DNA of 64,000 nucleotides from the NCBI GenBank assembly GCA_937927775.1, contig CALBEF010000040.1, positions 20,957 through 84,956 on the forward strand, given 5' to 3'. The position numbers and the translations under genes are program-made. Positions 1-64,000 of this stretch are shown one piece after another (the first letter of the stretch is position 1; every line of letters starts with the position of its first letter). The notes beneath the pieces were generated by a model, which did not search any database, was not told the origin of the DNA, and saw only the letters and a program-made list of their open reading frames with translations. The DNA comes from an uncultured Anaerolineae bacterium. Its GTDB lineage: Bacteria; Chloroflexota; Anaerolineae; J036; Brachytrichaceae.

Positions 1-2
1 TC

Positions 3-785
3 CCCAGAGATTTCGACGCCGAGAAATGGAAGAAGGGGACGCGCGAGGAGATGTTGCAGGAGCTGCAGGCGATGGCAGCCGCGCGCTACGACGCCGGCCT
101 GAAAGAGTTCGGCCAGGTGTTGTTGACACAGATGAAGCTGGCGAATGTCTCGCTGGCGACTATGCGCGAAAGCCGCGACCCGTTCATGCGCAACGTTTAC
201 ACCTGGGCCAGGATTCATCTGGGCGACGCGCTGACGCCGGAGCTGGAAGCGTTGCCGTTGAACGAAATCCCCGCCGACTATGCCGAGGCCGTCAACAATG
301 CTTTTACCGATGGCGTGCGCCTGACGCGCGACCGGCTGATCCTCATCCAGACCGTCGATCAGTTCTGGGTGCGCCACCTGACTGATCTGGACGAGTTGCG
401 CGAGGGCATCGGCCTGCGCGCCTACGCGCAGCGCGACCCGCTGGTGTCGTTCCGCACCGAGGCCAGCAACATGTATGCCGACATGCTGGACGCCGTGAGG
501 CGGCAGGTGTCGCAGCGCATCTTCAATGTTCAGTTCAACGTGCCGCAGCCGACGCAACGACAGCAGCGCCAGGCGGCGCAGCAGTTGCAGCGCGCGGCGG
601 CCAGCCGGCCGCAGAACCTGCGCGCCTCTGGCGGGAGCGCCGCCTCGGCGACCAGGGCGACGCCGGTGAAAGTGCCGGCCGGCCAGAAGGTGGGTCGCAA
701 TGACGTGTGCCCGTGGTGCGACAGCGGCAGGAAAGTCAAGCACTGCTCCTGCGAAGGGGCGCGCAAATTCAGGGGCGAGTTGTAG
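3..785 (+). CDS. secA: Preprotein translocase subunit SecA, C-terminal part (left end cut by window)
   Basis: The reading frame is open from the left edge and ends at a TAG. It encodes about 260 residues of the SecA C-terminal region: the helical wing/scaffold part (motif DQFWVRHLTDLDELREGI), a low-complexity Gln/Ala linker, and a terminal SEC-C zinc motif. SecA is the ATPase motor that pushes unfolded preproteins through SecYEG. The zinc motif reads GRNDVCPWCDSGRKVKHC, so the first two cysteines are separated by two residues rather than the usual one (CxC). The internal ATG at 51 is not the start, because SecA-like sequence continues upstream of it. A yajC gene (another Sec-translocon component) lies about 10 kb downstream. 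Confidence 0.95.
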   Translation, partial: PRDFDAEKWKKGTREEMLQELQAMAAARYDAGLKEFGQVLLTQMKLANVSLATMRESRDPFMRNVYTWARIHLGDALTPELEALPLNEIPADYAEAVNNAFTDGVRLTRDRLILIQTVDQFWVRHLTDLDELREGIGLRAYAQRDPLVSFRTEASNMYADMLDAVRRQVSQRIFNVQFNVPQPTQRQQRQAAQQLQRAAASRPQNLRASGGSAASATRATPVKVPAGQKVGRNDVCPWCDSGRKVKHCSCEGARKFRGEL

Positions 786-802
786 CCGGCAGGGCGAAAC
801 CT

Positions 803-1651
803 ATGCGCGTTGTTCACCTGCTCAGCGACGGTGTCAGCTACTGGGACGGCGGCGGGGCGTTTGGTCTGGTGCCACGCCCGAAGTGGATGAAGATTCTCCC
901 GCCGGATGAGCACAATCGCGTGCCGCAGGAACTGCGTTGCGCGCTGATCCAGGCTGACGGGCAAAACATCCTGGTCGATTGCGGCGTCGGGGACAAACCG
1001 AACGACGTGATTGCCACGCAGTATGAGGTGCGCCGGCCACACGGTCATTTGTTGGACGATCTGGCCCGGCGCGGCCTGGCCCCCGAAGATATCCATGCGG
1101 TGATCCTGACCCATCTGCATGGCGACCACGCCGGCTGGGCCACGCGGCTGGCCGATCACACATCTGCCTGCCGGCCCACTTTTCCCAATGCGCGCTACTA
1201 CGTTCAACGTCAGGAGTATTACGACGCGACCCACACCAACGAGCGCACGCGCAACACCTACTTTCCGGAAAACTACACGCCGCTGGCGCAGGCCGGCGTG
1301 TTGACGCTGCTCGACGGCGAAGCGGAGATTGCGCCGGGTGTGCGCGCTGTGCCCACGCCGGGTCATACGGCAGGACACCAGTCAGTAGTGGTCGAGTCCG
1401 AGTCCGAATCCCATCCGCCTGTTCTGATTCTGGGCGATCTGGCAACGTACATGATCCAGTTCGCCCGCCTGCCGTGGGTGACGGCCTACGATGTGTTGCC
1501 GCTCGTCACCATCGAGACCAAGCGCGCCTGGCAGCAGTGGGCGCGCGCGCGCGAGGCTGTGCTGGTCTCGCCGCACGACACGCAGATACCGGTTGGCCGG
1601 CTGGTGAAAACAGACAAGGGTTTCTTCGAGGTTCAGCCTGCGGCGCTGTGA
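803..1651 (+). CDS. MBL-fold metallo-hydrolase (lactonase-like)
   Basis: This is a 282-residue metallo-beta-lactamase-fold hydrolase. The zinc motif HLHGDHAG is complete, followed by the later ligands in PTPGHTAGH and GDLA, and a C-terminal SPHD. The arrangement resembles the AHL lactonase/N-acyl hydrolase branch of the superfamily, but the substrate cannot be read from sequence. The ATG at 803 is preferred over the longer ORF start at 707, because the extension overlaps the secA 3' end. The spacing to secA is 17 bp on the same strand, so co-transcription is possible. Confidence 0.85.
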   Translation: MRVVHLLSDGVSYWDGGGAFGLVPRPKWMKILPPDEHNRVPQELRCALIQADGQNILVDCGVGDKPNDVIATQYEVRRPHGHLLDDLARRGLAPEDIHAVILTHLHGDHAGWATRLADHTSACRPTFPNARYYVQRQEYYDATHTNERTRNTYFPENYTPLAQAGVLTLLDGEAEIAPGVRAVPTPGHTAGHQSVVVESESESHPPVLILGDLATYMIQFARLPWVTAYDVLPLVTIETKRAWQQWARAREAVLVSPHDTQIPVGRLVKTDKGFFEVQPAAL

Positions 1652-1676
1652 ACGCGCTGCTCATTTTTTCATCGCA

Positions 1677-2231
1677 ATGTCATTCCAGATCATCCCCCTT
1701 GCCATTCCCGATGTTGTGGTGATTCAGCCCCGTTCATTCCCCGACAACCGGGGATTCTTTCGCGAGCTGTTCAAGGCGTCGGCGTTTGCCGGTCTGGGAC
1801 TGCCGGCGCACTTCGTTCAGGATAACTTCTCACACTCCGTTCGCGGCGTCTTGCGCGGTCTGCACTATCAGAAGAACCCGGCTGCGCAGGGCAAGCTGAT
1901 CTGCGTGGCGCATGGCGAAATCTATGATGTCGCCGTCGATATTCGCAAAGGGTCGCCCACCTACGGGCGCTGGGCAGGTGAGACGCTCTCTGCCGACAAT
2001 GGTCGTTTGCTGTATGTCCCGCCCGGTTTTGCGCACGGCTTTTGCGTGTTGAGCGACGCGGCCAGCGTGCTCTACAAAGTGACGGCGGAGTGGAACGGCG
2101 CGCTGGAAGCCGGCGTGCGCTGGGATGACGCCGAGATCGGCGTGGCGTGGCCGATAAGCAGCCCGATCCTCTCGGCCAAAGATGCCGCGCTGCCGGCGCT
2201 GAAGGACGCCGACAACAATTTCGTGCACTGA
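1677..2231 (+). CDS. rfbC: dTDP-4-dehydrorhamnose 3,5-epimerase family protein
   Basis: The 184-residue cupin protein matches RmlC/RfbC in length and motifs: RGFFRELF near the N-terminus, FVQDNFSHS, the catalytic-region GVLRGLHYQ, and YVPPGFAHGF. RmlC epimerises dTDP-4-keto-6-deoxyglucose at C3 and C5 in dTDP-L-rhamnose synthesis for surface polysaccharide. The other rml genes are not in the window, so the exact sugar product is uncertain. It starts with ATG 26 bp after the MBL gene, on the same strand. Confidence 0.92.
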   Translation: MSFQIIPLAIPDVVVIQPRSFPDNRGFFRELFKASAFAGLGLPAHFVQDNFSHSVRGVLRGLHYQKNPAAQGKLICVAHGEIYDVAVDIRKGSPTYGRWAGETLSADNGRLLYVPPGFAHGFCVLSDAASVLYKVTAEWNGALEAGVRWDDAEIGVAWPISSPILSAKDAALPALKDADNNFVH

Positions 2232-2356
2232 GGCCGGCGGGCCAATGCCGGTTTACAGACGCATGGGCATGTTTGGGCAAGCCAGCGGCTTGCCCTGCAA
2301 AGTGCGCTGAGGCCGGCGGGCCAATGTCGCCGGCCCACTGACAAAGGATAGAGCAC
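2231..2356. repeat. Spacer with direct repeat and GGGCAAGCC palindrome
   Basis: The rfbC-SBP spacer holds two copies of TGAGGCCGGCGGGCCAATG, the first overlapping the rfbC stop. Between them is a 9-bp perfect inverted repeat, GGGCAAGCC / GGCTTGCCC, at 2275-2295. The same hairpin recurs at 47562-47585, so it looks like a dispersed REP-like element. There is no T-run that would make it a typical terminator. Confidence 0.7.
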
Positions 2357-3685
2357 ATGAGCAAACGAACAGCGCGCGCACTGTCTGTGCCCTGGCGATT
2401 GTTCGCAGCGGTTGCGCTTGTAGTCGGCGTGGTGGCGTGCGCGCCCGCTTCTCCTGATGGCGCAGTCGTCATTCTTTGGCATACGCTGTCCGGTCGTCAC
2501 GAGCGCGCGCTGTTGAACCTCATCGACCGTTGGAATCGCGGCAACCCGGCCGGGATTACAGTTGTTCCCGAGCGGCGCGACCCCGCTGCGTTGCGCGCCG
2601 GCGTGCTGAACGGCGCAGCGCGAAACGCCCTGCCCAATCTGCTGCTGGTGTCACCTTCGCAGGCGGCTGTCTATCATCAGCGCGGCATTCTGGCGCCGCT
2701 GGACTCGTACATGACCAGCGGCAGTCCTGCCACTGGATGGGGCGCGGCCGATCGCAGCGATCTCTATCCCTTCATCTTCGCGGCCGGCCGAACGACCGGC
2801 GCAGACAGCGCCACAATCGGGATTCCGTTTGGCGGCGTCGCGCGGGTGATGTTGTCCAACCTGGACTGGCTCCGGTCGATCAACATCGATGCCATGCCGG
2901 CCGACTGGGAGCAGTTTGACGCGGCGTGCGCCGGCGCCACGGATCGCTCCAGGGGAACGTTGTGCTTTGGCGCCGACACCAGCAGCGCTGTGTTCGAGGA
3001 GTGGCTGTACGCCCACGGGGGAAGCCTCATCGCGCAGAATGACGAGGGCATACAACTGCTGACGCCGGCAGCCGGTGAAGCGATCGGCCGGCTCAGCGCA
3101 TACGTGCGCAACAATCAGGCCTACCGCGTGAACAGTCAGCGCCAGAGCCGGGATGATTTCACCGCCGGACGGGTCATCTTTGCATTTGATTGGAGCGATC
3201 AGATCGGCCTGTATCGCAACCTGATTCGTGAGCGGGCCAATTTCGCCTGGGATATCAGCCTGCTGCCGGCAACGCGGACCGGGTCCGCACTGCTGGAACG
3301 GGGAACTGCGTATCGCGCCCCGCTATGGGTGGTGACGAAGGCCGACGATGCGCGGCAGTTGGCCGCCTGGCGCTTCATTCGCTGGCTTACCGATGCGCCC
3401 CAGACTGTCGAGTGGGCCGTTGAGACCGGCGAATTGCCGGCCCGCGTCTCGGCCATCAATGTGATGGCCGGCCAGGCGCCTGTTGATCCATCGACGGCGT
3501 CGTTGCTGAAGACTATTGCGCCGGCAGCCCGGCCAGAGCCGCTGATCGGCGGGTGGGGATGCATCCAGGGTGTTCTCGCCAGCAGCCTGCGCCAGGTGTT
3601 TGACGGCCAGCCGGTCACGGACACTTTGCAGGTCGCGCAGTCCACTGCGCAACACGAGATTGACTTCGACTGCTCGCTGCAATAG
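2357..3685 (+). CDS. Extracellular solute-binding lipoprotein, family 1 (sugar-type)
   Basis: The 442-residue precursor starts with a basic n-region, a hydrophobic stretch and a lipobox ending VVAC (Cys about residue 28), so it should be lipid-anchored outside the membrane. The mature part begins VILWHTLSG, typical of family 1 carbohydrate-binding proteins, and continues with the family pattern of an N-lobe, hinge and C-lobe (AGRVIFAFDWSDQIG; AAWRFIRWLT). Such proteins deliver ligand to an ABC permease. No permease or ATPase gene is adjacent, so the partner must be elsewhere. The ligand is unknown. Confidence 0.85.
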   Translation: MSKRTARALSVPWRLFAAVALVVGVVACAPASPDGAVVILWHTLSGRHERALLNLIDRWNRGNPAGITVVPERRDPAALRAGVLNGAARNALPNLLLVSPSQAAVYHQRGILAPLDSYMTSGSPATGWGAADRSDLYPFIFAAGRTTGADSATIGIPFGGVARVMLSNLDWLRSINIDAMPADWEQFDAACAGATDRSRGTLCFGADTSSAVFEEWLYAHGGSLIAQNDEGIQLLTPAAGEAIGRLSAYVRNNQAYRVNSQRQSRDDFTAGRVIFAFDWSDQIGLYRNLIRERANFAWDISLLPATRTGSALLERGTAYRAPLWVVTKADDARQLAAWRFIRWLTDAPQTVEWAVETGELPARVSAINVMAGQAPVDPSTASLLKTIAPAARPEPLIGGWGCIQGVLASSLRQVFDGQPVTDTLQVAQSTAQHEIDFDCSLQ

Positions 3686-3781
3686 ACTTGGTGTCAATCA
3701 AAGTTGGTTATTTTTGCCACACCGGGCGCGCGCAATCAGGCGGGGTGGATGCGCAGCCCGCCTGGCGCGAGGCATGAGACG

Positions 3782-4834
3782 ATGGTACAGGAATTTCCAC
3801 TGGCGGCCTATTCGGACGACCCGATCTACAACATGAAGGCGGCCACCCAGCGCACCGGGATTCCTGCGGCGACCCTGCGCGCCTGGGAGCGCCGGTATAA
3901 AGTGCTGGAACCCAGCCGCACCGAGGGCAACTACCGGCTCTACTCCGACCGCGACATCGCCATTTTGATCTGGTTGAAGGCGCAGCTCGATGCCGGCTTG
4001 AGTATCAGCCGGGCGGTTGCGCTGCTCGAACGGCTTCGCGCAGACATGGATATGAAGACGCTGCGGACTGGGTCCGCACCGGCTGCCGACGAAGCGCCGC
4101 CCGGCGCAATTCCCTCTGGCGTGGCAATCTCGGCAACGCCGCAGACAAGCCGGGCAGCCCATGCGTTGCACACGTGGATGGACAAGCCCGACACCGCCAC
4201 GGCGCAGACCTGGGATCGTCTGAAGGCTGCGCTTTACGCCGCGCTGACCCGGATGGACGAACAGGCGGCCAGTGTCACTCTGGCCGAGGCATTTGCGTTG
4301 TACCCGGTCGAGACTGTTTGCATGCATGTCATCACCCCGTGCATGGTGGCAATCGGCCAGGATTGGTTCGACGGCAAGATCTCTGTCGTGACGGAGCACT
4401 TTGCCACAGCATATCTGATGGGCCGGCTGCTGGCGCTGTTGAACGCGCAGCCGGTTCATCAAGGCCCCCTCGCGCTCATCGGTTGCGCGCCCACCGAGCG
4501 CCACGAGGTCGGGGCGATGATGGTGGCGTTGCTGTTGCGGCGCGCCGGCTATAACGTGCGCTACCTTGGCTCGGACATCCCCCTGGTGGAACTGGCGCGC
4601 GCAGTGCGGGAGTTGAAGCCCCGCGTGCTGGCGGTGTCCGCCATGATGTCCGAATCCGCGCAGTTTCTGCTCGACCTCCCGCGCCATCTCGCAAACGAAT
4701 CGTCCCGCACTCAGCTCGTGTTCGGCGGCCGGGCATTTTCCATTAACCGCGATCTCGCCGCCCATCTCAACGACAGCATTGTTGCGACGGATATCGTGGA
4801 CGGCATTGCCCGGATCGAGCGGCTGCTGTCTTGA
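3782..4834 (+). CDS. MerR-type regulator with B12-binding domain (CarH-like)
   Basis: The 350-residue protein has an N-terminal MerR helix-turn-helix (MKAATQRTGIPAATLRAWERRY), then a linker and a cobalamin-binding module. The helical part contains W-FDGKISVVT-EH, an exact W-x9-EH spacing, which is the signature of adenosylcobalamin photoreceptors such as CarH. The Rossmann part contains ERHEVGAMM, matching the E/D-x-H-x-x-G base-off B12 motif. CarH proteins repress carotenogenic genes in the dark and are released by light. No carotenoid gene is adjacent. ATG 3782 is chosen over the ORF start at 3704, which would add a non-MerR extension. The gene converges on the TolB-like gene with 25 bp between them. 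Confidence 0.88.
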   Translation: MVQEFPLAAYSDDPIYNMKAATQRTGIPAATLRAWERRYKVLEPSRTEGNYRLYSDRDIAILIWLKAQLDAGLSISRAVALLERLRADMDMKTLRTGSAPAADEAPPGAIPSGVAISATPQTSRAAHALHTWMDKPDTATAQTWDRLKAALYAALTRMDEQAASVTLAEAFALYPVETVCMHVITPCMVAIGQDWFDGKISVVTEHFATAYLMGRLLALLNAQPVHQGPLALIGCAPTERHEVGAMMVALLLRRAGYNVRYLGSDIPLVELARAVRELKPRVLAVSAMMSESAQFLLDLPRHLANESSRTQLVFGGRAFSINRDLAAHLNDSIVATDIVDGIARIERLLS

Positions 4835-4859
4835 CAGACGCCTTGCCTGAGCGGCGCCG

Positions 4860-6272
4860 TCACGGCGTCCAGGCGGGGATGGTCGCGTCTGCGGCCAGCA
4901 CGCGTTGCTCTGCAAGCCCCGGCGCCGGCGCGACCCGAATCAACCACACCTCGGGTCGCGCATTGGGCGCGCGCAAGTTGTTGCGCACGGCCGCAATCCA
5001 TGTTTCGTCCGGGCTCCATCTCAGACCGCCGTAACTGTATTCCGGCTGATCGGTCAGTGGGCGGGCCTGGGCAGTGTTGTCGGCCTGACTGACCCACACC
5101 TGCGGCCCCAGCGACACAAAGCCGGCTCCGGTTCGTATCGACTGACGGCTGAACGCAATCCATGCGCCGGAAGGCGACCATGTAATCGAAGCGTCATTGG
5201 TCGTCGTCAGGGCTGTGACCGGGGTAATCACGTTCATCACCAGGTCGGCGCGCAACATCTGGCTGAACTGACCCGTGTCCACAGCCACCAGCTCGGGGTA
5301 GATCAACTGGTTGCCATCGGGCGACCAGGCGCCGGAGTCGCCCAGCACGCTCGGCAATTGGATGATCTCGCCCGATTGCGTATCGACGACGGTAATCGCG
5401 CTTTCCAGCGGGTCGTAGTATGAGAGCCTGTCGCCCAGCGGCGCCCAGCGCGGCAGGAAGCCGAGTTTCTGGCTCTCGCCGGCCTGGTCGCCGCCAAAAA
5501 GAGGCGCAGCCTGGCGCGTGCTGACATCGACGAGCCAGATGCGCGCCGGCCCCGGCGAGCGACCGATGGCGCCGTCTATCAGCGTGCGTCGCTCGAATGC
5601 GATGCGCGTCCCGTCGGCAGCCCAGGCGGGTGACTGGCAGACCTGCTGATCGCAGGCGACGAGCAGTTCGCGCCGGCTGCCGTCGAGCTGGATCAGCCAC
5701 AGATCGCGGACGCCGGAATCGTCGCGGTTGGCGCTGTACACGATGCGCGCGCCGTCGGGGCTGATGGCAAAGTCGAACACGCCATACGGCTCAGACGTGA
5801 TCTGGCGGGGCGGGGTCGCGCCGTCTATCTCTGCCAGGTAGAGGTTGCCGGCATCGAGCGCGGGCGAGAGGTAGACTACGCGCGGGTGGCCGGTGCGAAA
5901 AGACCACTGCGTGTCGCGCAACAGCAGCCGGCCGCGCGCGCTGCGGGCGCCGGCCTCGATCGTCACAGTGTAGGCAGTGTCGGGCTGCAAAGGGCCGGCC
6001 GGCACAAATAGCGCCGTGTTCCCATTCCAGCGCAGCGCCCCGCTGATCTGCGGAGACAGGCGCACCCGGCCTTCGAGCGAGTCGGCAACCATCGCTTCGC
6101 TGAAGGTGAAAGAAAGGGCAGATCGAATGGCGACCGATTCGGCCCCGGCTGCCGGTGTGGCGCGTGTGATCTGCACGCCTACCTGATCGCCGCGCCACAG
6201 AATGATGCCGATCACGCAGGCGATTGCGGCCATCGCAGAGAGCGCGGCGCGATCCAGGCGATCGAGTGTCAT
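4860..6272 (-). CDS. TolB-like beta-propeller protein with N-terminal Ig-like domain
   Basis: The product is about 470 residues. It has an N-terminal membrane segment (AALSAMAAIACVIGIILW), then a bacterial Ig-like domain (FTFSEAMV, LQPDTAYTVTI). After that come repeated WD40-like/PD40 blades (FAISPDGARIVYSAN, PAWAADGTRIAFE, WSPDGNQLIYPE, WSPDETWIAAVRN). The combination predicts an anchored extracytoplasmic beta-propeller. No enzymatic motif is visible and the function is unknown. The M at 6272 (MTLDRLDRAAL) is preferred to the ORF start at 6296. It lies 41 bp downstream of the histidine phosphatase gene, on the same strand. Confidence 0.75.
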   Translation of the reverse strand: MTLDRLDRAALSAMAAIACVIGIILWRGDQVGVQITRATPAAGAESVAIRSALSFTFSEAMVADSLEGRVRLSPQISGALRWNGNTALFVPAGPLQPDTAYTVTIEAGARSARGRLLLRDTQWSFRTGHPRVVYLSPALDAGNLYLAEIDGATPPRQITSEPYGVFDFAISPDGARIVYSANRDDSGVRDLWLIQLDGSRRELLVACDQQVCQSPAWAADGTRIAFERRTLIDGAIGRSPGPARIWLVDVSTRQAAPLFGGDQAGESQKLGFLPRWAPLGDRLSYYDPLESAITVVDTQSGEIIQLPSVLGDSGAWSPDGNQLIYPELVAVDTGQFSQMLRADLVMNVITPVTALTTTNDASITWSPSGAWIAFSRQSIRTGAGFVSLGPQVWVSQADNTAQARPLTDQPEYSYGGLRWSPDETWIAAVRNNLRAPNARPEVWLIRVAPAPGLAEQRVLAADATIPAWTP

Positions 6273-6313
6273 TTTTGGCGACGCTCCGGGGCACATGGGC
6301 GCGCGATCCGGCG

Positions 6314-7030
6314 TTACGCCAGTTGCACAACCTGGTTCACGTTCAGGACGCTGACGAACCGGTTGCCGGTCTTGTGATCTGCGCCAATCATGATCGCGCT
6401 GATCGATGCCGGCGAGATGGCCAGGCGCTGGAAATTATCGAACGGCATGCCGAGGAAATGCGCCAATGCGGCGCGGATGGGGTCGGCGTGCATGATGACC
6501 GCGATGACCGGCGGCGGCATGTTCGGCTGTGGATCTGCGCCGGCGCTAACGTCGCCGTTTTCCTGTGTTGCGTCCGCCCGGGGCGGTGGTTCGGGGTCTG
6601 GATGGCAGGCGGCGATTTGCTCCAGCGCCGCCACCACCCGTTGTTGCATACCGGCCAGGCATTCGCCGTTGGGAAAGCAGGCTTCAGAGGGCCTGGTCTG
6701 AACGACCTTCCAAAGATCGCGGGTGTCCGGCGCATCGCCCAGGTCTTTGGTGGGCCGGCCGGTCAGGTCGCCGGTGTCGGTGTCGGCCAGGTCGGGTCGG
6801 ATGACGATGCTGAGGCCGTGCGGGGCAGCTACCCGCCAGGCGGTCTCGATGGCGCGCTCGAGGTGGCTGGCGTAGACAGCATCCAGCTTTCGATCCTTGA
6901 GGAATCGGCCCAGCGACTCGGCTTGCGCCCTGCCTTCGTCGTTGAGGTGAATGTTGGCGGTCTGGCCCGGCAGCCGGCCGGTTTTCACAAAGTCGTTGGT
7001 TGCGTGTCGGATCAGGAGTAGTACAGGCAC
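6314..7030 (-). CDS. Histidine phosphatase (phosphoglycerate mutase-like) family protein
   Basis: This 238-residue branch-1 histidine phosphatase begins VPVLLLIRHATND, where RHA carries the phospho-accepting His. The second catalytic His is in VIAVIMHADPIRAAL. HLNDEGRAQAESLG and YASHLERAIETA are further family motifs. The substrate is not defined and could be a small phospho-metabolite or a sugar phosphate. The GTG at 7030 is chosen because upstream codons of the longer ORF are a shadow of the LysM peptidase gene. A roughly 40-residue Pro-rich insertion (DPEPPPRADATQENG) precedes the C-terminal part. Confidence 0.85.
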   Translation of the reverse strand: MPVLLLIRHATNDFVKTGRLPGQTANIHLNDEGRAQAESLGRFLKDRKLDAVYASHLERAIETAWRVAAPHGLSIVIRPDLADTDTGDLTGRPTKDLGDAPDTRDLWKVVQTRPSEACFPNGECLAGMQQRVVAALEQIAACHPDPEPPPRADATQENGDVSAGADPQPNMPPPVIAVIMHADPIRAALAHFLGMPFDNFQRLAISPASISAIMIGADHKTGNRFVSVLNVNQVVQLA

Positions 7031-7082
7031 GGGCGCTATTGTAGACGAGACGCGCTGCGGGGCGTGATGCGGCGGTTGCCGA

Positions 7083-8291
7083 CTATGGCAGATAGTACAA
7101 GGGATTCTGGAGCACCCCGCCGTACCGAATCTCGAAGTGCAGGTGCGGGCCGGTTGAGCGGCCGGTGCTGCCCATGGCGGCGATGATCTGGCCGCGCGCA
7201 ACCGGCTGGCCGGGGTCAACGTAATAGGCGCTAAGGTGGGCGTACACGGTCACAAAACCGTTGCCGTGGTTAATCATGACCATGTAACCATAGCCGGTGC
7301 CGTCCCAGCCGGCAAAGCTGACGTAGCCACTGTCCGCCGCGCCAATAGGGATGCCGATGGCGTTGGCAATGTCCAGGGCCTGATGCCCCCACCAATATCC
7401 CTGCGAGATGTAGCCGTTGGTCGGCCACTGGAATGTGCCGCTGGCCGCGACTCTGACGGGGGCGCCGGTGTACGCGCTGGCCGCATACGAATTGGTCGGT
7501 TGTTGCGCAACACGCGGCTTGAACGGTTTAACGCCCCTGGGGACGACGATTTTCTGTCCTGGCAACAGGTTCGAGGCGTCTGATAGCGCGTTGAGCGGCG
7601 AGGCGACGATGTCTTCCACCTTTGCTTTGAATTTGGAAGCGATGCTGTCCAGGGTGTCCTCTTCCTGCACGGTATACCAGATGCCATCTGTGGGCAGCAC
7701 ATACAACACCTGGCCGATGTCCAGCCGGTCGGGTGTCTCTTCGACGGCTTCATTTGACCAGACCAGGGTCGAGGGTTGCAGGCCGAACCGCACCGCAATG
7801 GCTTCGACTGTGTCGCCCGGCTGAACGGTGTAGGTGATGATGCCGGCGCGCGCCTCGGTTGGCCTGCTCGTGTCCGCCACGGCCAGCCGCGAGAGTAACC
7901 CGCCGTCCTGATTGTTCACCGCAGCGTAGGTCTGAAAGCGCTCTGGCGAGTAGACAGGGCCGCCTCCGATCTGGTCGTCGGCTGTGCGGCCATCCCCCTC
8001 GGTCGGCGAGGCCGCCGCCGGCTGGCTCGATGGCAGCGCCCCGGCTATGGCGGCGGGGCCGGTCATCTGCGCGCCGGCCAGGACGATGGCCAGGAGCGCC
8101 ACAGCCACGATGGCGATGTGCGAGGTGTACCGGCTGATCAGCACCAGCAGCCGCCAGCGAATCTCCTCTGAGCGAAGATGTTGCCGGACGAGACGCCGTG
8201 TCGCGCGCGCGCGCGTGATCACCTGCGCCGAGTCCCGGATGAGGATGAGAGCGTGCGGACCTGGTCCGCTTCGTCGTTGCGTCGGTAGCAC
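7083..8291 (-). CDS. LysM-M23 peptidase, second of a tandem pair
   Basis: The product is about 402 residues. It has one N-terminal membrane segment (IAIVAVALLAIVLAGAQ), two LysM repeats (YTVQPGDTVEAIAVRFG and YTVQEEDTLDSIASKF), and a C-terminal M23 domain. The M23 zinc motifs are intact: H-x3-D in GHQALD and H-x-H in GPHLHFEIR. It is predicted to be anchored and to cleave peptidoglycan cross-links or act in cell separation. The 678-aa ORF in the track (to 9119) is wrong at its N-terminus, where it reads the neighbour gene out of frame. GTG 8291 with AAGG about 8 nt upstream gives a length matching the paralogue. Confidence 0.85.
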   Translation of the reverse strand: MLPTQRRSGPGPHALILIRDSAQVITRARATRRLVRQHLRSEEIRWRLLVLISRYTSHIAIVAVALLAIVLAGAQMTGPAAIAGALPSSQPAAASPTEGDGRTADDQIGGGPVYSPERFQTYAAVNNQDGGLLSRLAVADTSRPTEARAGIITYTVQPGDTVEAIAVRFGLQPSTLVWSNEAVEETPDRLDIGQVLYVLPTDGIWYTVQEEDTLDSIASKFKAKVEDIVASPLNALSDASNLLPGQKIVVPRGVKPFKPRVAQQPTNSYAASAYTGAPVRVAASGTFQWPTNGYISQGYWWGHQALDIANAIGIPIGAADSGYVSFAGWDGTGYGYMVMINHGNGFVTVYAHLSAYYVDPGQPVARGQIIAAMGSTGRSTGPHLHFEIRYGGVLQNPLYYLP

Positions 8292-8374
8292 GGTAGAGCC
8301 TTGAGGGGGGAGTATAGTACAGCGGCGCAAGCAACCCGCCATGCGGCGCATGTGCGGGGCCTGCGCGGCTGAAT

Positions 8375-9565
8375 CTAGGGGGCCGGCAGCACACTCCAGG
8401 GATTGATCGCCCGGCTGCCGGCCCGGATCTCGAAGTGCAGATGCGGGCCGGTCGATCGGCCCACCGAGCCGACGGCGGCAATCACCGTCCCCTGAAGCAC
8501 CTGTTGCCCGCAGCCCACATAGAGCTGACTGGCGTGGGCGTATAGTGACTGATAGCCGTTGCCGTGATCGAGCACCACATACTGCCCGTAGCCGACCGGA
8601 ACACCGGCGGCGTTGAGCGAATACCCGGCGTAGATCACGGTGCCGCTGTCCACGGCGTAGATCGGCTCGCCAAGTCGGCCGGCGAAATCGAGACCTGGGT
8701 GCCAACTGCTGAAGTTGTAGCCTGATAGATAGCGCCGGTTCGTGGGGTAGATGAAGCTGCCCGTGCCCAGCGGCGGGATGGCTACCTCGCCACAGCGCCC
8801 GACCCGGTAAACAGACACGCCGGTAACCGGGTTGCGCCTGACTTCCACGGGCCTGGGCACCTGCCAGATCACGGTTTCGCGCTGGCCGCCGGGCACGAAC
8901 AACTCCTGGCCGACCTGCAGGAGCTGATTGACACTGTTCAGGTTGTTGACCCGCTGCTCGACAATGGATTCGGGCGACACCTGAAAGCGCCGGGCAAGCG
9001 CTTCGATCGTGTCGCCGGCTTCGACCTCTATCACGAGGCCGTTCGACGGCGGGATCACCAGTTCCATGCCGATCGACAGCAGATCGGGATTGTCTTTGAG
9101 CGCCTTGTAGTTGGACCACAAGACCGTTTCGGGAGTGAGGCCGAAAGCGCCGGCAATGCCAAACAACGTGTCGCCGGCCTGAACGGAGTAGTAAATGAGA
9201 CCCCGCGATGGCGCATCGGCGCGCGCGCTGTCGCCGGACTGTCCGGCTTCGGTCATCGGCGCAAAATTGCGCACGATCGAGTCCTCGCTGCCGGATGCGG
9301 CCCCGTCGCCACGCTGGGGCGCCAGCAGCACGCCGGGCTGGTTGGGGTCGATGAGCGCGGCTTCATCCTGGGCCTGAGTCTGGTTGCCGATCAGGCTGGG
9401 CAGTTGGGTCGTAGCAAGCATCACGGCAGCCACCGTGATGATCAGAACGATCAGGTGGGTGATGTAGCGCGAAGCCCCTGCCAGCGCGGATAACACGCCC
9501 CTGTCGGGTCGAGGCGAATCCCATCCGCGAGGGCTGCCTGGCCGGCGGCGATTGTCATAACGCAT
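8375..9565 (-). CDS. LysM-M23 peptidase, first of a tandem pair
   Basis: This 396-residue paralogue of the adjacent downstream gene has the same order of parts: a basic N-terminus, one membrane segment (YITHLIVLIITVAAVMLATT), two LysM repeats (YSVQAGDTLFGIAGAFG, IEVEAGDTIEALARRF) and an M23 domain with WHPGLD and GPHLHFEIR. It is predicted to be a membrane-anchored peptidoglycan endopeptidase. Unlike its neighbour it has an insertion with two cysteines (VGRCGE and VGCGQQ) that could form a disulphide outside the cell. ATG 9565 has AGGAAG just upstream and a TATAAT -10 about 20 bp further up. Confidence 0.9.
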   Translation of the reverse strand: MRYDNRRRPGSPRGWDSPRPDRGVLSALAGASRYITHLIVLIITVAAVMLATTQLPSLIGNQTQAQDEAALIDPNQPGVLLAPQRGDGAASGSEDSIVRNFAPMTEAGQSGDSARADAPSRGLIYYSVQAGDTLFGIAGAFGLTPETVLWSNYKALKDNPDLLSIGMELVIPPSNGLVIEVEAGDTIEALARRFQVSPESIVEQRVNNLNSVNQLLQVGQELFVPGGQRETVIWQVPRPVEVRRNPVTGVSVYRVGRCGEVAIPPLGTGSFIYPTNRRYLSGYNFSSWHPGLDFAGRLGEPIYAVDSGTVIYAGYSLNAAGVPVGYGQYVVLDHGNGYQSLYAHASQLYVGCGQQVLQGTVIAAVGSVGRSTGPHLHFEIRAGSRAINPWSVLPAP

Positions 9566-9585
9566 TCAACTTCCTATGATCGGCG

Positions 9586-9591
9586 ATTATA
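9586..9591 (-). promoter_or_regulatory. -10 element for the LysM-M23 pair
   Basis: On the minus strand this reads TATAAT, about 20 bp upstream of the ATG of the first M23 gene, with AGGAAG between. No convincing -35 hexamer is visible at the expected distance. Confidence 0.5.
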
Positions 9592-9643
9592 CTGACTCTG
9601 GGCAGGAGGCTGACCACAAAAGCCGCACTCTGAGCGAGCGGGG

Positions 9644-10117
9644 TCATGGCGCAGTTGGCGGCGGAGCGGCGGTGGTGATGGTCGGTTCTGCCGGCTGGCC
9701 GGGTGGGGGCGTGTCACCTGAAAGATCGTCTCCGAAAGGTGTGGCAGTGTCCGTGGCGGCGATGGCATCTGCCGGAGGGGCGAACTGGAGCGCGAGCAGG
9801 CGCTGCAGGGCATCGGCTGTGACACGGGTGTTCTGCTCCATGTCCATCAACACGTAGATCATCTGACTGGCAGCCAGAAAGCCGACGAACTGGATGGTTG
9901 CGACAAGCAGGCTGGCAATGGCGCCGGCGACGCCGACGATCAGGCTGGCTGTCGGCGCGCCGGCAGACTGGCCCGGCAGCGGCAAATCAATCAAATTGAA
10001 CGCGCCGGCCAGCAGAATCCCCAGGGCGCTCAACAGGCCAAGGATCATCGACACCCACGCCAGCACCTGGAGCGCGAAAGCCACAAAGCGAAGCGCCCCG
10101 TATCTGCGTTGTGTCAT
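9644..10117 (-). CDS. Small membrane protein of unknown function
   Basis: The 157-residue product has hydrophobic helices at about residues 10-40 (VAFALQVLAWVSMILGLLSALGILLAGAF) and 60-90 (ASLIVGVAGAIASLLVATIQFVGFLAA). A cytoplasm-sized helical segment with MDMEQNTRVTADALQRLLA and a Pro/Thr-rich tail follow. I do not recognise a named family. ATG 10117 is preferred over the ORF start at 10159 because GGAGG lies 9 nt upstream of it. A TATACT -10 lies a little further up on the minus strand. The start is divergent from yajC. Confidence 0.7.
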   Translation of the reverse strand: MTQRRYGALRFVAFALQVLAWVSMILGLLSALGILLAGAFNLIDLPLPGQSAGAPTASLIVGVAGAIASLLVATIQFVGFLAASQMIYVLMDMEQNTRVTADALQRLLALQFAPPADAIAATDTATPFGDDLSGDTPPPGQPAEPTITTAAPPPTAP

Positions 10118-10281
10118 CGGTCTGTCCTCCTGCGCCAAGTATAATTGTCGCTCAAACAAGGTCCGTTCGCGCCGTCAGCGCCGCCAGATTGCGATGGTGC
10201 AGGCGGGTTCCCCATGAGCCTCGCGCAGATTGCATGTGTTTGCCGCGCGCAATGCCATGTCGCCAAGGCGCGGATGCCGGG

Positions 10282-10632
10282 ATGGAGATTCAGTTTCTTA
10301 TGGATGCAGGTTTCGCTATAGTCGTCTTTTTCTCGACCGTTGCGTTTGTGTTTCTGCTGGTGTGGATCGTCGTCATCGTGCCCCAGAACCGCGCGCGGAA
10401 GAACCAGGAGCAGGTTGTCAGCGATCTCAAGATCGGCGAGGAAATCGTGACAGTGGGGGGCCTCATTGGCAGGCTGACCTACCTCAACCGTGACGAGGAT
10501 ATTGCCCGCATCGAGGTGGCGAAGGGTGTCGAAGTGCGCATCATTCCGGCCGCCATCAGCCATCCGCTCGACTTTGTGCAGCGCCTGGAGCGAGAGAAGC
10601 GCGCCGGCCAGTCGAAGCCGGGCGCCAAATAA
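10282..10632 (+). CDS. yajC: Preprotein translocase accessory subunit YajC
   Basis: The 116-residue protein has one N-terminal membrane helix (FAIVVFFSTVAFVFLLVWIVVIVPQ) followed by the small YajC cytoplasmic domain (NRARKNQEQVVSDLKIGEEIVTVGGLIGRL). The VTVGG stretch is characteristic of the family. YajC associates with SecDF at the translocon. The ATG at 10282 gives the family length, and an internal ATG at 10300 is an alternative because GGAG lies about 11 nt before it. secD/secF are not in the window. trmD follows after a short repeat array. Confidence 0.9.
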   Translation: MEIQFLMDAGFAIVVFFSTVAFVFLLVWIVVIVPQNRARKNQEQVVSDLKIGEEIVTVGGLIGRLTYLNRDEDIARIEVAKGVEVRIIPAAISHPLDFVQRLEREKRAGQSKPGAK

Positions 10633-10654
10633 GTGACGCGCCCCGCCATCAGGC

Positions 10655-10689
10655 CAATACGCAACACGCAATACGCAATACGCAACACG
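10655..10689. repeat. Tandem heptamer array CAATACG (family R1)
   Basis: About five consecutive 7-bp units of CAATACG/CAACACG fill the spacer between yajC and trmD, ending about 28 bp before the trmD start. The same unit occurs before hisC (55570) and, inverted, before hisH (57408). Confidence 0.85.
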
Positions 10690-10716
10690 TGATCCGCATT
10701 GTGCGCCATAACCCCC

Positions 10717-11385
10717 ATGCGCTTTGATGTGTTTACCCTGTTCCCCGGCATGTTTGTCAGTCCATTTGGGGAAAGCATTCTGCGCCGCGCGCTCGACGCC
10801 GGCCTGATCGAGCTTTACACCCACAACATCCGCGACTACACCACAGACAAACACCAGATCACAGACGACTATGCTTACGGCGGCGGGGGCGGCATGGTGA
10901 TGAAGCCGGAGCCGATCTTCGCGGCGGTCGAGTCGGTGCTGGCCGGCGTAGAAGGCGCGCCGATCATTCTCATGTCTCCCGCCGGGCGGGTGTTCACCCA
11001 TGCCATCGCGCGTGAACTGGCGCAATATCCCCGCATCGCCCTGGTGTGCGGCCATTACGAAGGCGTGGACGAGCGGGTGCGCGAGCATCTGTGCACCGAC
11101 GAGATCAGTATTGGCGACTATGTGCTCACCGGCGGCGAGCTGCCGGCCATGGTCATCGTCGATGCTGTGTCGCGGCTGGTGCCGGGCGTGCTGCCGGAAT
11201 GGGCGCCGGAGAACGAGTCGCACGCCAACGGGATGATCGAGTATCCACACTACACGCGCCCGGCCGAGTTTCGCGGCTGGCGCGTGCCCGACGTGCTGCT
11301 CAGCGGCAATCACGCTGCCATTGCCCGCTGGCGCCGCGAGCAGTCAGAACTGCGCACGAAAAGACGAAGGACAAGTCACGAATGA
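10717..11385 (+). CDS. trmD: tRNA (guanine-37-N1)-methyltransferase
   Basis: This 222-residue SPOUT methyltransferase has the TrmD motifs [13 protein letters not shown] at the start, [25 protein letters not shown] and the knot loop [13 protein letters not shown]. TrmD adds the m1G37 methyl group next to the anticodon and prevents +1 frameshifting, notably on Pro codons. The start is MRFDV, six codons into the ORF given in the track. Its TGA overlaps the ATG of the next gene by 4 bp, indicating translational coupling. The usual rimM/rplS partners are absent. Confidence 0.96.
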
Positions 11386-13328
11386 CTGATCACCCGATTC
11401 ACCCATCCCATTCTGTGCGCAGCGCGGCATTCGTTCTGATTGCGTGCGCGCTGGCGATGGCCGGCTGTTCGGGACCGACGCGCGCGCCATCGGCTGCGCC
11501 CGCCGAGTCACCCACCGTTGTTTTGAAAGCGACGGTGTTCGACTTGCCGGCGCAGACCACGCCGGCGGCGACTGCGACGCCCGTCCCTGCGCCGGCCCCT
11601 TCGCCGACACCGGCCCCGCAGCCCATCGTCATGGCTGTCGTGGGCGAGCCGCAGACCCTGCATCCCCTGTACGCGACGGCGCAGGTCGCCCGCACGGTGC
11701 TGGCTCCGGTCTTCGTGGGGTGCGTTGGCCAGGATGAAACCGGCGCGCCGGTGGCGCTGGGCTGCGAGCGCGTGCCCACACTCGAAAATGGCGACGCCCG
11801 CTTCATCGGCGAAGGCGATGAGCGCCACCTGGAAGTGACCTTTCGCATTCGCCCCGGCTGGCGCTGGACTGACGGCCGGCCGGTGACCGCTCAGGACGCT
11901 GTGTTTGCCTGGCAACTTGCCATGGCCCCCGAAGCGCAGGTGCGCGATCCGCTGGCGCAGAAAATCTTCGCCATGACTGCCCCGGACGAGCGCACCATCG
12001 TGGCGCGCTTTATGAGCGCCGCGCAGGCGCGCGCGGCTGCCGCCGGCGCGCTGCAAGGCGAGGTGGCGTTTGACTACTTCAGCCAGCAGGGCGATTACGC
12101 CCGCTATGCCCGGCAGGCCACCCCATTGTCCGACGCGCGCTACTGGGCGGTTGCGCGCTGGCTGCCCGCGCACCTGCTGGCCGATGTGCCGGCGCGCGAT
12201 CAGATCAACAGCCCGTTTGCCAGCCGGCCGGTGGGCGATGGCGCGTTTGAAATTGTGTCATGGAACCGGGGCGCCGATCTGACGCTGGCGCGCTCTGCGC
12301 AGCCCTTTCCGCTGGAGCCGGCCGGCGACGCGCCGTCCATCACCTTCAAATTCGCGCCCGACGAGGCCACGGCCGCGCAATGGGCGCTGCAAGGTGACGC
12401 GCACCTCAGTCAGCCACTGCCCGTGGAGTCCATCGCCCCGGCCCTGGACGCGCCGGCTTTCGCCGCGCTGATGGGCATGTCGGTTGTGTTGCCCATGCCG
12501 GTCTTCGAGCAGATCGTGCTCAATGTCAGCCGGCCGCCGCTGGACGATGTGAAAGTGCGTCAGGCGCTGCGACTGGCAATCGACGCGCAGGCCATCCTGG
12601 CCGACCCGGTTACGGGGCTGGTCACTGAGCCGCTGGTTCTCGACCCGAGCGGCCTGTTTTACGGCATCGCGCCGAATGCGCTTGCCATGAATCATGACCT
12701 GGCGCAGGCGCGGGCCCTGCTGCAAGAGGCCGGCTGGCAGTGCGACCTGTTGCCATGCGTCAGGCCGGCGCAGCAACCGAATGGTCGCGTCATCACGCAA
12801 ACGCTCCAGCTCACATTGGTGACGAACGAGCGCGCGCCGCGCAATGCGTTGAGCCAGCTCGTTCAAAAGCAACTGGGGGCGGCCGGCTTTGCCGTCGATC
12901 TGCGCATCGTGAGCGGGCTGGGCAGGGCCAGCAGGCTGTTCGCGCCGTATGAGGCGGGCGGCATTTTGCTCACGCGCGATTTCGACGCCGCACTGTTCCA
13001 GGCGCCGTCTCTGGCAGGGTTCAGCGGCGCGCTCGACTGCGCCAGCATCCCCGATCAAAACAACCACAGCGCGGCGCAGGGCAACGCGGGCGGCTATTGC
13101 AACCCGGCTGCCGATGCGCTGATGGCAGAAGCCGAGGAAGGCGAGAGCGCCATCTCGGAACAAGCGCGCGCGCAAGCCATCGAAGCCGCGCTGGCGGCAG
13201 TGTCGGACGCGGCGCCGATTGTGCCGCTGTATTCGCCGGCATGGCTGTTGCCAGCGCGCGAAGTGGCGGGGCTGCGTTATGCCGGGTTTGGTATCGTCAC
13301 CTGGAACGCCTGGGCATGGCGGCGCTGA
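11382..13328 (+). CDS. Extracellular solute-binding lipoprotein, family 5 (oligopeptide type)
   Basis: The 648-residue protein has an export signal with lipobox AMAGC (Cys about residue 27), a Pro/Ala/Thr-rich linker ([15 protein letters not shown]) and an SBP family 5 domain. Family features are [11 protein letters not shown] at the start of the domain, [24 protein letters not shown], and [12 protein letters not shown]. Members bind peptides, nickel or other solutes for Dpp/Opp-type ABC importers. No permease genes are adjacent, so the transporter is elsewhere or the protein has another role. The ATG overlaps the trmD stop by 4 bp. The ORF extension upstream reads trmD out of frame. Confidence 0.88.
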
Positions 13329-13466
13329 GGGCGCCCATCACGCTGCCATCATGTTGCGCTTGGCGCTCACTCAGGAAGCGCCGGTACACTCGAATGAATT
13401 CACGAAGCCGGCGACGGCTGTGGTCTCCGCGCCGGCGCCGGCGCGGATCAAGAAAGGGGATGCAAC

Positions 13467-14408
13467 ATGGACCAGCAGATCAATGCGGATGGCATGGCGG
13501 AGGCAGTCCGCCGCATCTACGAAAAGCCGCGCGCAAAAGAGATCTACATGATCGCCGGGTGGCATCAGTGGGCAGACGCCGGCGCGATTTCATCGGCGCT
13601 GCCCCGCTATCTGATCGACCTGACCGGCGCCCGGAAGATCGCTGAGATTCAGCCGCACGGGTTCTACCTTTTCCAGATCCCGGGCACACATGGCTTCCTG
13701 AGGCCGGAAGTCAGGCTGGAAGACGGCTTTCGCAAAAGCATGTCTTCGAACACGAACGAGTTCTACTACACCGGCGACGATGAGCGGGGCCTGGTCATCT
13801 TTCTGGGGCACGAGCCGCACATGAATGGCGAACGATACGCAGAGGCGTTTCTCGATGTCGTCAAGGCGCTGGGCGTCAGGCGGGTTGTGGTGGTCGGCGG
13901 GGTATATGGGGCCACGCCCTATGACCGCGATCGGGCGGTGTCGTGCGTGTACAGTCTGCCCGGCATGAAAGAGGAAATGGAGAGCTATGCCGTCACCTTC
14001 TCGAACTATGAGGGTGGCGTCAGTATTGGCACGTACATGGCGCACCACGCCGAGGCTGCCGGCGTGCCGCTGGTGTCGTTGTATGCCTTTGTGCCGGCTT
14101 ACGACTTCTCGCAATTGACCGACAAGCTGCAGGGTATGCGCGTCGAGAATGACTTCAAGGCCTGGCACGAGTTGATGCGCCGGGTCAATCACATGTTCAA
14201 GCTGGGGCTTGACCTGTCCGACCTTGAGCGGCGCAGCAATGAACTGACCGCTTCGATCGCGCAGAAGATCAACGAGATCGATGGCCGGCTGCCCCAGCTC
14301 GGCATTCACGAGTTCATGGCCAGGGTGGGCGCGGAGTTCACCGAGACGCCCTTCATGCCGCTGGATGTGTGGGAGCGCGGGCTGGAAGATTTGTTCACAG
14401 ACGAATAG
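13467..14408 (+). CDS. PAC2 family protein
   Basis: This 313-residue protein resembles the PAC2 (proteasome assembly chaperone 2-like, COG1938/2047) family. The motifs seen are the N-terminal MIAGWHQWADAGAISSAL, the central VVVVGGVYGATPYDRDR, and ISIGTYM-like VSIGTYMAHHAEAAGVPL. Bacterial members have no settled function, and archaeal and actinobacterial members are linked to proteasome or ATP-grasp contexts. No proteasome gene is in the window. The ATG at 13467 is preceded by GAAAGGGG about 9 nt upstream. The gene is followed directly by a strong promoter for a possible RNA. Confidence 0.8.
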   Translation: MDQQINADGMAEAVRRIYEKPRAKEIYMIAGWHQWADAGAISSALPRYLIDLTGARKIAEIQPHGFYLFQIPGTHGFLRPEVRLEDGFRKSMSSNTNEFYYTGDDERGLVIFLGHEPHMNGERYAEAFLDVVKALGVRRVVVVGGVYGATPYDRDRAVSCVYSLPGMKEEMESYAVTFSNYEGGVSIGTYMAHHAEAAGVPLVSLYAFVPAYDFSQLTDKLQGMRVENDFKAWHELMRRVNHMFKLGLDLSDLERRSNELTASIAQKINEIDGRLPQLGIHEFMARVGAEFTETPFMPLDVWERGLEDLFTDE

Positions 14409-14419
14409 ACGCGCCAGAG

Positions 14420-14448
14420 TTGACACGCGCGCGAAGCGCGGCTAGAAT
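14420..14448 (+). promoter_or_regulatory. Consensus sigma-70 type promoter
   Basis: A perfect TTGACA (14420-14425) is separated by exactly 17 bp from TAGAAT (14443-14448). It starts 12 bp after the PAC2 stop codon. Transcription should begin near 14455 and run through the candidate RNA to the terminator at 14640 or, if read through, to the ABC exporter gene. Confidence 0.8.
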
Positions 14449-14473
14449 CCGCCCGTCTCAGGAGGCTATGAGC

Positions 14474-14572
14474 ATGATCCGACGAAGAAACAGTGACGCG
14501 CTAAAGCGCCTGCGCGGATGCTTGCTCCAACCTCGATGCGGCGGCGGAAGGCAACCCGGCTCCACCGGCTAA
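14474..14572 (+). CDS. Possible 32-aa leader peptide
   Basis: This short ORF, below the ORF-track limit from this start, begins with ATG 8 nt after GGAGG (14461-14465). It encodes an Arg-rich peptide (MIRRRNSDALKRLRGC...). It sits between a strong promoter and a strong terminator upstream of an ABC exporter, the layout expected of a translational attenuator. Its opening codons form one side of the predicted stem, so translation and folding would compete. There is no homology support and it may be chance. Confidence 0.3.
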   Translation: MIRRRNSDALKRLRGCLLQPRCGGGRQPGSTG

Positions 14573-14607
14573 AGTTCAGCGCCGGAACAAGACGCGGATT
14601 TCGAGAG

Positions 14608-14640
14608 GCCATGAGCAGCAACGCTGCTCATGGCTTTTTT
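14608..14640 (+). terminator. Intrinsic terminator of the candidate RNA
   Basis: A perfect 12-bp stem, GCCATGAGCAGC / GCTGCTCATGGC with a 3-nt loop, is followed directly by six T residues. It lies 170 bp upstream of the ABC exporter start. Confidence 0.92.
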
Positions 14641-14810
14641 GTTGTTGCGCGTCCGGTTGCCGCTTGCGTTATCTGCGCTGCCTGTGTCATGTCCTGCTCA
14701 CCCTCCCGCAGGTTCAGAGAGATGGAAATGCGAGCGATTCCAACCTGCGTGAGGATAGGCTGAAGTTGCGATTCGATCTGCTTTCCTGAATCTGATCTGC
14801 TGTATGCGCC
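14641..14810. other. Spacer between terminator and ABC exporter
   Basis: No gene is supported in these 170 bp. An inverted repeat GCAGGTT ... AACCTGC (about 14708-14751) is the only structure I see. No clear promoter for the ABC gene is visible, which fits transcription by read-through from the promoter at 14420. Confidence 0.4.
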
Positions 14811-16634
14811 ATGAATGAATTAAAGAAACTCCTGCCGTTCGTCAAGCCCTATTGGGGCAGACTGGCTCTGTTGGGCGCAGTCGCCATCGTCTCTCTGGTC
14901 GGCATGCTGCTCGAGCCGTACTTCTTCGGGCTGGCGATCGATCAGGGCATCGTCAAACAGGACATGGACGCCGTCATTCTGTATTGCGGCCTGCTGATCG
15001 CGTCGGCCATCGTCTTCAGCGCGGGGAACTACGTCAAGTCCCTGCTGCAGGGGATTGTGGCGGCCGACGTGGTGCGCGATCTGCGCAACGCGCTGTATCG
15101 CAAGTTGCAGTTTCTGCCGTTTAGCTGGTATGCCACCATGCCCACCGGCCAGATCATGTCGCGCATGTTGAGCGACATGGACGCCGTCGAGCAGTTTGTC
15201 GCCTGGGGCTTCACCACCATGCTCACCGAGGGCGCGACCTTTTTCTTCACGTTTCTCATTTTGTTGACGTTGGACTGGCAGCTCACGCTGGCGGTGCTTG
15301 CGCCGATGCCGCTCATGGCGATCGCCATCGTCCGCTTCCGCCTGAAGATCGACCCGGCCTGGGCGGCTGTGCGCGAGCAGATGGGGCGGCTGACAACGGT
15401 TTTACAGGAGAACATCGCCGGCGTGCGGGTGGTCAAAGCATTCGCCCGCGAGCCGCACGCCATGCGCCGCTTCGACGAACAGAACGCGCTCAATCGCGCC
15501 CGCAACGTGGACCGCACCCGGCTGGAAGCCGGCGCTTTCCCGATGATGGATTTTGTGTCGGGCCTGTCGTTTCTGGTCATGCTGGCCGTCGGCGCGGTTC
15601 GGCTGGTTGAAGGCTCGCTCAGCCTGGGCGTGTTCTTTTCGTTCACGTGGTATATCTGGTCGATCATCTGGCCGGTGCGCATCACCGGCTGGCTGGTGAG
15701 CATCATGCGCCAGGCCGTGGCGTCCATCCCCCGGCTGTGGGAAATCCTGCAAGCCGAGCAAACGATCCGCGACCCTGCGCCAGAGGCCGGCGGCGCAACA
15801 GAGCCGCGCGAAAACGCCGAAGGCCCGGCGCGGGTCGAGTTCGACAACGTGACGTTCGCGTTCCCGGACGATCCGGCCACGCCGGTGTTGAACGGGCTGA
15901 CGCTCTCGATCGAGCCGGGGCAGACGGTGGCGATTCTGGGCGGCACCGGCTCCGGCAAATCGTCGGTGATCAACCTCGTCCCCCGCTTCTACGACGTGAC
16001 CGGCGGGCGGGTGCTGGTGGACGGGGTCGATGTGCGCGACATCCCCCTGAAGCAACTGCGCGCCCAGATCGGCATTGTGCCGCAGGAGACTTTCCTGTTC
16101 TCGGCCTCCCTGCGCGAGAACATAGCGTTTGGCAGGCCCGACGCGACCGAAGCGGAAGTGATCGCCGCAGCCCGTGTCGCTCAGGTGGATGACTTTGCCC
16201 GCGCGATGCCAAAAGGCTACGACACCCTGATCGGCGAGCGCGGGGTCGGCCTGAGCGGCGGCCAGCGCCAGCGCGTTGCCCTGGCGCGGGCGGTGCTGAT
16301 GGACCCGCGCATCCTGATTCTGGACGAGGCCACTTCGGCGGTGGACACGGCCACTGAAGACGCCATCCAGTCGGCGCTGGCGGAGGTCATGCGCGGCCGC
16401 ACATCGATCATCGTGGCGCAACGCCTCAGCACGATGAAGAACGCCGATCACATTGTGGTGCTGAAGGATGGGCGCGTGGCAGAGGAAGGCACGCACGAGG
16501 AGCTGATGGCGCTCGGCGGCGAGTACACCCGCCTGTACGAGTTGCAGTACCGCGACCAGGAAGCGCGCCGCCACGATCTGCTCGACGAGGGTGGAGGGTC
16601 GCCGGTTGCGCCTGAGCCGGCGCTTGCGCAGTGA
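14811..16634 (+). CDS. ABC exporter, fused permease and ATPase (multidrug/lipid type)
   Basis: This 607-residue half-transporter has an N-terminal six-helix ABC_membrane domain (about residues 15-300) and a C-terminal nucleotide-binding domain (about 340-575). The NBD shows Walker A GGTGSGKSS, Q-loop PQETFLFSASLRENI, signature LSGGQRQRVALARA, Walker B ILILDEATSAVD and the H-loop in RTSIIVAQRLST. In the last motif the canonical switch His is Gln (VAQRLS instead of AHRLS). It probably homodimerises to export lipids or drugs. A candidate attenuator precedes it. Confidence 0.93.
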   Translation: MNELKKLLPFVKPYWGRLALLGAVAIVSLVGMLLEPYFFGLAIDQGIVKQDMDAVILYCGLLIASAIVFSAGNYVKSLLQGIVAADVVRDLRNALYRKLQFLPFSWYATMPTGQIMSRMLSDMDAVEQFVAWGFTTMLTEGATFFFTFLILLTLDWQLTLAVLAPMPLMAIAIVRFRLKIDPAWAAVREQMGRLTTVLQENIAGVRVVKAFAREPHAMRRFDEQNALNRARNVDRTRLEAGAFPMMDFVSGLSFLVMLAVGAVRLVEGSLSLGVFFSFTWYIWSIIWPVRITGWLVSIMRQAVASIPRLWEILQAEQTIRDPAPEAGGATEPRENAEGPARVEFDNVTFAFPDDPATPVLNGLTLSIEPGQTVAILGGTGSGKSSVINLVPRFYDVTGGRVLVDGVDVRDIPLKQLRAQIGIVPQETFLFSASLRENIAFGRPDATEAEVIAAARVAQVDDFARAMPKGYDTLIGERGVGLSGGQRQRVALARAVLMDPRILILDEATSAVDTATEDAIQSALAEVMRGRTSIIVAQRLSTMKNADHIVVLKDGRVAEEGTHEELMALGGEYTRLYELQYRDQEARRHDLLDEGGGSPVAPEPALAQ

Positions 16635-16647
16635 CCGGAATTGCCTT

Positions 16648-17733
16648 CTACTGCTTCTTTTGATTGGGGCGCAGGTAATAGCCGGTGTTCCTGTAGTTGA
16701 CGCACAGGGCTGTGATATAGGCGGTCAACTCCATCAGCTTTTTCTCGCGCTGCTCCCGCTCGATCCACAGGTTGAGCGCCCTGGCGCGGTGCAGGCACTT
16801 GTCGATCAGGTCGTGGGCAACGGCGCTGTCGACGCCGACCCAGTACGCCACCCGGTTGATCAGCGGCACTTTTTGAGCGCGGATGAAGGTCTCGGCCCGC
16901 TCGTAATCGCGGAACAGCGCGCGCCGGCTGGCGATGCGAGGCTGCTTGCGGAACATGGCTTTCAAGTCGGGGTCAAGGTAGCCGGTGGCCTTGCGATAGT
17001 AGTGCGCCGGCCTGGCGCGCATGAACTGGGCCACCGTCTCTTTGACATCTTCGACCCGCTCGTACATCCAGGAGGTTTTGGTTTCGACCAGCGGGTCCTG
17101 CCGGCTCAACTCGCGGATGATCCGGTCGGCGTAGGTGAGTTTTTCCAGCGCCAATGGGCGATTCTTGTACTTGCGCCGCCAGCCGGAGCGCGGTGTCAGC
17201 CAGACGCAGAAGGTCTCGGCAAAATCCTCGTCGGGGTGCTTCTGGGCATAGTGGTCGCCGTTGGGATTGACGTAACTCCGGCTCCAGGGGTTGTAATCGA
17301 ACTCATCGCTGTCGGGATATGTGCCGAAGAAGTTTCCCTGCACTTCAAAAAGCTGGCGAAATTCCGGCGTGCGATAGAGTTTGTACGCATAACAGAAGGC
17401 GTGCCCCACTTCGTGCCGCAGCACATCCACGATTTGCTGCTCGCTATATCGCCAGCCGCGAAATTCCGCGTTCAATTCCTGGAGCAGCGGGTGCGCGTCG
17501 TAGAAGCCAAGCGAGATGATCGGCGAGCCGGCGATGCATCCGTAGCCGGTGGACAGGTAGAACACCGGCTCCATGCGCCGAATCCCCGATCGCTTCAGGT
17601 CGGCGCGGACGATGGCAATCGCTTCCTCGAGATAAGTTCCCTCGATGGACAGCCCCAGCTCGTTGATCGGCGTGTTCAGCAGTTCGAGCTTGAGCGTTTC
17701 AGTTTGATAGAGCAGTTGGCGAGTGCGACGCAT
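16648..17733 (-). CDS. Putative zinc-dependent metallopeptidase-like protein
   Basis: The 361-residue protein carries an HExxH-type motif in VDVLRHEVGHAFCYAYKL (about residue 107). About 60 residues later comes DEDFAETFCVWL, whose Glu could be the third zinc ligand, as in gluzincin-like putative peptidases. No signal peptide or membrane segment is seen, so it should be cytoplasmic. The C-terminal third is helical and Arg/Lys-rich. I recognise the general class (putative zinc-binding metallopeptidase) but not a characterised member. It converges on the ABC exporter with a 13-bp gap. Confidence 0.7.
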   Translation of the reverse strand: MRRTRQLLYQTETLKLELLNTPINELGLSIEGTYLEEAIAIVRADLKRSGIRRMEPVFYLSTGYGCIAGSPIISLGFYDAHPLLQELNAEFRGWRYSEQQIVDVLRHEVGHAFCYAYKLYRTPEFRQLFEVQGNFFGTYPDSDEFDYNPWSRSYVNPNGDHYAQKHPDEDFAETFCVWLTPRSGWRRKYKNRPLALEKLTYADRIIRELSRQDPLVETKTSWMYERVEDVKETVAQFMRARPAHYYRKATGYLDPDLKAMFRKQPRIASRRALFRDYERAETFIRAQKVPLINRVAYWVGVDSAVAHDLIDKCLHRARALNLWIEREQREKKLMELTAYITALCVNYRNTGYYLRPNQKKQ

Positions 17734-17803
17734 GGCGACTCGTTCAATCTTGTCTGACTGACGCTTTCATGGAAGAGAGCAGGCTGGCCGGCGAGCGGGT
17801 ATT

Positions 17804-18586
17804 CTAACCCGGCCGGTTCTGAAGGCCGCCGGTCCGGCCCGTCAGCCGGCCTGCTACTGCAGGGCTGATGGCCAGCACAAACAGCCCCATGTCCAGACCC
17901 TGCTGGACGCGCAGGCCGAAGAACATCATGGTTGCGTCGGCGCGGCCAAACTGAAGGACAAAGTCGCCGGCGCTGAAGAACAGCGTCCAGATCAGCAAAG
18001 GGTGCGCCGCGCCTTTTGTCCGCAGTGACGCCACGATCGGAATGGCGACGCATACAACCAGCCATGCGGCCATCAATATCTGCGTCGGCAGGCGCGGATT
18101 GCTCATCGAGTAGGCATCGGGCCAGTCAGCACGCAGATGCCACAGGATGCCATCCGTCCAAAACACCTCACGCCCGTAAGCGCATGCGTTGGAGATGCAG
18201 CCGATGGATGCGCCGATGCCGACCAGGGATGCCAGCGCCGCGAGGGACACAGGGTGAGGCCGTTTCATCCGGCTCGACAGCCGCCACCCGACCAGCATGC
18301 CCGCGATGGCGGCGTGCTCCGAGATGCCGGCCGCCGGTGCCAGGGTAACCTCCGCAGGCCGCTCGGCGAAGTAAGTGGCGTTCAGCGCGATGTAGCCGGC
18401 GCGGCCGGCTGCCAGCGCGCACACGCCGATCAACAAGAGCGCATCCACGATATGCAGCCGGTCGCGCCACGACGCGCCCCCATGCCAGAGGCACCACGCG
18501 ATGCCCGGCAGGGCGCACAGCCCGATCCAGAATGTGTAACTGCTCAGAGAGAGCGGGCCAAAAATGATCTGCGTGGACATGCTCAC
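17804..18586 (-). CDS. Lgt-like membrane protein (divergent prolipoprotein diacylglyceryl transferase family)
   Basis: The 260-residue protein has about seven predicted membrane helices in the Lgt pattern. It keeps recognisable parts: GRAGYIALN, the His-containing ISEHAAIAGMLVGW, GIGASIGCISNACAYGRE and LPTQIL. Lgt transfers diacylglycerol to the lipobox Cys of prolipoproteins. The family's essential Arg in the GRxxCF/GRxxNF motif is replaced here (ASIGC) and the HPTQLYE motif is reduced to RLPTQIL, so catalytic activity is doubtful. Several lipoproteins are encoded nearby, so a canonical lgt is expected elsewhere. Confidence 0.7.
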   Translation of the reverse strand: MSMSTQIIFGPLSLSSYTFWIGLCALPGIAWCLWHGGASWRDRLHIVDALLLIGVCALAAGRAGYIALNATYFAERPAEVTLAPAAGISEHAAIAGMLVGWRLSSRMKRPHPVSLAALASLVGIGASIGCISNACAYGREVFWTDGILWHLRADWPDAYSMSNPRLPTQILMAAWLVVCVAIPIVASLRTKGAAHPLLIWTLFFSAGDFVLQFGRADATMMFFGLRVQQGLDMGLFVLAISPAVAGRLTGRTGGLQNRPG

Positions 18587-18843
18587 CTCACAGACAACCG
18601 CTGCGTAGGGAAATCGTCAGGCGTGCCTGAATTTTGCGTTGGGAGAGCGTAGGGCGAGTTGCAGGTCAAGCGTCATGTTGCGGGCAGAAATTGTGTTAAT
18701 GTGTTATCAGTCCGACGGGACTTCTCCTCCTTACTCCTCCTGAACGTGAGGGCTTGTGAGCGGCGCACAAGCCCTCATCGCAGGGGAACCTGAACAAACA
18801 CAAACCCGAAGGGTTGAGCCAACCCTTCGGGTTTTCGTTTGAG
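18587..18843. other. Spacer upstream of the Lgt-like gene, with a hairpin
   Basis: No gene is supported. A perfect 12-bp inverted repeat TGAGGGCTTGTG / CACAAGCCCTCA lies at 18747-18777 without a T-run. The tRNA terminator follows at 18803-18833. The stretch near 18690-18710 is A/T-rich compared with its surroundings and could hold the promoter of the Lgt-like gene. Confidence 0.5.
18803..18833 (-). terminator. Terminator downstream of tRNA-Pro
   Basis: A 14-bp stem AACCCGAAGGGTTG / CAACCCTTCGGGTT with a 3-nt loop lies 10 bp beyond the 3' end of the tRNA in its direction of transcription. It is followed on the minus strand by a T-rich tract (TTTGTGTTTG). Confidence 0.8.
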
Positions 18844-18918
<75 letters not shown>

Positions 18919-19010
18919 CAACGCGCCTCGAGGCACAACAGGAATCTGCTGTATCTCCGGGTCGCAGGTCGAAGATTGTAGCACAACACCCGGCCTATGT
19001 TATTACGCAT

Positions 19011-19988
19011 TTACGCCGGCAGCGGCGCGGGCGGCAGGTCTGACTTTGGCGCGGCAAAACCGCTGAACTGGCGATAGGCCACCGTCCAGACCACGATGAT
19101 AAACAGGTTCAGAAACAACCCCACGATCGACGTCAGCAGCGTGATGATGGTGTAGATAGGCAAGTTAATCATTTCCCACGTGTCGGGCACATCACCCCGA
19201 TTGATTTGCTCTATCCAGTTGCCCATCTGCGGGAGCACTGCCAGATTGCCAAGCAATCCGAGCACAAAACCGATGACTGCGGTGATCAGGAAGACGATCA
19301 CCGCCAGCAGGATGACATTGCCCAGGTTGGCGCGGAACAAGGCCCAGCCGCGCTTCAAACCGGCGATTGGGCCGGCGCCTTCGATCACAATGGCGCGCTC
19401 GCCCATCACCTGCACGCCGGCGGCGATCAAAAGATAGATCGATGAGATGCAGATCAGCCCAATGCCTGCGCACAACGCTGCCACAAACCCGCCCACCACG
19501 GATTCTGCCTGCTCGAGCGTGCTCTGCATGAGCGAGATGAACGGCAAAGCAAAAATCACAAGGACCAGAGCCCCAATGACAATCGCTGGCAGAAAGAGAA
19601 CGATGTTAAACACGAGCAGCGGGATGAGCTTGCGGAAGCCGGCCCCAAGCGTGTAGCTGAAGGATGCGCTTCCCGTCGTCTCGATGCTGTGAACGCCGGC
19701 AATGACCCCGCCGCGAACCACCAGCAGGATTACCGCCGACAGCGCGCTGATCGCCAGCAGCAGCAGAATCAACGGCAACCACACCGCGAACACACGCGCA
19801 TAGGCGGCCAGCATCTCCGCGCCGGAGGTCGCGTTCATAAAGTCCTCTGGCCGGAACGCAAAGTTAAGTCCCGCGCCGAGCAGCGCCCCGATGAAGCTGA
19901 GCAACGTCGGCGCCAGCATCACCACCCAGAGCGCGCGGTGTTGAAAAGTGATCCTGATTGCGCGCGAAAGCGTCATGCCGATATTCAT
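19011..19988 (-). CDS. Polytopic membrane protein of unknown function
   Basis: The 325-residue protein has about six hydrophobic helices: near residues 18-45, 65-95, 120-150, 162-190, 215-245 and 285-310. The segment GPIAGLKRGWALFRANLGNVILLAVIVFLI resembles the DUF7544/glycerophosphodiesterase-membrane-domain-like family. No catalytic motif is seen. The start ATG 19988 has GGGAG 10 nt upstream. It follows the aldehyde dehydrogenase gene on the same strand and may be co-transcribed. Confidence 0.75.
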   Translation of the reverse strand: MNIGMTLSRAIRITFQHRALWVVMLAPTLLSFIGALLGAGLNFAFRPEDFMNATSGAEMLAAYARVFAVWLPLILLLLAISALSAVILLVVRGGVIAGVHSIETTGSASFSYTLGAGFRKLIPLLVFNIVLFLPAIVIGALVLVIFALPFISLMQSTLEQAESVVGGFVAALCAGIGLICISSIYLLIAAGVQVMGERAIVIEGAGPIAGLKRGWALFRANLGNVILLAVIVFLITAVIGFVLGLLGNLAVLPQMGNWIEQINRGDVPDTWEMINLPIYTIITLLTSIVGLFLNLFIIVVWTVAYRQFSGFAAPKSDLPPAPLPA

Positions 19989-20040
19989 CGTGTCATCTCC
20001 CTGTGTGTCTTGTATGGCTGAAGCTCTGCGCCCGTCTGCT

Positions 20041-21486
20041 TCAGCCGTGCTTCACGTACACGGTTTTGGTGCGAGTATAGAACTCAATGGCAGCCTGGCC
20101 CTGCTCCTTGAACGTGTTGGCGCTGGAATTTTTGAATCCGCCGAAGGGCGCCTGCAAGGCCAGGCCGGTGGTCTGTTCGTTGATCTTCACCACGCCGGCC
20201 TCGACGCGGTTGGCAAACGTGAACGCCTTCTTCAAATCATTTGTGACGATGCCCGCCGATAACCCGAACCCGATCGCATTCGCTTTGTCGATCGCGTCGT
20301 CGATGTCCCGCGCCCGGATGATGCTGATAACCGGCCCGAAGACTTCTTCCTGGGCAATGCGCATGTTCACATCGGCATGGTCGAACACGGTCGGCTGCAC
20401 GTAGAATCCGCCGTCCATCGCCCTGCTGCCGCCGGCCAGCAGTTTGGCGCCCTCCTTCTGCCCGATCTCGATGTACATCAGATCGGTTTCGAGTTGATCC
20501 TGGTTGACAGCCGGCCCCATCTGCACCCCGCTCTCCAGCCCATTGCCGACTTTCAAGTTGCGCGCCGCTTCTGCTAATGCCTCGGCGTAGTGATCGGCGA
20601 TGCCCTCCTCAACGATGACGCGACTGGTGGCGGTGCACGCCTGGCCGGTCAACCCAAAACCGCCCAGCACGGCCAGGCTCACGGCCAGCTTCAGGTCGGC
20701 GTCGTTCAGCACGATCATCGGGTTCTTGCCGCCCATCTCCAACTGCACACGGGTCATGTTTTTGACGGCTTTGGCGTAAATACCCGACCCGACAACATAC
20801 GAGCCGGTGAAGCTGATGCCCTTGACGGCGGGATTGGTGGCGATCTCGTCGCCGGCCACTTTGCCCGACCCGGTGACGTAGTTGACCACGCCTGGCGGCA
20901 GGCCGGCTTCCACCAGCGCCTCGACCAGCATGAGCGCCGTTTGCGGCGCAAGCGAAGCCGGCTTGAACACCACCGTGTTGCCATATACCAGCGCCGGGGC
21001 CATCTTCCAGGCCGGGATGGCGATCGGAAAATTCCACGGCGTGATCAGACCGATCACACCCAGCGGCTCGCGCCGGGTGTACAAGAGCGTGTCGCTGGCA
21101 TTGGCCGGCAACACATCGCCGCCCATGCGCCAGCCCTCGCCGGCGTAATACTTGAAAATGTCTCGGGCGCGCGCAACTTCGATCCTGGCCTCGGCCAGTG
21201 TCTTGCCTTCTTCACGGGTCAGGCAGGTTGCCATGTCCTCCAGCCGGGCGGCGATGATCTGGCTCGCTTTGTCGAGGATGGCCCCGCGCGCCGGCGCCGG
21301 CATCGCCGCCCATTGTGGGAACGCTGCCTGCGCCGCTTCAATCGCGCGCCGCACGTCGTCGCGTGTGGCCGATGGGAAGATGCCCAGGACTTCGCGCGTG
21401 CTGGCCGGGTTGCGCGTCTCGAACGTCGCGCCGTCCGACGCGCTCACCCACTCGCCGTTGATCAGATTTTTGAAAGTGACTGGCAT
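20041..21486 (-). CDS. NAD(P)-dependent aldehyde dehydrogenase
   Basis: This 481-residue enzyme has the full ALDH fold signatures: cofactor-site PWNFPIAIPAWKMAPAL, general-base Glu in LEMGGKNP, nucleophilic Cys in GLTGQACTATSR, and the C-terminal EEVFGPVISI. The sequence (SGKVAGDEIATNPAVKGISFTGS, PFGGFKNSS) resembles semialdehyde dehydrogenases of the alpha-ketoglutaric/succinic semialdehyde group, but the substrate is not certain. ATG 21486 is preceded by GGGAG. It lies 37 bp after ppc in the same direction. Confidence 0.92.
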   Translation of the reverse strand: MPVTFKNLINGEWVSASDGATFETRNPASTREVLGIFPSATRDDVRRAIEAAQAAFPQWAAMPAPARGAILDKASQIIAARLEDMATCLTREEGKTLAEARIEVARARDIFKYYAGEGWRMGGDVLPANASDTLLYTRREPLGVIGLITPWNFPIAIPAWKMAPALVYGNTVVFKPASLAPQTALMLVEALVEAGLPPGVVNYVTGSGKVAGDEIATNPAVKGISFTGSYVVGSGIYAKAVKNMTRVQLEMGGKNPMIVLNDADLKLAVSLAVLGGFGLTGQACTATSRVIVEEGIADHYAEALAEAARNLKVGNGLESGVQMGPAVNQDQLETDLMYIEIGQKEGAKLLAGGSRAMDGGFYVQPTVFDHADVNMRIAQEEVFGPVISIIRARDIDDAIDKANAIGFGLSAGIVTNDLKKAFTFANRVEAGVVKINEQTTGLALQAPFGGFKNSSANTFKEQGQAAIEFYTRTKTVYVKHG

Positions 21487-21523
21487 GGCTTACTCCCATG
21501 CGTATTCTATTCAACAACTCGGT

Positions 21524-24424
21524 TCAGCCTGTGTTGCGCAGACCGCTGCTGACGCCGTTGATGGTCAGGTCGATCACTGCGCGCAGCAGATCCATATCGT
21601 CGGCAGCGGCGGACTGTCGGCGCAGCCGGCGGATCATCTCCACCTGGATGTAATTGAGCGGATCCACGTAGGGGTTGCGCAACTGAATGGAGCGCTGTAA
21701 GACCGGCTCATTGTCCAGCAGGGCGTTCTGGCCGGTGATGGCGCAAACAGCCCGCCGCGCCCGCTCGTACTCCGCATGGATCAGCCCGAAAATGCGCGCG
21801 CGGATGGATTCATCTTCCACCAGCGAGGCGTACTGCGCGGCGATGCCCATGTCGGCCTTGGTCAGGCTCTGCTGCGCGTTGTCGATCAGCGTCTGAAAGA
21901 ACGGCCACTCGCGGTACATCTCGCGCAGCAGGCCGGCCCCCTCCTGATATTCCGCGCTGGCAGATTCTCCGTCGGGCGGGATGGCCCCGGCGGCCTGAAG
22001 CCCTGTACCGAGGCCATACCAGCCGGGCAACACAAAGCGGCTCTGCATCCACGAGAACACCCACGGAATCGCGCGCAGATCGGCCACGCTGCGCGTCTGG
22101 CGGCGATAGGCCGGCCTGGAGCCGATCTTCAGCCCGCTGATCTCATTGATCGGGGTGGCCTGCTGCCAGAAGGTGAGGAAGTCAGGATCGTCGTATACCA
22201 GCGCGCGATAGGCGGCTACACTGACAGCGGCCATGCGTTCCATGCACGCGCGCCACGCCGATGGCACTGGCCCTGGATGTCGCGCCTGGTGAATCGCCAG
22301 CAGCGCGCCATACACGACCTGCTCCAGATGACGATGCGCGATGTCGGGGTCGTGATAGCGCGTGGATAACACCTCGCCCTGTTCAGTAATGCGAATGCTG
22401 CCGTGAATCAGGCCCTGCGGCTGGGCGAGAATGGCCCGCGCCGCCGGCCCGCCGCCGCGCGCGATCGTGCCGCCGCGCCCGTGAAACAAGGTGAACGTGA
22501 CGCCGGCTTCCTCGCACGCGCGGGCAATCGTTTCCTGCGCCTTGAACAGCGCCCAGTTGGCGGCCAGATATCCGCAGTCCTTGTTGCTGTCCGAATAGCC
22601 CAGCATAATCATCTGGTGATTGCCGGTCTGTCGCAGATGCTCGCGGTAGCGCGGGTGATCGAACATGGCTTTCAGAATCGCCGGTGCGCGGTCGAGGTCG
22701 TCCAGCGTCTCAAACAGCGGCGCAATGGGCATGTTCGCGCCGCACCAGCGCAGCATCAACAGCACTTCCAGCACATCCGAAAGCCCATTCGTCATGCTGA
22801 TGACGTACACGCCCATCACCTCGCGCCCATAGCGGCGCATGGCTTCGCGCGCGAGTTGCATCGGCTCGATCACGCTGCGCGTTTCGTCGCTCAGGTCGCC
22901 GGCGCGATCGAGAACGCTGCGCGCCGGCCTGGACAGCGCCCGGCTCAAAACAGCGACTTTCTGCGCCTCATCCAGCGCGGTGTACGGCGCGCTGCCGGCT
23001 TCCTCGCTCAGCATTCCATTCACCTTGCCGAGCACCTCGGCCACGGCCGCCTCATGCCAGGCCGAGTGCTGGCGCAAGTCGAGCCGGGCCATGTGCGCGC
23101 CAAACACGGCGAGTTGCCGGCCCAGGCGCTTCAGTTCGCCGTCGATCAGCCGCGCGCCGCGCCCGGCGCTGAGGCTGCGCGCCACTGCCTCCAGCGTGTC
23201 GGCCACGTCAGCCGCCTGCATGTCCGGCTCGACCGGCAATGGCAGCGATAGATTGTTCGAGAGCATCACACTGCGGGACTGGGCAAAGGGGTAGAGCGGC
23301 CGGGTTGTCGTCTGTTGCCAGGCGTCGGCCAGCCGCGCCGCCAGGTCGGCCAGCACAACGCGATAGGGTTCGTTGGGATATCGCTCGGCGAGCGCGCGCA
23401 CATGGCGCGACGTGAAGCGCCCGGCGGCAATCCGCTCCAGCACTTCTGCCGAGATGCGATCGCGGCGTTTGGAGATGCTGAGCAGGCGCGACAGTTCGTG
23501 AGCGGCTTCGCGCAGTTTTTCGAGCGCCAGCCGGCGGTGCAACTGCATCGTCTCAGCGGTGACGACTGTGGTGACGTTGGGGTTGCCATCTCGGTCGCCG
23601 CCGATCCAGGAGCCGAAGGTCAGCCAGCGCGCGGGGGCGCGCACGCCGGGGTAGTGCTGCGCCAGCGCCTGTTCCAGGTCAGCCTGAAGGCGAGGCAGCG
23701 TGTCCCACAGGGTGTTGTTGAAGTACCACAGGCCGGTGCGCACCTCGTCGGTCACGGCCGGCTGAATGGCGCGTGAACGGTCGGTCAGCCACAGGGCGGT
23801 GATCTCACGGCGCAGCGCATCGTCAATTGACGATGGACTATGGACGATGGACGATGGGTTGCCGTCTCCGGCTTGTCCCGCTTCTCCGCGCAGCAAATTG
23901 GCGATGCGGCGCAGCCGGGTGAGCACGGTGCGGCGCTTCGACTCGGTCGGGTGCGCCGTCAGCACCAGCTCGACGCTCAGTTTGTCGAGGATGTCCTGCA
24001 ACTCCTCGGCCGGCATGCCGTGCTGCTTCAGTTCGAGGATGGCCGCCTCGATGGATTCGCGGACGGGGGGCGCCTGGCCGCCATCATCCCATGCGCGCGA
24101 TCGCGCCGCGCGATGTTGCCGCAGCCGGCGCGTGCGGTAATCTTCTTCGGCCAGGTTCACCAGCTCGAAGTACGTGGTGAAGGCCATCGCCATCTCGAAG
24201 GCTTCATGGGCGGACAGATGGCCGATCAGATCATGCAGTTGCGCGCCCGATGCCGCGTCTCCGCTGCGGCTGTTTTTGGCGAGTTGCCGCGCCTCCTCGA
24301 CCAGATCGAAGATGCGCTGTCCTTCCAGGTCGGCGATGAGTTCGCCGAGCGCGCTGCCCAGCCGGCGAATCTGCGCCGCCAGAAAGTCCAGCGTGATCTC
24401 ACCAGATGGGATGAGATGGCCCAT
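21524..24424 (-). CDS. ppc: Phosphoenolpyruvate carboxylase
   Basis: The enzyme is about 966 residues, slightly longer than usual. It converts PEP plus bicarbonate to oxaloacetate, replenishing the TCA cycle. Motifs are the catalytic-His region TAHPTESKRRT, GGDRDGNPNVT, GYSDSNKDCGYLAANW, the flexible loop FHGRGGTIARGGGP, and the C-terminal LRNTG allosteric tail. An in-frame low-complexity insertion (NPSSIVHSPSSIDD) is encoded by a tandem repeat at 23822-23858. MGHLIPSG at 24424 is chosen over the ORF start at 24481, because it sits 8 nt from a TATACT -10 and so suggests a leaderless mRNA. Confidence 0.95.
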   Translation of the reverse strand: MGHLIPSGEITLDFLAAQIRRLGSALGELIADLEGQRIFDLVEEARQLAKNSRSGDAASGAQLHDLIGHLSAHEAFEMAMAFTTYFELVNLAEEDYRTRRLRQHRAARSRAWDDGGQAPPVRESIEAAILELKQHGMPAEELQDILDKLSVELVLTAHPTESKRRTVLTRLRRIANLLRGEAGQAGDGNPSSIVHSPSSIDDALRREITALWLTDRSRAIQPAVTDEVRTGLWYFNNTLWDTLPRLQADLEQALAQHYPGVRAPARWLTFGSWIGGDRDGNPNVTTVVTAETMQLHRRLALEKLREAAHELSRLLSISKRRDRISAEVLERIAAGRFTSRHVRALAERYPNEPYRVVLADLAARLADAWQQTTTRPLYPFAQSRSVMLSNNLSLPLPVEPDMQAADVADTLEAVARSLSAGRGARLIDGELKRLGRQLAVFGAHMARLDLRQHSAWHEAAVAEVLGKVNGMLSEEAGSAPYTALDEAQKVAVLSRALSRPARSVLDRAGDLSDETRSVIEPMQLAREAMRRYGREVMGVYVISMTNGLSDVLEVLLMLRWCGANMPIAPLFETLDDLDRAPAILKAMFDHPRYREHLRQTGNHQMIMLGYSDSNKDCGYLAANWALFKAQETIARACEEAGVTFTLFHGRGGTIARGGGPAARAILAQPQGLIHGSIRITEQGEVLSTRYHDPDIAHRHLEQVVYGALLAIHQARHPGPVPSAWRACMERMAAVSVAAYRALVYDDPDFLTFWQQATPINEISGLKIGSRPAYRRQTRSVADLRAIPWVFSWMQSRFVLPGWYGLGTGLQAAGAIPPDGESASAEYQEGAGLLREMYREWPFFQTLIDNAQQSLTKADMGIAAQYASLVEDESIRARIFGLIHAEYERARRAVCAITGQNALLDNEPVLQRSIQLRNPYVDPLNYIQVEMIRRLRRQSAAADDMDLLRAVIDLTINGVSSGLRNTG
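23822..23858. repeat. In-frame heptamer repeat inside ppc (family R3)
   Basis: On the coding strand this reads four CCATCGT/CCATAGT units followed by CAATTGA. It is related to the CAATCGT intergenic arrays at 40980 and 57454. It encodes a Ser/Pro-rich insertion in a variable part of PEPC without breaking the frame. Confidence 0.75.
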
Positions 24425-24432
24425 ATCCGGCG

Positions 24433-24440
24433 AGTATACT
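24433..24440. promoter_or_regulatory. Symmetric -10 element AGTATACT serving divergent genes
   Basis: AGTATACT is self-complementary, so it offers TATACT on both strands. The alanyl-tRNA editing gene ATG begins 10 bp to the right and the ppc ATG 8 bp to the left. Both transcripts would therefore be nearly leaderless. No strong -35 hexamer is seen on either side. Confidence 0.55.
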
Positions 24441-24450
24441 GGGCGCTTGT

Positions 24451-25698
24451 ATGGCACTCCGCTTGTATCGCGTCGATCCATTCCTGCGACGTTTCTCCGC
24501 CCGTGTGACCGCCCTTGCGACTATCGATGGCCGGCCTGCTGTGGCGCTCGACCAGACTGCCTTCTACCCGACCTCCGGCGGCCAGGCGTTCGACCGGGGC
24601 GCGCTCAATGGCATCGACGTGGTTGACGTGATCGAACGTGACGACGGCGAGATCATGCACATCCTCGCGCAGCCCGCTCAATTTGCGGTGGGCGAGACGC
24701 TGGATGGGGAGATCGACTGGCCGCGCCGGTTCGATCACATGCAACAGCACACCGGCCAGCATGTGCTGTCGGCGGCGTTTGTGCGCGTGGCCGGCCTCGA
24801 CACCCTGTCCGTCCACATGGGCGACGAGGCGTGCACGCTGGACTTGCCAACGCCCCGCCTCGACCCGGCGCTCATCGAGCGCGTCGAAGACGCCGCCAAT
24901 CAGGCCATCTACGATGATCTGCCCGTGATCGCGCGGGAAGTGACCGAAGCCGAATTGTCCGGCATTCCGCTGCGCAAGCCGCCTGCCGTGAGCGGCCTGA
25001 TCCGCATCGTCGAAGTGCAGGGCCTGGACTGGTCTGCCTGTGGTGGAACGCATGTGGCTTCGACCGGCCAGATCGGCATGATTCGAGTGTATAAGGCTGA
25101 AAAACGCGGCAACGAGACGCGCGTGTATTTTCACTGTGGCCGGCGCGCGCTGCTCGATTACCGGCAGGCCGGCGCGGTGGTTGCTGCGCTGGCCGACGGA
25201 TTTCGCGTCAGCCGGCGCGAATTGCCGGAGGCCGTGGAACGCTTGCGCGCCGAGGCGCACGCTGCGCGCAAGGCGCTGACAGAGGCTCAAGAGAAACTGG
25301 CCGAGTTGGAGGCAACTGCGCTGTTGCAGAATGCCAGAGCCGCCGCCGGCGACGCTTCGCCCATCGTCATCGCGCGCGTGTTCACAGATCGAGACGCGGC
25401 GCAACTCAAGGTGATCGCCAAACGTCTGACGGCGGAGCCGGGCGTAGTGGCGCTGTTGGGCGCGCCGGGCGAGAAGGCCAGCCTGTGCTTTGCGCGCTCG
25501 AAAGACGCCGCCGGGGACATGGGCAAATTATTGCGCGACGCGCTGGCCACGCTGGGAGCGAAGGGCGGCGGCTCGGCCGACTTTGCGCAGGGCGGCGGCG
25601 CGCCGGCCAGCGCAGATCAGGTGCGGCAGGCCGTGGATCGGGCGCGGATCGGGGTGCAAGGCGATCCATCTGGCAACACGCCACCGATCGGGAGTTGA
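24451..25698 (+). CDS. Alanyl-tRNA editing protein (AlaX-type with DHHA1 domain)
   Basis: This 415-residue free-standing editing protein has an N-terminal AlaRS-like second additional domain. The zinc ligands are in MQQHTGQHVLSAAF (HxxxH) and CGGTHV (C-x3-H). A coiled segment and a C-terminal DHHA1 domain (GGGSADFAQGGG) follow. AlaX proteins hydrolyse Ser- or Gly-tRNA(Ala) in trans. The start matches the conserved N-terminus (RLYRVDPFLRRFSARV). Its stop is followed after 5 bp by the MBL-like gene, so the two probably form an operon. Confidence 0.92.
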   Translation: MALRLYRVDPFLRRFSARVTALATIDGRPAVALDQTAFYPTSGGQAFDRGALNGIDVVDVIERDDGEIMHILAQPAQFAVGETLDGEIDWPRRFDHMQQHTGQHVLSAAFVRVAGLDTLSVHMGDEACTLDLPTPRLDPALIERVEDAANQAIYDDLPVIAREVTEAELSGIPLRKPPAVSGLIRIVEVQGLDWSACGGTHVASTGQIGMIRVYKAEKRGNETRVYFHCGRRALLDYRQAGAVVAALADGFRVSRRELPEAVERLRAEAHAARKALTEAQEKLAELEATALLQNARAAAGDASPIVIARVFTDRDAAQLKVIAKRLTAEPGVVALLGAPGEKASLCFARSKDAAGDMGKLLRDALATLGAKGGGSADFAQGGGAPASADQVRQAVDRARIGVQGDPSGNTPPIGS

Positions 25699-25703
25699 GG
25701 GTG

Positions 25704-26594
25704 ATGAAAAAGCTTCAGAAGAACATCTACTATCACACCACCAGCGACGGCATGAATCTCGGTTGCATCATTGGCGACGACGGGCCGGTCAGCATCGATC
25801 TGCCGCTGACGCCCGAAGAGACTCTGGACTGGCGGGCGCAGATTGCGACACTGAGCGACAAACCGCTGCGGATGGTGATCTTCACCGCAGCCGATCGGGT
25901 GAATAGTGAGGCGCTGGCGGCGCTGGCGGCGCATCCGGGGCCGCTCAGCATTCCGTCGATCATCCACGACGCCGGTTTCGCCCAGTTGTATGCCGCGCTC
26001 GAAGCGTCACAGCCGAAATCGCCGGAGCCGTTGACGCCGGCCCAGTTGCGCGAGCGGGCGGTGCTGCCGGATATCACATTCACCGATTCGACGACGCTGG
26101 TTGTCGGCTCGGCGAATCCGTTGTTCGTCGATGTCAAACACGTGGGCGGCTATTCATCCGGCAGCGCGATCGTCGTCGTGCGCGACGCCGGCATTGTTTT
26201 CACAGGCGATCTGATCACCAGCAGGGAGCCGCCATCTCTGACACAGAGCAATCTCGAGCAATGGAGCGCGACGCTCACCGATTTCAAGCGCAGCCTGAAG
26301 ACGGCCACGCTTGTGCCGGGACGCGGGCCGGTTGCGGATGTGGCGGCAATCTCCGAGACGCTGGCCTGGTTGAAGGCAGCGCGCAGCGCCGTGCACAAGC
26401 TGGTGCGCGGCCGCAAGACGCGGGCAGATGTGGCCGCGATTGTTCCGCAATTGCTGGCGACGTACACGGTCAAGCCGGGCAAATCGAGACGCGGCGGCGC
26501 CGACACGAGCGTCATTGAGCGGCGCGTCCTGCTCAGCCTGGAATATCTCTTCGACCAGTTCAGCAAGGTCGAAGAGCAGCCTGTTGTGAATTGA
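25704..26594 (+). CDS. MBL-fold protein lacking the canonical metal motif
   Basis: The 296-residue product has the overall MBL layout, with strand motifs IVFTGDLI and VKHVGGYSSGSAIVVV. At the position of the HxHxDH metal signature it reads IFTAADRV, and the later PGHGP motif is PGRGP. Most zinc ligands are therefore missing. It may be a non-catalytic binding protein or use another chemistry. ATG 25704 follows the AlaX stop by 5 bp with TGAGGG overlapping it. The longer ORF start at 25485 would run inside the AlaX gene. Confidence 0.75.
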   Translation: MKKLQKNIYYHTTSDGMNLGCIIGDDGPVSIDLPLTPEETLDWRAQIATLSDKPLRMVIFTAADRVNSEALAALAAHPGPLSIPSIIHDAGFAQLYAALEASQPKSPEPLTPAQLRERAVLPDITFTDSTTLVVGSANPLFVDVKHVGGYSSGSAIVVVRDAGIVFTGDLITSREPPSLTQSNLEQWSATLTDFKRSLKTATLVPGRGPVADVAAISETLAWLKAARSAVHKLVRGRKTRADVAAIVPQLLATYTVKPGKSRRGGADTSVIERRVLLSLEYLFDQFSKVEEQPVVN

Positions 26595-26627
26595 ATCCCG
26601 CGCGCCGGGTGATGAGAACGTCCGAGC

Positions 26628-26757
26628 AATGACTCAATGACTCAATGATTCAATGATTCAATGACTCAATGACTCAATGACTCAATGACTCAATGACTCA
26701 ATCGCTCAATCACCCGATGGCTCAATCACCCGATCGCTCAATCGCCCAATCGCCCGC
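26628..26757. repeat. Tandem octamer array ATGACTCA and variants (family R2)
   Basis: About 130 bp consist of 8-bp units: ATGACTCA, ATGATTCA, then ATCGCTCA, ATCACCCG and ATCGCCCA. The left part is nearly perfect and the right part increasingly degenerate. The array fills the spacer and runs into the start of the PfkB kinase ORF, supplying in-frame ATG codons. A related array precedes hisG. Confidence 0.9.
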
Positions 26758-27694
26758 TGCCCGCCGGCCGATCACCGTGGTTGGCAGTCTGATGGCGGAT
26801 GTGTTTGTGCGCGCGCCCGACTGGCCGGCGCCGGGCGCTGTGGCGCATGGCGAATCGGCGTTGATCGACGGCGGCGGCAAGGGCGCGAATCAGGCGCTCA
26901 TGGTGGCGCGCATGGGCTGGCCGGTCAGCCTGATTGGGTGTGTGGGAACGGATATTGCCGGCGCCGGCCTGCTGGCCCGATTGAGCGCGTCGGGTGTTGA
27001 CACGTCGCGTGTGCTTGAGAATGCTTCGGCAGGCACCGGCCTGTTCGTGCTCCTGTCATCCGCCGACGGGCGGCGCGGCGCGCTGGCGGTCAACGGCGCA
27101 AACAGCCGCTTGCGCGTTGAAGATGTGAGGCAACACGCGGACGCAGTGCGAACTTCAGCGGCCCTGATCGCGCAGTTGGAAATTCCCGCGCCTGTGGCCG
27201 AGGCGGCGCTGCGGATCGCGTCCGAGGCCGGCGCGCTCACGGTGTTCAACGCTGCGCCCCGTTTCGAGTTTCCGAGGTCGATGCTGGCGTGGTGCGACTA
27301 TGTGGTGGTGAATGACGAAGAGGCCGGCTGGCTGGCCGGCGTGACGGCGCATGATGTGGCCGGCGCAGCCGAGGCCGCGCGCCGGATCGAGGCGCTGGGC
27401 GCGCGCAGCGTGCTGGTGACGATGGGCGCGCGCGGCGTGTGGGCGCGCACGCGCGACTGGCAGGGACATGCGCCGGCGCCGGTTGTGACGCCGGACGACG
27501 CGGATGCAGCCGTTGGCGCCGGCGATGCGTTTGTGGGCGCTTTGACCGTTCGCTTGTGCGAAGGCGCTCCGGCGCGCGAGGCGGTTCGATTTGCTTCAGC
27601 CGCCGCGACGCTGTCAGTGACCCGGCGCGGGGCGCAGGCCGGCCTGCCCGCGCGTCGCGATGTGGAAGCGCTGCTGCAACAGGCGATGCCCTGA
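26693..27694 (+). CDS. PfkB-family carbohydrate kinase (ribokinase-like)
   Basis: The roughly 310-residue kinase core starts at PITVVGSLMADVFV. It shows the ribokinase motifs GGKGANQALMVARMG near the N-terminus and the catalytic GAGDAFVGAL near the C-terminus. It phosphorylates a sugar or nucleoside with ATP; ribose is likely but not proven. The start is uncertain: ATG 26693 and ATG 26717 both lie inside the octamer repeat array, so the first 20 or so residues (MTQSLNHPMAQSPDRS) are repeat-encoded. It is convergent with acpP across a bidirectional terminator. Confidence 0.88.
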   Translation: MTQSLNHPMAQSPDRSIAQSPAARRPITVVGSLMADVFVRAPDWPAPGAVAHGESALIDGGGKGANQALMVARMGWPVSLIGCVGTDIAGAGLLARLSASGVDTSRVLENASAGTGLFVLLSSADGRRGALAVNGANSRLRVEDVRQHADAVRTSAALIAQLEIPAPVAEAALRIASEAGALTVFNAAPRFEFPRSMLAWCDYVVVNDEEAGWLAGVTAHDVAGAAEAARRIEALGARSVLVTMGARGVWARTRDWQGHAPAPVVTPDDADAAVGAGDAFVGALTVRLCEGAPAREAVRFASAAATLSVTRRGAQAGLPARRDVEALLQQAMP

Positions 27695-27730
27695 GCAGCG
27701 CGGGGGCATTGCATCGGGTGAACACGGGAA

Positions 27731-27766
27731 ACGCAAAAGGCGACCGGGGCTGGTCGCCTTTTGCGT
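27731..27766. terminator. Bidirectional terminator between PfkB kinase and acpP
   Basis: A perfect 15-bp stem ACGCAAAAGGCGACC / GGTCGCCTTTTGCGT with a 6-nt loop lies between two convergent genes. The embedded A and T runs allow it to act in both directions. Confidence 0.85.
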
Positions 27767-27816
27767 GGATGCGCCGAATAATGCCAGGCAGTGTCGTCAA
27801 CGCCAGGCCGGCCGGC

Positions 27817-28065
27817 TCACGCTTTGGCCAGGCGCTCTTCGAGATACTTCACTGCTTCGCCGACGGTGGTGATCTTCTGCGCGTCTTCGTCCGAAATCTC
27901 GCCGCCAAATTCCTCTTCGAAGGCCATGATCAGTTCAACCAGGTCCAGTGAGTCGGCTTCAAGATCCTCGCGGAAACGGGCTTCGAGCGTGACCTTCTCC
28001 GGCGGCACGCCGAGCAGTTTGACGACCAGCGCCTTCACACGCTCGAATGTTCCTTGATCTGCCAT
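27817..28065 (-). CDS. acpP: Acyl carrier protein
   Basis: The 82-residue acidic protein has the phosphopantetheine attachment motif [10 protein letters not shown] at about residue 38, with the Ser as the modification site. It carries acyl chains in fatty acid synthesis. GGAGG lies about 10 nt upstream of the ATG. It stands alone, divergent from the IPP isomerase gene, rather than in a fab cluster. Confidence 0.96.
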
Positions 28066-28192
28066 TTGATTCAGTTCCTCCTAAGTTTGCCCTTTTGTGG
28101 CTATGATTCTATCTCAAGCGGGGCGTTATGTGCAAATGCGGGCACACGGCGCCTCTGGGTGAGGAAACACCGCATTCGCAAAGGAGTTACGA
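28066..28192. promoter_or_regulatory. Divergent acpP / IPP isomerase promoter region
   Basis: The 127-bp spacer is less G+C-rich near acpP. On the minus strand TAGAAT (about 28105) is a plausible acpP -10. AAAGGAG upstream of the GTG/ATG region near 28180 is the ribosome binding site of the isomerase gene. Confidence 0.4.
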
Positions 28193-29212
28193 GTGACACA
28201 AGCAGTTTTGCCTCAGCGCAAGTCGGATCATATCCGAATCAATCTCGAGCAGGATGTCGCGTCGCGGATCACGACCGGCCTCGAGCGGGTGCGCTTTGCG
28301 CATCAGGCCCTGCCCGAGCTGGACATGCAATCGATTGATCTGTCCACAACCGTTTTCGGGAAAAGGTTGCGCGCGCCGTTGTTGATGTCGTGCATGACCG
28401 GCGGGACTGAAGAAGCCCTGGCAATCAACCGCAACCTGGCGGCGGCGGCTCAACAGGCCGGCGTAGCCATGGGATTGGGATCGATGCGCGCTGCGGTGGC
28501 GCATCCCGAGCTGGCTTACACGTTTCAGGTGCGCGATGTGGCGCCTGATGTGCTGTTGTTTGCCAACATCGGCGCGGTGCAACTGAACTATGGCTTCACT
28601 ATCGATCAATGCAGGCAGGCGATGGATATCGTTGGCGCGGATGCGCTGGTGCTGCATCTGAACCCGCTCCAGGAGGCGCTACAGCCGGAAGGCGATGTGA
28701 ACTGGGCCGGCCTGTTGTCGAAGATCGAGCGCGTGGCGCGAACGCTGCCGGTGGTGGCAAAGGAAGTGGGCTGGGGCATCTCGCGCCGGGCGGCTGCCGA
28801 TCTTGCCAGCGCGGGCGTTATCGGCATCGATGTCGCCGGCGCCGGCGGCACATCGTGGAGCCAGGTCGAGATGCATCGCGCGAAAACCGACATCCAGCGC
28901 CGTGTGGCCGAGGCTTTTGTCGATTGGGGAATCCCAACCGCAGACTCGATCCGTTTCGTTCGAGAGGCGGCGCCGGGATTGCCCATCATCGCCAGTGGCG
29001 GGTTGAAAAACGGCGTGGATGGCGCGAAGTGCCTGGCGCTGGGCGCAAGTCTGTTCGGACTGGCGCGCCCGTTCCTGAAGCCGGCTACCGTGTCTGCCGA
29101 ACACGTGCTTGACGAGGTGACGATTCTGCTCGGGCAATTGCGAGCGGTGATGTTGTGCGCCGGGGCGCAGACGGTGCAAGACCTGGGCCGGGTAGAGCTT
29201 CTGGAGTCGTGA
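28193..29212 (+). CDS. fni: Isopentenyl-diphosphate delta-isomerase, type 2
   Basis: This 339-residue FMN-dependent enzyme interconverts IPP and DMAPP, the C5 precursors of quinones, carotenoids and lipid carriers. It shows the type 2 motifs RKSDHIRI at the N-terminus, [48 protein letters not shown] and the FMN-phosphate region [19 protein letters not shown]. An AAAGGAG ribosome binding site precedes the start. It is monocistronic here, with about 110 bp before the next promoter. Confidence 0.95.
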
Positions 29213-29322
29213 AGGGACATCAGGACAACTGACTACGTCGGGCCGTTTCATCGAATTATCATTTAGATTTAATCAAGTGTTAAACGCGAGTCAGTCTTTC
29301 GTCTGAATGCCGGCCATTGCTA

Positions 29323-29350
29323 TTGACAAACAGCGAGCGCGCTGTACAAT
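29323..29350 (+). promoter_or_regulatory. Sigma-70 type promoter of the 67-aa protein gene
   Basis: A perfect TTGACA (29323-29328) is followed after 16 bp by TACAAT (29345-29350), in an A/T-rich patch. It predicts an untranslated leader of about 125 nt before the small ORF. Confidence 0.8.
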
Positions 29351-29484
29351 CCCCGGCGTGAGCTTACGTTTAGTTTTGAGAGATTTTGGATTCCGTTAAG
29401 CAAAGATAAAGACAATCCGGGGGTGGCAATTGAGCTGGTCATCAGGCTGGGTTATTGCCAAACCTGGCAAGAAGGAGATGCATC

Positions 29485-29688
29485 ATGGATTTCTATAATG
29501 TGATGGAGATGGGTCGGATTCGGCAGGCTGAACTGATTCGTGAGGCGCAGGCCTGCAATCGCCTGGGCGACCAGGGGCTCAGCGCCTTTGATCGCGCAGT
29601 CATCTGGTTCAGCGAGCAGATGATTGTCCTCGGCCGCGCGCTTCAGCAGCGCTACGTGATGGGGCTGTCGAACGCAGAACGCGCGTGA
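29485..29688 (+). CDS. Small conserved-looking protein of unknown function (67 aa)
   Basis: The ORF starts with ATG 8-9 nt after AAGGAG and encodes an amphipathic, helix-rich 67-residue protein (MDFYNVMEMGRIRQAEL ... FDRAVIWFSEQMIVLGRALQQRY). It has no membrane segment or cysteine motif apart from one Cys. The gene is a self-contained unit with a consensus promoter, a 125-nt leader, a strong ribosome binding site and a strong terminator. That suggests an abundant product. The ATG at 29485 is preferred over the ORF start at 29455 on ribosome binding site position. I do not recognise the family. Confidence 0.75.
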   Translation: MDFYNVMEMGRIRQAELIREAQACNRLGDQGLSAFDRAVIWFSEQMIVLGRALQQRYVMGLSNAERA

Positions 29689-29741
29689 TGTGCCCCGGGC
29701 GCGCCGGTTGTGCGCGCTATTCACGTTCACCCGATCATCAG

Positions 29742-29776
29742 GCCCCCGGCTTCATAACGAAGCCGGGGGCTTTTTT
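29742..29776 (+). terminator. Intrinsic terminator after the 67-aa gene
   Basis: A perfect 12-bp G+C-rich stem GCCCCCGGCTTC / GAAGCCGGGGGC with a 5-nt loop is followed by six T residues. Confidence 0.95.
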
Positions 29777-29852
29777 GCGTCCCTGCCTCGCCGACGGCCT
29801 CTGGGGCCGGCTAGTAGGTCGAAAGTATGAGTTGAGATTTCTGAATACCCCA

Positions 29853-29880
29853 TTGACAAAAAAGAATCCAAATCTACAAT
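29853..29880 (+). promoter_or_regulatory. Promoter of the DUF2089/SHOCT gene cluster
   Basis: A perfect TTGACA (29853-29858) and TACAAT (29875-29880) are separated by 16 bp in an A-rich stretch. It has the same elements and spacing as the promoter at 29323. It is the only strong promoter seen before the five-gene cluster that starts at 29985. Confidence 0.8.
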
Positions 29881-29984
29881 CAGCTTCAGATTATTGAAGT
29901 CAATTTTAGACTCCACTGGCGACGGCAGCAGGAGCGCCGTCGGGTTGCATATAGATCATTCCTACGGGAGGTTTTCCAGCGCCA

Positions 29985-30395
29985 ATGCAGATGCTGCCAG
30001 CTCAATGCCCGCTGTGCGCGGGCGAGATAACGGTTACCCGGCTGTACTGTCCGGCGTGCGATGTGACGATCGAAGGACGCTTTGCTGTCGGGCAATTTCT
30101 GCGCCTGACCCCCGAGCAACTCGCGTTTGTCGAGACATTCGTGCGTTGTGAAGGCAAGTTGTCGCGCATGGAGGGCGAGCTTGGGTTGTCGTATCCCACG
30201 ATCCGCAGCCGGCTGCACGATGTCATTCGCGCGCTGGGCTACGAGCCGGGCAGGGAAGAGCCGCCGCCCTCGCCCAGGATCAGCGACGAAGAGCGGCTGC
30301 GCATTCTCGATGCTTTGAACCAGGGACGCATCTCGCCGGAACAGGCAATGCTGATGTTGCAGGGCGGCGCGCCCGGCAACGACGAAGAGGAGTAA
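29985..30395 (+). CDS. DUF2089-family zinc-ribbon/helix-turn-helix regulator
   Basis: The 136-residue protein begins with a zinc ribbon (CPLC ... CPAC) and continues with a helix-turn-helix-like region (FVRCEGKLSRMEGELGLSYPTIRSRLHDVI). This is the DUF2089 architecture of putative DNA-binding regulators. It ends in a SHOCT-like helical hairpin, DEERLRILDALNQGRISPEQA, shared with three downstream proteins. It is the first gene of a tight cluster (6 bp to the next) and a likely transcriptional regulator of it. GGGAGG lies about 13 nt upstream of the ATG. Confidence 0.85.
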   Translation: MQMLPAQCPLCAGEITVTRLYCPACDVTIEGRFAVGQFLRLTPEQLAFVETFVRCEGKLSRMEGELGLSYPTIRSRLHDVIRALGYEPGREEPPPSPRISDEERLRILDALNQGRISPEQAMLMLQGGAPGNDEEE

Positions 30396-30401
30396 ATCCA
30401 A

Positions 30402-31535
30402 ATGGAACAACAAGTGCTTCCGACCGGAGACAACCCCGTCATCGTGGTCGAGACGGTTCACGGCGACCTGCACGTGATGGGTTGGGAGCGCGCCGAGGTG
30501 TTGGCCCGCGCGCGCTCGGACAGCGATCTCAGTCTCGATCAGCGCGGCGATCAGATCATGCTGACCTGTCACGACGACTGCGTGCTGCGCGTGCCGCAGT
30601 CTGCCAGCCTCGATCTGGTCAACGTGATGGGCGATGCGCGCGTCAGGATGGTGCGTGGCGCGCTGACCGTTCGCCGGGCGGGCGATCTCGCCGTTCATGG
30701 CGCGGGACCCACGACCGTCGAGACGGTCAGCGGCGATTGTGTCGTCAAGGCGATTGCCGGCGACCTGCAAGTGAACCGGGTTGGCGGCGATCTGTCCGCG
30801 CGTGACGTTCAGGGGCAATTCGTTGCCACTGCCGTAGGCGGCGACATTCGCATCGGGGGGATTGCCGGAATGGCAACCGCATCTGCGGGGGGCGACATCT
30901 CGCTCAACCTGGCGCCGACGCCCGGCCAAAAATGCCGGTTCACCGCAGGGGGCGACATCAGCGCGCGCGTGCCCGAGACCGCCAATGCGCGCTTCAGCAT
31001 GACCAGCCGCGCGGACGCTATCCGTGTGCGCATCCCCGGCGTGCCCAACGACGCCGGCAAGGGTGTCCGGCAGGTTACGCTGGGGGATGGCAGCGCCGAG
31101 ATCATCCTGACCGCCGGCGGCGACATCTCGTTATCCAGCGATAGCGCCGGCCAGAACGTGGACGACCTGGGCGCGCGTCTCGACGCAGAGTTTTCGCGCA
31201 TGGGCGACCTCATCGCCCAGCGCACACAAGAAGCTGCCCAGCGCATGGCGTCGCGCATCGAAGCCAAAGCGCAGCGCGCGGCTCGCAAGGCCGAGCGCAT
31301 GGCCCAGCGCGTCGCGCGCGAGGCCGAACAGCAGTCGCGCGGCTGGATGCGGCATGGACACCCCTTCGAGGGTCGCCACTTTGCCGGCCCCTTTGCGCCG
31401 CCGCCTCCGCCCGGCGCGCAGCCCGTCACGGATGAAGAGCGACTGGCGGTTCTGCGCATGGTCGAACAGAAGAAGATCACCGTGGAGCAGGCGGAGAAAC
31501 TGCTTGCCGCGCTCGAAGGAAAGGCGCAATCCTGA
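30402..31535 (+). CDS. DUF4097-type beta-repeat protein with C-terminal SHOCT-like motif
   Basis: The 377-residue protein starts with a beta-strand-repeat region (about 1-250) rich in V-x-x-V-x-G-D patterns (VVETVHGDLHVMGWERAEV, VETVSGDCVVKAIAGDLQV, TAVGGDIRIGG). This is typical of the adhesin-like DUF4097 fold. A Lys/Arg/Ala-rich coiled coil (about 285-320), a Pro-rich linker, and a terminal SHOCT-like hairpin (DEERLAVLRMVEQKKITVEQA) follow. No signal peptide is seen. It resembles YvlB/LiaX-type envelope-stress proteins with domain order reversed. It lies 6 bp after the DUF2089 gene. Confidence 0.8.
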   Translation: MEQQVLPTGDNPVIVVETVHGDLHVMGWERAEVLARARSDSDLSLDQRGDQIMLTCHDDCVLRVPQSASLDLVNVMGDARVRMVRGALTVRRAGDLAVHGAGPTTVETVSGDCVVKAIAGDLQVNRVGGDLSARDVQGQFVATAVGGDIRIGGIAGMATASAGGDISLNLAPTPGQKCRFTAGGDISARVPETANARFSMTSRADAIRVRIPGVPNDAGKGVRQVTLGDGSAEIILTAGGDISLSSDSAGQNVDDLGARLDAEFSRMGDLIAQRTQEAAQRMASRIEAKAQRAARKAERMAQRVAREAEQQSRGWMRHGHPFEGRHFAGPFAPPPPPGAQPVTDEERLAVLRMVEQKKITVEQAEKLLAALEGKAQS

Positions 31536-31689
31536 GTCAGGATAATCGCTGAACCCGCGCCTGGGCCGAACTCATGTTCCCTCAAGAGAGGGGCGACGGA
31601 TTGAAGTGAGCGCCGGAGGATGGGGGCGCCGGATAGCCGGCGGTGGCGGCAGCGCAGAATCATCCGGCGCCACAGAGGCAACAGGAGCC

Positions 31690-33024
31690 ATGACCATGCA
31701 ATCGGCAACCGAACGATGGGATGAGACCAACTGGAAGCGGCGGTTTTTCACGATCTGGACGGGGCAGGCGTTTTCGCTGTTCGGCAGCAATCTGGTGCAA
31801 TTTGCGCTGGTGTGGTGGCTGACCTCCACGACCGGCTCTGCGACGGTGCTGGCGCTGGCGACGCTGGCGGCGATGCTGCCCCAGATTCTGCTCAGCCCGA
31901 TCGCGGGCGCTGTGGTGGATCGCGGCAGCCGCCGGCTGATCATGATGGCGGCCGACAGCGCGATTGCGCTGTTGACGCTGGGTCTGGTGATCGTGTTTGC
32001 GAGCGGGTCGGCGCAGATATGGCACGTCTACGTGATCATGTTCGCGCGCTCGGCGCTGGGCGCGTTCCACTGGCCGGCCATGTCCGCTTCCACGTCGCTG
32101 ATGGTGCCACAAAAGCACCTCTCGCGCGTGGCTGGATTGAACCAGGCGTTGTATGGCGCAGTCAACATCATTGCGCCGCCGGCCGGCGCGCTGATGCTGG
32201 CGGCGCTGCCCATGCACCAGGTGCTGGCGATCGATGTGGTCACGGCGCTGATGGCGGTGTTGCCTCTGGCGTTCATCAGGGTGCCGCAACCCGGGCGGTC
32301 TATTGAAGCGCGGGAGGCAGGGCCGACCAGTGTGACACAGGACATGAAGGCCGGTTTGCGCTATCTGCTGGGCTGGCCCGGCCTGCTCGTCGTCTGTGTC
32401 ATGGCAGCCGTCATCAACTTCATCGTCAATCCCGCTTTCGCCCTGCTGCCGATCCTGGTGACCAGGCACTTTGGCGGCCAGGCGCTTGAATTGGGCTGGA
32501 TCAATTCGGCTTACGGCGTCGGCGTGATCGCCGGCGGGCTTGCGCTCAGCGTGTGGGGCGGCTTCAAGCGCCGGATCGTGACCTCTATGTTCGGTCTGGC
32601 CTTCATGGGTGTCGGCACGCTTGTCATCGGCGCAGCGCCGGCCAACGCCTTCGTCATTGCGATCGCCGGCATGGCGCTGGCCGGGATCATGAATCCGATC
32701 ACGAATGGCCCGCTGTTCGCCGTGCTTCAATCGACAGTGGCGCCGGATATGCAGGGGCGGGTCATGTCATTGCTGAACGCCTTTGCCACAGCCATGTCGC
32801 CCCTCAGTCTGTTGGTGGCCGGCCCGCTGTCCGACACACTGGGCGTGCAGGTCTGGTACATCGTGGGCGGCATTGCCTGCATCCTGCTGGCAGCCGTTGG
32901 ATATCTGACGCCTGCCGTAGCCAACCTCGAGCGCGGGAGACCCGGCACAGCGGCGCCGATTGCGGCTGCGTCATCTGCGACGCCGCTCGATGGCCCGGCT
33001 CAGTTCGAGCCGGTTGCCAAATGA
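31690..33024 (+). CDS. MFS transporter (drug-exporter-like)
   Basis: The 444-residue protein begins with WKRRFFTIWTGQAFSLFGSNLVQFALVWWLT, the N-terminus typical of MefA-type/enterobactin-exporter-like MFS proteins. It has about 12 membrane helices and an MFS loop motif variant (DRGSRRLIMMAAD). ATG 31690 with GGAG just upstream is preferred to the ORF start at 31606. Its position inside the DUF2089/SHOCT cluster suggests export of an envelope-active compound under that regulator's control. The substrate is unknown. Confidence 0.88.
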   Translation: MTMQSATERWDETNWKRRFFTIWTGQAFSLFGSNLVQFALVWWLTSTTGSATVLALATLAAMLPQILLSPIAGAVVDRGSRRLIMMAADSAIALLTLGLVIVFASGSAQIWHVYVIMFARSALGAFHWPAMSASTSLMVPQKHLSRVAGLNQALYGAVNIIAPPAGALMLAALPMHQVLAIDVVTALMAVLPLAFIRVPQPGRSIEAREAGPTSVTQDMKAGLRYLLGWPGLLVVCVMAAVINFIVNPAFALLPILVTRHFGGQALELGWINSAYGVGVIAGGLALSVWGGFKRRIVTSMFGLAFMGVGTLVIGAAPANAFVIAIAGMALAGIMNPITNGPLFAVLQSTVAPDMQGRVMSLLNAFATAMSPLSLLVAGPLSDTLGVQVWYIVGGIACILLAAVGYLTPAVANLERGRPGTAAPIAAASSATPLDGPAQFEPVAK

Positions 33025-33087
33025 ACACACTGGCGCGCGATCAGGACTGCTGATCGCTGCTGGAATAGAGCCACAGGAGAAACACTG

Positions 33088-33891
33088 ATGGATCATACGA
33101 CAGACGGGCCGCGCATGGCAATTCTGGAGCGCCTGGAGCGCGGCGAGATCACCGCCTCTGAGGCAATGGCATTGCTCGACGCTCCGCCAGAGATTTCGGT
33201 TCCGGCGGGTGTTTTGGACGAGCGCGATGAGTTGCTGGACAGGATCGATCGCGGCGAGATCACTGCCGGCGAAGCCTTGCGCCGGCTCGGCGTAGACGAC
33301 TGGGACGATGCTGCCGGCGCAACCGGCGCGCAGGATGCGTTGAGCGCGGTGGCCGGCGCGACGCCAGGCATTGCGCCCGACGCAGGGACGTTCGCGGCGG
33401 AAGAGCTTGCCGGCATGCGCGCGTCACATCATGAACCGCCTCCACCCCTGCCAGAAATCGAGTCGTGGCGGCGCTGGTATCAAATCCCGCTTGCGGCCGG
33501 CATCGCCGCCATTGTGCTGGGGACGCTGCTAATGTACTCCGCGCTGCAAGCATCGGGCATCGGCTTCTGGTTCCTGTGCGCCGGCGCGCCGGTCATGTTG
33601 GGCATTCTGCTGGCAGTGCTGGCCTGGCTCAGCCGGAAAGGCCCCTGGCTGCACGTGCGCGTGAGCAATATGCAGGGAACCTGGCCGAGGACTCTGGCCA
33701 TCAGCTTTCCGTTGCCGGCGCGCGCAACAGCCCGGGCGTTACGCGCGTTCGCTCCCCAGCACCTGCCACTGCGCGGCATGTCGATGGACGATCTGGTTGA
33801 AGGTTTGAGCTCCGCATCGCCGGATGCCCCGTTCTACGTCGATGTTGTCGAGGGCAAAAACGGTGAGCGCGTGCAGGTGTTCATCGGTTGA
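33088..33891 (+). CDS. Membrane protein with two SHOCT-like motifs
   Basis: The 267-residue protein has two consecutive SHOCT-like hairpins (ILERLERGEITASEAMALL and LLDRIDRGEITAGEALRRL). An acidic linker and two membrane helices (about 130-180) come next. The C-terminal domain (WLHVRVSN ... DVVEGKNGERVQVFI) is clearly related to that of the next gene's product. CACAGGAGA precedes the ATG. The topology puts the motif and the C-terminal domain on the same side of the membrane. Its function is unknown, and a sensory or scaffolding role is inferred only from context. Confidence 0.78.
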   Translation: MDHTTDGPRMAILERLERGEITASEAMALLDAPPEISVPAGVLDERDELLDRIDRGEITAGEALRRLGVDDWDDAAGATGAQDALSAVAGATPGIAPDAGTFAAEELAGMRASHHEPPPPLPEIESWRRWYQIPLAAGIAAIVLGTLLMYSALQASGIGFWFLCAGAPVMLGILLAVLAWLSRKGPWLHVRVSNMQGTWPRTLAISFPLPARATARALRAFAPQHLPLRGMSMDDLVEGLSSASPDAPFYVDVVEGKNGERVQVFIG

Positions 33892-33938
33892 TTCAGAGAT
33901 TTGCGAGTGTGAGCCAGTGACTCAATGGAGAAATAGAA

Positions 33939-34325
33939 ATGGCTTCTGTTGAAGAACGCATGAAGGTGCTCAAAATGATCGAAGAGGGCAAGATCACTGC
34001 CGAGGAAGGCGCAAAGCTGCTGGCCGCGCTGGACATGGGGCCGCGACCGGGCAAAGGACCTGTGCCGCCACCGCCGCCGGTTGGGGCGGGGCGCTGGCTG
34101 CGCATCCGCGTCACCGACACAACAACGGGCCGGCCCAAAGTCAATGTGACCATCCCGATGGGACTGGTGAATGTCGGCCTGAAGATGGGCGCGCGCTTTG
34201 CCCCGGAATCTGCAAGCCTGGATTGGCAGCAGATCGCCGACGCCATCAACTCCGGCATGATCGGAAAGATCATCGACGTGGTGGACGAGCAGGACGGCGA
34301 GCGCGTCGAGATTTTTGTGGAGTAG
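33939..34325 (+). CDS. Soluble SHOCT-like domain protein
   Basis: The 128-residue protein consists of an N-terminal SHOCT-like hairpin (ERMKVLKMIEEGKITAEEGAKLL), a Pro/Gly linker and a C-terminal domain (WLRIRVTD ... DVVDEQDGERVEIFV). The C-terminal domain matches that of the preceding membrane protein. It looks like a soluble version of its neighbour. A GGAG lies 9 nt before the ATG, and a single remnant of the R2 repeat (GTGACTCAATGG) lies just upstream. It is the last gene of the cluster and converges on the beta-CASP RNase gene. Confidence 0.78.
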   Translation: MASVEERMKVLKMIEEGKITAEEGAKLLAALDMGPRPGKGPVPPPPPVGAGRWLRIRVTDTTTGRPKVNVTIPMGLVNVGLKMGARFAPESASLDWQQIADAINSGMIGKIIDVVDEQDGERVEIFVE

Positions 34326-34350
34326 GCAGGGGCAACCGGCTGTGGTTGCC

Positions 34351-35751
34351 CTATAACTCAAACGAATCCCCGCGATTGGGGACGTGGACATTCGGCGCGC
34401 CCAGGCCGCGAATGCCTTCGGCCAGCGCCCGCGCCGCGCGCTCCTCGCCGTGCACGACAAAGACGCCGCGCAGTTTGTTCGCGTTTGGTTTCACCCATTC
34501 CAGCAGGTCATTGCGGTCGGCGTGCCCGCTGAAAGCTTCGATGCGGCGCACCTCGGCGCGCACCCGGAAGTCATCCCCCAGGATGCGCGCGCGCGGCTCG
34601 CCGTCCAGAATGCGCCGGCCCAGTGTGTTCTCGGCCTGAAAGCTGACGAACAGGATCATGTTCTTCGGGTCTTCCAGGGTGTTCCGCAGGTGATGCAGGA
34701 TGCGGCCGTTCTCGCACATGCCCGAGGCGCTGATGATGACAGCCGGCCCGCGCAGATGATTGAGCGCCTTCGACGACTCGACATCGCGGATGTACGAGAG
34801 CCGGCGGAAACCAAACACATCCCCGTTTTCGGCTTCGGTAAGCAGTTGCCGCGTCTCGCGGTCGTAGCACTCTGGATGCTGCCGGAAGATCTCGGTGACG
34901 TTCACCGCCAGCGGGCTATCGACGAAGATCGGCACATCAGGCAACTGTTTGTCGAGCATGAGCTGGTGCAGACCGTAGACCATCTCCTGTGTGCGCCCAA
35001 CTGCAAAGGCGGGGATGACGACCTTGCCGCCGCGCCGGACTGCGTCTTCGACGGCCTGTCTCAGTTCCGGCAGCGCGTCCGAGATGGGCGGGTGCGTCCG
35101 GTCGCCATACGTGCTCTCGATGATCAGATAGTCCGCCTCCGGCATCGGGCGAGGGTCGCGCAGAATCGGCAGCCCAAAGCGCCCCAGGTCTCCGCTGAAG
35201 CATACCCGCGCGCTGCGGCCATTTTTCTGCGCCTCCACCAGCGCCCAGGCCGATCCCAGCATGTGGCCGGCGTCGCCGAGCCAGACCCGCATATCGGCCG
35301 CAACCGCCATCGGCTTGCCATAGTCGTAGCTGGCAAAGGCGTGCAGCGCATCCTCGGCGTCTTCGAGGGTGTAGATGGGTTCGATCGGCGGCAAATCGCC
35401 ATCCCTGCTGCGGCGCTTGTTCAGGAACCGCGCGTCTTCCTGCTGGATCATGGCCGAATCGCGCAACATCGCGGCGCACAGGTCGCGGGTGGCGTGGGTG
35501 CAATAAACGTGGCCGGTGAAGCCGCTTTTGGTCAGATTGGGAATGTTGCCGCTGTGGTCGATGTGCGCGTGCGACAACACAGCGGCGTCAATCTGGCCGG
35601 CGTCAAACGGGAGATGCTGATTGATGGCGTAGCTGTCGGCCCGCCGGCCCTGATAGAGACCGCAATCGAGCAGAAGCCGGCTTGCGCCGGTTTCCAGAAG
35701 ATGCTGCGAGCCGGTGACGGCGCGCGCAGCGCCCCAACATGTAAGCTTCAT
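34351..35751 (-). CDS. Beta-CASP metallo-beta-lactamase ribonuclease
   Basis: The 466-residue enzyme has the MBL core with LSHAHIDHSGNIPNL and later metal ligands. A beta-CASP insert follows, with the motifs ESTYGDRTH, IPAFAVGRTQEMVYGL, ISASGMCENGRILHHL and FSGHADRNDL. This is the CPSF73/YSH1-like family of RNA endonucleases and exonucleases, acting in RNA processing or decay. It differs from RNase J in lacking the long C-terminal domain. The ATG at 35751 lies only 8 nt from a TATACT -10, so its mRNA may be leaderless. Confidence 0.93.
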   Translation of the reverse strand: MKLTCWGAARAVTGSQHLLETGASRLLLDCGLYQGRRADSYAINQHLPFDAGQIDAAVLSHAHIDHSGNIPNLTKSGFTGHVYCTHATRDLCAAMLRDSAMIQQEDARFLNKRRSRDGDLPPIEPIYTLEDAEDALHAFASYDYGKPMAVAADMRVWLGDAGHMLGSAWALVEAQKNGRSARVCFSGDLGRFGLPILRDPRPMPEADYLIIESTYGDRTHPPISDALPELRQAVEDAVRRGGKVVIPAFAVGRTQEMVYGLHQLMLDKQLPDVPIFVDSPLAVNVTEIFRQHPECYDRETRQLLTEAENGDVFGFRRLSYIRDVESSKALNHLRGPAVIISASGMCENGRILHHLRNTLEDPKNMILFVSFQAENTLGRRILDGEPRARILGDDFRVRAEVRRIEAFSGHADRNDLLEWVKPNANKLRGVFVVHGEERAARALAEGIRGLGAPNVHVPNRGDSFEL

Positions 35752-35759
35752 GGTGGGCC

Positions 35760-35768
35760 GAGTATAAT
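35760..35768. promoter_or_regulatory. Overlapping divergent -10 elements
   Basis: The plus strand reads GAGTATAAT (TATAAT at 35763-35768) before the bifunctional nuclease gene. The minus strand reads TATACT over 35760-35765 before the RNase gene. The hexamers overlap by three bases, the same layout as at 24433. Confidence 0.55.
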
Positions 35769-35796
35769 GGCCGCACTGTGGAGGTAAGCAACCAGC

Positions 35797-36294
35797 ATGG
35801 AAGGCATGGTTGAGGTCAAAATCGAGAGCATCCGCGTCAGCCTGATGTCGCAGTACCGGGTTGTGATTCTGAAGGATCTAACCAGCAATCGCTATCTGCC
35901 CATCTGGATCGGCCCCTACGAAGCGGATGCCATCACCATCCACTTGCAGGAGGTCCAGGTCCCGCGCCCGCTCACGCACGATCTGATCGTCAAAATCATC
36001 GAGGAGTTGGACGCCAGAGTCGAGCGCGTCTACGTGAGCGACCTGAACAACGACACGTTCTACGCCCGCATCGTCCTGAAGGTGAAAGACAGGGAAATCA
36101 GCATCGATTCGCGCCCGAGCGACGCCGTTGCCATCGCCGTGCGGGCGGAGTGCCCCATCTACGTCAACGAAGAAGTCATGGAGCGCGCCGGCGTGACGCC
36201 CGAGGAAGAAGGCACTGTGCCGGATGAAGACCTGGGCGCGTTCAAAGACTTCATCGGCTCCCTCGACCTGGATGACCTCGACAAGAGTCAATAA
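35797..36294 (+). CDS. Bifunctional nuclease family protein (DUF151)
   Basis: The 165-residue protein is a DUF151/BFN family member. It shows the core motifs VILKDLTSNRYLPIWIGPYEADAI, RPLTHDLI and the C-terminal SRPSDAVAIAVR. Plant and archaeal relatives have combined RNase and DNase activity. The acidic tail (EEEGTVPDEDLGAF) is common in bacterial forms. GGAGG lies 13 nt before ATG 35797, and ATG 35806 is an alternative start. It is divergent from another nucleic-acid enzyme, the beta-CASP RNase. Confidence 0.9.
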   Translation: MEGMVEVKIESIRVSLMSQYRVVILKDLTSNRYLPIWIGPYEADAITIHLQEVQVPRPLTHDLIVKIIEELDARVERVYVSDLNNDTFYARIVLKVKDREISIDSRPSDAVAIAVRAECPIYVNEEVMERAGVTPEEEGTVPDEDLGAFKDFIGSLDLDDLDKSQ

Positions 36295-36330
36295 GGCGCG
36301 TCTCTGCGTCGCCATGTGGCCTGTTCACGC

Positions 36331-36366
36331 CTCCGCCGAGTGATGATCGCCCGGCGGAGTTTGTTT
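36331..36366 (+). terminator. Terminator after the bifunctional nuclease gene
   Basis: The 8-bp stem CTCCGCCG / CGGCGGAG is followed by TTTGTTT. It sits 36 bp beyond the stop codon and 35 bp before the GT2 gene. Confidence 0.7.
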
Positions 36367-36400
36367 GCCGACCGTGTGAGAGACCGCGCGGGAGACCTCA

Positions 36401-37912
36401 GTGTCCCTGCCTGATCCGTTCACAACAGTCCTGCTGGCGGTCAATATCGGCGCGGCGTTCATGGTGGCGGTGTACGCCGCGCACCAGGGCGTGTTGCTGT
36501 TCCTGTTTCTCCGCGCCTGCCGCCGGCCTCGCATTCTACCTGCCCAGTCTCCTCCCGGCGAAGACTGGCCCTGTGTCACCGTGCAGGCCCCGCTCTACAA
36601 CGAACGCTTCGTGGCGCAGCGCCTGATTGCGGCATTGAGCGCCCTCGATTACCCGCGCGATCGTCTCCAGATTCAAATCCTGGACGATTCGACAGACGAC
36701 ACGCCGCGCATCGTTCGGGCGGCTGTCGATGCCGCCGCAGCCGCCGGCGCGCCCATCGAGCTGATTCACCGCGATCATCGCGCCGGCTTCAAAGGCGGCG
36801 CGCTGGCCGATGGCCTGCGCGCGGCGCGCGGCGAACTCATCGCCGTCTTCGACGCCGACTTCGCGCCGCGCGCCGATTTTCTGCGCCGGCTCTGCGCGCC
36901 CTCAGGCCCGTTCAGCGACCCGGCTGTTGGATTCGTTCAGACGCGCTGGGGGTATCTCAACCGCGACGATAGCGCCCTGACCCGCGCTCAGGCGCTGCTG
37001 CTCGACATGCACTTTGGCGTCGATCAGCCGGCGCGCAGCGCCTGGCGGCTGCTGATGAACTTCAACGGATCGGGCGGGGTGTGGCGGCGGGCCTGCATCG
37101 ACGACGCCGGCGGCTGGCAGTTCGACACGCTGACCGAAGACCTGGACTTGAGCTACCGCGCCCAGATTCGCGGCTGGCGCGGCGTGTATGCGCCGGACGT
37201 TGTCGCGCCCGGCGACCTGCCGCAGGGGGTGACCTCCTTCAAGCGTCAGCAGGCGCGCTGGGCGCGCGGCACCGCGCAGTGCCTGCGCAAACTGGCGGCG
37301 CGCCTGTTGCGCAGCGCATGCTCCCCGGCGCGCAAAGCAGCCGGCCTGATGCACCTGAGCGGCTACATGACCTATCCGTTTCTGCTCCTGCTGGCAATCA
37401 GCTCGCCGCTGCTGGCTATCGAGACCCACGGCGAGCGCGTTATACCGGGCTGGATGAGCCTGATCAGCCTGGCCGGCCTGTTGCCGATGGTGTCCATGTT
37501 TGTGGCGCACCGGCAGCAGGGCAGGTCTGCGCGTGTGTTTGCGCGTGATTTGCCGGTTGCCATCATGCTGGGGATCGGTCTGACCTGGTCGAACACCGTT
37601 GCCATGCTGGCCGGGCTGACCAGCCGGGTGTCGGGCGTTTTTGCGCGCACGCCGAAGGCCGCGCCTGGCATGGCAGATGGCGATGGGGACGCTCACACAG
37701 AGAGTTACAACGAGACGCCGGACTGGACGATGGCCGCCGAGTTTTGTCTGGCGCTCTATGTGCTGGGGGTGTGCCTGGCGCTGGCGCGGTTAGGCGAATG
37801 GCTGGCTGTCCTTCCGCTGCTGCTCTACGGGCTGAGTTTTGCCGGGGTCGCCCTCAGCCAGGTTGCGCCAATGGCCCGGCGCAAATTGCGCCGGCGGCAG
37901 ACCGCGCAGTAG
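36401..37912 (+). CDS. Family 2 glycosyltransferase (cellulose-synthase-like, membrane)
   Basis: The 503-residue processive-type GT2 has one N-terminal membrane helix, then a catalytic domain with DDSTDDT, FDADFAPR, TEDLDLSYRAQIRGW and QQARWARG (Q-x-x-R-W). Several membrane helices follow (about 305-395 and 455-485). It resembles the CaSu-A2 group of beta-glucan or glucomannan synthases. It probably uses UDP-glucose or GDP-mannose to make an exopolysaccharide or glycolipid. It starts with GTG 36401 after GGGAG. Its TAG stop lies inside a palindrome shared with manA. Confidence 0.92.
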   Translation: MSLPDPFTTVLLAVNIGAAFMVAVYAAHQGVLLFLFLRACRRPRILPAQSPPGEDWPCVTVQAPLYNERFVAQRLIAALSALDYPRDRLQIQILDDSTDDTPRIVRAAVDAAAAAGAPIELIHRDHRAGFKGGALADGLRAARGELIAVFDADFAPRADFLRRLCAPSGPFSDPAVGFVQTRWGYLNRDDSALTRAQALLLDMHFGVDQPARSAWRLLMNFNGSGGVWRRACIDDAGGWQFDTLTEDLDLSYRAQIRGWRGVYAPDVVAPGDLPQGVTSFKRQQARWARGTAQCLRKLAARLLRSACSPARKAAGLMHLSGYMTYPFLLLLAISSPLLAIETHGERVIPGWMSLISLAGLLPMVSMFVAHRQQGRSARVFARDLPVAIMLGIGLTWSNTVAMLAGLTSRVSGVFARTPKAAPGMADGDGDAHTESYNETPDWTMAAEFCLALYVLGVCLALARLGEWLAVLPLLLYGLSFAGVALSQVAPMARRKLRRRQTAQ

Positions 37913-37937
37913 AGACGTTGCATTGCAACGTCTCTAC
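37909..37937. repeat. Palindrome supplying the stop codons of two convergent genes
   Basis: Arms GTAGAGACGTTG and CAACGTCTCTAC flank a 5-nt centre. The TAG in the left arm is the GT2 stop (37910-37912), and the complementary TAG in the right arm is the manA stop (37936-37934). The hairpin may also act as a two-way terminator. It resembles dispersed intergenic palindromes familiar from cyanobacterial and Chloroflexota genomes. Confidence 0.85.
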
Positions 37938-39064
37938 GTTGTCGCCAGCAGGCGACGCAAGTCCGAACGGTCGCCGTCGCCGCCCAACTGCGCGATCGCC
38001 TCGGCCGAGACGCCGCGCGCCAACAGGGGCCGCGCAATGTCTTCCATGAGGTCGGGCACGTAGGCCCTGGCGATCACAAATGGCCGGCTGGCCGCCACGA
38101 TTTGATACGCCCCCAGGCTGGCCGGGATGACGAGCGACTCGCCGGCAACCAGCGGCATCAGCCGGCCCGCGCCGTGCACGACGCTGCCTTCCCCGCGCAA
38201 TGCCGTCAGGGTGTGAAAACTCGCGCCGGTGGTCTGCTGCGCGCTGGCGCTGACGATGGTGAGGATCTCGCCGGCAAAGTGGCGCGTGGCGGCGATACAG
38301 GCCCGTTTGACGCCGGCATCGCTGAGCACCACCGGCTCGATGGTGTGGCGCTCGAACGGAGTGAGATCGGCCACTTCAATCGACTGGTCGATGTGCAGCG
38401 CGCGGGGCCGGCCATTCTCCAGCCGGCCCCAGTCATACAGGCGATAGGTGAGATCGGAGAACTGCTGCAACTCGTACACCAGCATCCCCGCGCCCAGCGC
38501 GTGCACCGTGCCCGGCGTGTTCAGCACCACGTCGCCCGGCTTGACCGGCACAGTCTCCAGTGCATCCGCCAGCCGGCCCTCGGCGATCACCTGGCGCAAC
38601 GTGTCGCGCGACATGCGGCGCTTGAAGCCATGGATGATCTGCGCGCCGGGTTCGGCCTCCAGCACATACCACACCTCGCACTTGCCAAACGGCTGCCCCT
38701 CGCGCGCGCGGGCATAGGCGTCATCGGGGTGAACCTGCACGGAGAGCGCATCAGCCGCGTCGAGCAGTTTGATGAGCAGCGGGAAGCGGCAGATTGCGGC
38801 TGCGCCGTTCGGCGACGCTTCACAGCCGGCAGCCTGGCCCAGCGTTCCCAGAACGCCGGCCGGGTCGCGGCGGACGATCTCGCTCAGAGGCAGGCCATCC
38901 AGCGCGCCTCCTGAAACAACAACGCTGTCCTCGATCAGCCATGCTTCGCCGATGCGCCGTTGCGAGTCCCCAACGCGGTACATGCGCCCCAGGCGTCTGC
39001 CGCCCCATATCTTGTCCCTGAGGTCTGGTCTGAACTTCAACGGCTGATCTGGTTCTTCGCTCAT
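37934..39064 (-). CDS. manA: Mannose-6-phosphate isomerase, class I
   Basis: This 376-residue type I PMI is a zinc cupin that interconverts mannose-6-P and fructose-6-P. Motifs are KIWGGRRLGRMY, the zinc-site QVHPDD and GKCEVWYVLEAEPGAQIIHG, and VHALGAGMLVYELQQFSDLTYRLYDW. The start MSEEPDQP overlaps the upstream PGI/PMI stop by 4 bp (ATGA), so the two are translationally coupled. The longer ORF start at 39145 lies within that gene. It would feed GDP-mannose supply for polysaccharides made by enzymes such as the adjacent GT2. Confidence 0.93.
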   Translation of the reverse strand: MSEEPDQPLKFRPDLRDKIWGGRRLGRMYRVGDSQRRIGEAWLIEDSVVVSGGALDGLPLSEIVRRDPAGVLGTLGQAAGCEASPNGAAAICRFPLLIKLLDAADALSVQVHPDDAYARAREGQPFGKCEVWYVLEAEPGAQIIHGFKRRMSRDTLRQVIAEGRLADALETVPVKPGDVVLNTPGTVHALGAGMLVYELQQFSDLTYRLYDWGRLENGRPRALHIDQSIEVADLTPFERHTIEPVVLSDAGVKRACIAATRHFAGEILTIVSASAQQTTGASFHTLTALRGEGSVVHGAGRLMPLVAGESLVIPASLGAYQIVAASRPFVIARAYVPDLMEDIARPLLARGVSAEAIAQLGGDGDRSDLRRLLATT

Positions 39065-40116
39065 ATCTGATTCCATGCAGGGTGGATGAGTGGCACTGGC
39101 GCCGGATCGATGTCCGACATGATGGCGGTGTAATAAGCGGTCCAATCGCCGAAGTATGCCAGCGAACAGGCCTGGGCCAGTGGGCTGGCCCCTCTGGCGC
39201 GCGCGGTGTCCTGGTTGAGGCCGGCTTCGAGCATGAGCGTCGTCGTCAAATCGTAGCGGGCGGCCACGCGCGGGTCATCGCACGCTCCGCGCAGCGCGAT
39301 GACGATGCTCTTTTGCCACACTGCATCCGGCCGTTCATAGCCGAGCATCGAGCCATGATTGGCGCTGGGCATTTCGTCGCGCACGGCGGCGGTTTTGGCA
39401 ATGTGGTTCAACTGCAACTTCCAGTAAGCCGCCACCGGCGCCAGAATGCCCGCCCCGACGATGATGGGCAGGCGGCCTGTGAATTGTCCGGCCAGCCGTT
39501 TTGACGGGTTGCGGACGGCCGGGCTGTCCGGGCCGATGGCGCGCGCCGCCTCGCGCATGACGGACACGGCCTCGGCGACGGCCTCGCCGGGGTCGGGGAT
39601 CAGCCACAGTTCAGCGAGGATGCCGAGCAACAGAAAGACCTGCCACAGGCCGGTCTGATGCGCCGGCGTTGTGAAAGGCGGCCAGTAGCGCGGCGCGCCG
39701 GTTGGTGATGCGCGCAAGGCCATGTCTCCGCCAGGGCAGATGACGAGCGCGCTGCACCGGCGCCGGCCGGCTTCATCCAGCGCGCTGAGCGGCTCGTCGT
39801 CGGCGCCGGTTGCCGAGGATGCGATGACCAGGGTATCCGGCCCGCTGGCGAAGGCCGGCAGGTCATAGTCGCGCCACACGCTGAGGGACAGCGGCAATTC
39901 ACGCGCGTAGCGCGCGCGAACCACGTCGCCCGCCACGGCTGCGTGCCCCATGCCGGCAAACACCACGCGGCGCGCGCGGCGGAAGGCGTCGGGCAGGGCC
40001 AGCGACCGGCCGGCCGCATACGCAGCCTCGCACCAGTCTGGCGACTGGCGTATGGCCTCGCGGACGCGCGACGGATCGAGCGTTTCGTAGGATGCCGGGG
40101 CGTCGAGATTGCTCAC
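39061..40116 (-). CDS. Bifunctional phosphoglucose/phosphomannose isomerase-like SIS protein
   Basis: The 351-residue protein matches the archaeal-type bifunctional PGI/PMI family in length and C-terminus (SLAYFGDWTAYYTAIMSDIDPAPVPLI). It keeps the His of PSANHGSMLGYE. Phosphate-site motifs are altered: GMGGSAIGGD is GMGHAAVAGD, and SYSGNTEET is SSATGADDE. Activity may therefore be reduced or changed. It sits between rsmI (3-bp gap) and manA (4-bp overlap). The co-encoded canonical manA suggests the two isomerases divide the work. Confidence 0.82.
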   Translation of the reverse strand: MSNLDAPASYETLDPSRVREAIRQSPDWCEAAYAAGRSLALPDAFRRARRVVFAGMGHAAVAGDVVRARYARELPLSLSVWRDYDLPAFASGPDTLVIASSATGADDEPLSALDEAGRRRCSALVICPGGDMALRASPTGAPRYWPPFTTPAHQTGLWQVFLLLGILAELWLIPDPGEAVAEAVSVMREAARAIGPDSPAVRNPSKRLAGQFTGRLPIIVGAGILAPVAAYWKLQLNHIAKTAAVRDEMPSANHGSMLGYERPDAVWQKSIVIALRGACDDPRVAARYDLTTTLMLEAGLNQDTARARGASPLAQACSLAYFGDWTAYYTAIMSDIDPAPVPLIHPAWNQI

Positions 40117-40119
40117 CGT

Positions 40120-40971
40120 TCAGAAGTCCTCGCGGCGCTCCGCCGGCTCGGCTGAAGCGTGCAGCAGGGCAGTCACATCGCGCTTGTTCCAGCCGGCCTG
40201 CTCGGCCACGTCTCTGACGGCGTCGCGGCGTGTAGCGCCGGCGGCGAGCCGGGCGTTCAGCGCGTTGAGCACCTGCGCTTCTGACCATGTTTCTGCCGGC
40301 TGGGGCGCGGCGCCTTCCAGCACCAGCACATACTCGCCGCGCGGCGTGTGACTGCGCAGATAGTCGCGCGCCGTCTCGCACGTGCCGCGCCAGACCGATT
40401 CGAACATTTTTGTCAATTCGCAGGCAATCACCAGCCGGCGCGATGGAAAGGCATCGGCCAGCACGGCGACCGTTTTCGCCAGGCGATGCGGCGCTTCATA
40501 CAGCACAATCGTGCGCCTTTCGCGGCCCATCTCCTCGATCCAGCGCGCCAGCGCAGCAGGCTTGCGCGGCGCAAAGCCCTCGAACACAAACGCATGGGTG
40601 GGCAGGCCGGACACGGTGAGCGCGCTGATGGCGGCGCACGCGCCAGGGATGGCGGTCACGGTGTGTCCGCGCGCGATTGCCGCGACGACCAGTTCATAGC
40701 CGGGATCGGAAATGCCGGGCGTGCCGGCGTCGCTCACCAGCGCCACATCGCCCGCATCCAGCGCCGCCAGGATCGTGTCCAGCTTGCCCAGTTTGTTGTG
40801 CTCGTGATAGCTCGTCATCGGCGCGCTGATCTGATAGCGGTCGAGCAGCACGCGCGTGGTGCGCGTGTCCTCGGCGGCAATCAACGGCGCCTCGCGCAGC
40901 ACGCGGATCGCGCGCAATGTCATGTCTTCCAGATTGCCGATGGGCGTGGCAACGAGGTAGAGCGTGGACAT
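40120..40971 (-). CDS. rsmI: 16S rRNA (cytidine-1402-2'-O)-methyltransferase
   Basis: The 283-residue tetrapyrrole-methylase-fold enzyme has the motifs MSTLYLVATPIGNLEDMTLRA (start), AEDTRTTRVLL, VALVSDAGTPGISDPG and RRTIVLYEAPHRL. RsmI methylates C1402 of 16S rRNA at the P-site. The M at 40971 is chosen because upstream codons are read from a tandem repeat (NRQSSIVNHQSS). It is in a minus-strand unit with the upstream PPIase and downstream PGI/PMI. Confidence 0.95.
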   Translation of the reverse strand: MSTLYLVATPIGNLEDMTLRAIRVLREAPLIAAEDTRTTRVLLDRYQISAPMTSYHEHNKLGKLDTILAALDAGDVALVSDAGTPGISDPGYELVVAAIARGHTVTAIPGACAAISALTVSGLPTHAFVFEGFAPRKPAALARWIEEMGRERRTIVLYEAPHRLAKTVAVLADAFPSRRLVIACELTKMFESVWRGTCETARDYLRSHTPRGEYVLVLEGAAPQPAETWSEAQVLNALNARLAAGATRRDAVRDVAEQAGWNKRDVTALLHASAEPAERREDF

Positions 40972-40979
40972 GAGAGGAA

Positions 40980-41018
40980 TTGACGATTGGTGATTGACGA
41001 TTGACGATTGACGATTGG
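40980..41018. repeat. Tandem heptamer array GACGATT (family R3)
   Basis: About five 7-bp units of TTGACGA (complement CAATCGT) fill nearly all of the spacer between the PPIase and rsmI genes. The same unit occurs upstream of hisH and, in variant form, inside ppc. Confidence 0.85.
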
Positions 41019-41026
41019 CAAAGGGC

Positions 41027-42085
41027 CTATTGCGCAAACTTCTCGATGGTTGCTTTGGCTTTCAATGATTCGATCCAGCGATTCAGAGCGAGTTGCTGGA
41101 AATAAGCTGTGTCTTCGGCAGTCAGGGCGCGCGTCTGGCGCTCGACCACCCACACCAGGTGGAAGCCGATCGGGCTTTGCACGATCGGGCTGATCTCGTT
41201 GGGATTGAGCGCGAACGCGGCATCTTCCACTTCGGCCCACAGCACCGCGCCGGCGCCCCGGGTAAACCAGCCCAGGTCTCCTCCGTCGGGCCGGGTGCTG
41301 TCGTCGATGGACAGAGACTGGGCCAGGGCCGTGAATTTGGCGCCACCGGCCAGCCGGGTCTGCACGGCTCGCGCTTCCACCTCGGTTGCGACGACGATGT
41401 GATAGGCATGCACATACTCGGCGGTGCGAGGCAACTGGGCGAGCACGCGATCGCGCAGGGCATTCGCCATCAGTTCCTGACGCACCATGTCGCGCGCCTC
41501 ATTCTCGCTCTGATTATTGGCTGCCAGCCAGGCTTCGAACTCGCCACGACCGCCGCGTATGGCGATGAGCGCCTCGATCTCCTGATCGACCATTTGTTCT
41601 GTGATGGCGATGTTGTTCGCTCGCGCCTCCTGTTCGATGAGCGCCTGCTCGATCAATGCGTCCAGCACGTCATCCTTGAGTTGCGCGGCCAGCGCAAGAC
41701 CTTCCGCGCTGTCCGGCGCGGGGCCGGCGGGGTCAGAGGCCAGATAGCGGCGCAGCTCGCGCTCGAACTGCTCGCGGGTGATCTCGCGCCCGTTGACCCG
41801 CGCGGCAAGATGGTCGGTGGATAGCGGCGTGGCAGTCGGCTGCGCGTCGGAAGCCAGTATGATAACTGTGGGCGCCGGCTGTGGCGTGACGGTGGACATC
41901 TGCAGCGGCGTGGAGGTGAGATTCAGGACAACATTGATCGTGACGGTGGACAGAGGGCCGGCAGATTGCGCGCTGCCATCGGCGCATGACGCCAGCAGGA
42001 CTGCGAGGGGCAACCACACAGCCGCAACCCAGGCGCGATGGAGACCCGGCGCGCATTGCGCTGTTCGAGTGCGGGATGGGTTCAT
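41027..42085 (-). CDS. Parvulin-type peptidyl-prolyl isomerase lipoprotein (SurA/PrsA-like)
   Basis: The 352-residue precursor has a signal peptide with lipobox LLASC (Cys about residue 34) and a low-complexity linker. It continues with a SurA N-like helical chaperone domain (VNGREITREQFERELRRYL ... LIEQALIEQEA). The rotamase domain (AYHIVVATEVEAR, KFTALAQSLSIDDSTRPDGGDLGWF, IGFHLVWVVERQ) is C-terminal. It would assist folding of secreted proteins outside the membrane. ATG 42085 with CGGAAA just upstream fits the signal peptide, and the ORF start at 42187 adds a non-signal extension. Confidence 0.9.
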   Translation of the reverse strand: MNPSRTRTAQCAPGLHRAWVAAVWLPLAVLLASCADGSAQSAGPLSTVTINVVLNLTSTPLQMSTVTPQPAPTVIILASDAQPTATPLSTDHLAARVNGREITREQFERELRRYLASDPAGPAPDSAEGLALAAQLKDDVLDALIEQALIEQEARANNIAITEQMVDQEIEALIAIRGGRGEFEAWLAANNQSENEARDMVRQELMANALRDRVLAQLPRTAEYVHAYHIVVATEVEARAVQTRLAGGAKFTALAQSLSIDDSTRPDGGDLGWFTRGAGAVLWAEVEDAAFALNPNEISPIVQSPIGFHLVWVVERQTRALTAEDTAYFQQLALNRWIESLKAKATIEKFAQ

Positions 42086-42095
42086 TTTCCGTTCA

Positions 42096-42117
42096 ACTAT
42101 ACCAAAGCCCGTATACT
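42096..42117. promoter_or_regulatory. Divergent -10 elements between PPIase and GT39 genes
   Basis: TATACT on the plus strand (42112-42117) lies 11 bp before the GT39-type ATG. TATAGT on the minus strand (42096-42101) lies 10 bp before the PPIase ATG. Both leaders would be very short. Confidence 0.45.
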
Positions 42118-42128
42118 TGCTTTCCAGC

Positions 42129-44540
42129 ATGGTTGCCCGGCGCGCGCATCTGATCATCCCCATCCGTATTCCCATCCTGCTGGCCATGCTCGGTCTGTTG
42201 ACGGCCCACGCCGCGCGCGCGGCCTGGCTTGGCGATCAGGATTTGTGGTGGGATGAGGGGCTGGCGGTGTGGGCGGTGCGACAGCCGCTCACGCAAACGA
42301 CGCTATGGACAGCCGGCGATGTCCATCCGCCACTCTACTTCTGGCTGCTGTGGGGATGGATGCGGCTGGGCGGCGACACCCCTTTTGCCATGCGCTATCT
42401 GACGCTGGTACTGGGTATGTTGACCGTTGCCGTCAGCTATGTGGCGGGGCGGCGGCTGGGAGGCGCATGGGCCGGCGCGCTGGCAGTCTGGATCACGGGC
42501 CTGTCGCGGTTGATGGTGTGGTGGTCGCAGGAAATGCGCATGTACATGCTGGCGGCCCTGCTGAGTCTTGTTGCGTTGTACTTCACGCTGCGCTTTCTGG
42601 ATGCTGCTCGGCGCCGCCCCGCGCCCCGATATTTATGGCGCGACCTCGCGCTGTATGCGCTGGCGGCCACCGGCGCGATGTACACCGTCTATCTCTCGGC
42701 GGCCAATCTGTTGCTGCTCAGTCTGACTGTGGCGCTGGCCGGCCTGGCTTCCATTCTGGCGCGCCGCTGGCGACAGGCTGCCCTGACGCTCGGCGGTTGG
42801 TTCGTCGCCAATCTGGCCGTCATCGCGCTGGTCATCCCGTGGCTGACGCTGGCATTCGACAGTATGCGAAGCTGGTCGGTGGCCACATCGACCTCGCTGC
42901 TGTTTCCATTTCAGTTGTACGGCGTGCTGCTGGCAACCGGCATCTCGACCGATCTGGATGCCGTGTCATGGACAGCGGCGCTGGCCGGCGGGATGCTCGC
43001 CATAGGGAGCGTGATTGCCTTCGCTGTGCGCATGCGCCGCCCGGCCCCGCCGACTGCGCAATTTCAGCCGGCCTGGTTAGTCGTTGCGTTGCTGGCGCTG
43101 ACCCTGGCGCTGCCCCCGCTCATCCTGTATGCGCTCACCCAACCGGGTCGGATGTTGTTCTACGTGCCGCGCCTGGAAGCGCGTTACTTCGTGCCGTTTG
43201 CGCCGTATCTGCTGACCGGCTTAGGCTGGGTGATTGTCCGCATCGCGCGCGCGCGGCGTTGGGCCGGGGCGATCGTTCTCCTTGTGATAGCCGGCTTATT
43301 CATCTGGAGCCTGCCCCAGTACTACGTCGGGCGTCATCTGAGTGATGGTTATCCGTCCCTCACGCGCACCCTGCGCGCTCATGCGCGGCCCGGCGATGGC
43401 GTGGCGCTCATTTCGGGCAGTCGCTTTCCTTTGTTCCTGTATGAATATGACCGGCGCGGGCTGGGCGGCTATCGCGCGCCGGTCGCGCAAATCCCCCGCG
43501 CGCATCCGATCCTGACGCCGGATACCGTTGAGTCCGAGCTTGCCCCGCTGTTGGGCGAGTTCAGCCGGCTATGGGTGGTGCTGGCCGATGCGCACATGGA
43601 AGACCCCGACGCGCTGGCGCTGCCGTGGTTGCAGGCGCGCCGCGCAACTCTGTTCGATCAGTATTTCAACAGCAATCGTCTGGTGCTGCTCGCTGCCGGG
43701 CCGGAAGATTTAACCCTTGCGCCGGCGGACGCGCGCCCGCAGTTTCGTCTCGCAACCGGCGGCCAAACGCGCGTGTTGGGCTACGACCTGCCGGTTCAGC
43801 GCGCCGTGCCCGGCCAAAGCGTGTATCAGGCGGTCTATGTTCAGCCGGCGGGCGAGCAGACAGCCCAGGTGTCCTGGCGACACGAGAGCGGCCGCGAGAT
43901 GATGCCGCAATCGGTCGCGCTGAGCGCAGCGCCCGGCGGCGTGGCGCGCTTCATTGTGGCCTTGCCCGTCTACTCCGCCACGCCGGCGGGGCCTTATCAA
44001 CTGGCGCTGCGCTGGGCGGATGGGAACACTGTGATGTTGCCGGGGCCGCGCGTGGACGGCACACGCCCCCTGCCTGCGCCGGGGCCACGCACGGAGCAGC
44101 CCGCGCAGGTCGGCCCGTTCGAGCTGCTTGGCTTTGCCGTTGAACCGGCCGGCGGCATTCTGTCGCCGGGCGGAACGTTGACCGTGCGTCTGGACTGGCG
44201 TATTCAACAGCCGCACGATGCGGATGCCATCCGCCAACACTACACGTTCTTTGTCCATCTGCTGGGCGAGCAATTCAACCCGGCCACAAATGGGCCGCTG
44301 TGGGCCGGCCAGGACAGCGAACCGCTCGGCGGCGGCCTGCCCACCACCCAGTGGTGGCCGAACGATGTGATTCGGGATGAGATGACGCTGACGCTGCCCG
44401 ACACACTCCCGCCAGGCGACTACCAGATCGAGATCGGCGCTTACCCCACCGGCGGGGCGGAACGCCTGGCCGTCAGCGGCGCCGGCGCGGATGAAGGCAA
44501 TCGGCGCGTGCTGTTGCAGGTCGCGCTTCGGGCGCGGTAA
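42129..44540 (+). CDS. Family 39-type membrane glycosyltransferase (PMT_2-like)
   Basis: The 803-residue protein begins with a membrane helix. Its first extracytoplasmic loop contains DLWWDEGLAVWAV, the Asp-Glu pair typical of GT39/ArnT-like enzymes that use polyprenyl-phosphate sugars. About 10 helices extend to residue 400. The C-terminal 400 residues are extracytoplasmic with beta-sandwich-like repeats (GGTLTVRLDWRIQQPHDAD, PLPPGDYQIEIGAYPTGG-type). It could glycosylate surface proteins or lipids. ATG 42129 is preferred because the ORF upstream overlaps the divergent PPIase. Confidence 0.85.
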   Translation: MVARRAHLIIPIRIPILLAMLGLLTAHAARAAWLGDQDLWWDEGLAVWAVRQPLTQTTLWTAGDVHPPLYFWLLWGWMRLGGDTPFAMRYLTLVLGMLTVAVSYVAGRRLGGAWAGALAVWITGLSRLMVWWSQEMRMYMLAALLSLVALYFTLRFLDAARRRPAPRYLWRDLALYALAATGAMYTVYLSAANLLLLSLTVALAGLASILARRWRQAALTLGGWFVANLAVIALVIPWLTLAFDSMRSWSVATSTSLLFPFQLYGVLLATGISTDLDAVSWTAALAGGMLAIGSVIAFAVRMRRPAPPTAQFQPAWLVVALLALTLALPPLILYALTQPGRMLFYVPRLEARYFVPFAPYLLTGLGWVIVRIARARRWAGAIVLLVIAGLFIWSLPQYYVGRHLSDGYPSLTRTLRAHARPGDGVALISGSRFPLFLYEYDRRGLGGYRAPVAQIPRAHPILTPDTVESELAPLLGEFSRLWVVLADAHMEDPDALALPWLQARRATLFDQYFNSNRLVLLAAGPEDLTLAPADARPQFRLATGGQTRVLGYDLPVQRAVPGQSVYQAVYVQPAGEQTAQVSWRHESGREMMPQSVALSAAPGGVARFIVALPVYSATPAGPYQLALRWADGNTVMLPGPRVDGTRPLPAPGPRTEQPAQVGPFELLGFAVEPAGGILSPGGTLTVRLDWRIQQPHDADAIRQHYTFFVHLLGEQFNPATNGPLWAGQDSEPLGGGLPTTQWWPNDVIRDEMTLTLPDTLPPGDYQIEIGAYPTGGAERLAVSGAGADEGNRRVLLQVALRAR

Positions 44541-44545
44541 CGCGG

Positions 44546-44580
44546 CACATCCCCGGAATCTTCAAGATTCCGGGGATGTG
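44546..44580. terminator. Bidirectional terminator between GT39-type gene and polA
   Basis: Near-perfect inverted arms CACATCCCCGGAATCTT / AAGATTCCGGGGATGTG lie between convergent genes, 5 bp after the GT39-type stop and 7 bp before the polA stop. Confidence 0.85.
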
Positions 44581-44587
44581 TCTTGCC

Positions 44588-47419
44588 CTACACGACTTCA
44601 TCCCAGTTTGGGCCGGCTGCTACATCGGCCTTCAGCCGCACACTGAGCGGAAAGGCGCTTTCCATCTCACGGCTGAGCAGCGCTTTCACTGCGTCCAGTT
44701 CATTGAGCGGGCATTCAAGCACCAGTTCGTCGTGCACTTGCAGCATCATCCTGGCCTGGTAGTGACCCTGGTTCAGCGCGCGGTGCACGTTAATCATGGC
44801 GATCTTCATGATGTCGGCGGCGGAACCCTGCACGGGGTGATTGATGGCCTCGCGCTCGGCGCGCCGGCGGGCCTGATCGGTAGCGGCCGAGCGCGGAGAT
44901 AGCTCTGGGAAATAGCGCCGCCGGCCCAGCACCGTCTCCACATAGCCCTGCTCGGCGGCTGTGCGTTTGGTGGCGTCGAGCCAGGCGCGCACGCGCGGGA
45001 AACGCTCGAAATACTTGCGGATAAACTCCTGCGCGTCGGCCTGGCTCATGCCGGTGTTCTGCGCGAGCGCAAACGCGCCCATGCCATACGCGATGCCGAA
45101 GTTGATGCGCTTGGCGTAGCTGCGTTGCATCGCGTTGACTGAACTGAGCGGCACATCGTAGATCGCCGCCGCCGTGGTGGCGTGAATGTCCTCGCCGCGC
45201 TCGAAAGCCGCCTTCAGCATCGGGTCATCGGCCAGATGCGCCAGAATGCGCAACTCGACCTGCGAATAGTCGGCGCTGATCAACTGCCAGCCGCGCCGCG
45301 CAATGAACGCCTTGCGCACGCGCCGGCCCATTTCCGTCTTGATCGGTATGTTTTGCAGGTTGGGGTTCGAGGAAGATAGCCGGCCCGTCACCGCGCCGGC
45401 CTGGTTGTAGTCGGTGTGGATGCGCCCGGTTTTGGGATTGATCAGCGCCGGCAGCGCGTCCACGTAAGTGCCTTTCAGCTTGCTCAGTTCGCGGTGTTCC
45501 AGAATGAGCGGGATGATTTCGTGCTTGTCCCTGAGCGAGTCGAGCGCCTCGGCCGCCGTGGAGAACGCCCCGCTGGCCGTGCGCGGCACGCCCTGCGTGG
45601 GCAGCCCCAGCTTGCCGAACAACACATCGGCCAGTTGCTGCGTCGAGTTGATGTTGAAGGCGACGCCGGCGCTGTTGTAGATGCTTTTCTCCAGCTCGCG
45701 CAGGCGGGCGCCGATCTCAGTTGACAACTGGCCCAGATACTTCACATCGACCGTCACGCCGGTCAACTCCATATCGAGCAGCACCGGGATGAGCGGAACC
45801 TCGACTTCATAGAACAGCTTCTCCAGATTGAGTTTGCGCAACTGCGCCGCTAAAACGTCAGCCAGCTTAAATGTGGCAACCGCGTCGGCGGCTGCGTAGG
45901 GCGCGATCTGCGCCAGCGGCACATCGGCCATCGACAACTGGTTCTTGCCCTTGCCGATCAGGTCGGTGATCTCGGTCATCTGCCAGCCGAAGTGCGCAAA
46001 GGCCAGCGCCTTGAGGCCCAGGCCGCGGCCGCCCGGATCGCACAGGAATTGCGCCAGCATGGTGTCGAACACCGGTTTGTCGAATGAGACGCCAGCCTGT
46101 CGCAACGCGCCCAGATCGAACTTGGCGTTGTGGGCGACGAGTTGCGCTTCGGGCCGGCCCATCGCGCGCGCGATCGGCTCGAATTTGGGCGAGGCCGGGT
46201 CAATGTAATAGCCGGCGTTCTGCCCGGCATGGGGCCGGCACGGCACATACCAGCCTTCGCTGTCGTTGACTGCCAGCGACATGCCCACCAGGTCGGCCTG
46301 CAGGGTGTCGAGGGCGGTCGTCTCGGTGTCGAATGCGATGCGCGTCGCGGCATTGAGCTGGGCCAGCAGGGCGCGAAAGGCTTCGTCGCTGTCCACCACG
46401 CGCGAGGTGAAGGGCAATTCTGCGCCGGCAATAACCGGCGGCGCAGCCGGCGCAGACAGGTCGCCGGCCCCGAACATGCTCAATTGCCCCTGCGCCTGAG
46501 GATCGCTCTGGGTCGCACCGCTGGCGGGTTCTGTCGCCGGGATGCGCTTGATCAGGCTGGCGAACTCCAGCTCGCGGAACAACGCCAGCGCGCGCGGATA
46601 GTCCACCTGCGCGCGGCAGGCTTCCCAGTCCACCTGAATCGGCGCGTCGGTGCGGATGGTGACCAGCGTGCGGCTGAGGTATGCCGCGTCCCTGCCGGCC
46701 TCCAGCGCCACGCGGGCGCGCTTCGGGGCGTCATCCAGATGCGCGTACACGCCGTCGAGCGTTTCGTGCTGTTCGAGCAGCGATTGCGCGGTCTTCTCGC
46801 CGACGCCGCGCACGCCGGGCACGTTGTCCGACGTGTCGCCCACCAGCGCCTTGAAGTCGATCAACTGATCGGGGCGCAGTTTGAACCGCTCTTTGACTTT
46901 CGCCTCGTCGTAGAGAATCGTCTGGTCGAAGAAGCGGCCCGATGTCAGCACCTTGACTGCCGGGTTGACCAGTTGCAGCGCGTCGCGGTCGCCGGTGACG
47001 ACGAGCACGTCCATGCCTTCGCCGGCGGCTCGCCGCGCCAGCGTGCCCAGCACATCGTCGGCCTCGAACCCTTCGGCGGTGAAGGTGGCGATGCCCAGCG
47101 CGTTGACCACCTGGGTGATGCGCTTCATTTGCTGCGCCAGCTCGTCCGGCATCTTCTGGCGCGTGCCCTTATAGTCGGCGTAGATGTCGTCGCGGAATGT
47201 CTTGCCCACGTCGAAGGCCACGGCGATGTAATCGGGTTTCTGCTCGTTCCACACCTTCAGCAGCATGTTGGTGAAGGCGTATACGGCGCTGGTCAGCTCT
47301 TTCTGGCCGTCCTCGCGCGTGATCGACAGCGGCGTGTCCTGCATGGCGAAATAGGCGCGGTAGGCCAGCGAGTGGCCGTCGATGAGCATCAGTTTGGGGC
47401 GGGCGGCGGGCTTTGACAT
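44588..47419 (-). CDS. polA: DNA polymerase I
   Basis: The 943-residue enzyme has three domains: 5'-3' exonuclease (about 1-300, DGHSLAYRAYFAM, DDVLGTLARRA), 3'-5' exonuclease (about 345-520) and family A polymerase (about 560-943). The proofreading residues are intact (FDTETTALDT, VAHNAKFDLGAL, YAAADAVATFKL). This is unlike Thermus/Bacillus enzymes that lost this activity. Polymerase motifs are SADYSQVELRILAHL, RSYAKRINFGIAYGM and LQVHDELVLECP. It works in Okazaki-fragment maturation and repair. Confidence 0.97.
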   Translation of the reverse strand: MSKPAARPKLMLIDGHSLAYRAYFAMQDTPLSITREDGQKELTSAVYAFTNMLLKVWNEQKPDYIAVAFDVGKTFRDDIYADYKGTRQKMPDELAQQMKRITQVVNALGIATFTAEGFEADDVLGTLARRAAGEGMDVLVVTGDRDALQLVNPAVKVLTSGRFFDQTILYDEAKVKERFKLRPDQLIDFKALVGDTSDNVPGVRGVGEKTAQSLLEQHETLDGVYAHLDDAPKRARVALEAGRDAAYLSRTLVTIRTDAPIQVDWEACRAQVDYPRALALFRELEFASLIKRIPATEPASGATQSDPQAQGQLSMFGAGDLSAPAAPPVIAGAELPFTSRVVDSDEAFRALLAQLNAATRIAFDTETTALDTLQADLVGMSLAVNDSEGWYVPCRPHAGQNAGYYIDPASPKFEPIARAMGRPEAQLVAHNAKFDLGALRQAGVSFDKPVFDTMLAQFLCDPGGRGLGLKALAFAHFGWQMTEITDLIGKGKNQLSMADVPLAQIAPYAAADAVATFKLADVLAAQLRKLNLEKLFYEVEVPLIPVLLDMELTGVTVDVKYLGQLSTEIGARLRELEKSIYNSAGVAFNINSTQQLADVLFGKLGLPTQGVPRTASGAFSTAAEALDSLRDKHEIIPLILEHRELSKLKGTYVDALPALINPKTGRIHTDYNQAGAVTGRLSSSNPNLQNIPIKTEMGRRVRKAFIARRGWQLISADYSQVELRILAHLADDPMLKAAFERGEDIHATTAAAIYDVPLSSVNAMQRSYAKRINFGIAYGMGAFALAQNTGMSQADAQEFIRKYFERFPRVRAWLDATKRTAAEQGYVETVLGRRRYFPELSPRSAATDQARRRAEREAINHPVQGSAADIMKIAMINVHRALNQGHYQARMMLQVHDELVLECPLNELDAVKALLSREMESAFPLSVRLKADVAAGPNWDEVV

Positions 47420-47675
47420 GCCGGTATCTTAACTCAGCCGGCCGGCGCTCGACACGCATTCTGCTGTCGGGACGGTTTGGGGCAAAGCGGGGCAAGCCTG
47501 GCGGCCCGGCCTGCGGGAGCGCAATGCGGATCACGTTTACGCCCCGGCCCAAAGACAAAGCAGGGCAAGCCCGGCGGCTTGCCCTACAGCTCTACCTGTG
47601 CGCGATGCCGCGCAGGTCTTCGCCAACCCTCAACCTTCAACCTTACCAACCTTGCCAACTTGACCAACTCTCAAC
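47420..47675. repeat. Repeat-rich spacer between polA and proS
   Basis: No gene is supported. The spacer holds a REP-like hairpin AGGGCAAGCC / GGCTTGCCCT (47562-47585), a partial copy near 47485-47505, and a tandem nonamer array at 47623-47680. The polA promoter is expected in the first tens of bases, but no clear -10 is seen. Confidence 0.7.
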
Positions 47676-47680
47676 TCAGT
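47623..47680. repeat. Tandem nonamer array CAACCTTRC (family R6)
   Basis: About six 9-bp units (CAACCTTAC, CAACCTTGC, CAACTTGAC and variants) run up to and just over the proS stop codon. The same family in the other orientation (AAGGTTNGT) fills the hisC-hisB spacer. Confidence 0.8.
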
Positions 47681-49106
47681 ATGCCTTGCCCACCAGGGCC
47701 CGCTCGCGCACCGGCCTGCCGGTGACGGCGCACACCCATTCGCCCTCCGGCTGGTCGAACGGGAAATTGCGGTTGGTGACTTGCAGTTCGTCTTTCAGGC
47801 GCGCGTCCACCGCAGGATCGTCCGTAATCGGCGCCAGCGCCCAGCCGTCCTGTGTGGCTTCCTTCAACTCGTCCCAGGTGCGGACTTCGTGGATGTTGGC
47901 GCGCTGAAAATCCTCGGCCTGTTTGTAGAGCGAGGCGTGGATGTCGTCGAACAGCGTCCGCAGCCGCTCGGCCAGGCCTTCCTGCGGCACGAACGATTTG
48001 CCGGCTTTGCCGGGCATGTCGCGCCGCGCCAGCGCCACGCTGTTGTTGGCGACATCCTTCGGGCCGATTTCGATGCGCGCCGGCACGCCGCGCATCTCCC
48101 AGTCGTTGAACTTGAAGCCGGGCGTCTCGTCGCGGTCGTCCAGTTTGACCCGAATGCCGGCTGCCTTCAGCGTCTGGAAGATGCGTTCGCAGGCCGGCAT
48201 GACGCTGCTCTTCTCGGCGTCATTCCTGAAGATTGGCACAATCACCGCCTGGATCGGCGCGACTTTTGGCGGCAGGCGCAGGCCCTGATCGTCGCCGTGC
48301 ATCATGATCAGCGCGCCCATGAAGCGCCAGCTCAGACCCCACGAGGTCGTCCAGCAATACTTTTCCGTGTTGTCGCGGTCGAGATATTTGATCTCGAAGG
48401 CTTTGGCGAAGTTCTGGCCCAGGTCGTGGCTGGTGGCGGCTTGCAGCGCGCGCTTGTCGCCCATCATGGCTTCGATGGAAGTGGTGTTGATCGCGCCGGC
48501 GAACCGCTCGTTGACGCTCTTGCGCCCCTTGAGGGTGGGCATGGCGCAGTCCTCCACGCCGTGCCGGTGATAGACATCGAGCATCTGCATCACCTCGGCC
48601 CATGCTTCCTCATGCGTGGCATGCGCGGTGTGCCCTTCCTGCCAGTAGAACTCCATCGTGCGCAGAAACGGCTTCGTGCGCTTTTCCCAGCGCACCACGC
48701 TATTCCACAAGTTGATGAGCACCGGCAGATCGCGGTAGCTTTTCACCCATTGCGCGTACATGTGGCCGATGATGGTCTCGCTGGTTGGGCGCACCACCAG
48801 CGGCTCTTCCAGCGTCTCGCCGCCGCCGATGGTGACCACCGCCAGTTCCGGGCTGAAGCCCTCGACATGTCTGGCTTCCTTTTGCAGAAAGCTCATGGGG
48901 ATGAACATGGGAAAGGCGGCGTTGACGTGGCCGGTGTCCTTGAAGCGCCTGTCCAGCAGGTCGCGCATGTTTTCGTACAAAGACCAGCCATAGGGTTTGA
49001 CCACGATGCAGCCGCGCACCGGCGCATAGTCGGCCATGTCGGCCTCGCGGATCACGTCAAGATACCATTGCGAGAAGTCCTGCGAGCGGGGAGTAATCTT
49101 TGCCAT
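47676..49106 (-). CDS. proS: Prolyl-tRNA synthetase, archaeal/eukaryotic-like type 3
   Basis: The 476-residue class II synthetase lacks the bacterial editing insertion and has the type 3 layout. The N-terminal segment is SQDFSQWYLDVIREADMADY. Motif 2 (RWEKRTKPFLRTMEFYWQEGHTAH) and motif 3 (ILMMHGDDQGLRLPPKVAPIQ-type) are followed by an anticodon-binding domain and a C-terminal extension ending in GKAY. It charges tRNA-Pro; a tRNA-Pro(GGG) gene is in this window. Its TGA abuts the R6 repeat array. Confidence 0.96.
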   Translation of the reverse strand: MAKITPRSQDFSQWYLDVIREADMADYAPVRGCIVVKPYGWSLYENMRDLLDRRFKDTGHVNAAFPMFIPMSFLQKEARHVEGFSPELAVVTIGGGETLEEPLVVRPTSETIIGHMYAQWVKSYRDLPVLINLWNSVVRWEKRTKPFLRTMEFYWQEGHTAHATHEEAWAEVMQMLDVYHRHGVEDCAMPTLKGRKSVNERFAGAINTTSIEAMMGDKRALQAATSHDLGQNFAKAFEIKYLDRDNTEKYCWTTSWGLSWRFMGALIMMHGDDQGLRLPPKVAPIQAVIVPIFRNDAEKSSVMPACERIFQTLKAAGIRVKLDDRDETPGFKFNDWEMRGVPARIEIGPKDVANNSVALARRDMPGKAGKSFVPQEGLAERLRTLFDDIHASLYKQAEDFQRANIHEVRTWDELKEATQDGWALAPITDDPAVDARLKDELQVTNRNFPFDQPEGEWVCAVTGRPVRERALVGKAY

Positions 49107-49129
49107 TGTCGCCTTGCTATGGGTGTGGT

Positions 49130-50032
49130 TTATCGCTTCCAGTCGGGGAAGTATTCGTCGCTGGGCGAGTCGAGATCGATGGGCGAACGCGACCGGCCAT
49201 CGGCGGTGGTGATGTGCAGCCGGAAACCTTTGGCCGTATTCACCGTGTAGGCCAGCAGGGTGTCGTCCGGCGACCAGGCCGGCTGCGTTGACGGGATTTG
49301 GTCTTTGGTGAGCGGCGTCACATTGCCGGTGCGCGTGTCCAGCTTGTACAACTCGTACACGCCGGTTGGATCAGCGGCAAAGGCGAGGTAACGGCCATCG
49401 TGCGACCAGGCCGGGAACTGGTAGTTGGCCTGATCGTTGGCGCTGATGCGCTCCACGTCGCCGTCGAGCGTCATCACGTACAACTGGTATGTGCCGGTCT
49501 CGTTGGAGATGTACGCGATGCGCCGGCCATCCGGCGACCAGGCCGGCTGAAGATGGTTGCCTTTTGTCTGCGTCAGCTTGCGCAGTTGCGTGCCGTCGGG
49601 CCGGATGAAGTAGATGTCCTGCTGGCCGGCCTCGCCCGATGAAAACACCAGCGCCCGGCCATCGGGCGACCACGCCGGATGAACAACCGAGCGCATGTTG
49701 GTCAACTGGCGCATGTTTTTGCCCTCGGCGTCCATGGTGAACAGGTGCGACACGCCGTCCTGCTCGATGCTGGCGACGATCTGTGAGCCGTCGGGCGACC
49801 ATTTGCCGCCCAGCACATCGCCCTTCAGGTTGGTCAACTGTCTGCGGTTATAGCCGTCGGCGTCCATCACAAACAGGTTGAAGCTGCCGTTGTCGGAGAC
49901 GCTGGAAAACAACAGCGTGCCCTGCGGTTTCACCCGCGTGACGGGAACGGTGGGCGTGGCCGGCGCGGCGCAACTCGCCAGCAACAACGCGGCGCAGCAC
50001 GCGGCAGTGATGGCAAGCAAGCGCGATTTCAT
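49130..50032 (-). CDS. TolB-like beta-propeller lipoprotein
   Basis: The 300-residue precursor has a signal peptide ending in lipobox LLASC (Cys about residue 19). About six PD40/WD40-like blades follow (GKWSPDGSQIVASIEQD, PAWSPDGRALVFSSGE, PAWSPDGRRIAYISNE, PAWSHDGRYLAFAADP, PAWSPDDTLLAYTVN). It is predicted to sit outside the cell, lipid-anchored. There is no Pal/TolA context. It is a paralogue in architecture of the protein at 4860-6272. M at 50032 is chosen for the signal peptide. Confidence 0.82.
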   Translation of the reverse strand: MKSRLLAITAACCAALLLASCAAPATPTVPVTRVKPQGTLLFSSVSDNGSFNLFVMDADGYNRRQLTNLKGDVLGGKWSPDGSQIVASIEQDGVSHLFTMDAEGKNMRQLTNMRSVVHPAWSPDGRALVFSSGEAGQQDIYFIRPDGTQLRKLTQTKGNHLQPAWSPDGRRIAYISNETGTYQLYVMTLDGDVERISANDQANYQFPAWSHDGRYLAFAADPTGVYELYKLDTRTGNVTPLTKDQIPSTQPAWSPDDTLLAYTVNTAKGFRLHITTADGRSRSPIDLDSPSDEYFPDWKR

Positions 50033-50071
50033 GCCAGCGGTTTCAATTCTCAAGGCTGCAAGGCTTGTGAT

Positions 50072-50077
50072 TATACT
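50072..50077 (+). promoter_or_regulatory. Probable -10 of the M20 peptidase gene
   Basis: TATACT, preceded by TGAT, lies 31 bp upstream of the M20 peptidase ATG. No convincing -35 is seen. Confidence 0.4.
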
Positions 50078-50108
50078 GGCGCGCAACACAAGTGATCCTA
50101 TTCATCCG

Positions 50109-51500
50109 ATGACCGAATCGACCGAACTGAACTGGAACGCAATCGCCGACGAGACCATCCGGCTGCTTCAGGGCCTGATTCGCCTCGACACCTCGAATCC
50201 CCCCGGCAACGAGATGCTGGCTGCGCGGCACATCGCCAACATTCTGCGCGACAACGGCATCGAGCCGGTGGTGATCGAGACCGCGCCCAATCGCGGCAAC
50301 GTCATCGCCCGGCTGAAGGGTGACGGCAGCGCGCAGCCGCTGCTGCTCTACGCGCACACCGATGTCGTGCCGGTTGAGCCGGCGCACTGGACGGTCGATC
50401 CGTTTGGCGGACTGCTGCGCGATGGCTACGTGCATGGCCGGGGCGCGCTGGACATGAAGGGCATTCTGGCGATGCAACTGGCCGTCTTCCTCACCCTGGC
50501 CCGGCAGATGCGCGCCGGCAGCCTGCCGTTGCGCCGCGATGTCATTCTGGCCGCCACCGCCGACGAAGAGAGCGACGCCAATCAGGGCATCGGCATTCTT
50601 GTCGAGCAACATCCTGACCTGCTGCGCGCTGAGTACGCCCTGAGCGAGTTTGGCGGCTACTCGCTGCACCTGGCCGGCAAACGTTTTTACCCCATTCAAA
50701 CCGCCGAGAAAGGCAACGTGTGGATGCGCCTGCGGGCGACCGGCCGGCCAGGGCACGCCAGCGTGCCGCACTATGACAACGCAGTGCTTCACCTGGCGCG
50801 GGCAGTAGATCGCCTCGCGCGGTTGAAACTGCCCATGCGCATGACCGACACCGCGCGCGCGTTTCTGGCCGGCCTGGCCGATGGAATCGGCGGCGCACAG
50901 GCGATCGGGCTGCGGGCGCTGCTCTCGGCTGGCGGCCGGATGGGGTCGGCGCTCATCGACCACGCTGTGCGCGACGCGGGCATGGCCGCCGAGTTGCGCG
51001 CCATCACGCACAACACCGTGACCCCCACCGGCCTGCGCGCCGGCGTGAAAGTCAACGTCATCCCCACCGCCGCCGAAGCCACGCTCGATTGCCGCACATT
51101 GCCCGGTGTCAGTCAGGCTGATCTGGCCCGCGAGCTGCAAGACGCGCTGGGAGAAGAAGCCGGCCGGTTGTCGTTCGAGGTGGACAGCGCCGCGCCTGGC
51201 CTGGAGTTCAAGATCGATACGCCGCTGTTTCGGCTGATTTCCGACACGCTCAGGCAACATGACCCGGAGGGCATCCCCGTTCCGTTCATGCTGACGGGTG
51301 GCACTGACGCCAAACATGTGGCGCGCCTGGGCGCGATTTGCTACGGCTTCTCTCCTATGAAGTTCGGCCCCGGCGAGCGATTCAGCGAGCTGGTGCACGG
51401 GCACGATGAGCGCGTCGCGGTTGCGTCGCTGGCGTGGGGCGTGCGCGTCCTGCACGATGTGGTCAGCGAGTTCTGCCGGTCAGCCACCAACCGCGAATGA
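50109..51500 (+). CDS. M20-family metallopeptidase (ArgE/DapE/acetylase type)
   Basis: The 463-residue di-zinc hydrolase shows the M20 motifs AHTDVVPVEP, HGRGALDMKG, AATADEESDA and GGTDAKH, with a dimerisation domain in the middle (GRPGHASVPH). It probably hydrolyses a dipeptide or an N-acyl amino acid; the precise substrate is not readable. ATG 50109 is chosen because the upstream ORF extension overlaps the divergent lipoprotein gene. The last codons and stop (CGC GAA TGA) lie within the first unit of a decamer repeat array. Confidence 0.9.
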   Translation: MTESTELNWNAIADETIRLLQGLIRLDTSNPPGNEMLAARHIANILRDNGIEPVVIETAPNRGNVIARLKGDGSAQPLLLYAHTDVVPVEPAHWTVDPFGGLLRDGYVHGRGALDMKGILAMQLAVFLTLARQMRAGSLPLRRDVILAATADEESDANQGIGILVEQHPDLLRAEYALSEFGGYSLHLAGKRFYPIQTAEKGNVWMRLRATGRPGHASVPHYDNAVLHLARAVDRLARLKLPMRMTDTARAFLAGLADGIGGAQAIGLRALLSAGGRMGSALIDHAVRDAGMAAELRAITHNTVTPTGLRAGVKVNVIPTAAEATLDCRTLPGVSQADLARELQDALGEEAGRLSFEVDSAAPGLEFKIDTPLFRLISDTLRQHDPEGIPVPFMLTGGTDAKHVARLGAICYGFSPMKFGPGERFSELVHGHDERVAVASLAWGVRVLHDVVSEFCRSATNRE

Positions 51501-51540
51501 ACGCGAATGAACGCGAATGAACGCGAATACACGCGAATGG
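51492..51540. repeat. Tandem decamer array ACGCGAATGA (family R5)
   Basis: About five units of CGCGAATGAA/ACGCGAATAC follow one another. The TGA in the first unit is the stop codon of the M20 peptidase gene, so the array overlaps its 3' end. Confidence 0.85.
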
Positions 51541-51589
51541 AGGCAAGACCGTAGTAAGATTGCGGCGCTTTTCACAGGGCGCCACATCC

Positions 51590-52444
51590 ATGCAGGAAAC
51601 TTTCAGACCACTCGCATCACCGGACAAGCGCGTCGAGTTGTTCGCCATCGGCAATGAACTGCTGGTCGGGCAGGTGCTCGACACCAACACGCACTGGCTG
51701 ATCCGCTCGCTCACCGCGCTGGGCGCGCATGTCCGCCGCGCGCACATCCTGCGCGACGAATACGATGAGATCGCCGATGGCGTCGGCGCAGCTATTCGCC
51801 GCGCGCCGCGCCTCATCCTGACCACCGGCGGACTCGGCCCGACGGATGACGATTTGACTTTCCGCGCCATCGCCCGCATGTTGGATCTGCCGCTGGTCGA
51901 GGACCCGATCGCGCTGGACATGGTGCGCCGGCGCTATGAATATCTCGCCTCCATCCGCCCCAACTTCAGCGCCGAACTGAACGAGGCCCGTCGCAAGATG
52001 GCCCTGTTTCCGCAGGGCGGTCAGCCGCTTGCCAACCCCAGCGGGGCCGCGCCCGGCCTGGCGCTCGACATCAACAGCCAGACCACCCTGGTGTGCCTGC
52101 CCGGCGTGCCGGCGGAGATGAAGGACATCTTCAACACCTCGCTGCAGCCGGTGCTGGAGCGCACCATCGGCGCCGGCAGCTATATCGAACACACCCTTGT
52201 GCTTGACCGGGGCGATGAATCGCGCATCGCCGCCCTGCTTCAGCAGATTCAGGCTGCCCACCCCACCGTCTATGTCAAGTCGCGCGGACAGACGCTGGAG
52301 GATGGCGCTCATCTGACAGTGGTTTTGTCCCATGCCGGCAGCGATCCCCGCTTCATTCACCAGGAACTGACGGCCACTGAGCAGGAGGCCATTCACGCAT
52401 TGTCCAGCCTGGGCTACGCAGTGCTGCGGGTCATCGAAAGCTGA
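51590..52444 (+). CDS. CinA N-terminal-domain protein (MoCF/molybdopterin-binding fold)
   Basis: The 284-residue protein matches the N-terminal two-thirds of CinA. It shows VELFAIGNELLVGQVLDTNTHWL, TTGGLGPTDDDLTFRAIA, LFPQGGQPLANPSGAAPGL and CLPGVPAEMKDIF. It lacks the C-terminal nicotinamide-nucleotide deamidase domain found in competence-linked CinA. COG1058 stand-alone proteins of this kind can hydrolyse ADP-ribose-type pyrophosphates. ATG 51590 is preferred to a TTG at 51560. Confidence 0.9.
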   Translation: MQETFRPLASPDKRVELFAIGNELLVGQVLDTNTHWLIRSLTALGAHVRRAHILRDEYDEIADGVGAAIRRAPRLILTTGGLGPTDDDLTFRAIARMLDLPLVEDPIALDMVRRRYEYLASIRPNFSAELNEARRKMALFPQGGQPLANPSGAAPGLALDINSQTTLVCLPGVPAEMKDIFNTSLQPVLERTIGAGSYIEHTLVLDRGDESRIAALLQQIQAAHPTVYVKSRGQTLEDGAHLTVVLSHAGSDPRFIHQELTATEQEAIHALSSLGYAVLRVIES

Positions 52445-52503
52445 TCGCTCGTATGCTATAGTCGCTTCACCTGTTGCCCAGGCAAACGTGTTGAGTGTAA
52501 AGA

Positions 52504-53280
52504 ATGGCAATCGCATCACCTCCGGCAACCGTCCAAACTCCGGGCGAGGCGGTTGATCGTTTCCGTTTCGGCTGGCGCTATGTGCGCCGCGAGCTGCCCG
52601 ATGGCGAAGAAGTCTTCGAGCAGATTCCTCTGACCCTGCACGACGTTCACTATCCCCAGGAGGAAGACTTCATCGTGCACAGCGACGACCACGAGCGCAT
52701 GCGCGGCTATTTGTACGATGTTTTGAGCGCCAGGCTGGCTGATGATCCTTTCACGGTCGTGTTGACCGATGTGCGCGTCGCCTGGGCTGCGCCAGAAGTC
52801 AAGCCGCTGGGGCCGGATGTGATTGTGCTGACCGGCGTGCGCGCCCGGCGCAACTGGAGCACGTTTGATGTGGGCGAGGAAGGGGCGCAGCCGGCCCTTG
52901 TCATCGAGATCACCTCGCCGGAGACGCGCCGGATTGATGTGATTGACAAGGTCTATGAATATGAGACGGCGGGGGTGGCGCAATATGTGATTGTTGAATG
53001 CGCGCCGCGCGGAGAGCAGGTGCGCCACACCGTGCGCGGCTACCGCATGACAGACGCAGGCTATGCGCCGGCGCCAACGAATCCTCAAGGCTGGATTTGG
53101 CTGGACGCGCCCCGCCTGTGGATCGGGACGCGGGACGACGCAGTGCTGCTGTTCGATGAAAGCGGCCAGCCCATCGGCGACTATGTTCAAATCGACGCGC
53201 AACGCCGCATGGCTGAAGCGCGCGTAAGAGAGCTGGAGCAAGAGCTGGCGCGCCTGCGCGAACAACGCAACGCCGGCTGA
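52504..53280 (+). CDS. Uma2-family putative endonuclease (first copy)
   Basis: The 258-residue DUF820/Uma2 protein has a PD-(D/E)xK-like core: [45 protein letters not shown]. The C-terminal coiled tail ([21 protein letters not shown]) is typical of the family. Its cellular role is unknown. Uma2 genes are heavily expanded in cyanobacteria and Chloroflexota. It lies 34 bp upstream of sucC on the same strand. A second Uma2 gene lies immediately upstream of sucD. Confidence 0.88.
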
Positions 53281-53314
53281 TCCCGCAATTCAAACACCTC
53301 GTTACAACCCGGCA

Positions 53315-54460
53315 ATGAAACTTCACGAATACCAATCCAAACAACTCTTTGGCAGGTTTGGCGTTCCCGTGCCGCAGGGCATCGTGGCCGAGACACCGCA
53401 GGCAGCGCGACAGGCGGCTGAGCAGATCGGGCTGCCGGTCGTTATCAAGGCGCAGGTGCTGGTCGGCGGGCGCGGCAAGGCCGGCGGCGTCAAAGTCGCC
53501 AGAACGCTCGACGAGGCCGAAGCCAGAGCGCGCGATATCCTGAATCTGAACATCAAGGGCCTGCCGGTGCGGCGCGTCCTTGTCGATCCGGCTGCCGACA
53601 TCCGCAACGAGATTTATCTGGGCATCGTCATCGACCGCGTCTCGCGGCGCGCGGTGATGATGACCAGCGCAGCCGGCGGCGTGGACATCGAGGAGGTCGC
53701 GGCGACAACGCCGGAGAAAATCGTGCGCGCGCCGATTGACCCGTTTGTGGGCCTGCCGGAATATCTCGCGCGGGATATTGCCGCGCAGATCGACCTGCCG
53801 CGCGCCTTGTGGCCCGACTTCGTGAAGATTGCGCGCGGTCTGGCTGCTGCTTTCGCGGCCAATGACGCTTCGCTGGCCGAGATCAACCCGCTGGCGATCG
53901 TGGGACAGGCCGGCGGCTCCTCAACCGCCCTGATGGCGCTCGACGGCAAGATGGTCATCGACGACAACGCTCTCTTCCGCCATCCCGATCTGGCCGCCAT
54001 GCGCGACCCGGATGAAGACTCCGAGGCCGAGAAGCAGGCGCGCGAGTCCGATCTGAGCTATATCTCGCTGGACGGCGAGATCGGCTGCATGGTCAATGGC
54101 GCCGGCCTGGCGATGGCGACAATGGACATCATTCAGTACTACGGCGGCCGGCCGGCCAACTTCCTCGATGTGGGCGGCGGCGCCAAAGCAGACAAGGTTG
54201 CGGCGGCGCTGCGCATCATCCTGAGCGATCCCAAAGTCAAGGCAGTGTTGTTCAACATCTTTGGCGGCATCACCCGCTGCGACGAAGTGGCGCGCGGTAT
54301 TGTCACGGCCCTGCAGGAAGTCAAGCCGCAGGTTCCGATGGTGGCGCGTCTTGTCGGCACCAACCAGGAAGAAGGCAACCGCATCCTGGCTGAGGCTCGC
54401 ATGGTCACAGCCGACAGCCTTGGCGAAGCGGCGCAGAAGGCCGTCGCGCTAAGCCGTTGA
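53315..54460 (+). CDS. sucC: Succinyl-CoA ligase (ADP/GDP-forming) beta subunit
   Basis: The 381-residue ATP-grasp subunit shows the motifs [72 protein letters not shown] and [14 protein letters not shown]. With SucD it makes succinate and ATP or GTP from succinyl-CoA in the TCA cycle. Its partner sucD is 6.7 kb downstream, beyond the his genes, instead of adjacent. The stop TGA runs straight into an R2 repeat array. Confidence 0.96.
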
Positions 54461-54552
54461 ATGATTGGGTGATTGAGGGATTGAGTCATTGAGTCATTGA
54501 CCGAATGGCCAAATGGCCCAATGACTCAATGACCGAATGACCAAATGACTCG
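54460..54552. repeat. Octamer repeat array before hisG (family R2)
   Basis: The whole sucC-hisG spacer consists of 8-bp units, first as GATTGAGT/CATTGAGT and then inverted as ATGACTCA, ATGACCGA and ATGGCCCA. The two orientations can fold on each other around position 54510. The last unit, ATGACTCG, provides the hisG start codon. Confidence 0.85.
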
Positions 54553-55567
54553 CACAGACATCCGACTGGCGATTCCCTCCAAGGGCCGCCTGCAACTCTC
54601 GGCGCTGGAGTTTCTGGCGCGCTGTGGCTTTGATGTGCGGCAATCTGTCACGCGCAGCTATGTCGGCTCCATCAGCGCGCTGCCCGGCGTGACCGTGCTC
54701 TTTCAGCGCCCGCGCGACATCATCGTGAGCGTCGCCAACGGCGGGGTTGATTTCGGCATCACCGGCTACGATGTCATCGCCGACGCCAACGCGGCCGACA
54801 AAACCTGCGTCATCCACGATGCGCTGGGCTTCGGCAAATGCCGGCTGGTTGTCGCTGTGCCCGAAGTCTGGAGCGACGTGACGAGCATGGCGGCGCTGGC
54901 GGCCAAAGCGGTCGCTATGCCGCATCCCCTGCGCGTTGTGACCAAATACCACCACTTGACCGGCCAGTTTCTGCGCCGGCATGGCGTGCAGCCATATGCC
55001 CTGATCGACGCCGAAGGCTCGCTCGAGGTCGTGCCGGAGATCGGGTATGCCGACATCATCGTGGACATCGTCGAGACCGGCTCAACGTTGCAGCAAAACC
55101 GCCTGCGCGCCCTGAGCGACGGCGCGATCCTGGCCTCGCAGGCCAGCCTGGTCGCCAATCGCGCCTCGCTCCGGCGGCCCGAAGTGATGCAGACTGCCAT
55201 CACCCTGCTGGAGTATTTCGAGGCGCATTTGCGCGCAGAGGGCCAGGTGATGGTGTTTGCCAATATGCGCGGCGCGTCGGCCGAAGATGTGGCGCGCAAA
55301 CTGCACCGGCAAACTACGCTGGGGGGCTTGCAGGGGCCAACCGTGTCGCCGGTGTATCCGCCGCCTGATGCCGCCGCGCGGGCCGGCGAGGGCAACTGGT
55401 TCGCCGTCAACCTGGTCGTGCGGCGCAGCGAACTCACCGACGCTATCCAGCAACTGCGCAGCATCGGCGGGAGCGGCGTTGTCGTCACGCCGGTCACGTA
55501 CATCTTTGAAGAGCAGCCCGATCGCGTGCGCGCCCTGAAGGCGCTGGCCGACGATCACCCCGCGTGA
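54545..55567 (+). CDS. hisG: ATP phosphoribosyltransferase
   Basis: HisG catalyses the first step of histidine synthesis (ATP plus PRPP). The 340-residue protein is the long, self-regulated form. The catalytic part carries LAIPSKGRL, RPRDIIVSVANGGVDFGITGYDV and the PRPP loop DIIVDIVETGSTLQQNRL. A C-terminal ACT-like domain (VNLVVRRSELTDAIQQLRSIGGSGVVVTPVTYIFEE) binds histidine for feedback inhibition. No hisZ is needed. The start codon ATGACTCGC is the final unit of the octamer array. Confidence 0.95.
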   Translation: MTRTDIRLAIPSKGRLQLSALEFLARCGFDVRQSVTRSYVGSISALPGVTVLFQRPRDIIVSVANGGVDFGITGYDVIADANAADKTCVIHDALGFGKCRLVVAVPEVWSDVTSMAALAAKAVAMPHPLRVVTKYHHLTGQFLRRHGVQPYALIDAEGSLEVVPEIGYADIIVDIVETGSTLQQNRLRALSDGAILASQASLVANRASLRRPEVMQTAITLLEYFEAHLRAEGQVMVFANMRGASAEDVARKLHRQTTLGGLQGPTVSPVYPPPDAAARAGEGNWFAVNLVVRRSELTDAIQQLRSIGGSGVVVTPVTYIFEEQPDRVRALKALADDHPA

Positions 55568-55569
55568 TG

Positions 55570-55597
55570 CAATACGCAACACGGAATACGCAGTACT
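55570..55597. repeat. Heptamer repeat array before hisC (family R1)
   Basis: Four units, CAATACG, CAACACG, GAATACG and CAGTACT, lie between hisG and hisC. They are the same family as the array before trmD. Confidence 0.8.
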
Positions 55598-55617
55598 CAG
55601 CGCGCGCCCCGACCTCG

Positions 55618-56763
55618 ATGGACATCGAATCCTTCATCTCCCCGCACCTGCGCCAGATGCAGCCCTACACGCCGATCGTGCCCTTTGAGGTGCTGTCGAA
55701 GCAGTTGGGGCGCGATCCGTCCGAGATCGTCAAGCTCGACGCGAACGAGAATCTGTATGGCCCGTCGCCGCGCGCGCTGGAAGCCATCGCGCGTTGTGGC
55801 GCGCTGCACATCTACCCCGACCCGGATCAGACGGCGCTGCGCGAGGCGATTGCGGACTACATCAACCTGCCGGCGGCGCATATCCTGTGCGGCGCGGGGG
55901 CCGATGAGATCATCGACATTGTGGGGCGCGCGTTCGTCCAACCCGGCGACGCGATCCTTGACCTGCCACCGACGTTTGGCATGTATCGCTTCGAGAGCGA
56001 CATTGTCAACGCGCGCTATGTGGCCGTCCCGCGCCGGCCCGACTTCTCGCTCGACCTGGATGCCATCCGCGAAGCTGTCCTGAACTCGAACGCAAAGGGT
56101 CACACACTGAAGCTGCTCTTCATTGCCAACCCCAACAACCCGGACGGCTCGCTTGTGAGCGACGACGACCTGCGCCGGCTGCTCGAACTGCCGGCGCTGA
56201 TCGCGCTGGACGAGGCGTACATCGACTTCAGCGATCATCCCGGCCACGCCGGCTGGGTGCGCGACTACGACAACCTGGTGGTGCTGAGGACGTTCAGCAA
56301 GCTGGCCGGCCTGGCCGGCCTGCGCGTCGGCTATGGCGTGTTCTCGCCCAGGATCATCCAGCATCTGTGGAAGATCAAGCAACCCTACACGCCCAGCGTC
56401 GCAGCCAGCGTGGCAGCCATCGCGGCCTTGAGCGACCGCGACTATCTGCGCGACACTGTGCGGCGCATTGTGGCCGAGCGGGAGCGGTTGCGCGCGTCGC
56501 TCCAGGAACTGGGCTGGCTGCGCGTCTATCCCAGCCAGACGAATTTCCTGTTGTGTCGCATCGACACGGCGCAGGCCCCCGGCGCGTTGCGCGCCTCCGG
56601 AGCGCCGCCGGGCAAGCAGCTCAAGCTGGCGTTGCAACAGTACGGCATCCTGGTGCGCTATTTTGACAAGGATGGCCTGCGCGATTGCGTGCGCGTCAGC
56701 GTGGGCAGGCCGGAACACACCGACGCGCTGATGGCGGCGTTGCATGAGATGGCGGGTTGGTAA
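55618..56763 (+). CDS. hisC: Histidinol-phosphate aminotransferase
   Basis: The 381-residue class II PLP aminotransferase shows VKLDANENLYGPSP, IYPDPDQTALREAIADY, NPNNPDGSLVSDDDL, DEAYIDFSD and the PLP-lysine motif RTFSKLAGLAGLRVGYGV. It transfers an amino group from glutamate to imidazole-acetol phosphate. The M at 55618 starts the conserved N-terminus, and the ORF start at 55564 would translate the R1 repeat. It is followed by the R6 array and hisB. Confidence 0.95.
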   Translation: MDIESFISPHLRQMQPYTPIVPFEVLSKQLGRDPSEIVKLDANENLYGPSPRALEAIARCGALHIYPDPDQTALREAIADYINLPAAHILCGAGADEIIDIVGRAFVQPGDAILDLPPTFGMYRFESDIVNARYVAVPRRPDFSLDLDAIREAVLNSNAKGHTLKLLFIANPNNPDGSLVSDDDLRRLLELPALIALDEAYIDFSDHPGHAGWVRDYDNLVVLRTFSKLAGLAGLRVGYGVFSPRIIQHLWKIKQPYTPSVAASVAAIAALSDRDYLRDTVRRIVAERERLRASLQELGWLRVYPSQTNFLLCRIDTAQAPGALRASGAPPGKQLKLALQQYGILVRYFDKDGLRDCVRVSVGRPEHTDALMAALHEMAGW

Positions 56764-56809
56764 GGTTCGTAAGGTTGATAAGGTGGGCAAGGTTGAGTGA
56801 GGTGGCAGG
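56761..56809. repeat. Nonamer repeat array before hisB (family R6)
   Basis: Five 9-bp units (AAGGTTCGT, AAGGTTGAT, AAGGTGGGC, AAGGTTGAG, TGAGGTGGC) occupy the hisC-hisB spacer and end directly at the GTG start of hisB. Confidence 0.85.
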
Positions 56810-57406
56810 GTGAGTGGAAAGGCGCGCGCGGCGGAAATCCATCGGGTGACGCGCGAGACGGATGTGCTGGCGCGATTGAACCTGGACGGCAGCGGGCACG
56901 CTGAGATTGACACGGGCATCGGCTTCTTCGATCACATGCTGCATCACGTGGCCCATCACGGCCTGTTCGATCTGACGGTCAAGGCCAGCGGCGATTTGCA
57001 CATCGACGCGCATCACACCGTGGAGGATGTGGCGATTGCGCTGGGTCAGGCGCTTGATTGCGCGCTGGGTGATCGGGCCGGCATCGTCCGCATGGCCGAC
57101 GCGTGGGTGACGATGGACGAGGCGCTGGCGCAGGTGATCGTCGATTTGAGCGGCCGGCCCTACGCCGTGTTCAGCGGCGAATTTGCCGGCCCGTCAGTCG
57201 GCGGGCTGAGCGTGTCCCTTATTCCGCATGTCCTGGAATCACTGGCCGCGCATGGCCGCATGAACCTGCACACCCGCATCCTGTATGGGCGCGACGATCA
57301 TCACAAGGCCGAAGCCATCTTCAAGGCGCTTGGCCGTGCGCTGGATATAGCGACGGCGATTGACCCGCGCCGGCTGGGTGTGCCCTCCACCAAAGGGGTG
57401 CTGTAG
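56810..57406 (+). CDS. hisB: Imidazoleglycerol-phosphate dehydratase
   Basis: The 198-residue monofunctional HisB is a manganese enzyme with its duplicated metal motifs [34 protein letters not shown] and HDDHHK-type [19 protein letters not shown]. It lacks the N-terminal histidinol phosphatase domain of enteric HisB, so a separate phosphatase is needed. It starts at GTG 56810 with GGCAGG overlapping just upstream. Confidence 0.96.
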
Positions 57407-57407
57407 C

Positions 57408-57508
57408 GCGTATTGCGTATTGCGTATTGCGTATTGGGCACAGCATCGACACCCAATCGTCAATCGTCAATCGTCAATCGTCAATCCAAAATCCAAAATC
57501 CAAAATCG
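57408..57508. repeat. Three different heptamer arrays in series before hisH (R1, R3, R4)
   Basis: The hisB-hisH spacer contains four GCGTATT units (inverted R1, 57408-57437), four to five CAATCGT units (R3, 57454-57486) and three ATCCAAA units (R4, 57485-57508). They are followed at once by the hisH ATG. There is no recognisable Shine-Dalgarno sequence. Confidence 0.9.
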
Positions 57509-57510
57509 AT

Positions 57511-58134
57511 ATGGTGGTTGCTGTGGTGGACTACGGCGCGGGCAATCTGCGCAACGTGTGCAAGGCGCTCGAACACGTGGGCGCGAGTGTCACGCTGACG
57601 AGCGACCCGCGCGCACTTGAGCAGGCCGGCAGGATCGTGCTGCCGGGCGTGGGCGCTTTCGCCGACTGCCTGCACGGGCTGCAATCGCGCGGCCTGTTCG
57701 AGCCGTTGCGCGATCTGGCGCTGGCCGGCAAGCCGCTGCTGGGCATCTGTGTCGGCATGCAACTGTTGATGAGCGTGGGCGAGGAAATGGGCGAGTGGCC
57801 GGGGCTTGATTTGATTCCGGGCCGTGTGGCGCGCTTCCAGTTCCAGGACACGCCCTCACACCAGCGCCTGAAAGTGCCGCACATTGGCTGGAACCAGATC
57901 ATTCCCAAACAGGATCATCCGCTGATCGCCGGCGTCAAGCCGGGCAGCTATGCCTACTTCGTCCACTCGTTCCACCCGCTGGTCAGCGATCCAACCCATG
58001 CAGTCGCGGTAACGGACTATGGCTACGAATTCCCGTCTGTTATCGCGCGCGACAACGTGTGGGGGATACAATTCCACCCGGAGAAGAGCCAGGACACGGG
58101 GCTGGCGATGCTGGAGAACTTCGTCCGATTTTAA
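57511..58134 (+). CDS. hisH: Imidazole glycerol phosphate synthase, glutaminase subunit
   Basis: The 207-residue class I glutamine amidotransferase has the nucleophile Cys in LLGICVGMQLLM and the His-Glu pair in IQFHPEKSQ. It supplies ammonia to HisF. The N-terminus VVAVVDYGAGNLRNV fixes the start at ATG 57511, and the longer ORF reads through tandem repeats. No ribosome binding site is visible because the R4 array abuts the start. Confidence 0.95.
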   Translation: MVVAVVDYGAGNLRNVCKALEHVGASVTLTSDPRALEQAGRIVLPGVGAFADCLHGLQSRGLFEPLRDLALAGKPLLGICVGMQLLMSVGEEMGEWPGLDLIPGRVARFQFQDTPSHQRLKVPHIGWNQIIPKQDHPLIAGVKPGSYAYFVHSFHPLVSDPTHAVAVTDYGYEFPSVIARDNVWGIQFHPEKSQDTGLAMLENFVRF

Positions 58135-58152
58135 ATTTTGGATTTTGGATTG
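58132..58152. repeat. Heptamer repeat after hisH (family R4, inverted)
   Basis: About three TTTTGGA units overlap the hisH stop (TAA) and extend into the hisH-hisA spacer. Confidence 0.75.
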
Positions 58153-58193
58153 GCAGCGCGAACAGGTCGCAAATTCAAATTCCGGGGCGGGCT

Positions 58194-58940
58194 ATGTTTA
58201 CGATTTATCCTGCGATTGATCTGCGAAACGGAATGGTCGTGCGCCTGCGGCAGGGCGACCCGGCTCAGCAAACCACCTACTCCGAAGATCCGCTCGCCAC
58301 GGCCAGACGGTGGGTCAACGACGGCGCAGCGTGGCTGCACATCGTCAATCTGGATGGCGCGTTTGGCGACGCGGCAGCAGCGCGCGCCAATCGCCGGGCG
58401 CTGGCAGCGATTGCCACAAGCCTGAAAGCCAGTCTTCAGTTCGGCGGCGGGCTGCGCAGCGTCGAAGATGTGAAGGCGGCCTTTGACGCCGGCGTCAACC
58501 GGATTGTGATCGGCACGGCGGCAGTGGAGGACCCGCGCCTGGTTGCCGAAACGCTTGCGCTCTACGGCCCCGATCGCGTTGTGGTGGGCCTCGACTCGCG
58601 TGACGGCATGATCGTCACGCGCGGCTGGAAAACCGAGACGCCCATCAGCGCCGTGGAACTGGGCCAGCGCATGAGAGAGATGGGCGTGATCCACGCGCTG
58701 TACACCGAGGTGGGCCGCGATGGCATGCTCACCGGGCCGGCTGTGGAGTTGACCGCTGCCCTGGCCCAGTTGACCGGCCTGACCGTGATCGCCTCCGGCG
58801 GTGTGCGCCATCTGGACGACGTCAAGGAGATCATGGCCTACGCGAGCAGAGGCGTGGCCGGCGTGGTCGTCGGTCGCTCGCTGTACGAGGGCACGCTGTC
58901 GCTCAAGGAAGCGATCGCATTGTCCCGATCCATCGTTTAA
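58194..58940 (+). CDS. hisA: Phosphoribosylformimino-AICAR-phosphate isomerase
   Basis: The 248-residue beta/alpha-barrel protein begins [17 protein letters not shown], with the catalytic Asp in AIDLRNG. It has the phosphate-binding half-barrel motifs LQFGGGLRS and [12 protein letters not shown]. It isomerises ProFAR to PRFAR. GGGGCGGGC just upstream is a weak ribosome binding site. The start is four codons after repeat-derived spacer. Confidence 0.95.
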
Positions 58941-58982
58941 CTGTTGCCGGCCCGGCGCGCTGAGCCAGTAGCGCCATCACAC

Positions 58983-59801
58983 ATGCTTGCCAAACGCATC
59001 ATCCCCTGTTTCGACGTGGCCAATGGCCGGGTGGTCAAAGGCGTGCACTTCGTCAATCTGCGCGACGCCGGCGATCCCGTTGAGCAGGCGCGCGTGTACA
59101 ACGACGAGCGCGCCGACGAACTGGTGTTCCTCGACATCATGGCCTCACACGAAAACCGGGGCACGACGATCGAGATGGCCCGCCGCGTGGCCGATGAGGT
59201 GTTCATCCCGTTCACCATCGGCGGCGGCGTGCGCGCGCCGGAGGATTTCCGCGAATTGCTGCTGGCCGGCGCGGACAAGGTCAGCATTAACAGCGCGGCG
59301 GTGCGCAACCCGAACCTCATCCGCGAGGCGGCCTGGCGCTTTGGCGCGCAGTGCGTGGTGGTGGCCATCGACGCCCGGCGCGTCACACCCGCGGAACGGC
59401 TGGAGGGGCTGGAGCCGGCCCCTGTCCCCAGCGCAAAATTCCATCCTGGCGAGTCCCTCTGGCGCGTTTACCTGAACGGCGGGCGCGTGCCGACTGATCT
59501 CGACGCGGTGGCCTGGGCGATCGAGGCCGAGCGACTGGGCGCCGGCGAGATTCTGCTGACCAGCATGGACACCGACGGCACACAGGATGGCTATGACCTG
59601 CCCTTGTTGCGCGCGATCAGCAGCGCCGTGAGCATTCCGGTCATTGCCTCCGGCGGCGCCGGCAAACTGGAGCATTTCTACGACGCTATCGAAGCCGGCG
59701 CCAGCGCGGTGCTGGCTGCCTCTGTGTTCCACTACAAGACCTTTCGCGTGGGCGAGGTGAAACAGTATCTGGCCGGCCGAGGCGTGCCGGTGAGGATGTG
59801 A
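58983..59801 (+). CDS. hisF: Imidazole glycerol phosphate synthase, cyclase subunit
   Basis: The 272-residue beta/alpha-barrel protein starts [23 protein letters not shown], where the Asp is catalytic. It also has [23 protein letters not shown], the second catalytic Asp in [15 protein letters not shown], and [13 protein letters not shown]. It is about 15 residues longer than typical HisF because of an insertion around [20 protein letters not shown]. With HisH it forms IGP and AICAR from PRFAR. hisIE follows after 6 bp. Confidence 0.96.
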
Positions 59802-59807
59802 ACAGGC

Positions 59808-60443
59808 ATGGGACTGGAACTGCGCTTTGATTCAAACGGCCTGATTCCGGCCATCATCCAGGATGCCATCACCGGCCGTGTGCTGATGCTGGGCTGGATG
59901 AACGCCGAGTCGTTGCAGCGCACGCGCGACACCGGCGAGGTGTGGTTTTGGTCGCGCAGCCGGCAGGAGCTGTGGCGCAAGGGGGCGACCAGCGGCAACG
60001 TGTTGCGCCTGCGCGAGCTGCGCGTCGATTGCGACGCCGACTGCATTCTGGTGCGCGCCGAGCCGGCCGGCCCCACCTGCCACACCGGGCGCGAGAGCTG
60101 CTTCTGGCAGGGCATGGATGGCGCTGTCATCGAAGACCCGCCGCGCGCCGGCTTTCTCGATGCGCTGGACGCCGTCATCCAGCAGCGCCGCAACGCCGCG
60201 CCGGATGCAAGCTATACGGCGCGTCTGTTCGCCAAAGGCCGCTTCAAGATCGCCCAGAAGGTGGGCGAAGAGGGACTGGAGACGGCCATGGCCGGCGTGG
60301 CGCAGGATGATGACCGGCTGACCGATGAAGCCGCGGACCTGCTGTATCATCTGCTCGTGTTGTTGAATGAGCGAGGCGTGCCGATGCGCGATGTGCTGGA
60401 GCGACTGGCAGGCCGGCATCGGCGACAGGCCGAGAACCCATGA
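59808..60443 (+). CDS. hisIE: Bifunctional phosphoribosyl-AMP cyclohydrolase / phosphoribosyl-ATP pyrophosphatase
   Basis: The 211-residue fusion has an N-terminal HisI domain ([27 protein letters not shown], zinc Cys in DCDADC and CHTGRESCF). The C-terminal HisE domain contains [22 protein letters not shown] and [14 protein letters not shown]. It performs steps 2 and 3 of histidine synthesis. The TGA overlaps the ATG of the second Uma2 gene by 4 bp. hisD and a histidinol-phosphatase are not in the window. Confidence 0.96.
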
Positions 60444-61153
60444 GTGAGCGTGTGCTGACATCCAACTCGCGGCCCCCCGGCGACTGGGCGGGCGAGTCTG
60501 ACTTCCCCCAGCCACAACCTGCGAGCTATGAGGAATACCTATCTCTGTCTGCCGAGGGCCGGCTGATCGAATGGGCCAACGGCCACATCATCTACCACAT
60601 GCCGCCCACGACCCTGCATCAACTCATTGCCGACTATCTTGGCCTGTTGCTCAACCTGTTTGCCGAATTCTTTAACCAGGGGCGCGTAATCAGCGCAGCC
60701 TTTGAAATGAAATGCCGGCCCGGCGGCCCATCGCGCGAGCCTGACCTGATTTACGTGTCAAATGCGCATCTGGGCCGGCTGGATGACCAGCGATTGAACG
60801 GGCCGGCGGATCTGGCCGTCGAAGTCGTGTCGGAAGACAGCGTCACACGCGACTACGATGAAAAGTATGTCGAATACGAGGAATGTGGCGTGTCCGAATA
60901 CTGGTTGATCGACCCGCGGCCGCGCCGCCAGCGGGCGCTGTTCTATCAGTTGGACGAAAACGGCAAGTATGATCTCGTCAAGCCGATCGAGGGCGTCTAC
61001 AGGTCGCGGGCGGCGCAGGGCTTCTGGCTAAAAGTGGACTGGATCTGGCAAAGGCCCGACCCGCAATTGACCTTTGCCGAGATTGCCGGCTTTCCGCGCG
61101 AAGTCGTCGCCTTCTTAAAAGCGCAAAAACAAAGAGGACTGGAGCAACGCTGA
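60440..61153 (+). CDS. Uma2-family putative endonuclease (second copy)
   Basis: The 237-residue DUF820/Uma2 protein has the PD-(D/E)xK-like core [52 protein letters not shown]. It is not closely similar to the first copy, and its N-terminus ([21 protein letters not shown]) is the commoner form. It overlaps hisIE by 4 bp (ATGA) and ends 6 bp before sucD, so it is translated as part of the operon. Its function is unknown. Confidence 0.88.
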
Positions 61154-61159
61154 AAAGAC

Positions 61160-62026
61160 ATGGCAATACTGGCAGACAGGAACACCCAACTGATTGTGCA
61201 GGGCATCACCGGCCGCGAAGGCGATTTTCACGCCCGGCAGATGCATGCGTATAGCCCGGCCATTCTGGTCGGCGGCGTCACGCCTGGCAAAGGCGGCATG
61301 AAGACGGACTATGGCGTGCCCGTGTTTGACACGGTGGGCCAGGCAGTGCGCGCCGTCGGCGCCGACACCAGCGTGATCTATGTGCCGGCCCGCTTCGCGC
61401 CCGACGCCATCATGGAAGCCGCCGACGCCGGCATCAGGCTGATTGTGTGCATCACCGAGGGCATCCCGGTGCAGGACATGATTCGTGTGCGCGCTTATCT
61501 GGATGTCAAAGGCGCGACGCTGATCGGCCCCAACTGCCCCGGCCTCATCACGCCCGGCCAGGCCAGGATCGGCATCATTCCCTACAACATCGTCATGCCT
61601 GGCAATGTGGGGCTGGTGTCGCGCAGCGGCACACTGACCTACGAAGTCATTCACGCCCTGACACAGAGCGGGATGGGCCAGAGCACGTGCGTGGGCATTG
61701 GCGGCGACCCGGTGCACGGCGTCGATTTCATCGACGTGATCAAGCTGTTCAACGAGGACCCGCAGACCGAGAAGATCGTGATGATCGGCGAGATTGGCGG
61801 GAGCGACGAAGAGCGCGCAGCCGCCTATGTCCGGGAGCACGTCAAAAAGCCGGTAGTGGGATTCATCGCCGGCCGGGCGGCGCCACCCGGCAAGCGCATG
61901 GGGCACGCCGGCGCGATTATCGAAGGGGGCATGGGCACGGCGGCCGGGAAAGTCGCAGCCATGCAGGCGGCGGGGATTCGCGTGGCGGACCTGCCGACGC
62001 AGATCCCGGAACTGCTGCAATCTTAA
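61160..62026 (+). CDS. sucD: Succinyl-CoA ligase alpha subunit
   Basis: The 288-residue CoA-binding subunit shows [31 protein letters not shown], the CoA site [23 protein letters not shown], and the phospho-His region [24 protein letters not shown]. It pairs with SucC, whose gene lies upstream of the his genes. It directly follows the second Uma2 gene (6-bp gap) and ends in an R4 repeat region facing rpmG. Confidence 0.96.
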
Positions 62027-62103
62027 ATTTCGGATTCTGGATTTTAGATTTCGGATTCGGACTCATGAATCCAAAATCCCCGATCGAAAATCCAAAATCC
62101 GAA
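62025..62103. repeat. Inverted R4 repeats between sucD and rpmG
   Basis: TTCGGATTCTGGATTTT (about 62029-62045) faces AAAATCCAAAATCCGAA (about 62087-62103) with a single mismatch. The repeats thus form a long A/T-rich hairpin between two convergent genes that could act as a terminator. Confidence 0.75.
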
Positions 62104-62106
62104 GCG

Positions 62107-62271
62107 CTACTTCTCTTCCTTGTACATCACGTGCTTGCGCAGGATGGGATCGAAGCGGCGAAGCTCCAGGCGACCGGTGTCGTTCTTGCGGTTCTTCTCC
62201 GACCAGTACACGTGGCCGCTCTCTGAGCTTTTCAGCTTGATAATAATGCGGTTGCCTTTCTTCTTTGCCAT
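62107..62271 (-). CDS. rpmG: 50S ribosomal protein L33
   Basis: The 54-residue ORF is too short for the supplied track. It reads [19 protein letters not shown] ... [21 protein letters not shown], which is bacterial L33. It has no CxxC pairs, so it is the zinc-independent form. It follows rpsR by 50 bp on the same strand, with an AAAGGTGAGC-type ribosome binding site upstream. It ends in a region of convergent repeats opposite sucD. Confidence 0.95.
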
Positions 62272-62321
62272 GTTTGCTCACCTTTCTGCCCAGACAAATC
62301 TGCGGTTTGCCTGGGCGAAGC

Positions 62322-62678
62322 TCAGGCCATCCACGGCGGCTGTGCGCCGGCGATGGGCAATAACGCCAAATGACGGGCGCGCTTGATGGCGCGGGCCAAC
62401 AGCCGCTGATTCTTGGCGCTCAGACCGGTGCGACGACGCGGCAGGATTTTGCCCTGCGGGTTCACGTAGCGGCGCAGCCGTTCATAGTCCTTGTAATCCG
62501 GCACTGTGCCCGTCGTCGCAAACTCGTCCACGCGCCTGGGGCGCGCCGCGTTGCGATCGTAGCTGTTGGCAGCTACATTGCGATTAAAACCCCTGCGGGG
62601 CTTTGGCCTGGGCGCTGCAGACGAAGTGGTTGCTTCGCCTTCAGTCCCGGCTACGCCTGGAACGACGTTCTCTTCCAC
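62322..62678 (-). CDS. rpsR: 30S ribosomal protein S18
   Basis: The C-terminal 60 residues are canonical S18 ([33 protein letters not shown]...). The product is about 118 residues because of a low-complexity N-terminal extension rich in Pro, Arg and Asn ([19 protein letters not shown]). GTG 62678 is chosen as the start because AAGGAG lies 6 nt upstream; the track's ATG at 62765 has no such site. The extension is unusual for S18, which is normally 70-90 residues. rpmG follows on the same strand. Confidence 0.92.
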
Positions 62679-62797
62679 AGTTTCTCCTTGACGATTTGAC
62701 AGACGAGCGCGCGGGGCGTCCCGCGCGCTCACCTCATCGGTTTTGCCGACCTGCGATTCTATCACAGGCTGTTGCTGATGATATCATCGCGCGCAGC

Positions 62798-64000
62798 ATG
62801 AGTCGTTCCCGCGCCGCCGTCCTGTCTGCCCTGCGCGCCTTGCCGCGCCTGGCTGCGCCGGCGCTGATCGTCATCGCCGCCGGCCTGGCTACCTGGAAAC
62901 TCACCCTCGGAGATCGGGCCATCGCGCGGGGAGATCTGCTGCTCTATTTCTACCCGCTGCGTGACTTTGCCTCGGCGGCCATCCGCGACGGCCGCCTGCC
63001 GTTGTGGAATCCGCATACGTTCATGGGCGCGCCGTTCCTCGCCAATTCGCAGGTGGGATTCTTCTATCCGCTGAATGTGTTAACCGCCTGGATGCCGGTG
63101 GAGCAGGCGGTGTCGTGGAACATCGCGCTGCACTTGTGCCTGGCCGGCGTGGGCATGTATGCGCTGGCGCGGCGGGGCACGGGGTTGAGCCGGCCGGCTG
63201 CGCTGGCAAGCGGTCTGGCCTTTGGTCTGGGCGGCTATCTCGGCGCGCAGGTGGAACACTTGAATCAGCTTCAGGCGCTGGCGTGGCTGCCCTGGCAGAT
63301 GATGTGCCTGTTTACGCTGCGCCGGGGCAATGCGCTGCGAACGACGCTTGCGCTGGCTGCGCTGATTGCCCTGCAGGTCTTCGCCGGCCATACCCAGTCG
63401 CTCTACATTTGCCTGGTTGGGCTTGGGCTGACTGCCGGCGCGCTTGCCATCGCGCCGGGGGACGCGCGCTACGCCGGCGGCTCCAGAATGATCGCTGCGA
63501 GCGCGCCGTTTGTGTCGCTGGGCGTCGCCGGCGTTCTTGCGGTTGCGCTTGCGGGCGCGCAACTCGTCCCAACGCTGGAACTGACGGCTGAATCAGCGCG
63601 CTCCGGGGGGCTGCCCTTCAACGAGGCGGGGTCATTCTCGTGGCGCCCCTGGGTTGTTGCGCGCGCGCTGATGCCGACCTATGGCGATCCGCTATTCCCC
63701 GAATACGTGGTGTATTTTGGCGCGGCCGGCCTGGCGCTGGCGCTGCTGGGAGTGCTGGCCTCGGTGTGGCCGGCGGCGCACGGTGACGGCGTGCCCCGGC
63801 GTCGCAGCATTGCGCCGGCGCTTGCGCTGACGGTCGCGGGCTTCGTGCTGGCTCTGGGCGTTGCCACGCCGCTATTTGGCATTCTGTACCAGTTCGCGCC
63901 GGGCTTCAACCTGTTCCGGGCGCAGGCGCGCTGGCTGGCCTTAGTGGCAGTCGGCGTATCGATGCTGGTCGGGCTGGGGGCGCAGGCGCTGTGGGAGGGC
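62798..64000 (+). CDS. YfhO-like polytopic membrane protein, N-terminal part (right end cut by window)
   Basis: The frame is open from ATG 62798 to the window end (401 codons) and is absent from the ORF track because no stop is included. It starts with a membrane helix, then LLLYFYPLRDF and PLWNPHTFMGAPFLANSQVGFFYPLN, hallmarks of YfhO-family proteins. Many further helices follow. YfhO is implicated in glycosylation of envelope polymers. The start is divergent from rpsR with about 120 bp between them. Confidence 0.85.
   Translation, partial: MSRSRAAVLSALRALPRLAAPALIVIAAGLATWKLTLGDRAIARGDLLLYFYPLRDFASAAIRDGRLPLWNPHTFMGAPFLANSQVGFFYPLNVLTAWMPVEQAVSWNIALHLCLAGVGMYALARRGTGLSRPAALASGLAFGLGGYLGAQVEHLNQLQALAWLPWQMMCLFTLRRGNALRTTLALAALIALQVFAGHTQSLYICLVGLGLTAGALAIAPGDARYAGGSRMIAASAPFVSLGVAGVLAVALAGAQLVPTLELTAESARSGGLPFNEAGSFSWRPWVVARALMPTYGDPLFPEYVVYFGAAGLALALLGVLASVWPAAHGDGVPRRRSIAPALALTVAGFVLALGVATPLFGILYQFAPGFNLFRAQARWLALVAVGVSMLVGLGAQALWEG

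Follow-up and report, generated by a model that had tools for sequence, protein, structure and literature searches.

Introduction

In the passage of PMC11237479 that deals with DUF2089, four-gene contexts combining a DUF2089 protein with a toastrack protein are proposed to serve PSP/Lia-like membrane signalling. DUF2089-toastrack systems are widespread, and no tested mechanism for them was found in the literature that we searched; a small protein repeatedly preceding the regulator provides a concrete experimental handle on them. We here describe a gene for a 67-aa protein in a stretch of 64,000 nucleotides (hereafter, the window) from an uncultured Anaerolineae bacterium (contig CALBEF010000040.1). 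As in the contexts outlined in that passage, a tripartite DUF2089 protein is followed in the window by a toastrack-like/SHOCT protein, but the window adds a small gene in its own transcription unit. The term "small protein" has no match in the main text of PMC11237479, and its DUF2089 passage names no such gene.

Three other described systems resemble parts of this arrangement. The HAAS-PadR pair (PMC11237479) also joins a helical signalling partner to a transcription regulator (wHTH) in membrane-stress contexts, and small DUF1127 proteins of the YjiS type, which act by binding a sensor kinase (PMC12501420), provide a precedent for small helical proteins proposed to work through protein-protein contact with a regulator. 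The 67-aa protein, nonetheless, has no Pfam match at E up to 10, the DUF1127 and SHOCT models included; its motif and length differ from those of DUF1127, and its partner is DUF2089 instead of PadR. Furthermore, the bawcin and enterocin DD14 clusters encode a DUF2089 protein beside leaderless peptides of 43-48 aa (PMC10707071, PMC7332713), and share with the window a small helical product, without a leader, next to a DUF2089 gene.

Architecture of the locus

The promoter, the AAGGAG sequence, the 67-codon ORF and the terminator that the earlier note had described in 29323-29776 are all present (Table 1). The terminator hairpin (29740-29772) comprises 14 bp, 10 of which are G-C pairs, with a folding energy of -29.7 kcal/mol. 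The window contains three exact matches to TTGACA-N15-18-TANNAT, where shuffles would yield 0.08. These promoter, Shine-Dalgarno (SD) and terminator signals are consistent with strong expression of the small gene. On the opposite strand, we also noticed a promoter-like TTAACA-N17-GATAAT (29283-29255), directed back into the upstream gene and partly kept in the congeneric species G002 (G and L numbers are our handles for genomes and loci), from which an antisense transcript is possible.

The DUF2089 gene starts 296 nt 3' of the small gene on the same strand, and the terminator and promoter P2 lie between the two genes both in the window and in G002. The DUF2089 protein matches PF09862 with E=9.6e-22 and reaches 26.4 bits for PF22746, the cut-off of which is 27. 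The next protein scores 17.3 bits for PF13349, below the cut-off of 22.9, and its position and SHOCT-like C-terminus agree with a toastrack protein.

Table 1. Coordinates of the small gene, its signals and the downstream cluster in the window
Feature	Position	Strand	Basis
AT-rich tract 5' of P1	29247..29322	+	54/76 identical to G002
Promoter P1, TTGACA-N16-TACAAT	29323..29350	+	16-nt spacer seen in sequence
Untranslated leader (start site inferred)	29357..29484	+	~128 nt given a start near 29357
Shine-Dalgarno AAGGAG	29472..29477	+	7 nt 5' of ATG
67-aa ORF, predicted small two-helix protein	29485..29688	+	homologues; dN/dS; AlphaFold2
Intrinsic terminator	29740..29776	+	hairpin and T run; 33/37 identical in G002
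Promoter P2 of the DUF2089 operon	29853..29880	+	same hexamers and spacing as P1
DUF2089 protein: zinc ribbon, HTH, SHOCT-like C-terminus	29985..30395	+	PF22747, PF09862 over cut-off
Toastrack-like (DUF4097) protein, C-terminal SHOCT-like domain	30402..31535	+	PF22746 over cut-off
MFS transporter, next cluster gene	31606..33024	+	PF07690 E=1.7e-32
SHOCT-like domain and hydrophobic segments	33088..33891	+	PF22746 over cut-off; membrane location by eye
Second small SHOCT-like protein	33939..34325	+	PF22746 44.5 bits

Conservation in close relatives

The earlier note had named the lack of homologues in close relatives as an argument against the gene, and such homologues exist. The full-length protein is 67% identical in G002, where the gene is found between the same neighbours with its promoter, SD and terminator at the corresponding places. 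The 46 nucleotide substitutions separating the two ORFs are distributed as 9, 13 and 24 over codon positions 1, 2 and 3 (binomial p = 0.006), and the NG86 estimate of dN/dS is 0.196/0.626 (~0.31), which indicates that the ORF is under purifying selection. Given the homologues, the bias of substitutions to third codon positions and the retention of promoter, SD and terminator in G002, the 67-aa ORF is, as judged from the comparison of sequences, a genuine gene. In a second congener (G001), the C-terminal part of the gene is located at a contig end and followed by a terminator, and no DUF2089 is found behind it within the available 1.4 kb. Another genus of the family (G005) also has a member, located among different genes; the leader region of this homologue contains a long inverted repeat (L005, 1350-1460) resembling a small MITE-like mobile insertion.

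Conservation is uneven along the transcription unit. The window and G002 agree at 78% of the nucleotides within the ORF, at 89% within the terminator and at 92% (12/13) from the SD to the ATG; the position of P1 is retained in G002 as TTGACA-TATACT, and the stretch immediately preceding the AT-rich tract is identical at 11 of 34 positions. The length of the leader is close to the 125 nt given in the earlier note, whereas the regulatory role suggested for it there fits poorly with the comparison: its first ~40 nt are 69% identical, and its 3' two thirds are 47% identical. Conservation of about 70% is instead found in those ~40 nt after the promoter and in the 76 nt before it. The fold of the leader has z = -1.1, no fold is common to the leaders of the window and G002, and no Rfam family matches the leader or the locus at the gathering threshold; we thus rejected the leader as a riboswitch. 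The best Rfam match below the threshold, NsiR1 (E=0.01), covers the terminator.

A family of small proteins

Besides the lack of Pfam matches, the 67-aa protein has no relative in NCBIfam; a profile search of the PDB gave nothing below E = 0.29, a search of PHROGs gave no match above noise, and plasmid and phage records, queried with single sequences, gave none at all. Profiles built stepwise from close homologues (A2, A3, A5 and A6), in contrast, gathered divergent proteins of 55-90 aa. With E ≤ 0.001, the A6 profile has matches in at least 62 of the 400 genomes sampled from the phylum. A limited number of candidates was scored per genome, so that the true figure is probably higher, whereas a small number of the lowest-scoring matches may be spurious. 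We rejected one match in Methanomicrobiales (L009), which is antisense to a CDC48-type ATPase gene, and, by eye, several weak profile matches (L020, L022, L026 and L029-L031) that fall within long or stop-containing frames.

The members share a plan in which an RxxELLREAxxxRL-like motif characterizes the first helix and an LGxxLIxxGxxLqxR-like motif the second, the two helices being joined by a linker that varies. In the window protein, which scores 63 bits against A6 (a profile that includes it), the N-terminal motif is present as GRIRQAELIREAQACNRL and the C-terminal xGxxLIxxGxxLqxR-like motif as FSEQMIVLGRALQQR, with S replacing the first G. AlphaFold2 predicts helices at residues 3-26 and 34-66 with a linker between them, at modest confidence (pLDDT 70.7, pTM 0.37). 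The protein has a pI of 6.1 and a net charge of 0, and its hydrophobic moment reveals no exceptional amphipathicity (p = 0.25 against shuffles; 4 of 34 members are below p = 0.02). The product is best explained as a small protein, soluble or peripherally associated with the membrane, with two predicted helices and a flexible linker. As far as the profiles can tell, it belongs to a rapidly diverging family of small two-helix proteins not represented in any library searched; the absence from Pfam and NCBIfam is probably due to the shortness and fast divergence of its members, and the family and its genomic context appear to be new.

Linkage to DUF2089

Of 199 genomes sampled from the class, 137 have DUF2089. 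Among 70 members of the family gathered by profile irrespective of context, 17 are accompanied by a DUF2089 gene on the same strand at a distance of up to 1.6 kb (over 1 kb for 4 of them) and none by one on the opposite strand, compared with ~0.02-0.03 of 70 expected by chance in our own estimate, which takes DUF2089 to occur about once per genome and treats the genomes as unrelated. A6 includes some members first met beside DUF2089: four of the 17 linked members (the window, G002, L244 and L245) are training sequences and the remaining 13 are outside the training set. Eight linked loci (the window, G002, L025, L047, L089, L091, L092 and L093) were found by profiles or single queries free of members derived from context. 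In the reverse direction, when 130 DUF2089 loci were scanned with A5, matches of at least 15 bits were obtained at eight loci on the same strand and at none on the opposite strand, the small gene being undetected at most of these loci. A toastrack gene without DUF2089 is located beside four further members of the 70. The presence of toastrack does not distinguish DUF2089 loci with the small gene (17/17) from those without it (102/110; p = 0.6).

The gene order of the window, with the small gene directly 5' of DUF2089, recurs in G002 and at loci of further genera within the family (L091-L093). At 16 loci outside the window's genus that have the small gene 5' of DUF2089, a TTGAC promoter precedes its ATG by 73-114 nt in 15 cases and by 240 nt in one, an SD is visible for nearly all of these genes, and the small gene and DUF2089 overlap by 4 nt at one extreme and are 318 nt apart at the other. 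The small gene at these loci is the predicted first cistron of the DUF2089 operon. Six loci (L025, L092, L147, L192, L199 and L207) have a 4-nt stop/start overlap between the two genes, an arrangement that would permit coupled translation. In other arrangements, the small gene is 3' of DUF2089 (L111, L114 and L161), flanked by a SHOCT-tailed gene on one side and an MFS gene on the other (L281), or 3' of a toastrack gene scoring over the Pfam cut-off (L262).

Members away from DUF2089

About three quarters of the 70 members are not beside DUF2089. Indeed, three genomes (G008, G013 and G017) possess the small gene and have no DUF2089, and the small gene can therefore work without it; in genomes lacking DUF2089, the small gene mostly has its own terminator. 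At L033, L043 and L264, the neighbours are WYL-type regulators identified by eye. We also noticed that the small gene is located directly behind a gene whose large product carries an ArsR-type HTH at its C-terminus at L250, L254 and L019 (Pfam-tested for L254 only) and is followed by an MFS transporter gene at L250 and L254. At L260 and L282, it is found 36-38 nt 3' of the gene for RsgA, a ribosome-assembly GTPase, identified by Pfam at L282 and by similarity to L282 at L260. In one genus (g7; L081-L088), furthermore, the small gene is mostly monocistronic, the encoded proteins have a conserved C-terminus ending in LAAE, and CTTGTC-type repeats upstream are conserved (ACTTGTCAAAACTTGTC), which are possibly the site of a distinct regulator.

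Possible functions

We tentatively propose, with a probability of roughly 0.45, that the 67-aa protein is an adaptor or co-regulator of a DUF2089-toastrack system of the membrane-stress type. The small protein would be made in step with this system and would contact the DUF2089 regulator or the toastrack/SHOCT complex at the membrane, tuning a response of the membrane-stress type; in the window's genus, its gene is placed with a strong promoter and a terminator of its own just 5' of the operon rather than inside it. This adaptor role is supported by the same-strand adjacency to DUF2089, the promoter spacing and 4-nt overlaps at the linked loci, the kept gene order, the purifying selection, the two predicted helices, the PSP/Lia-like proposal and the DUF1127 precedent. 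It is conceivable, albeit doubtful, that the role extends to the whole phylum: the fast-evolving two-helix family would then supply DUF2089-toastrack systems with an additional dedicated part, a diffusible or membrane-surface signal adaptor whose translation is coupled to that of the regulator in several lineages. The adaptor role is weakened by the many DUF2089 loci at which no small gene was detected, by the large share of members away from DUF2089, by the lack of DUF2089 behind the small gene in G001 within the 1.4 kb available, and by the modest confidence of the structure model. Two observations speak against exclusivity for DUF2089: the gene persists in genomes that lack DUF2089, and different genes flank many members.

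Alternatively, the small protein would have a general function of its own, for example as a stress-induced or nucleoid- or membrane-associated helical protein, and its gene would simply occur often beside regulators and transporters, DUF2089 being just one of several loose neighbourhoods. The WYL-type, ArsR-type plus MFS and rsgA neighbours found elsewhere would fit such a protein, as would the mostly separate termination in genomes without DUF2089; the same-strand placement immediately upstream of DUF2089 and the 4-nt overlaps in many lineages, however, exceed a loose neighbourhood, and we consider a general function rather unlikely. A long leader, a strong terminator and a small ORF 5' of a regulator would also be features of a regulatory leader peptide, or of a locus that serves mainly as an sRNA or riboswitch and the product of which is irrelevant. 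Selection nonetheless acts on the protein, the helices of the family are conserved across the phylum, and the Rfam and folding results on the leader point the same way, which makes such a locus improbable. Hardly more attractive, and if anything a shade less so, is a peptide resembling the leaderless bacteriocins, for which the DUF2089 protein encoded alongside would be the accessory factor, by analogy with the bawcin and enterocin DD14 clusters: while the neighbourhood is alike, the enterocin peptides have a pI of about 10, whereas the window protein is non-cationic, longer and without a match to any bacteriocin family, and no counterpart of the clusters' ABC-transporter and PH-domain genes is present among the genes scanned here. 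A chance ORF, finally, would account for the lack of matches in family libraries but neither for homologues that keep SD, promoter and terminator nor for the codon-position bias, and is very improbable indeed.

Promoters of the small gene and of DUF2089

The earlier note had also pointed out that the promoter of the neighbouring SHOCT cluster has the same hexamers and spacing as that of the small gene, from which shared regulation was suggested. The identity itself was found (P1 and P2 in Table 1). The exact pattern TTGACA-N16-18-TANAAT, however, occurs at 27 sites genome-wide against none for the reversed pattern, and 10 of the 27 have the N16 spacer and TACAAT; the hexamers of P1 and P2 are the ordinary sigma-70-type consensus of this genome, and sharing them is hence no proof by itself of shared regulation. 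It is the gene order in many relatives that supports the link to the SHOCT cluster, and better so than the argument from the hexamers. When the bases outside the hexamers were scored against the promoters that precede DUF2089 in relatives, P1 and P2 ranked first and second of the 27; with a uniform background, the same scoring gave -9.6 for P1 and +7.0 for P2, P1 losing most of its score without the correction for AT content. Shared control of P1 and P2 is accordingly possible, the scoring being only suggestive.

A promoter of the TTGAC-N16-18-TANNNT type is present within 450 nt upstream of 105 of 124 DUF2089 genes, compared with 8 on the opposite strand. In the class, the DUF2089 promoters (L105-L234; 29853-29880 in the window) have a common form, which may mark an autoregulated regulon and consists of an AT-rich upstream tract, TTGACAAa, a spacer of mostly 17 nt and TATAAT, which a TG often precedes at a distance of one base.
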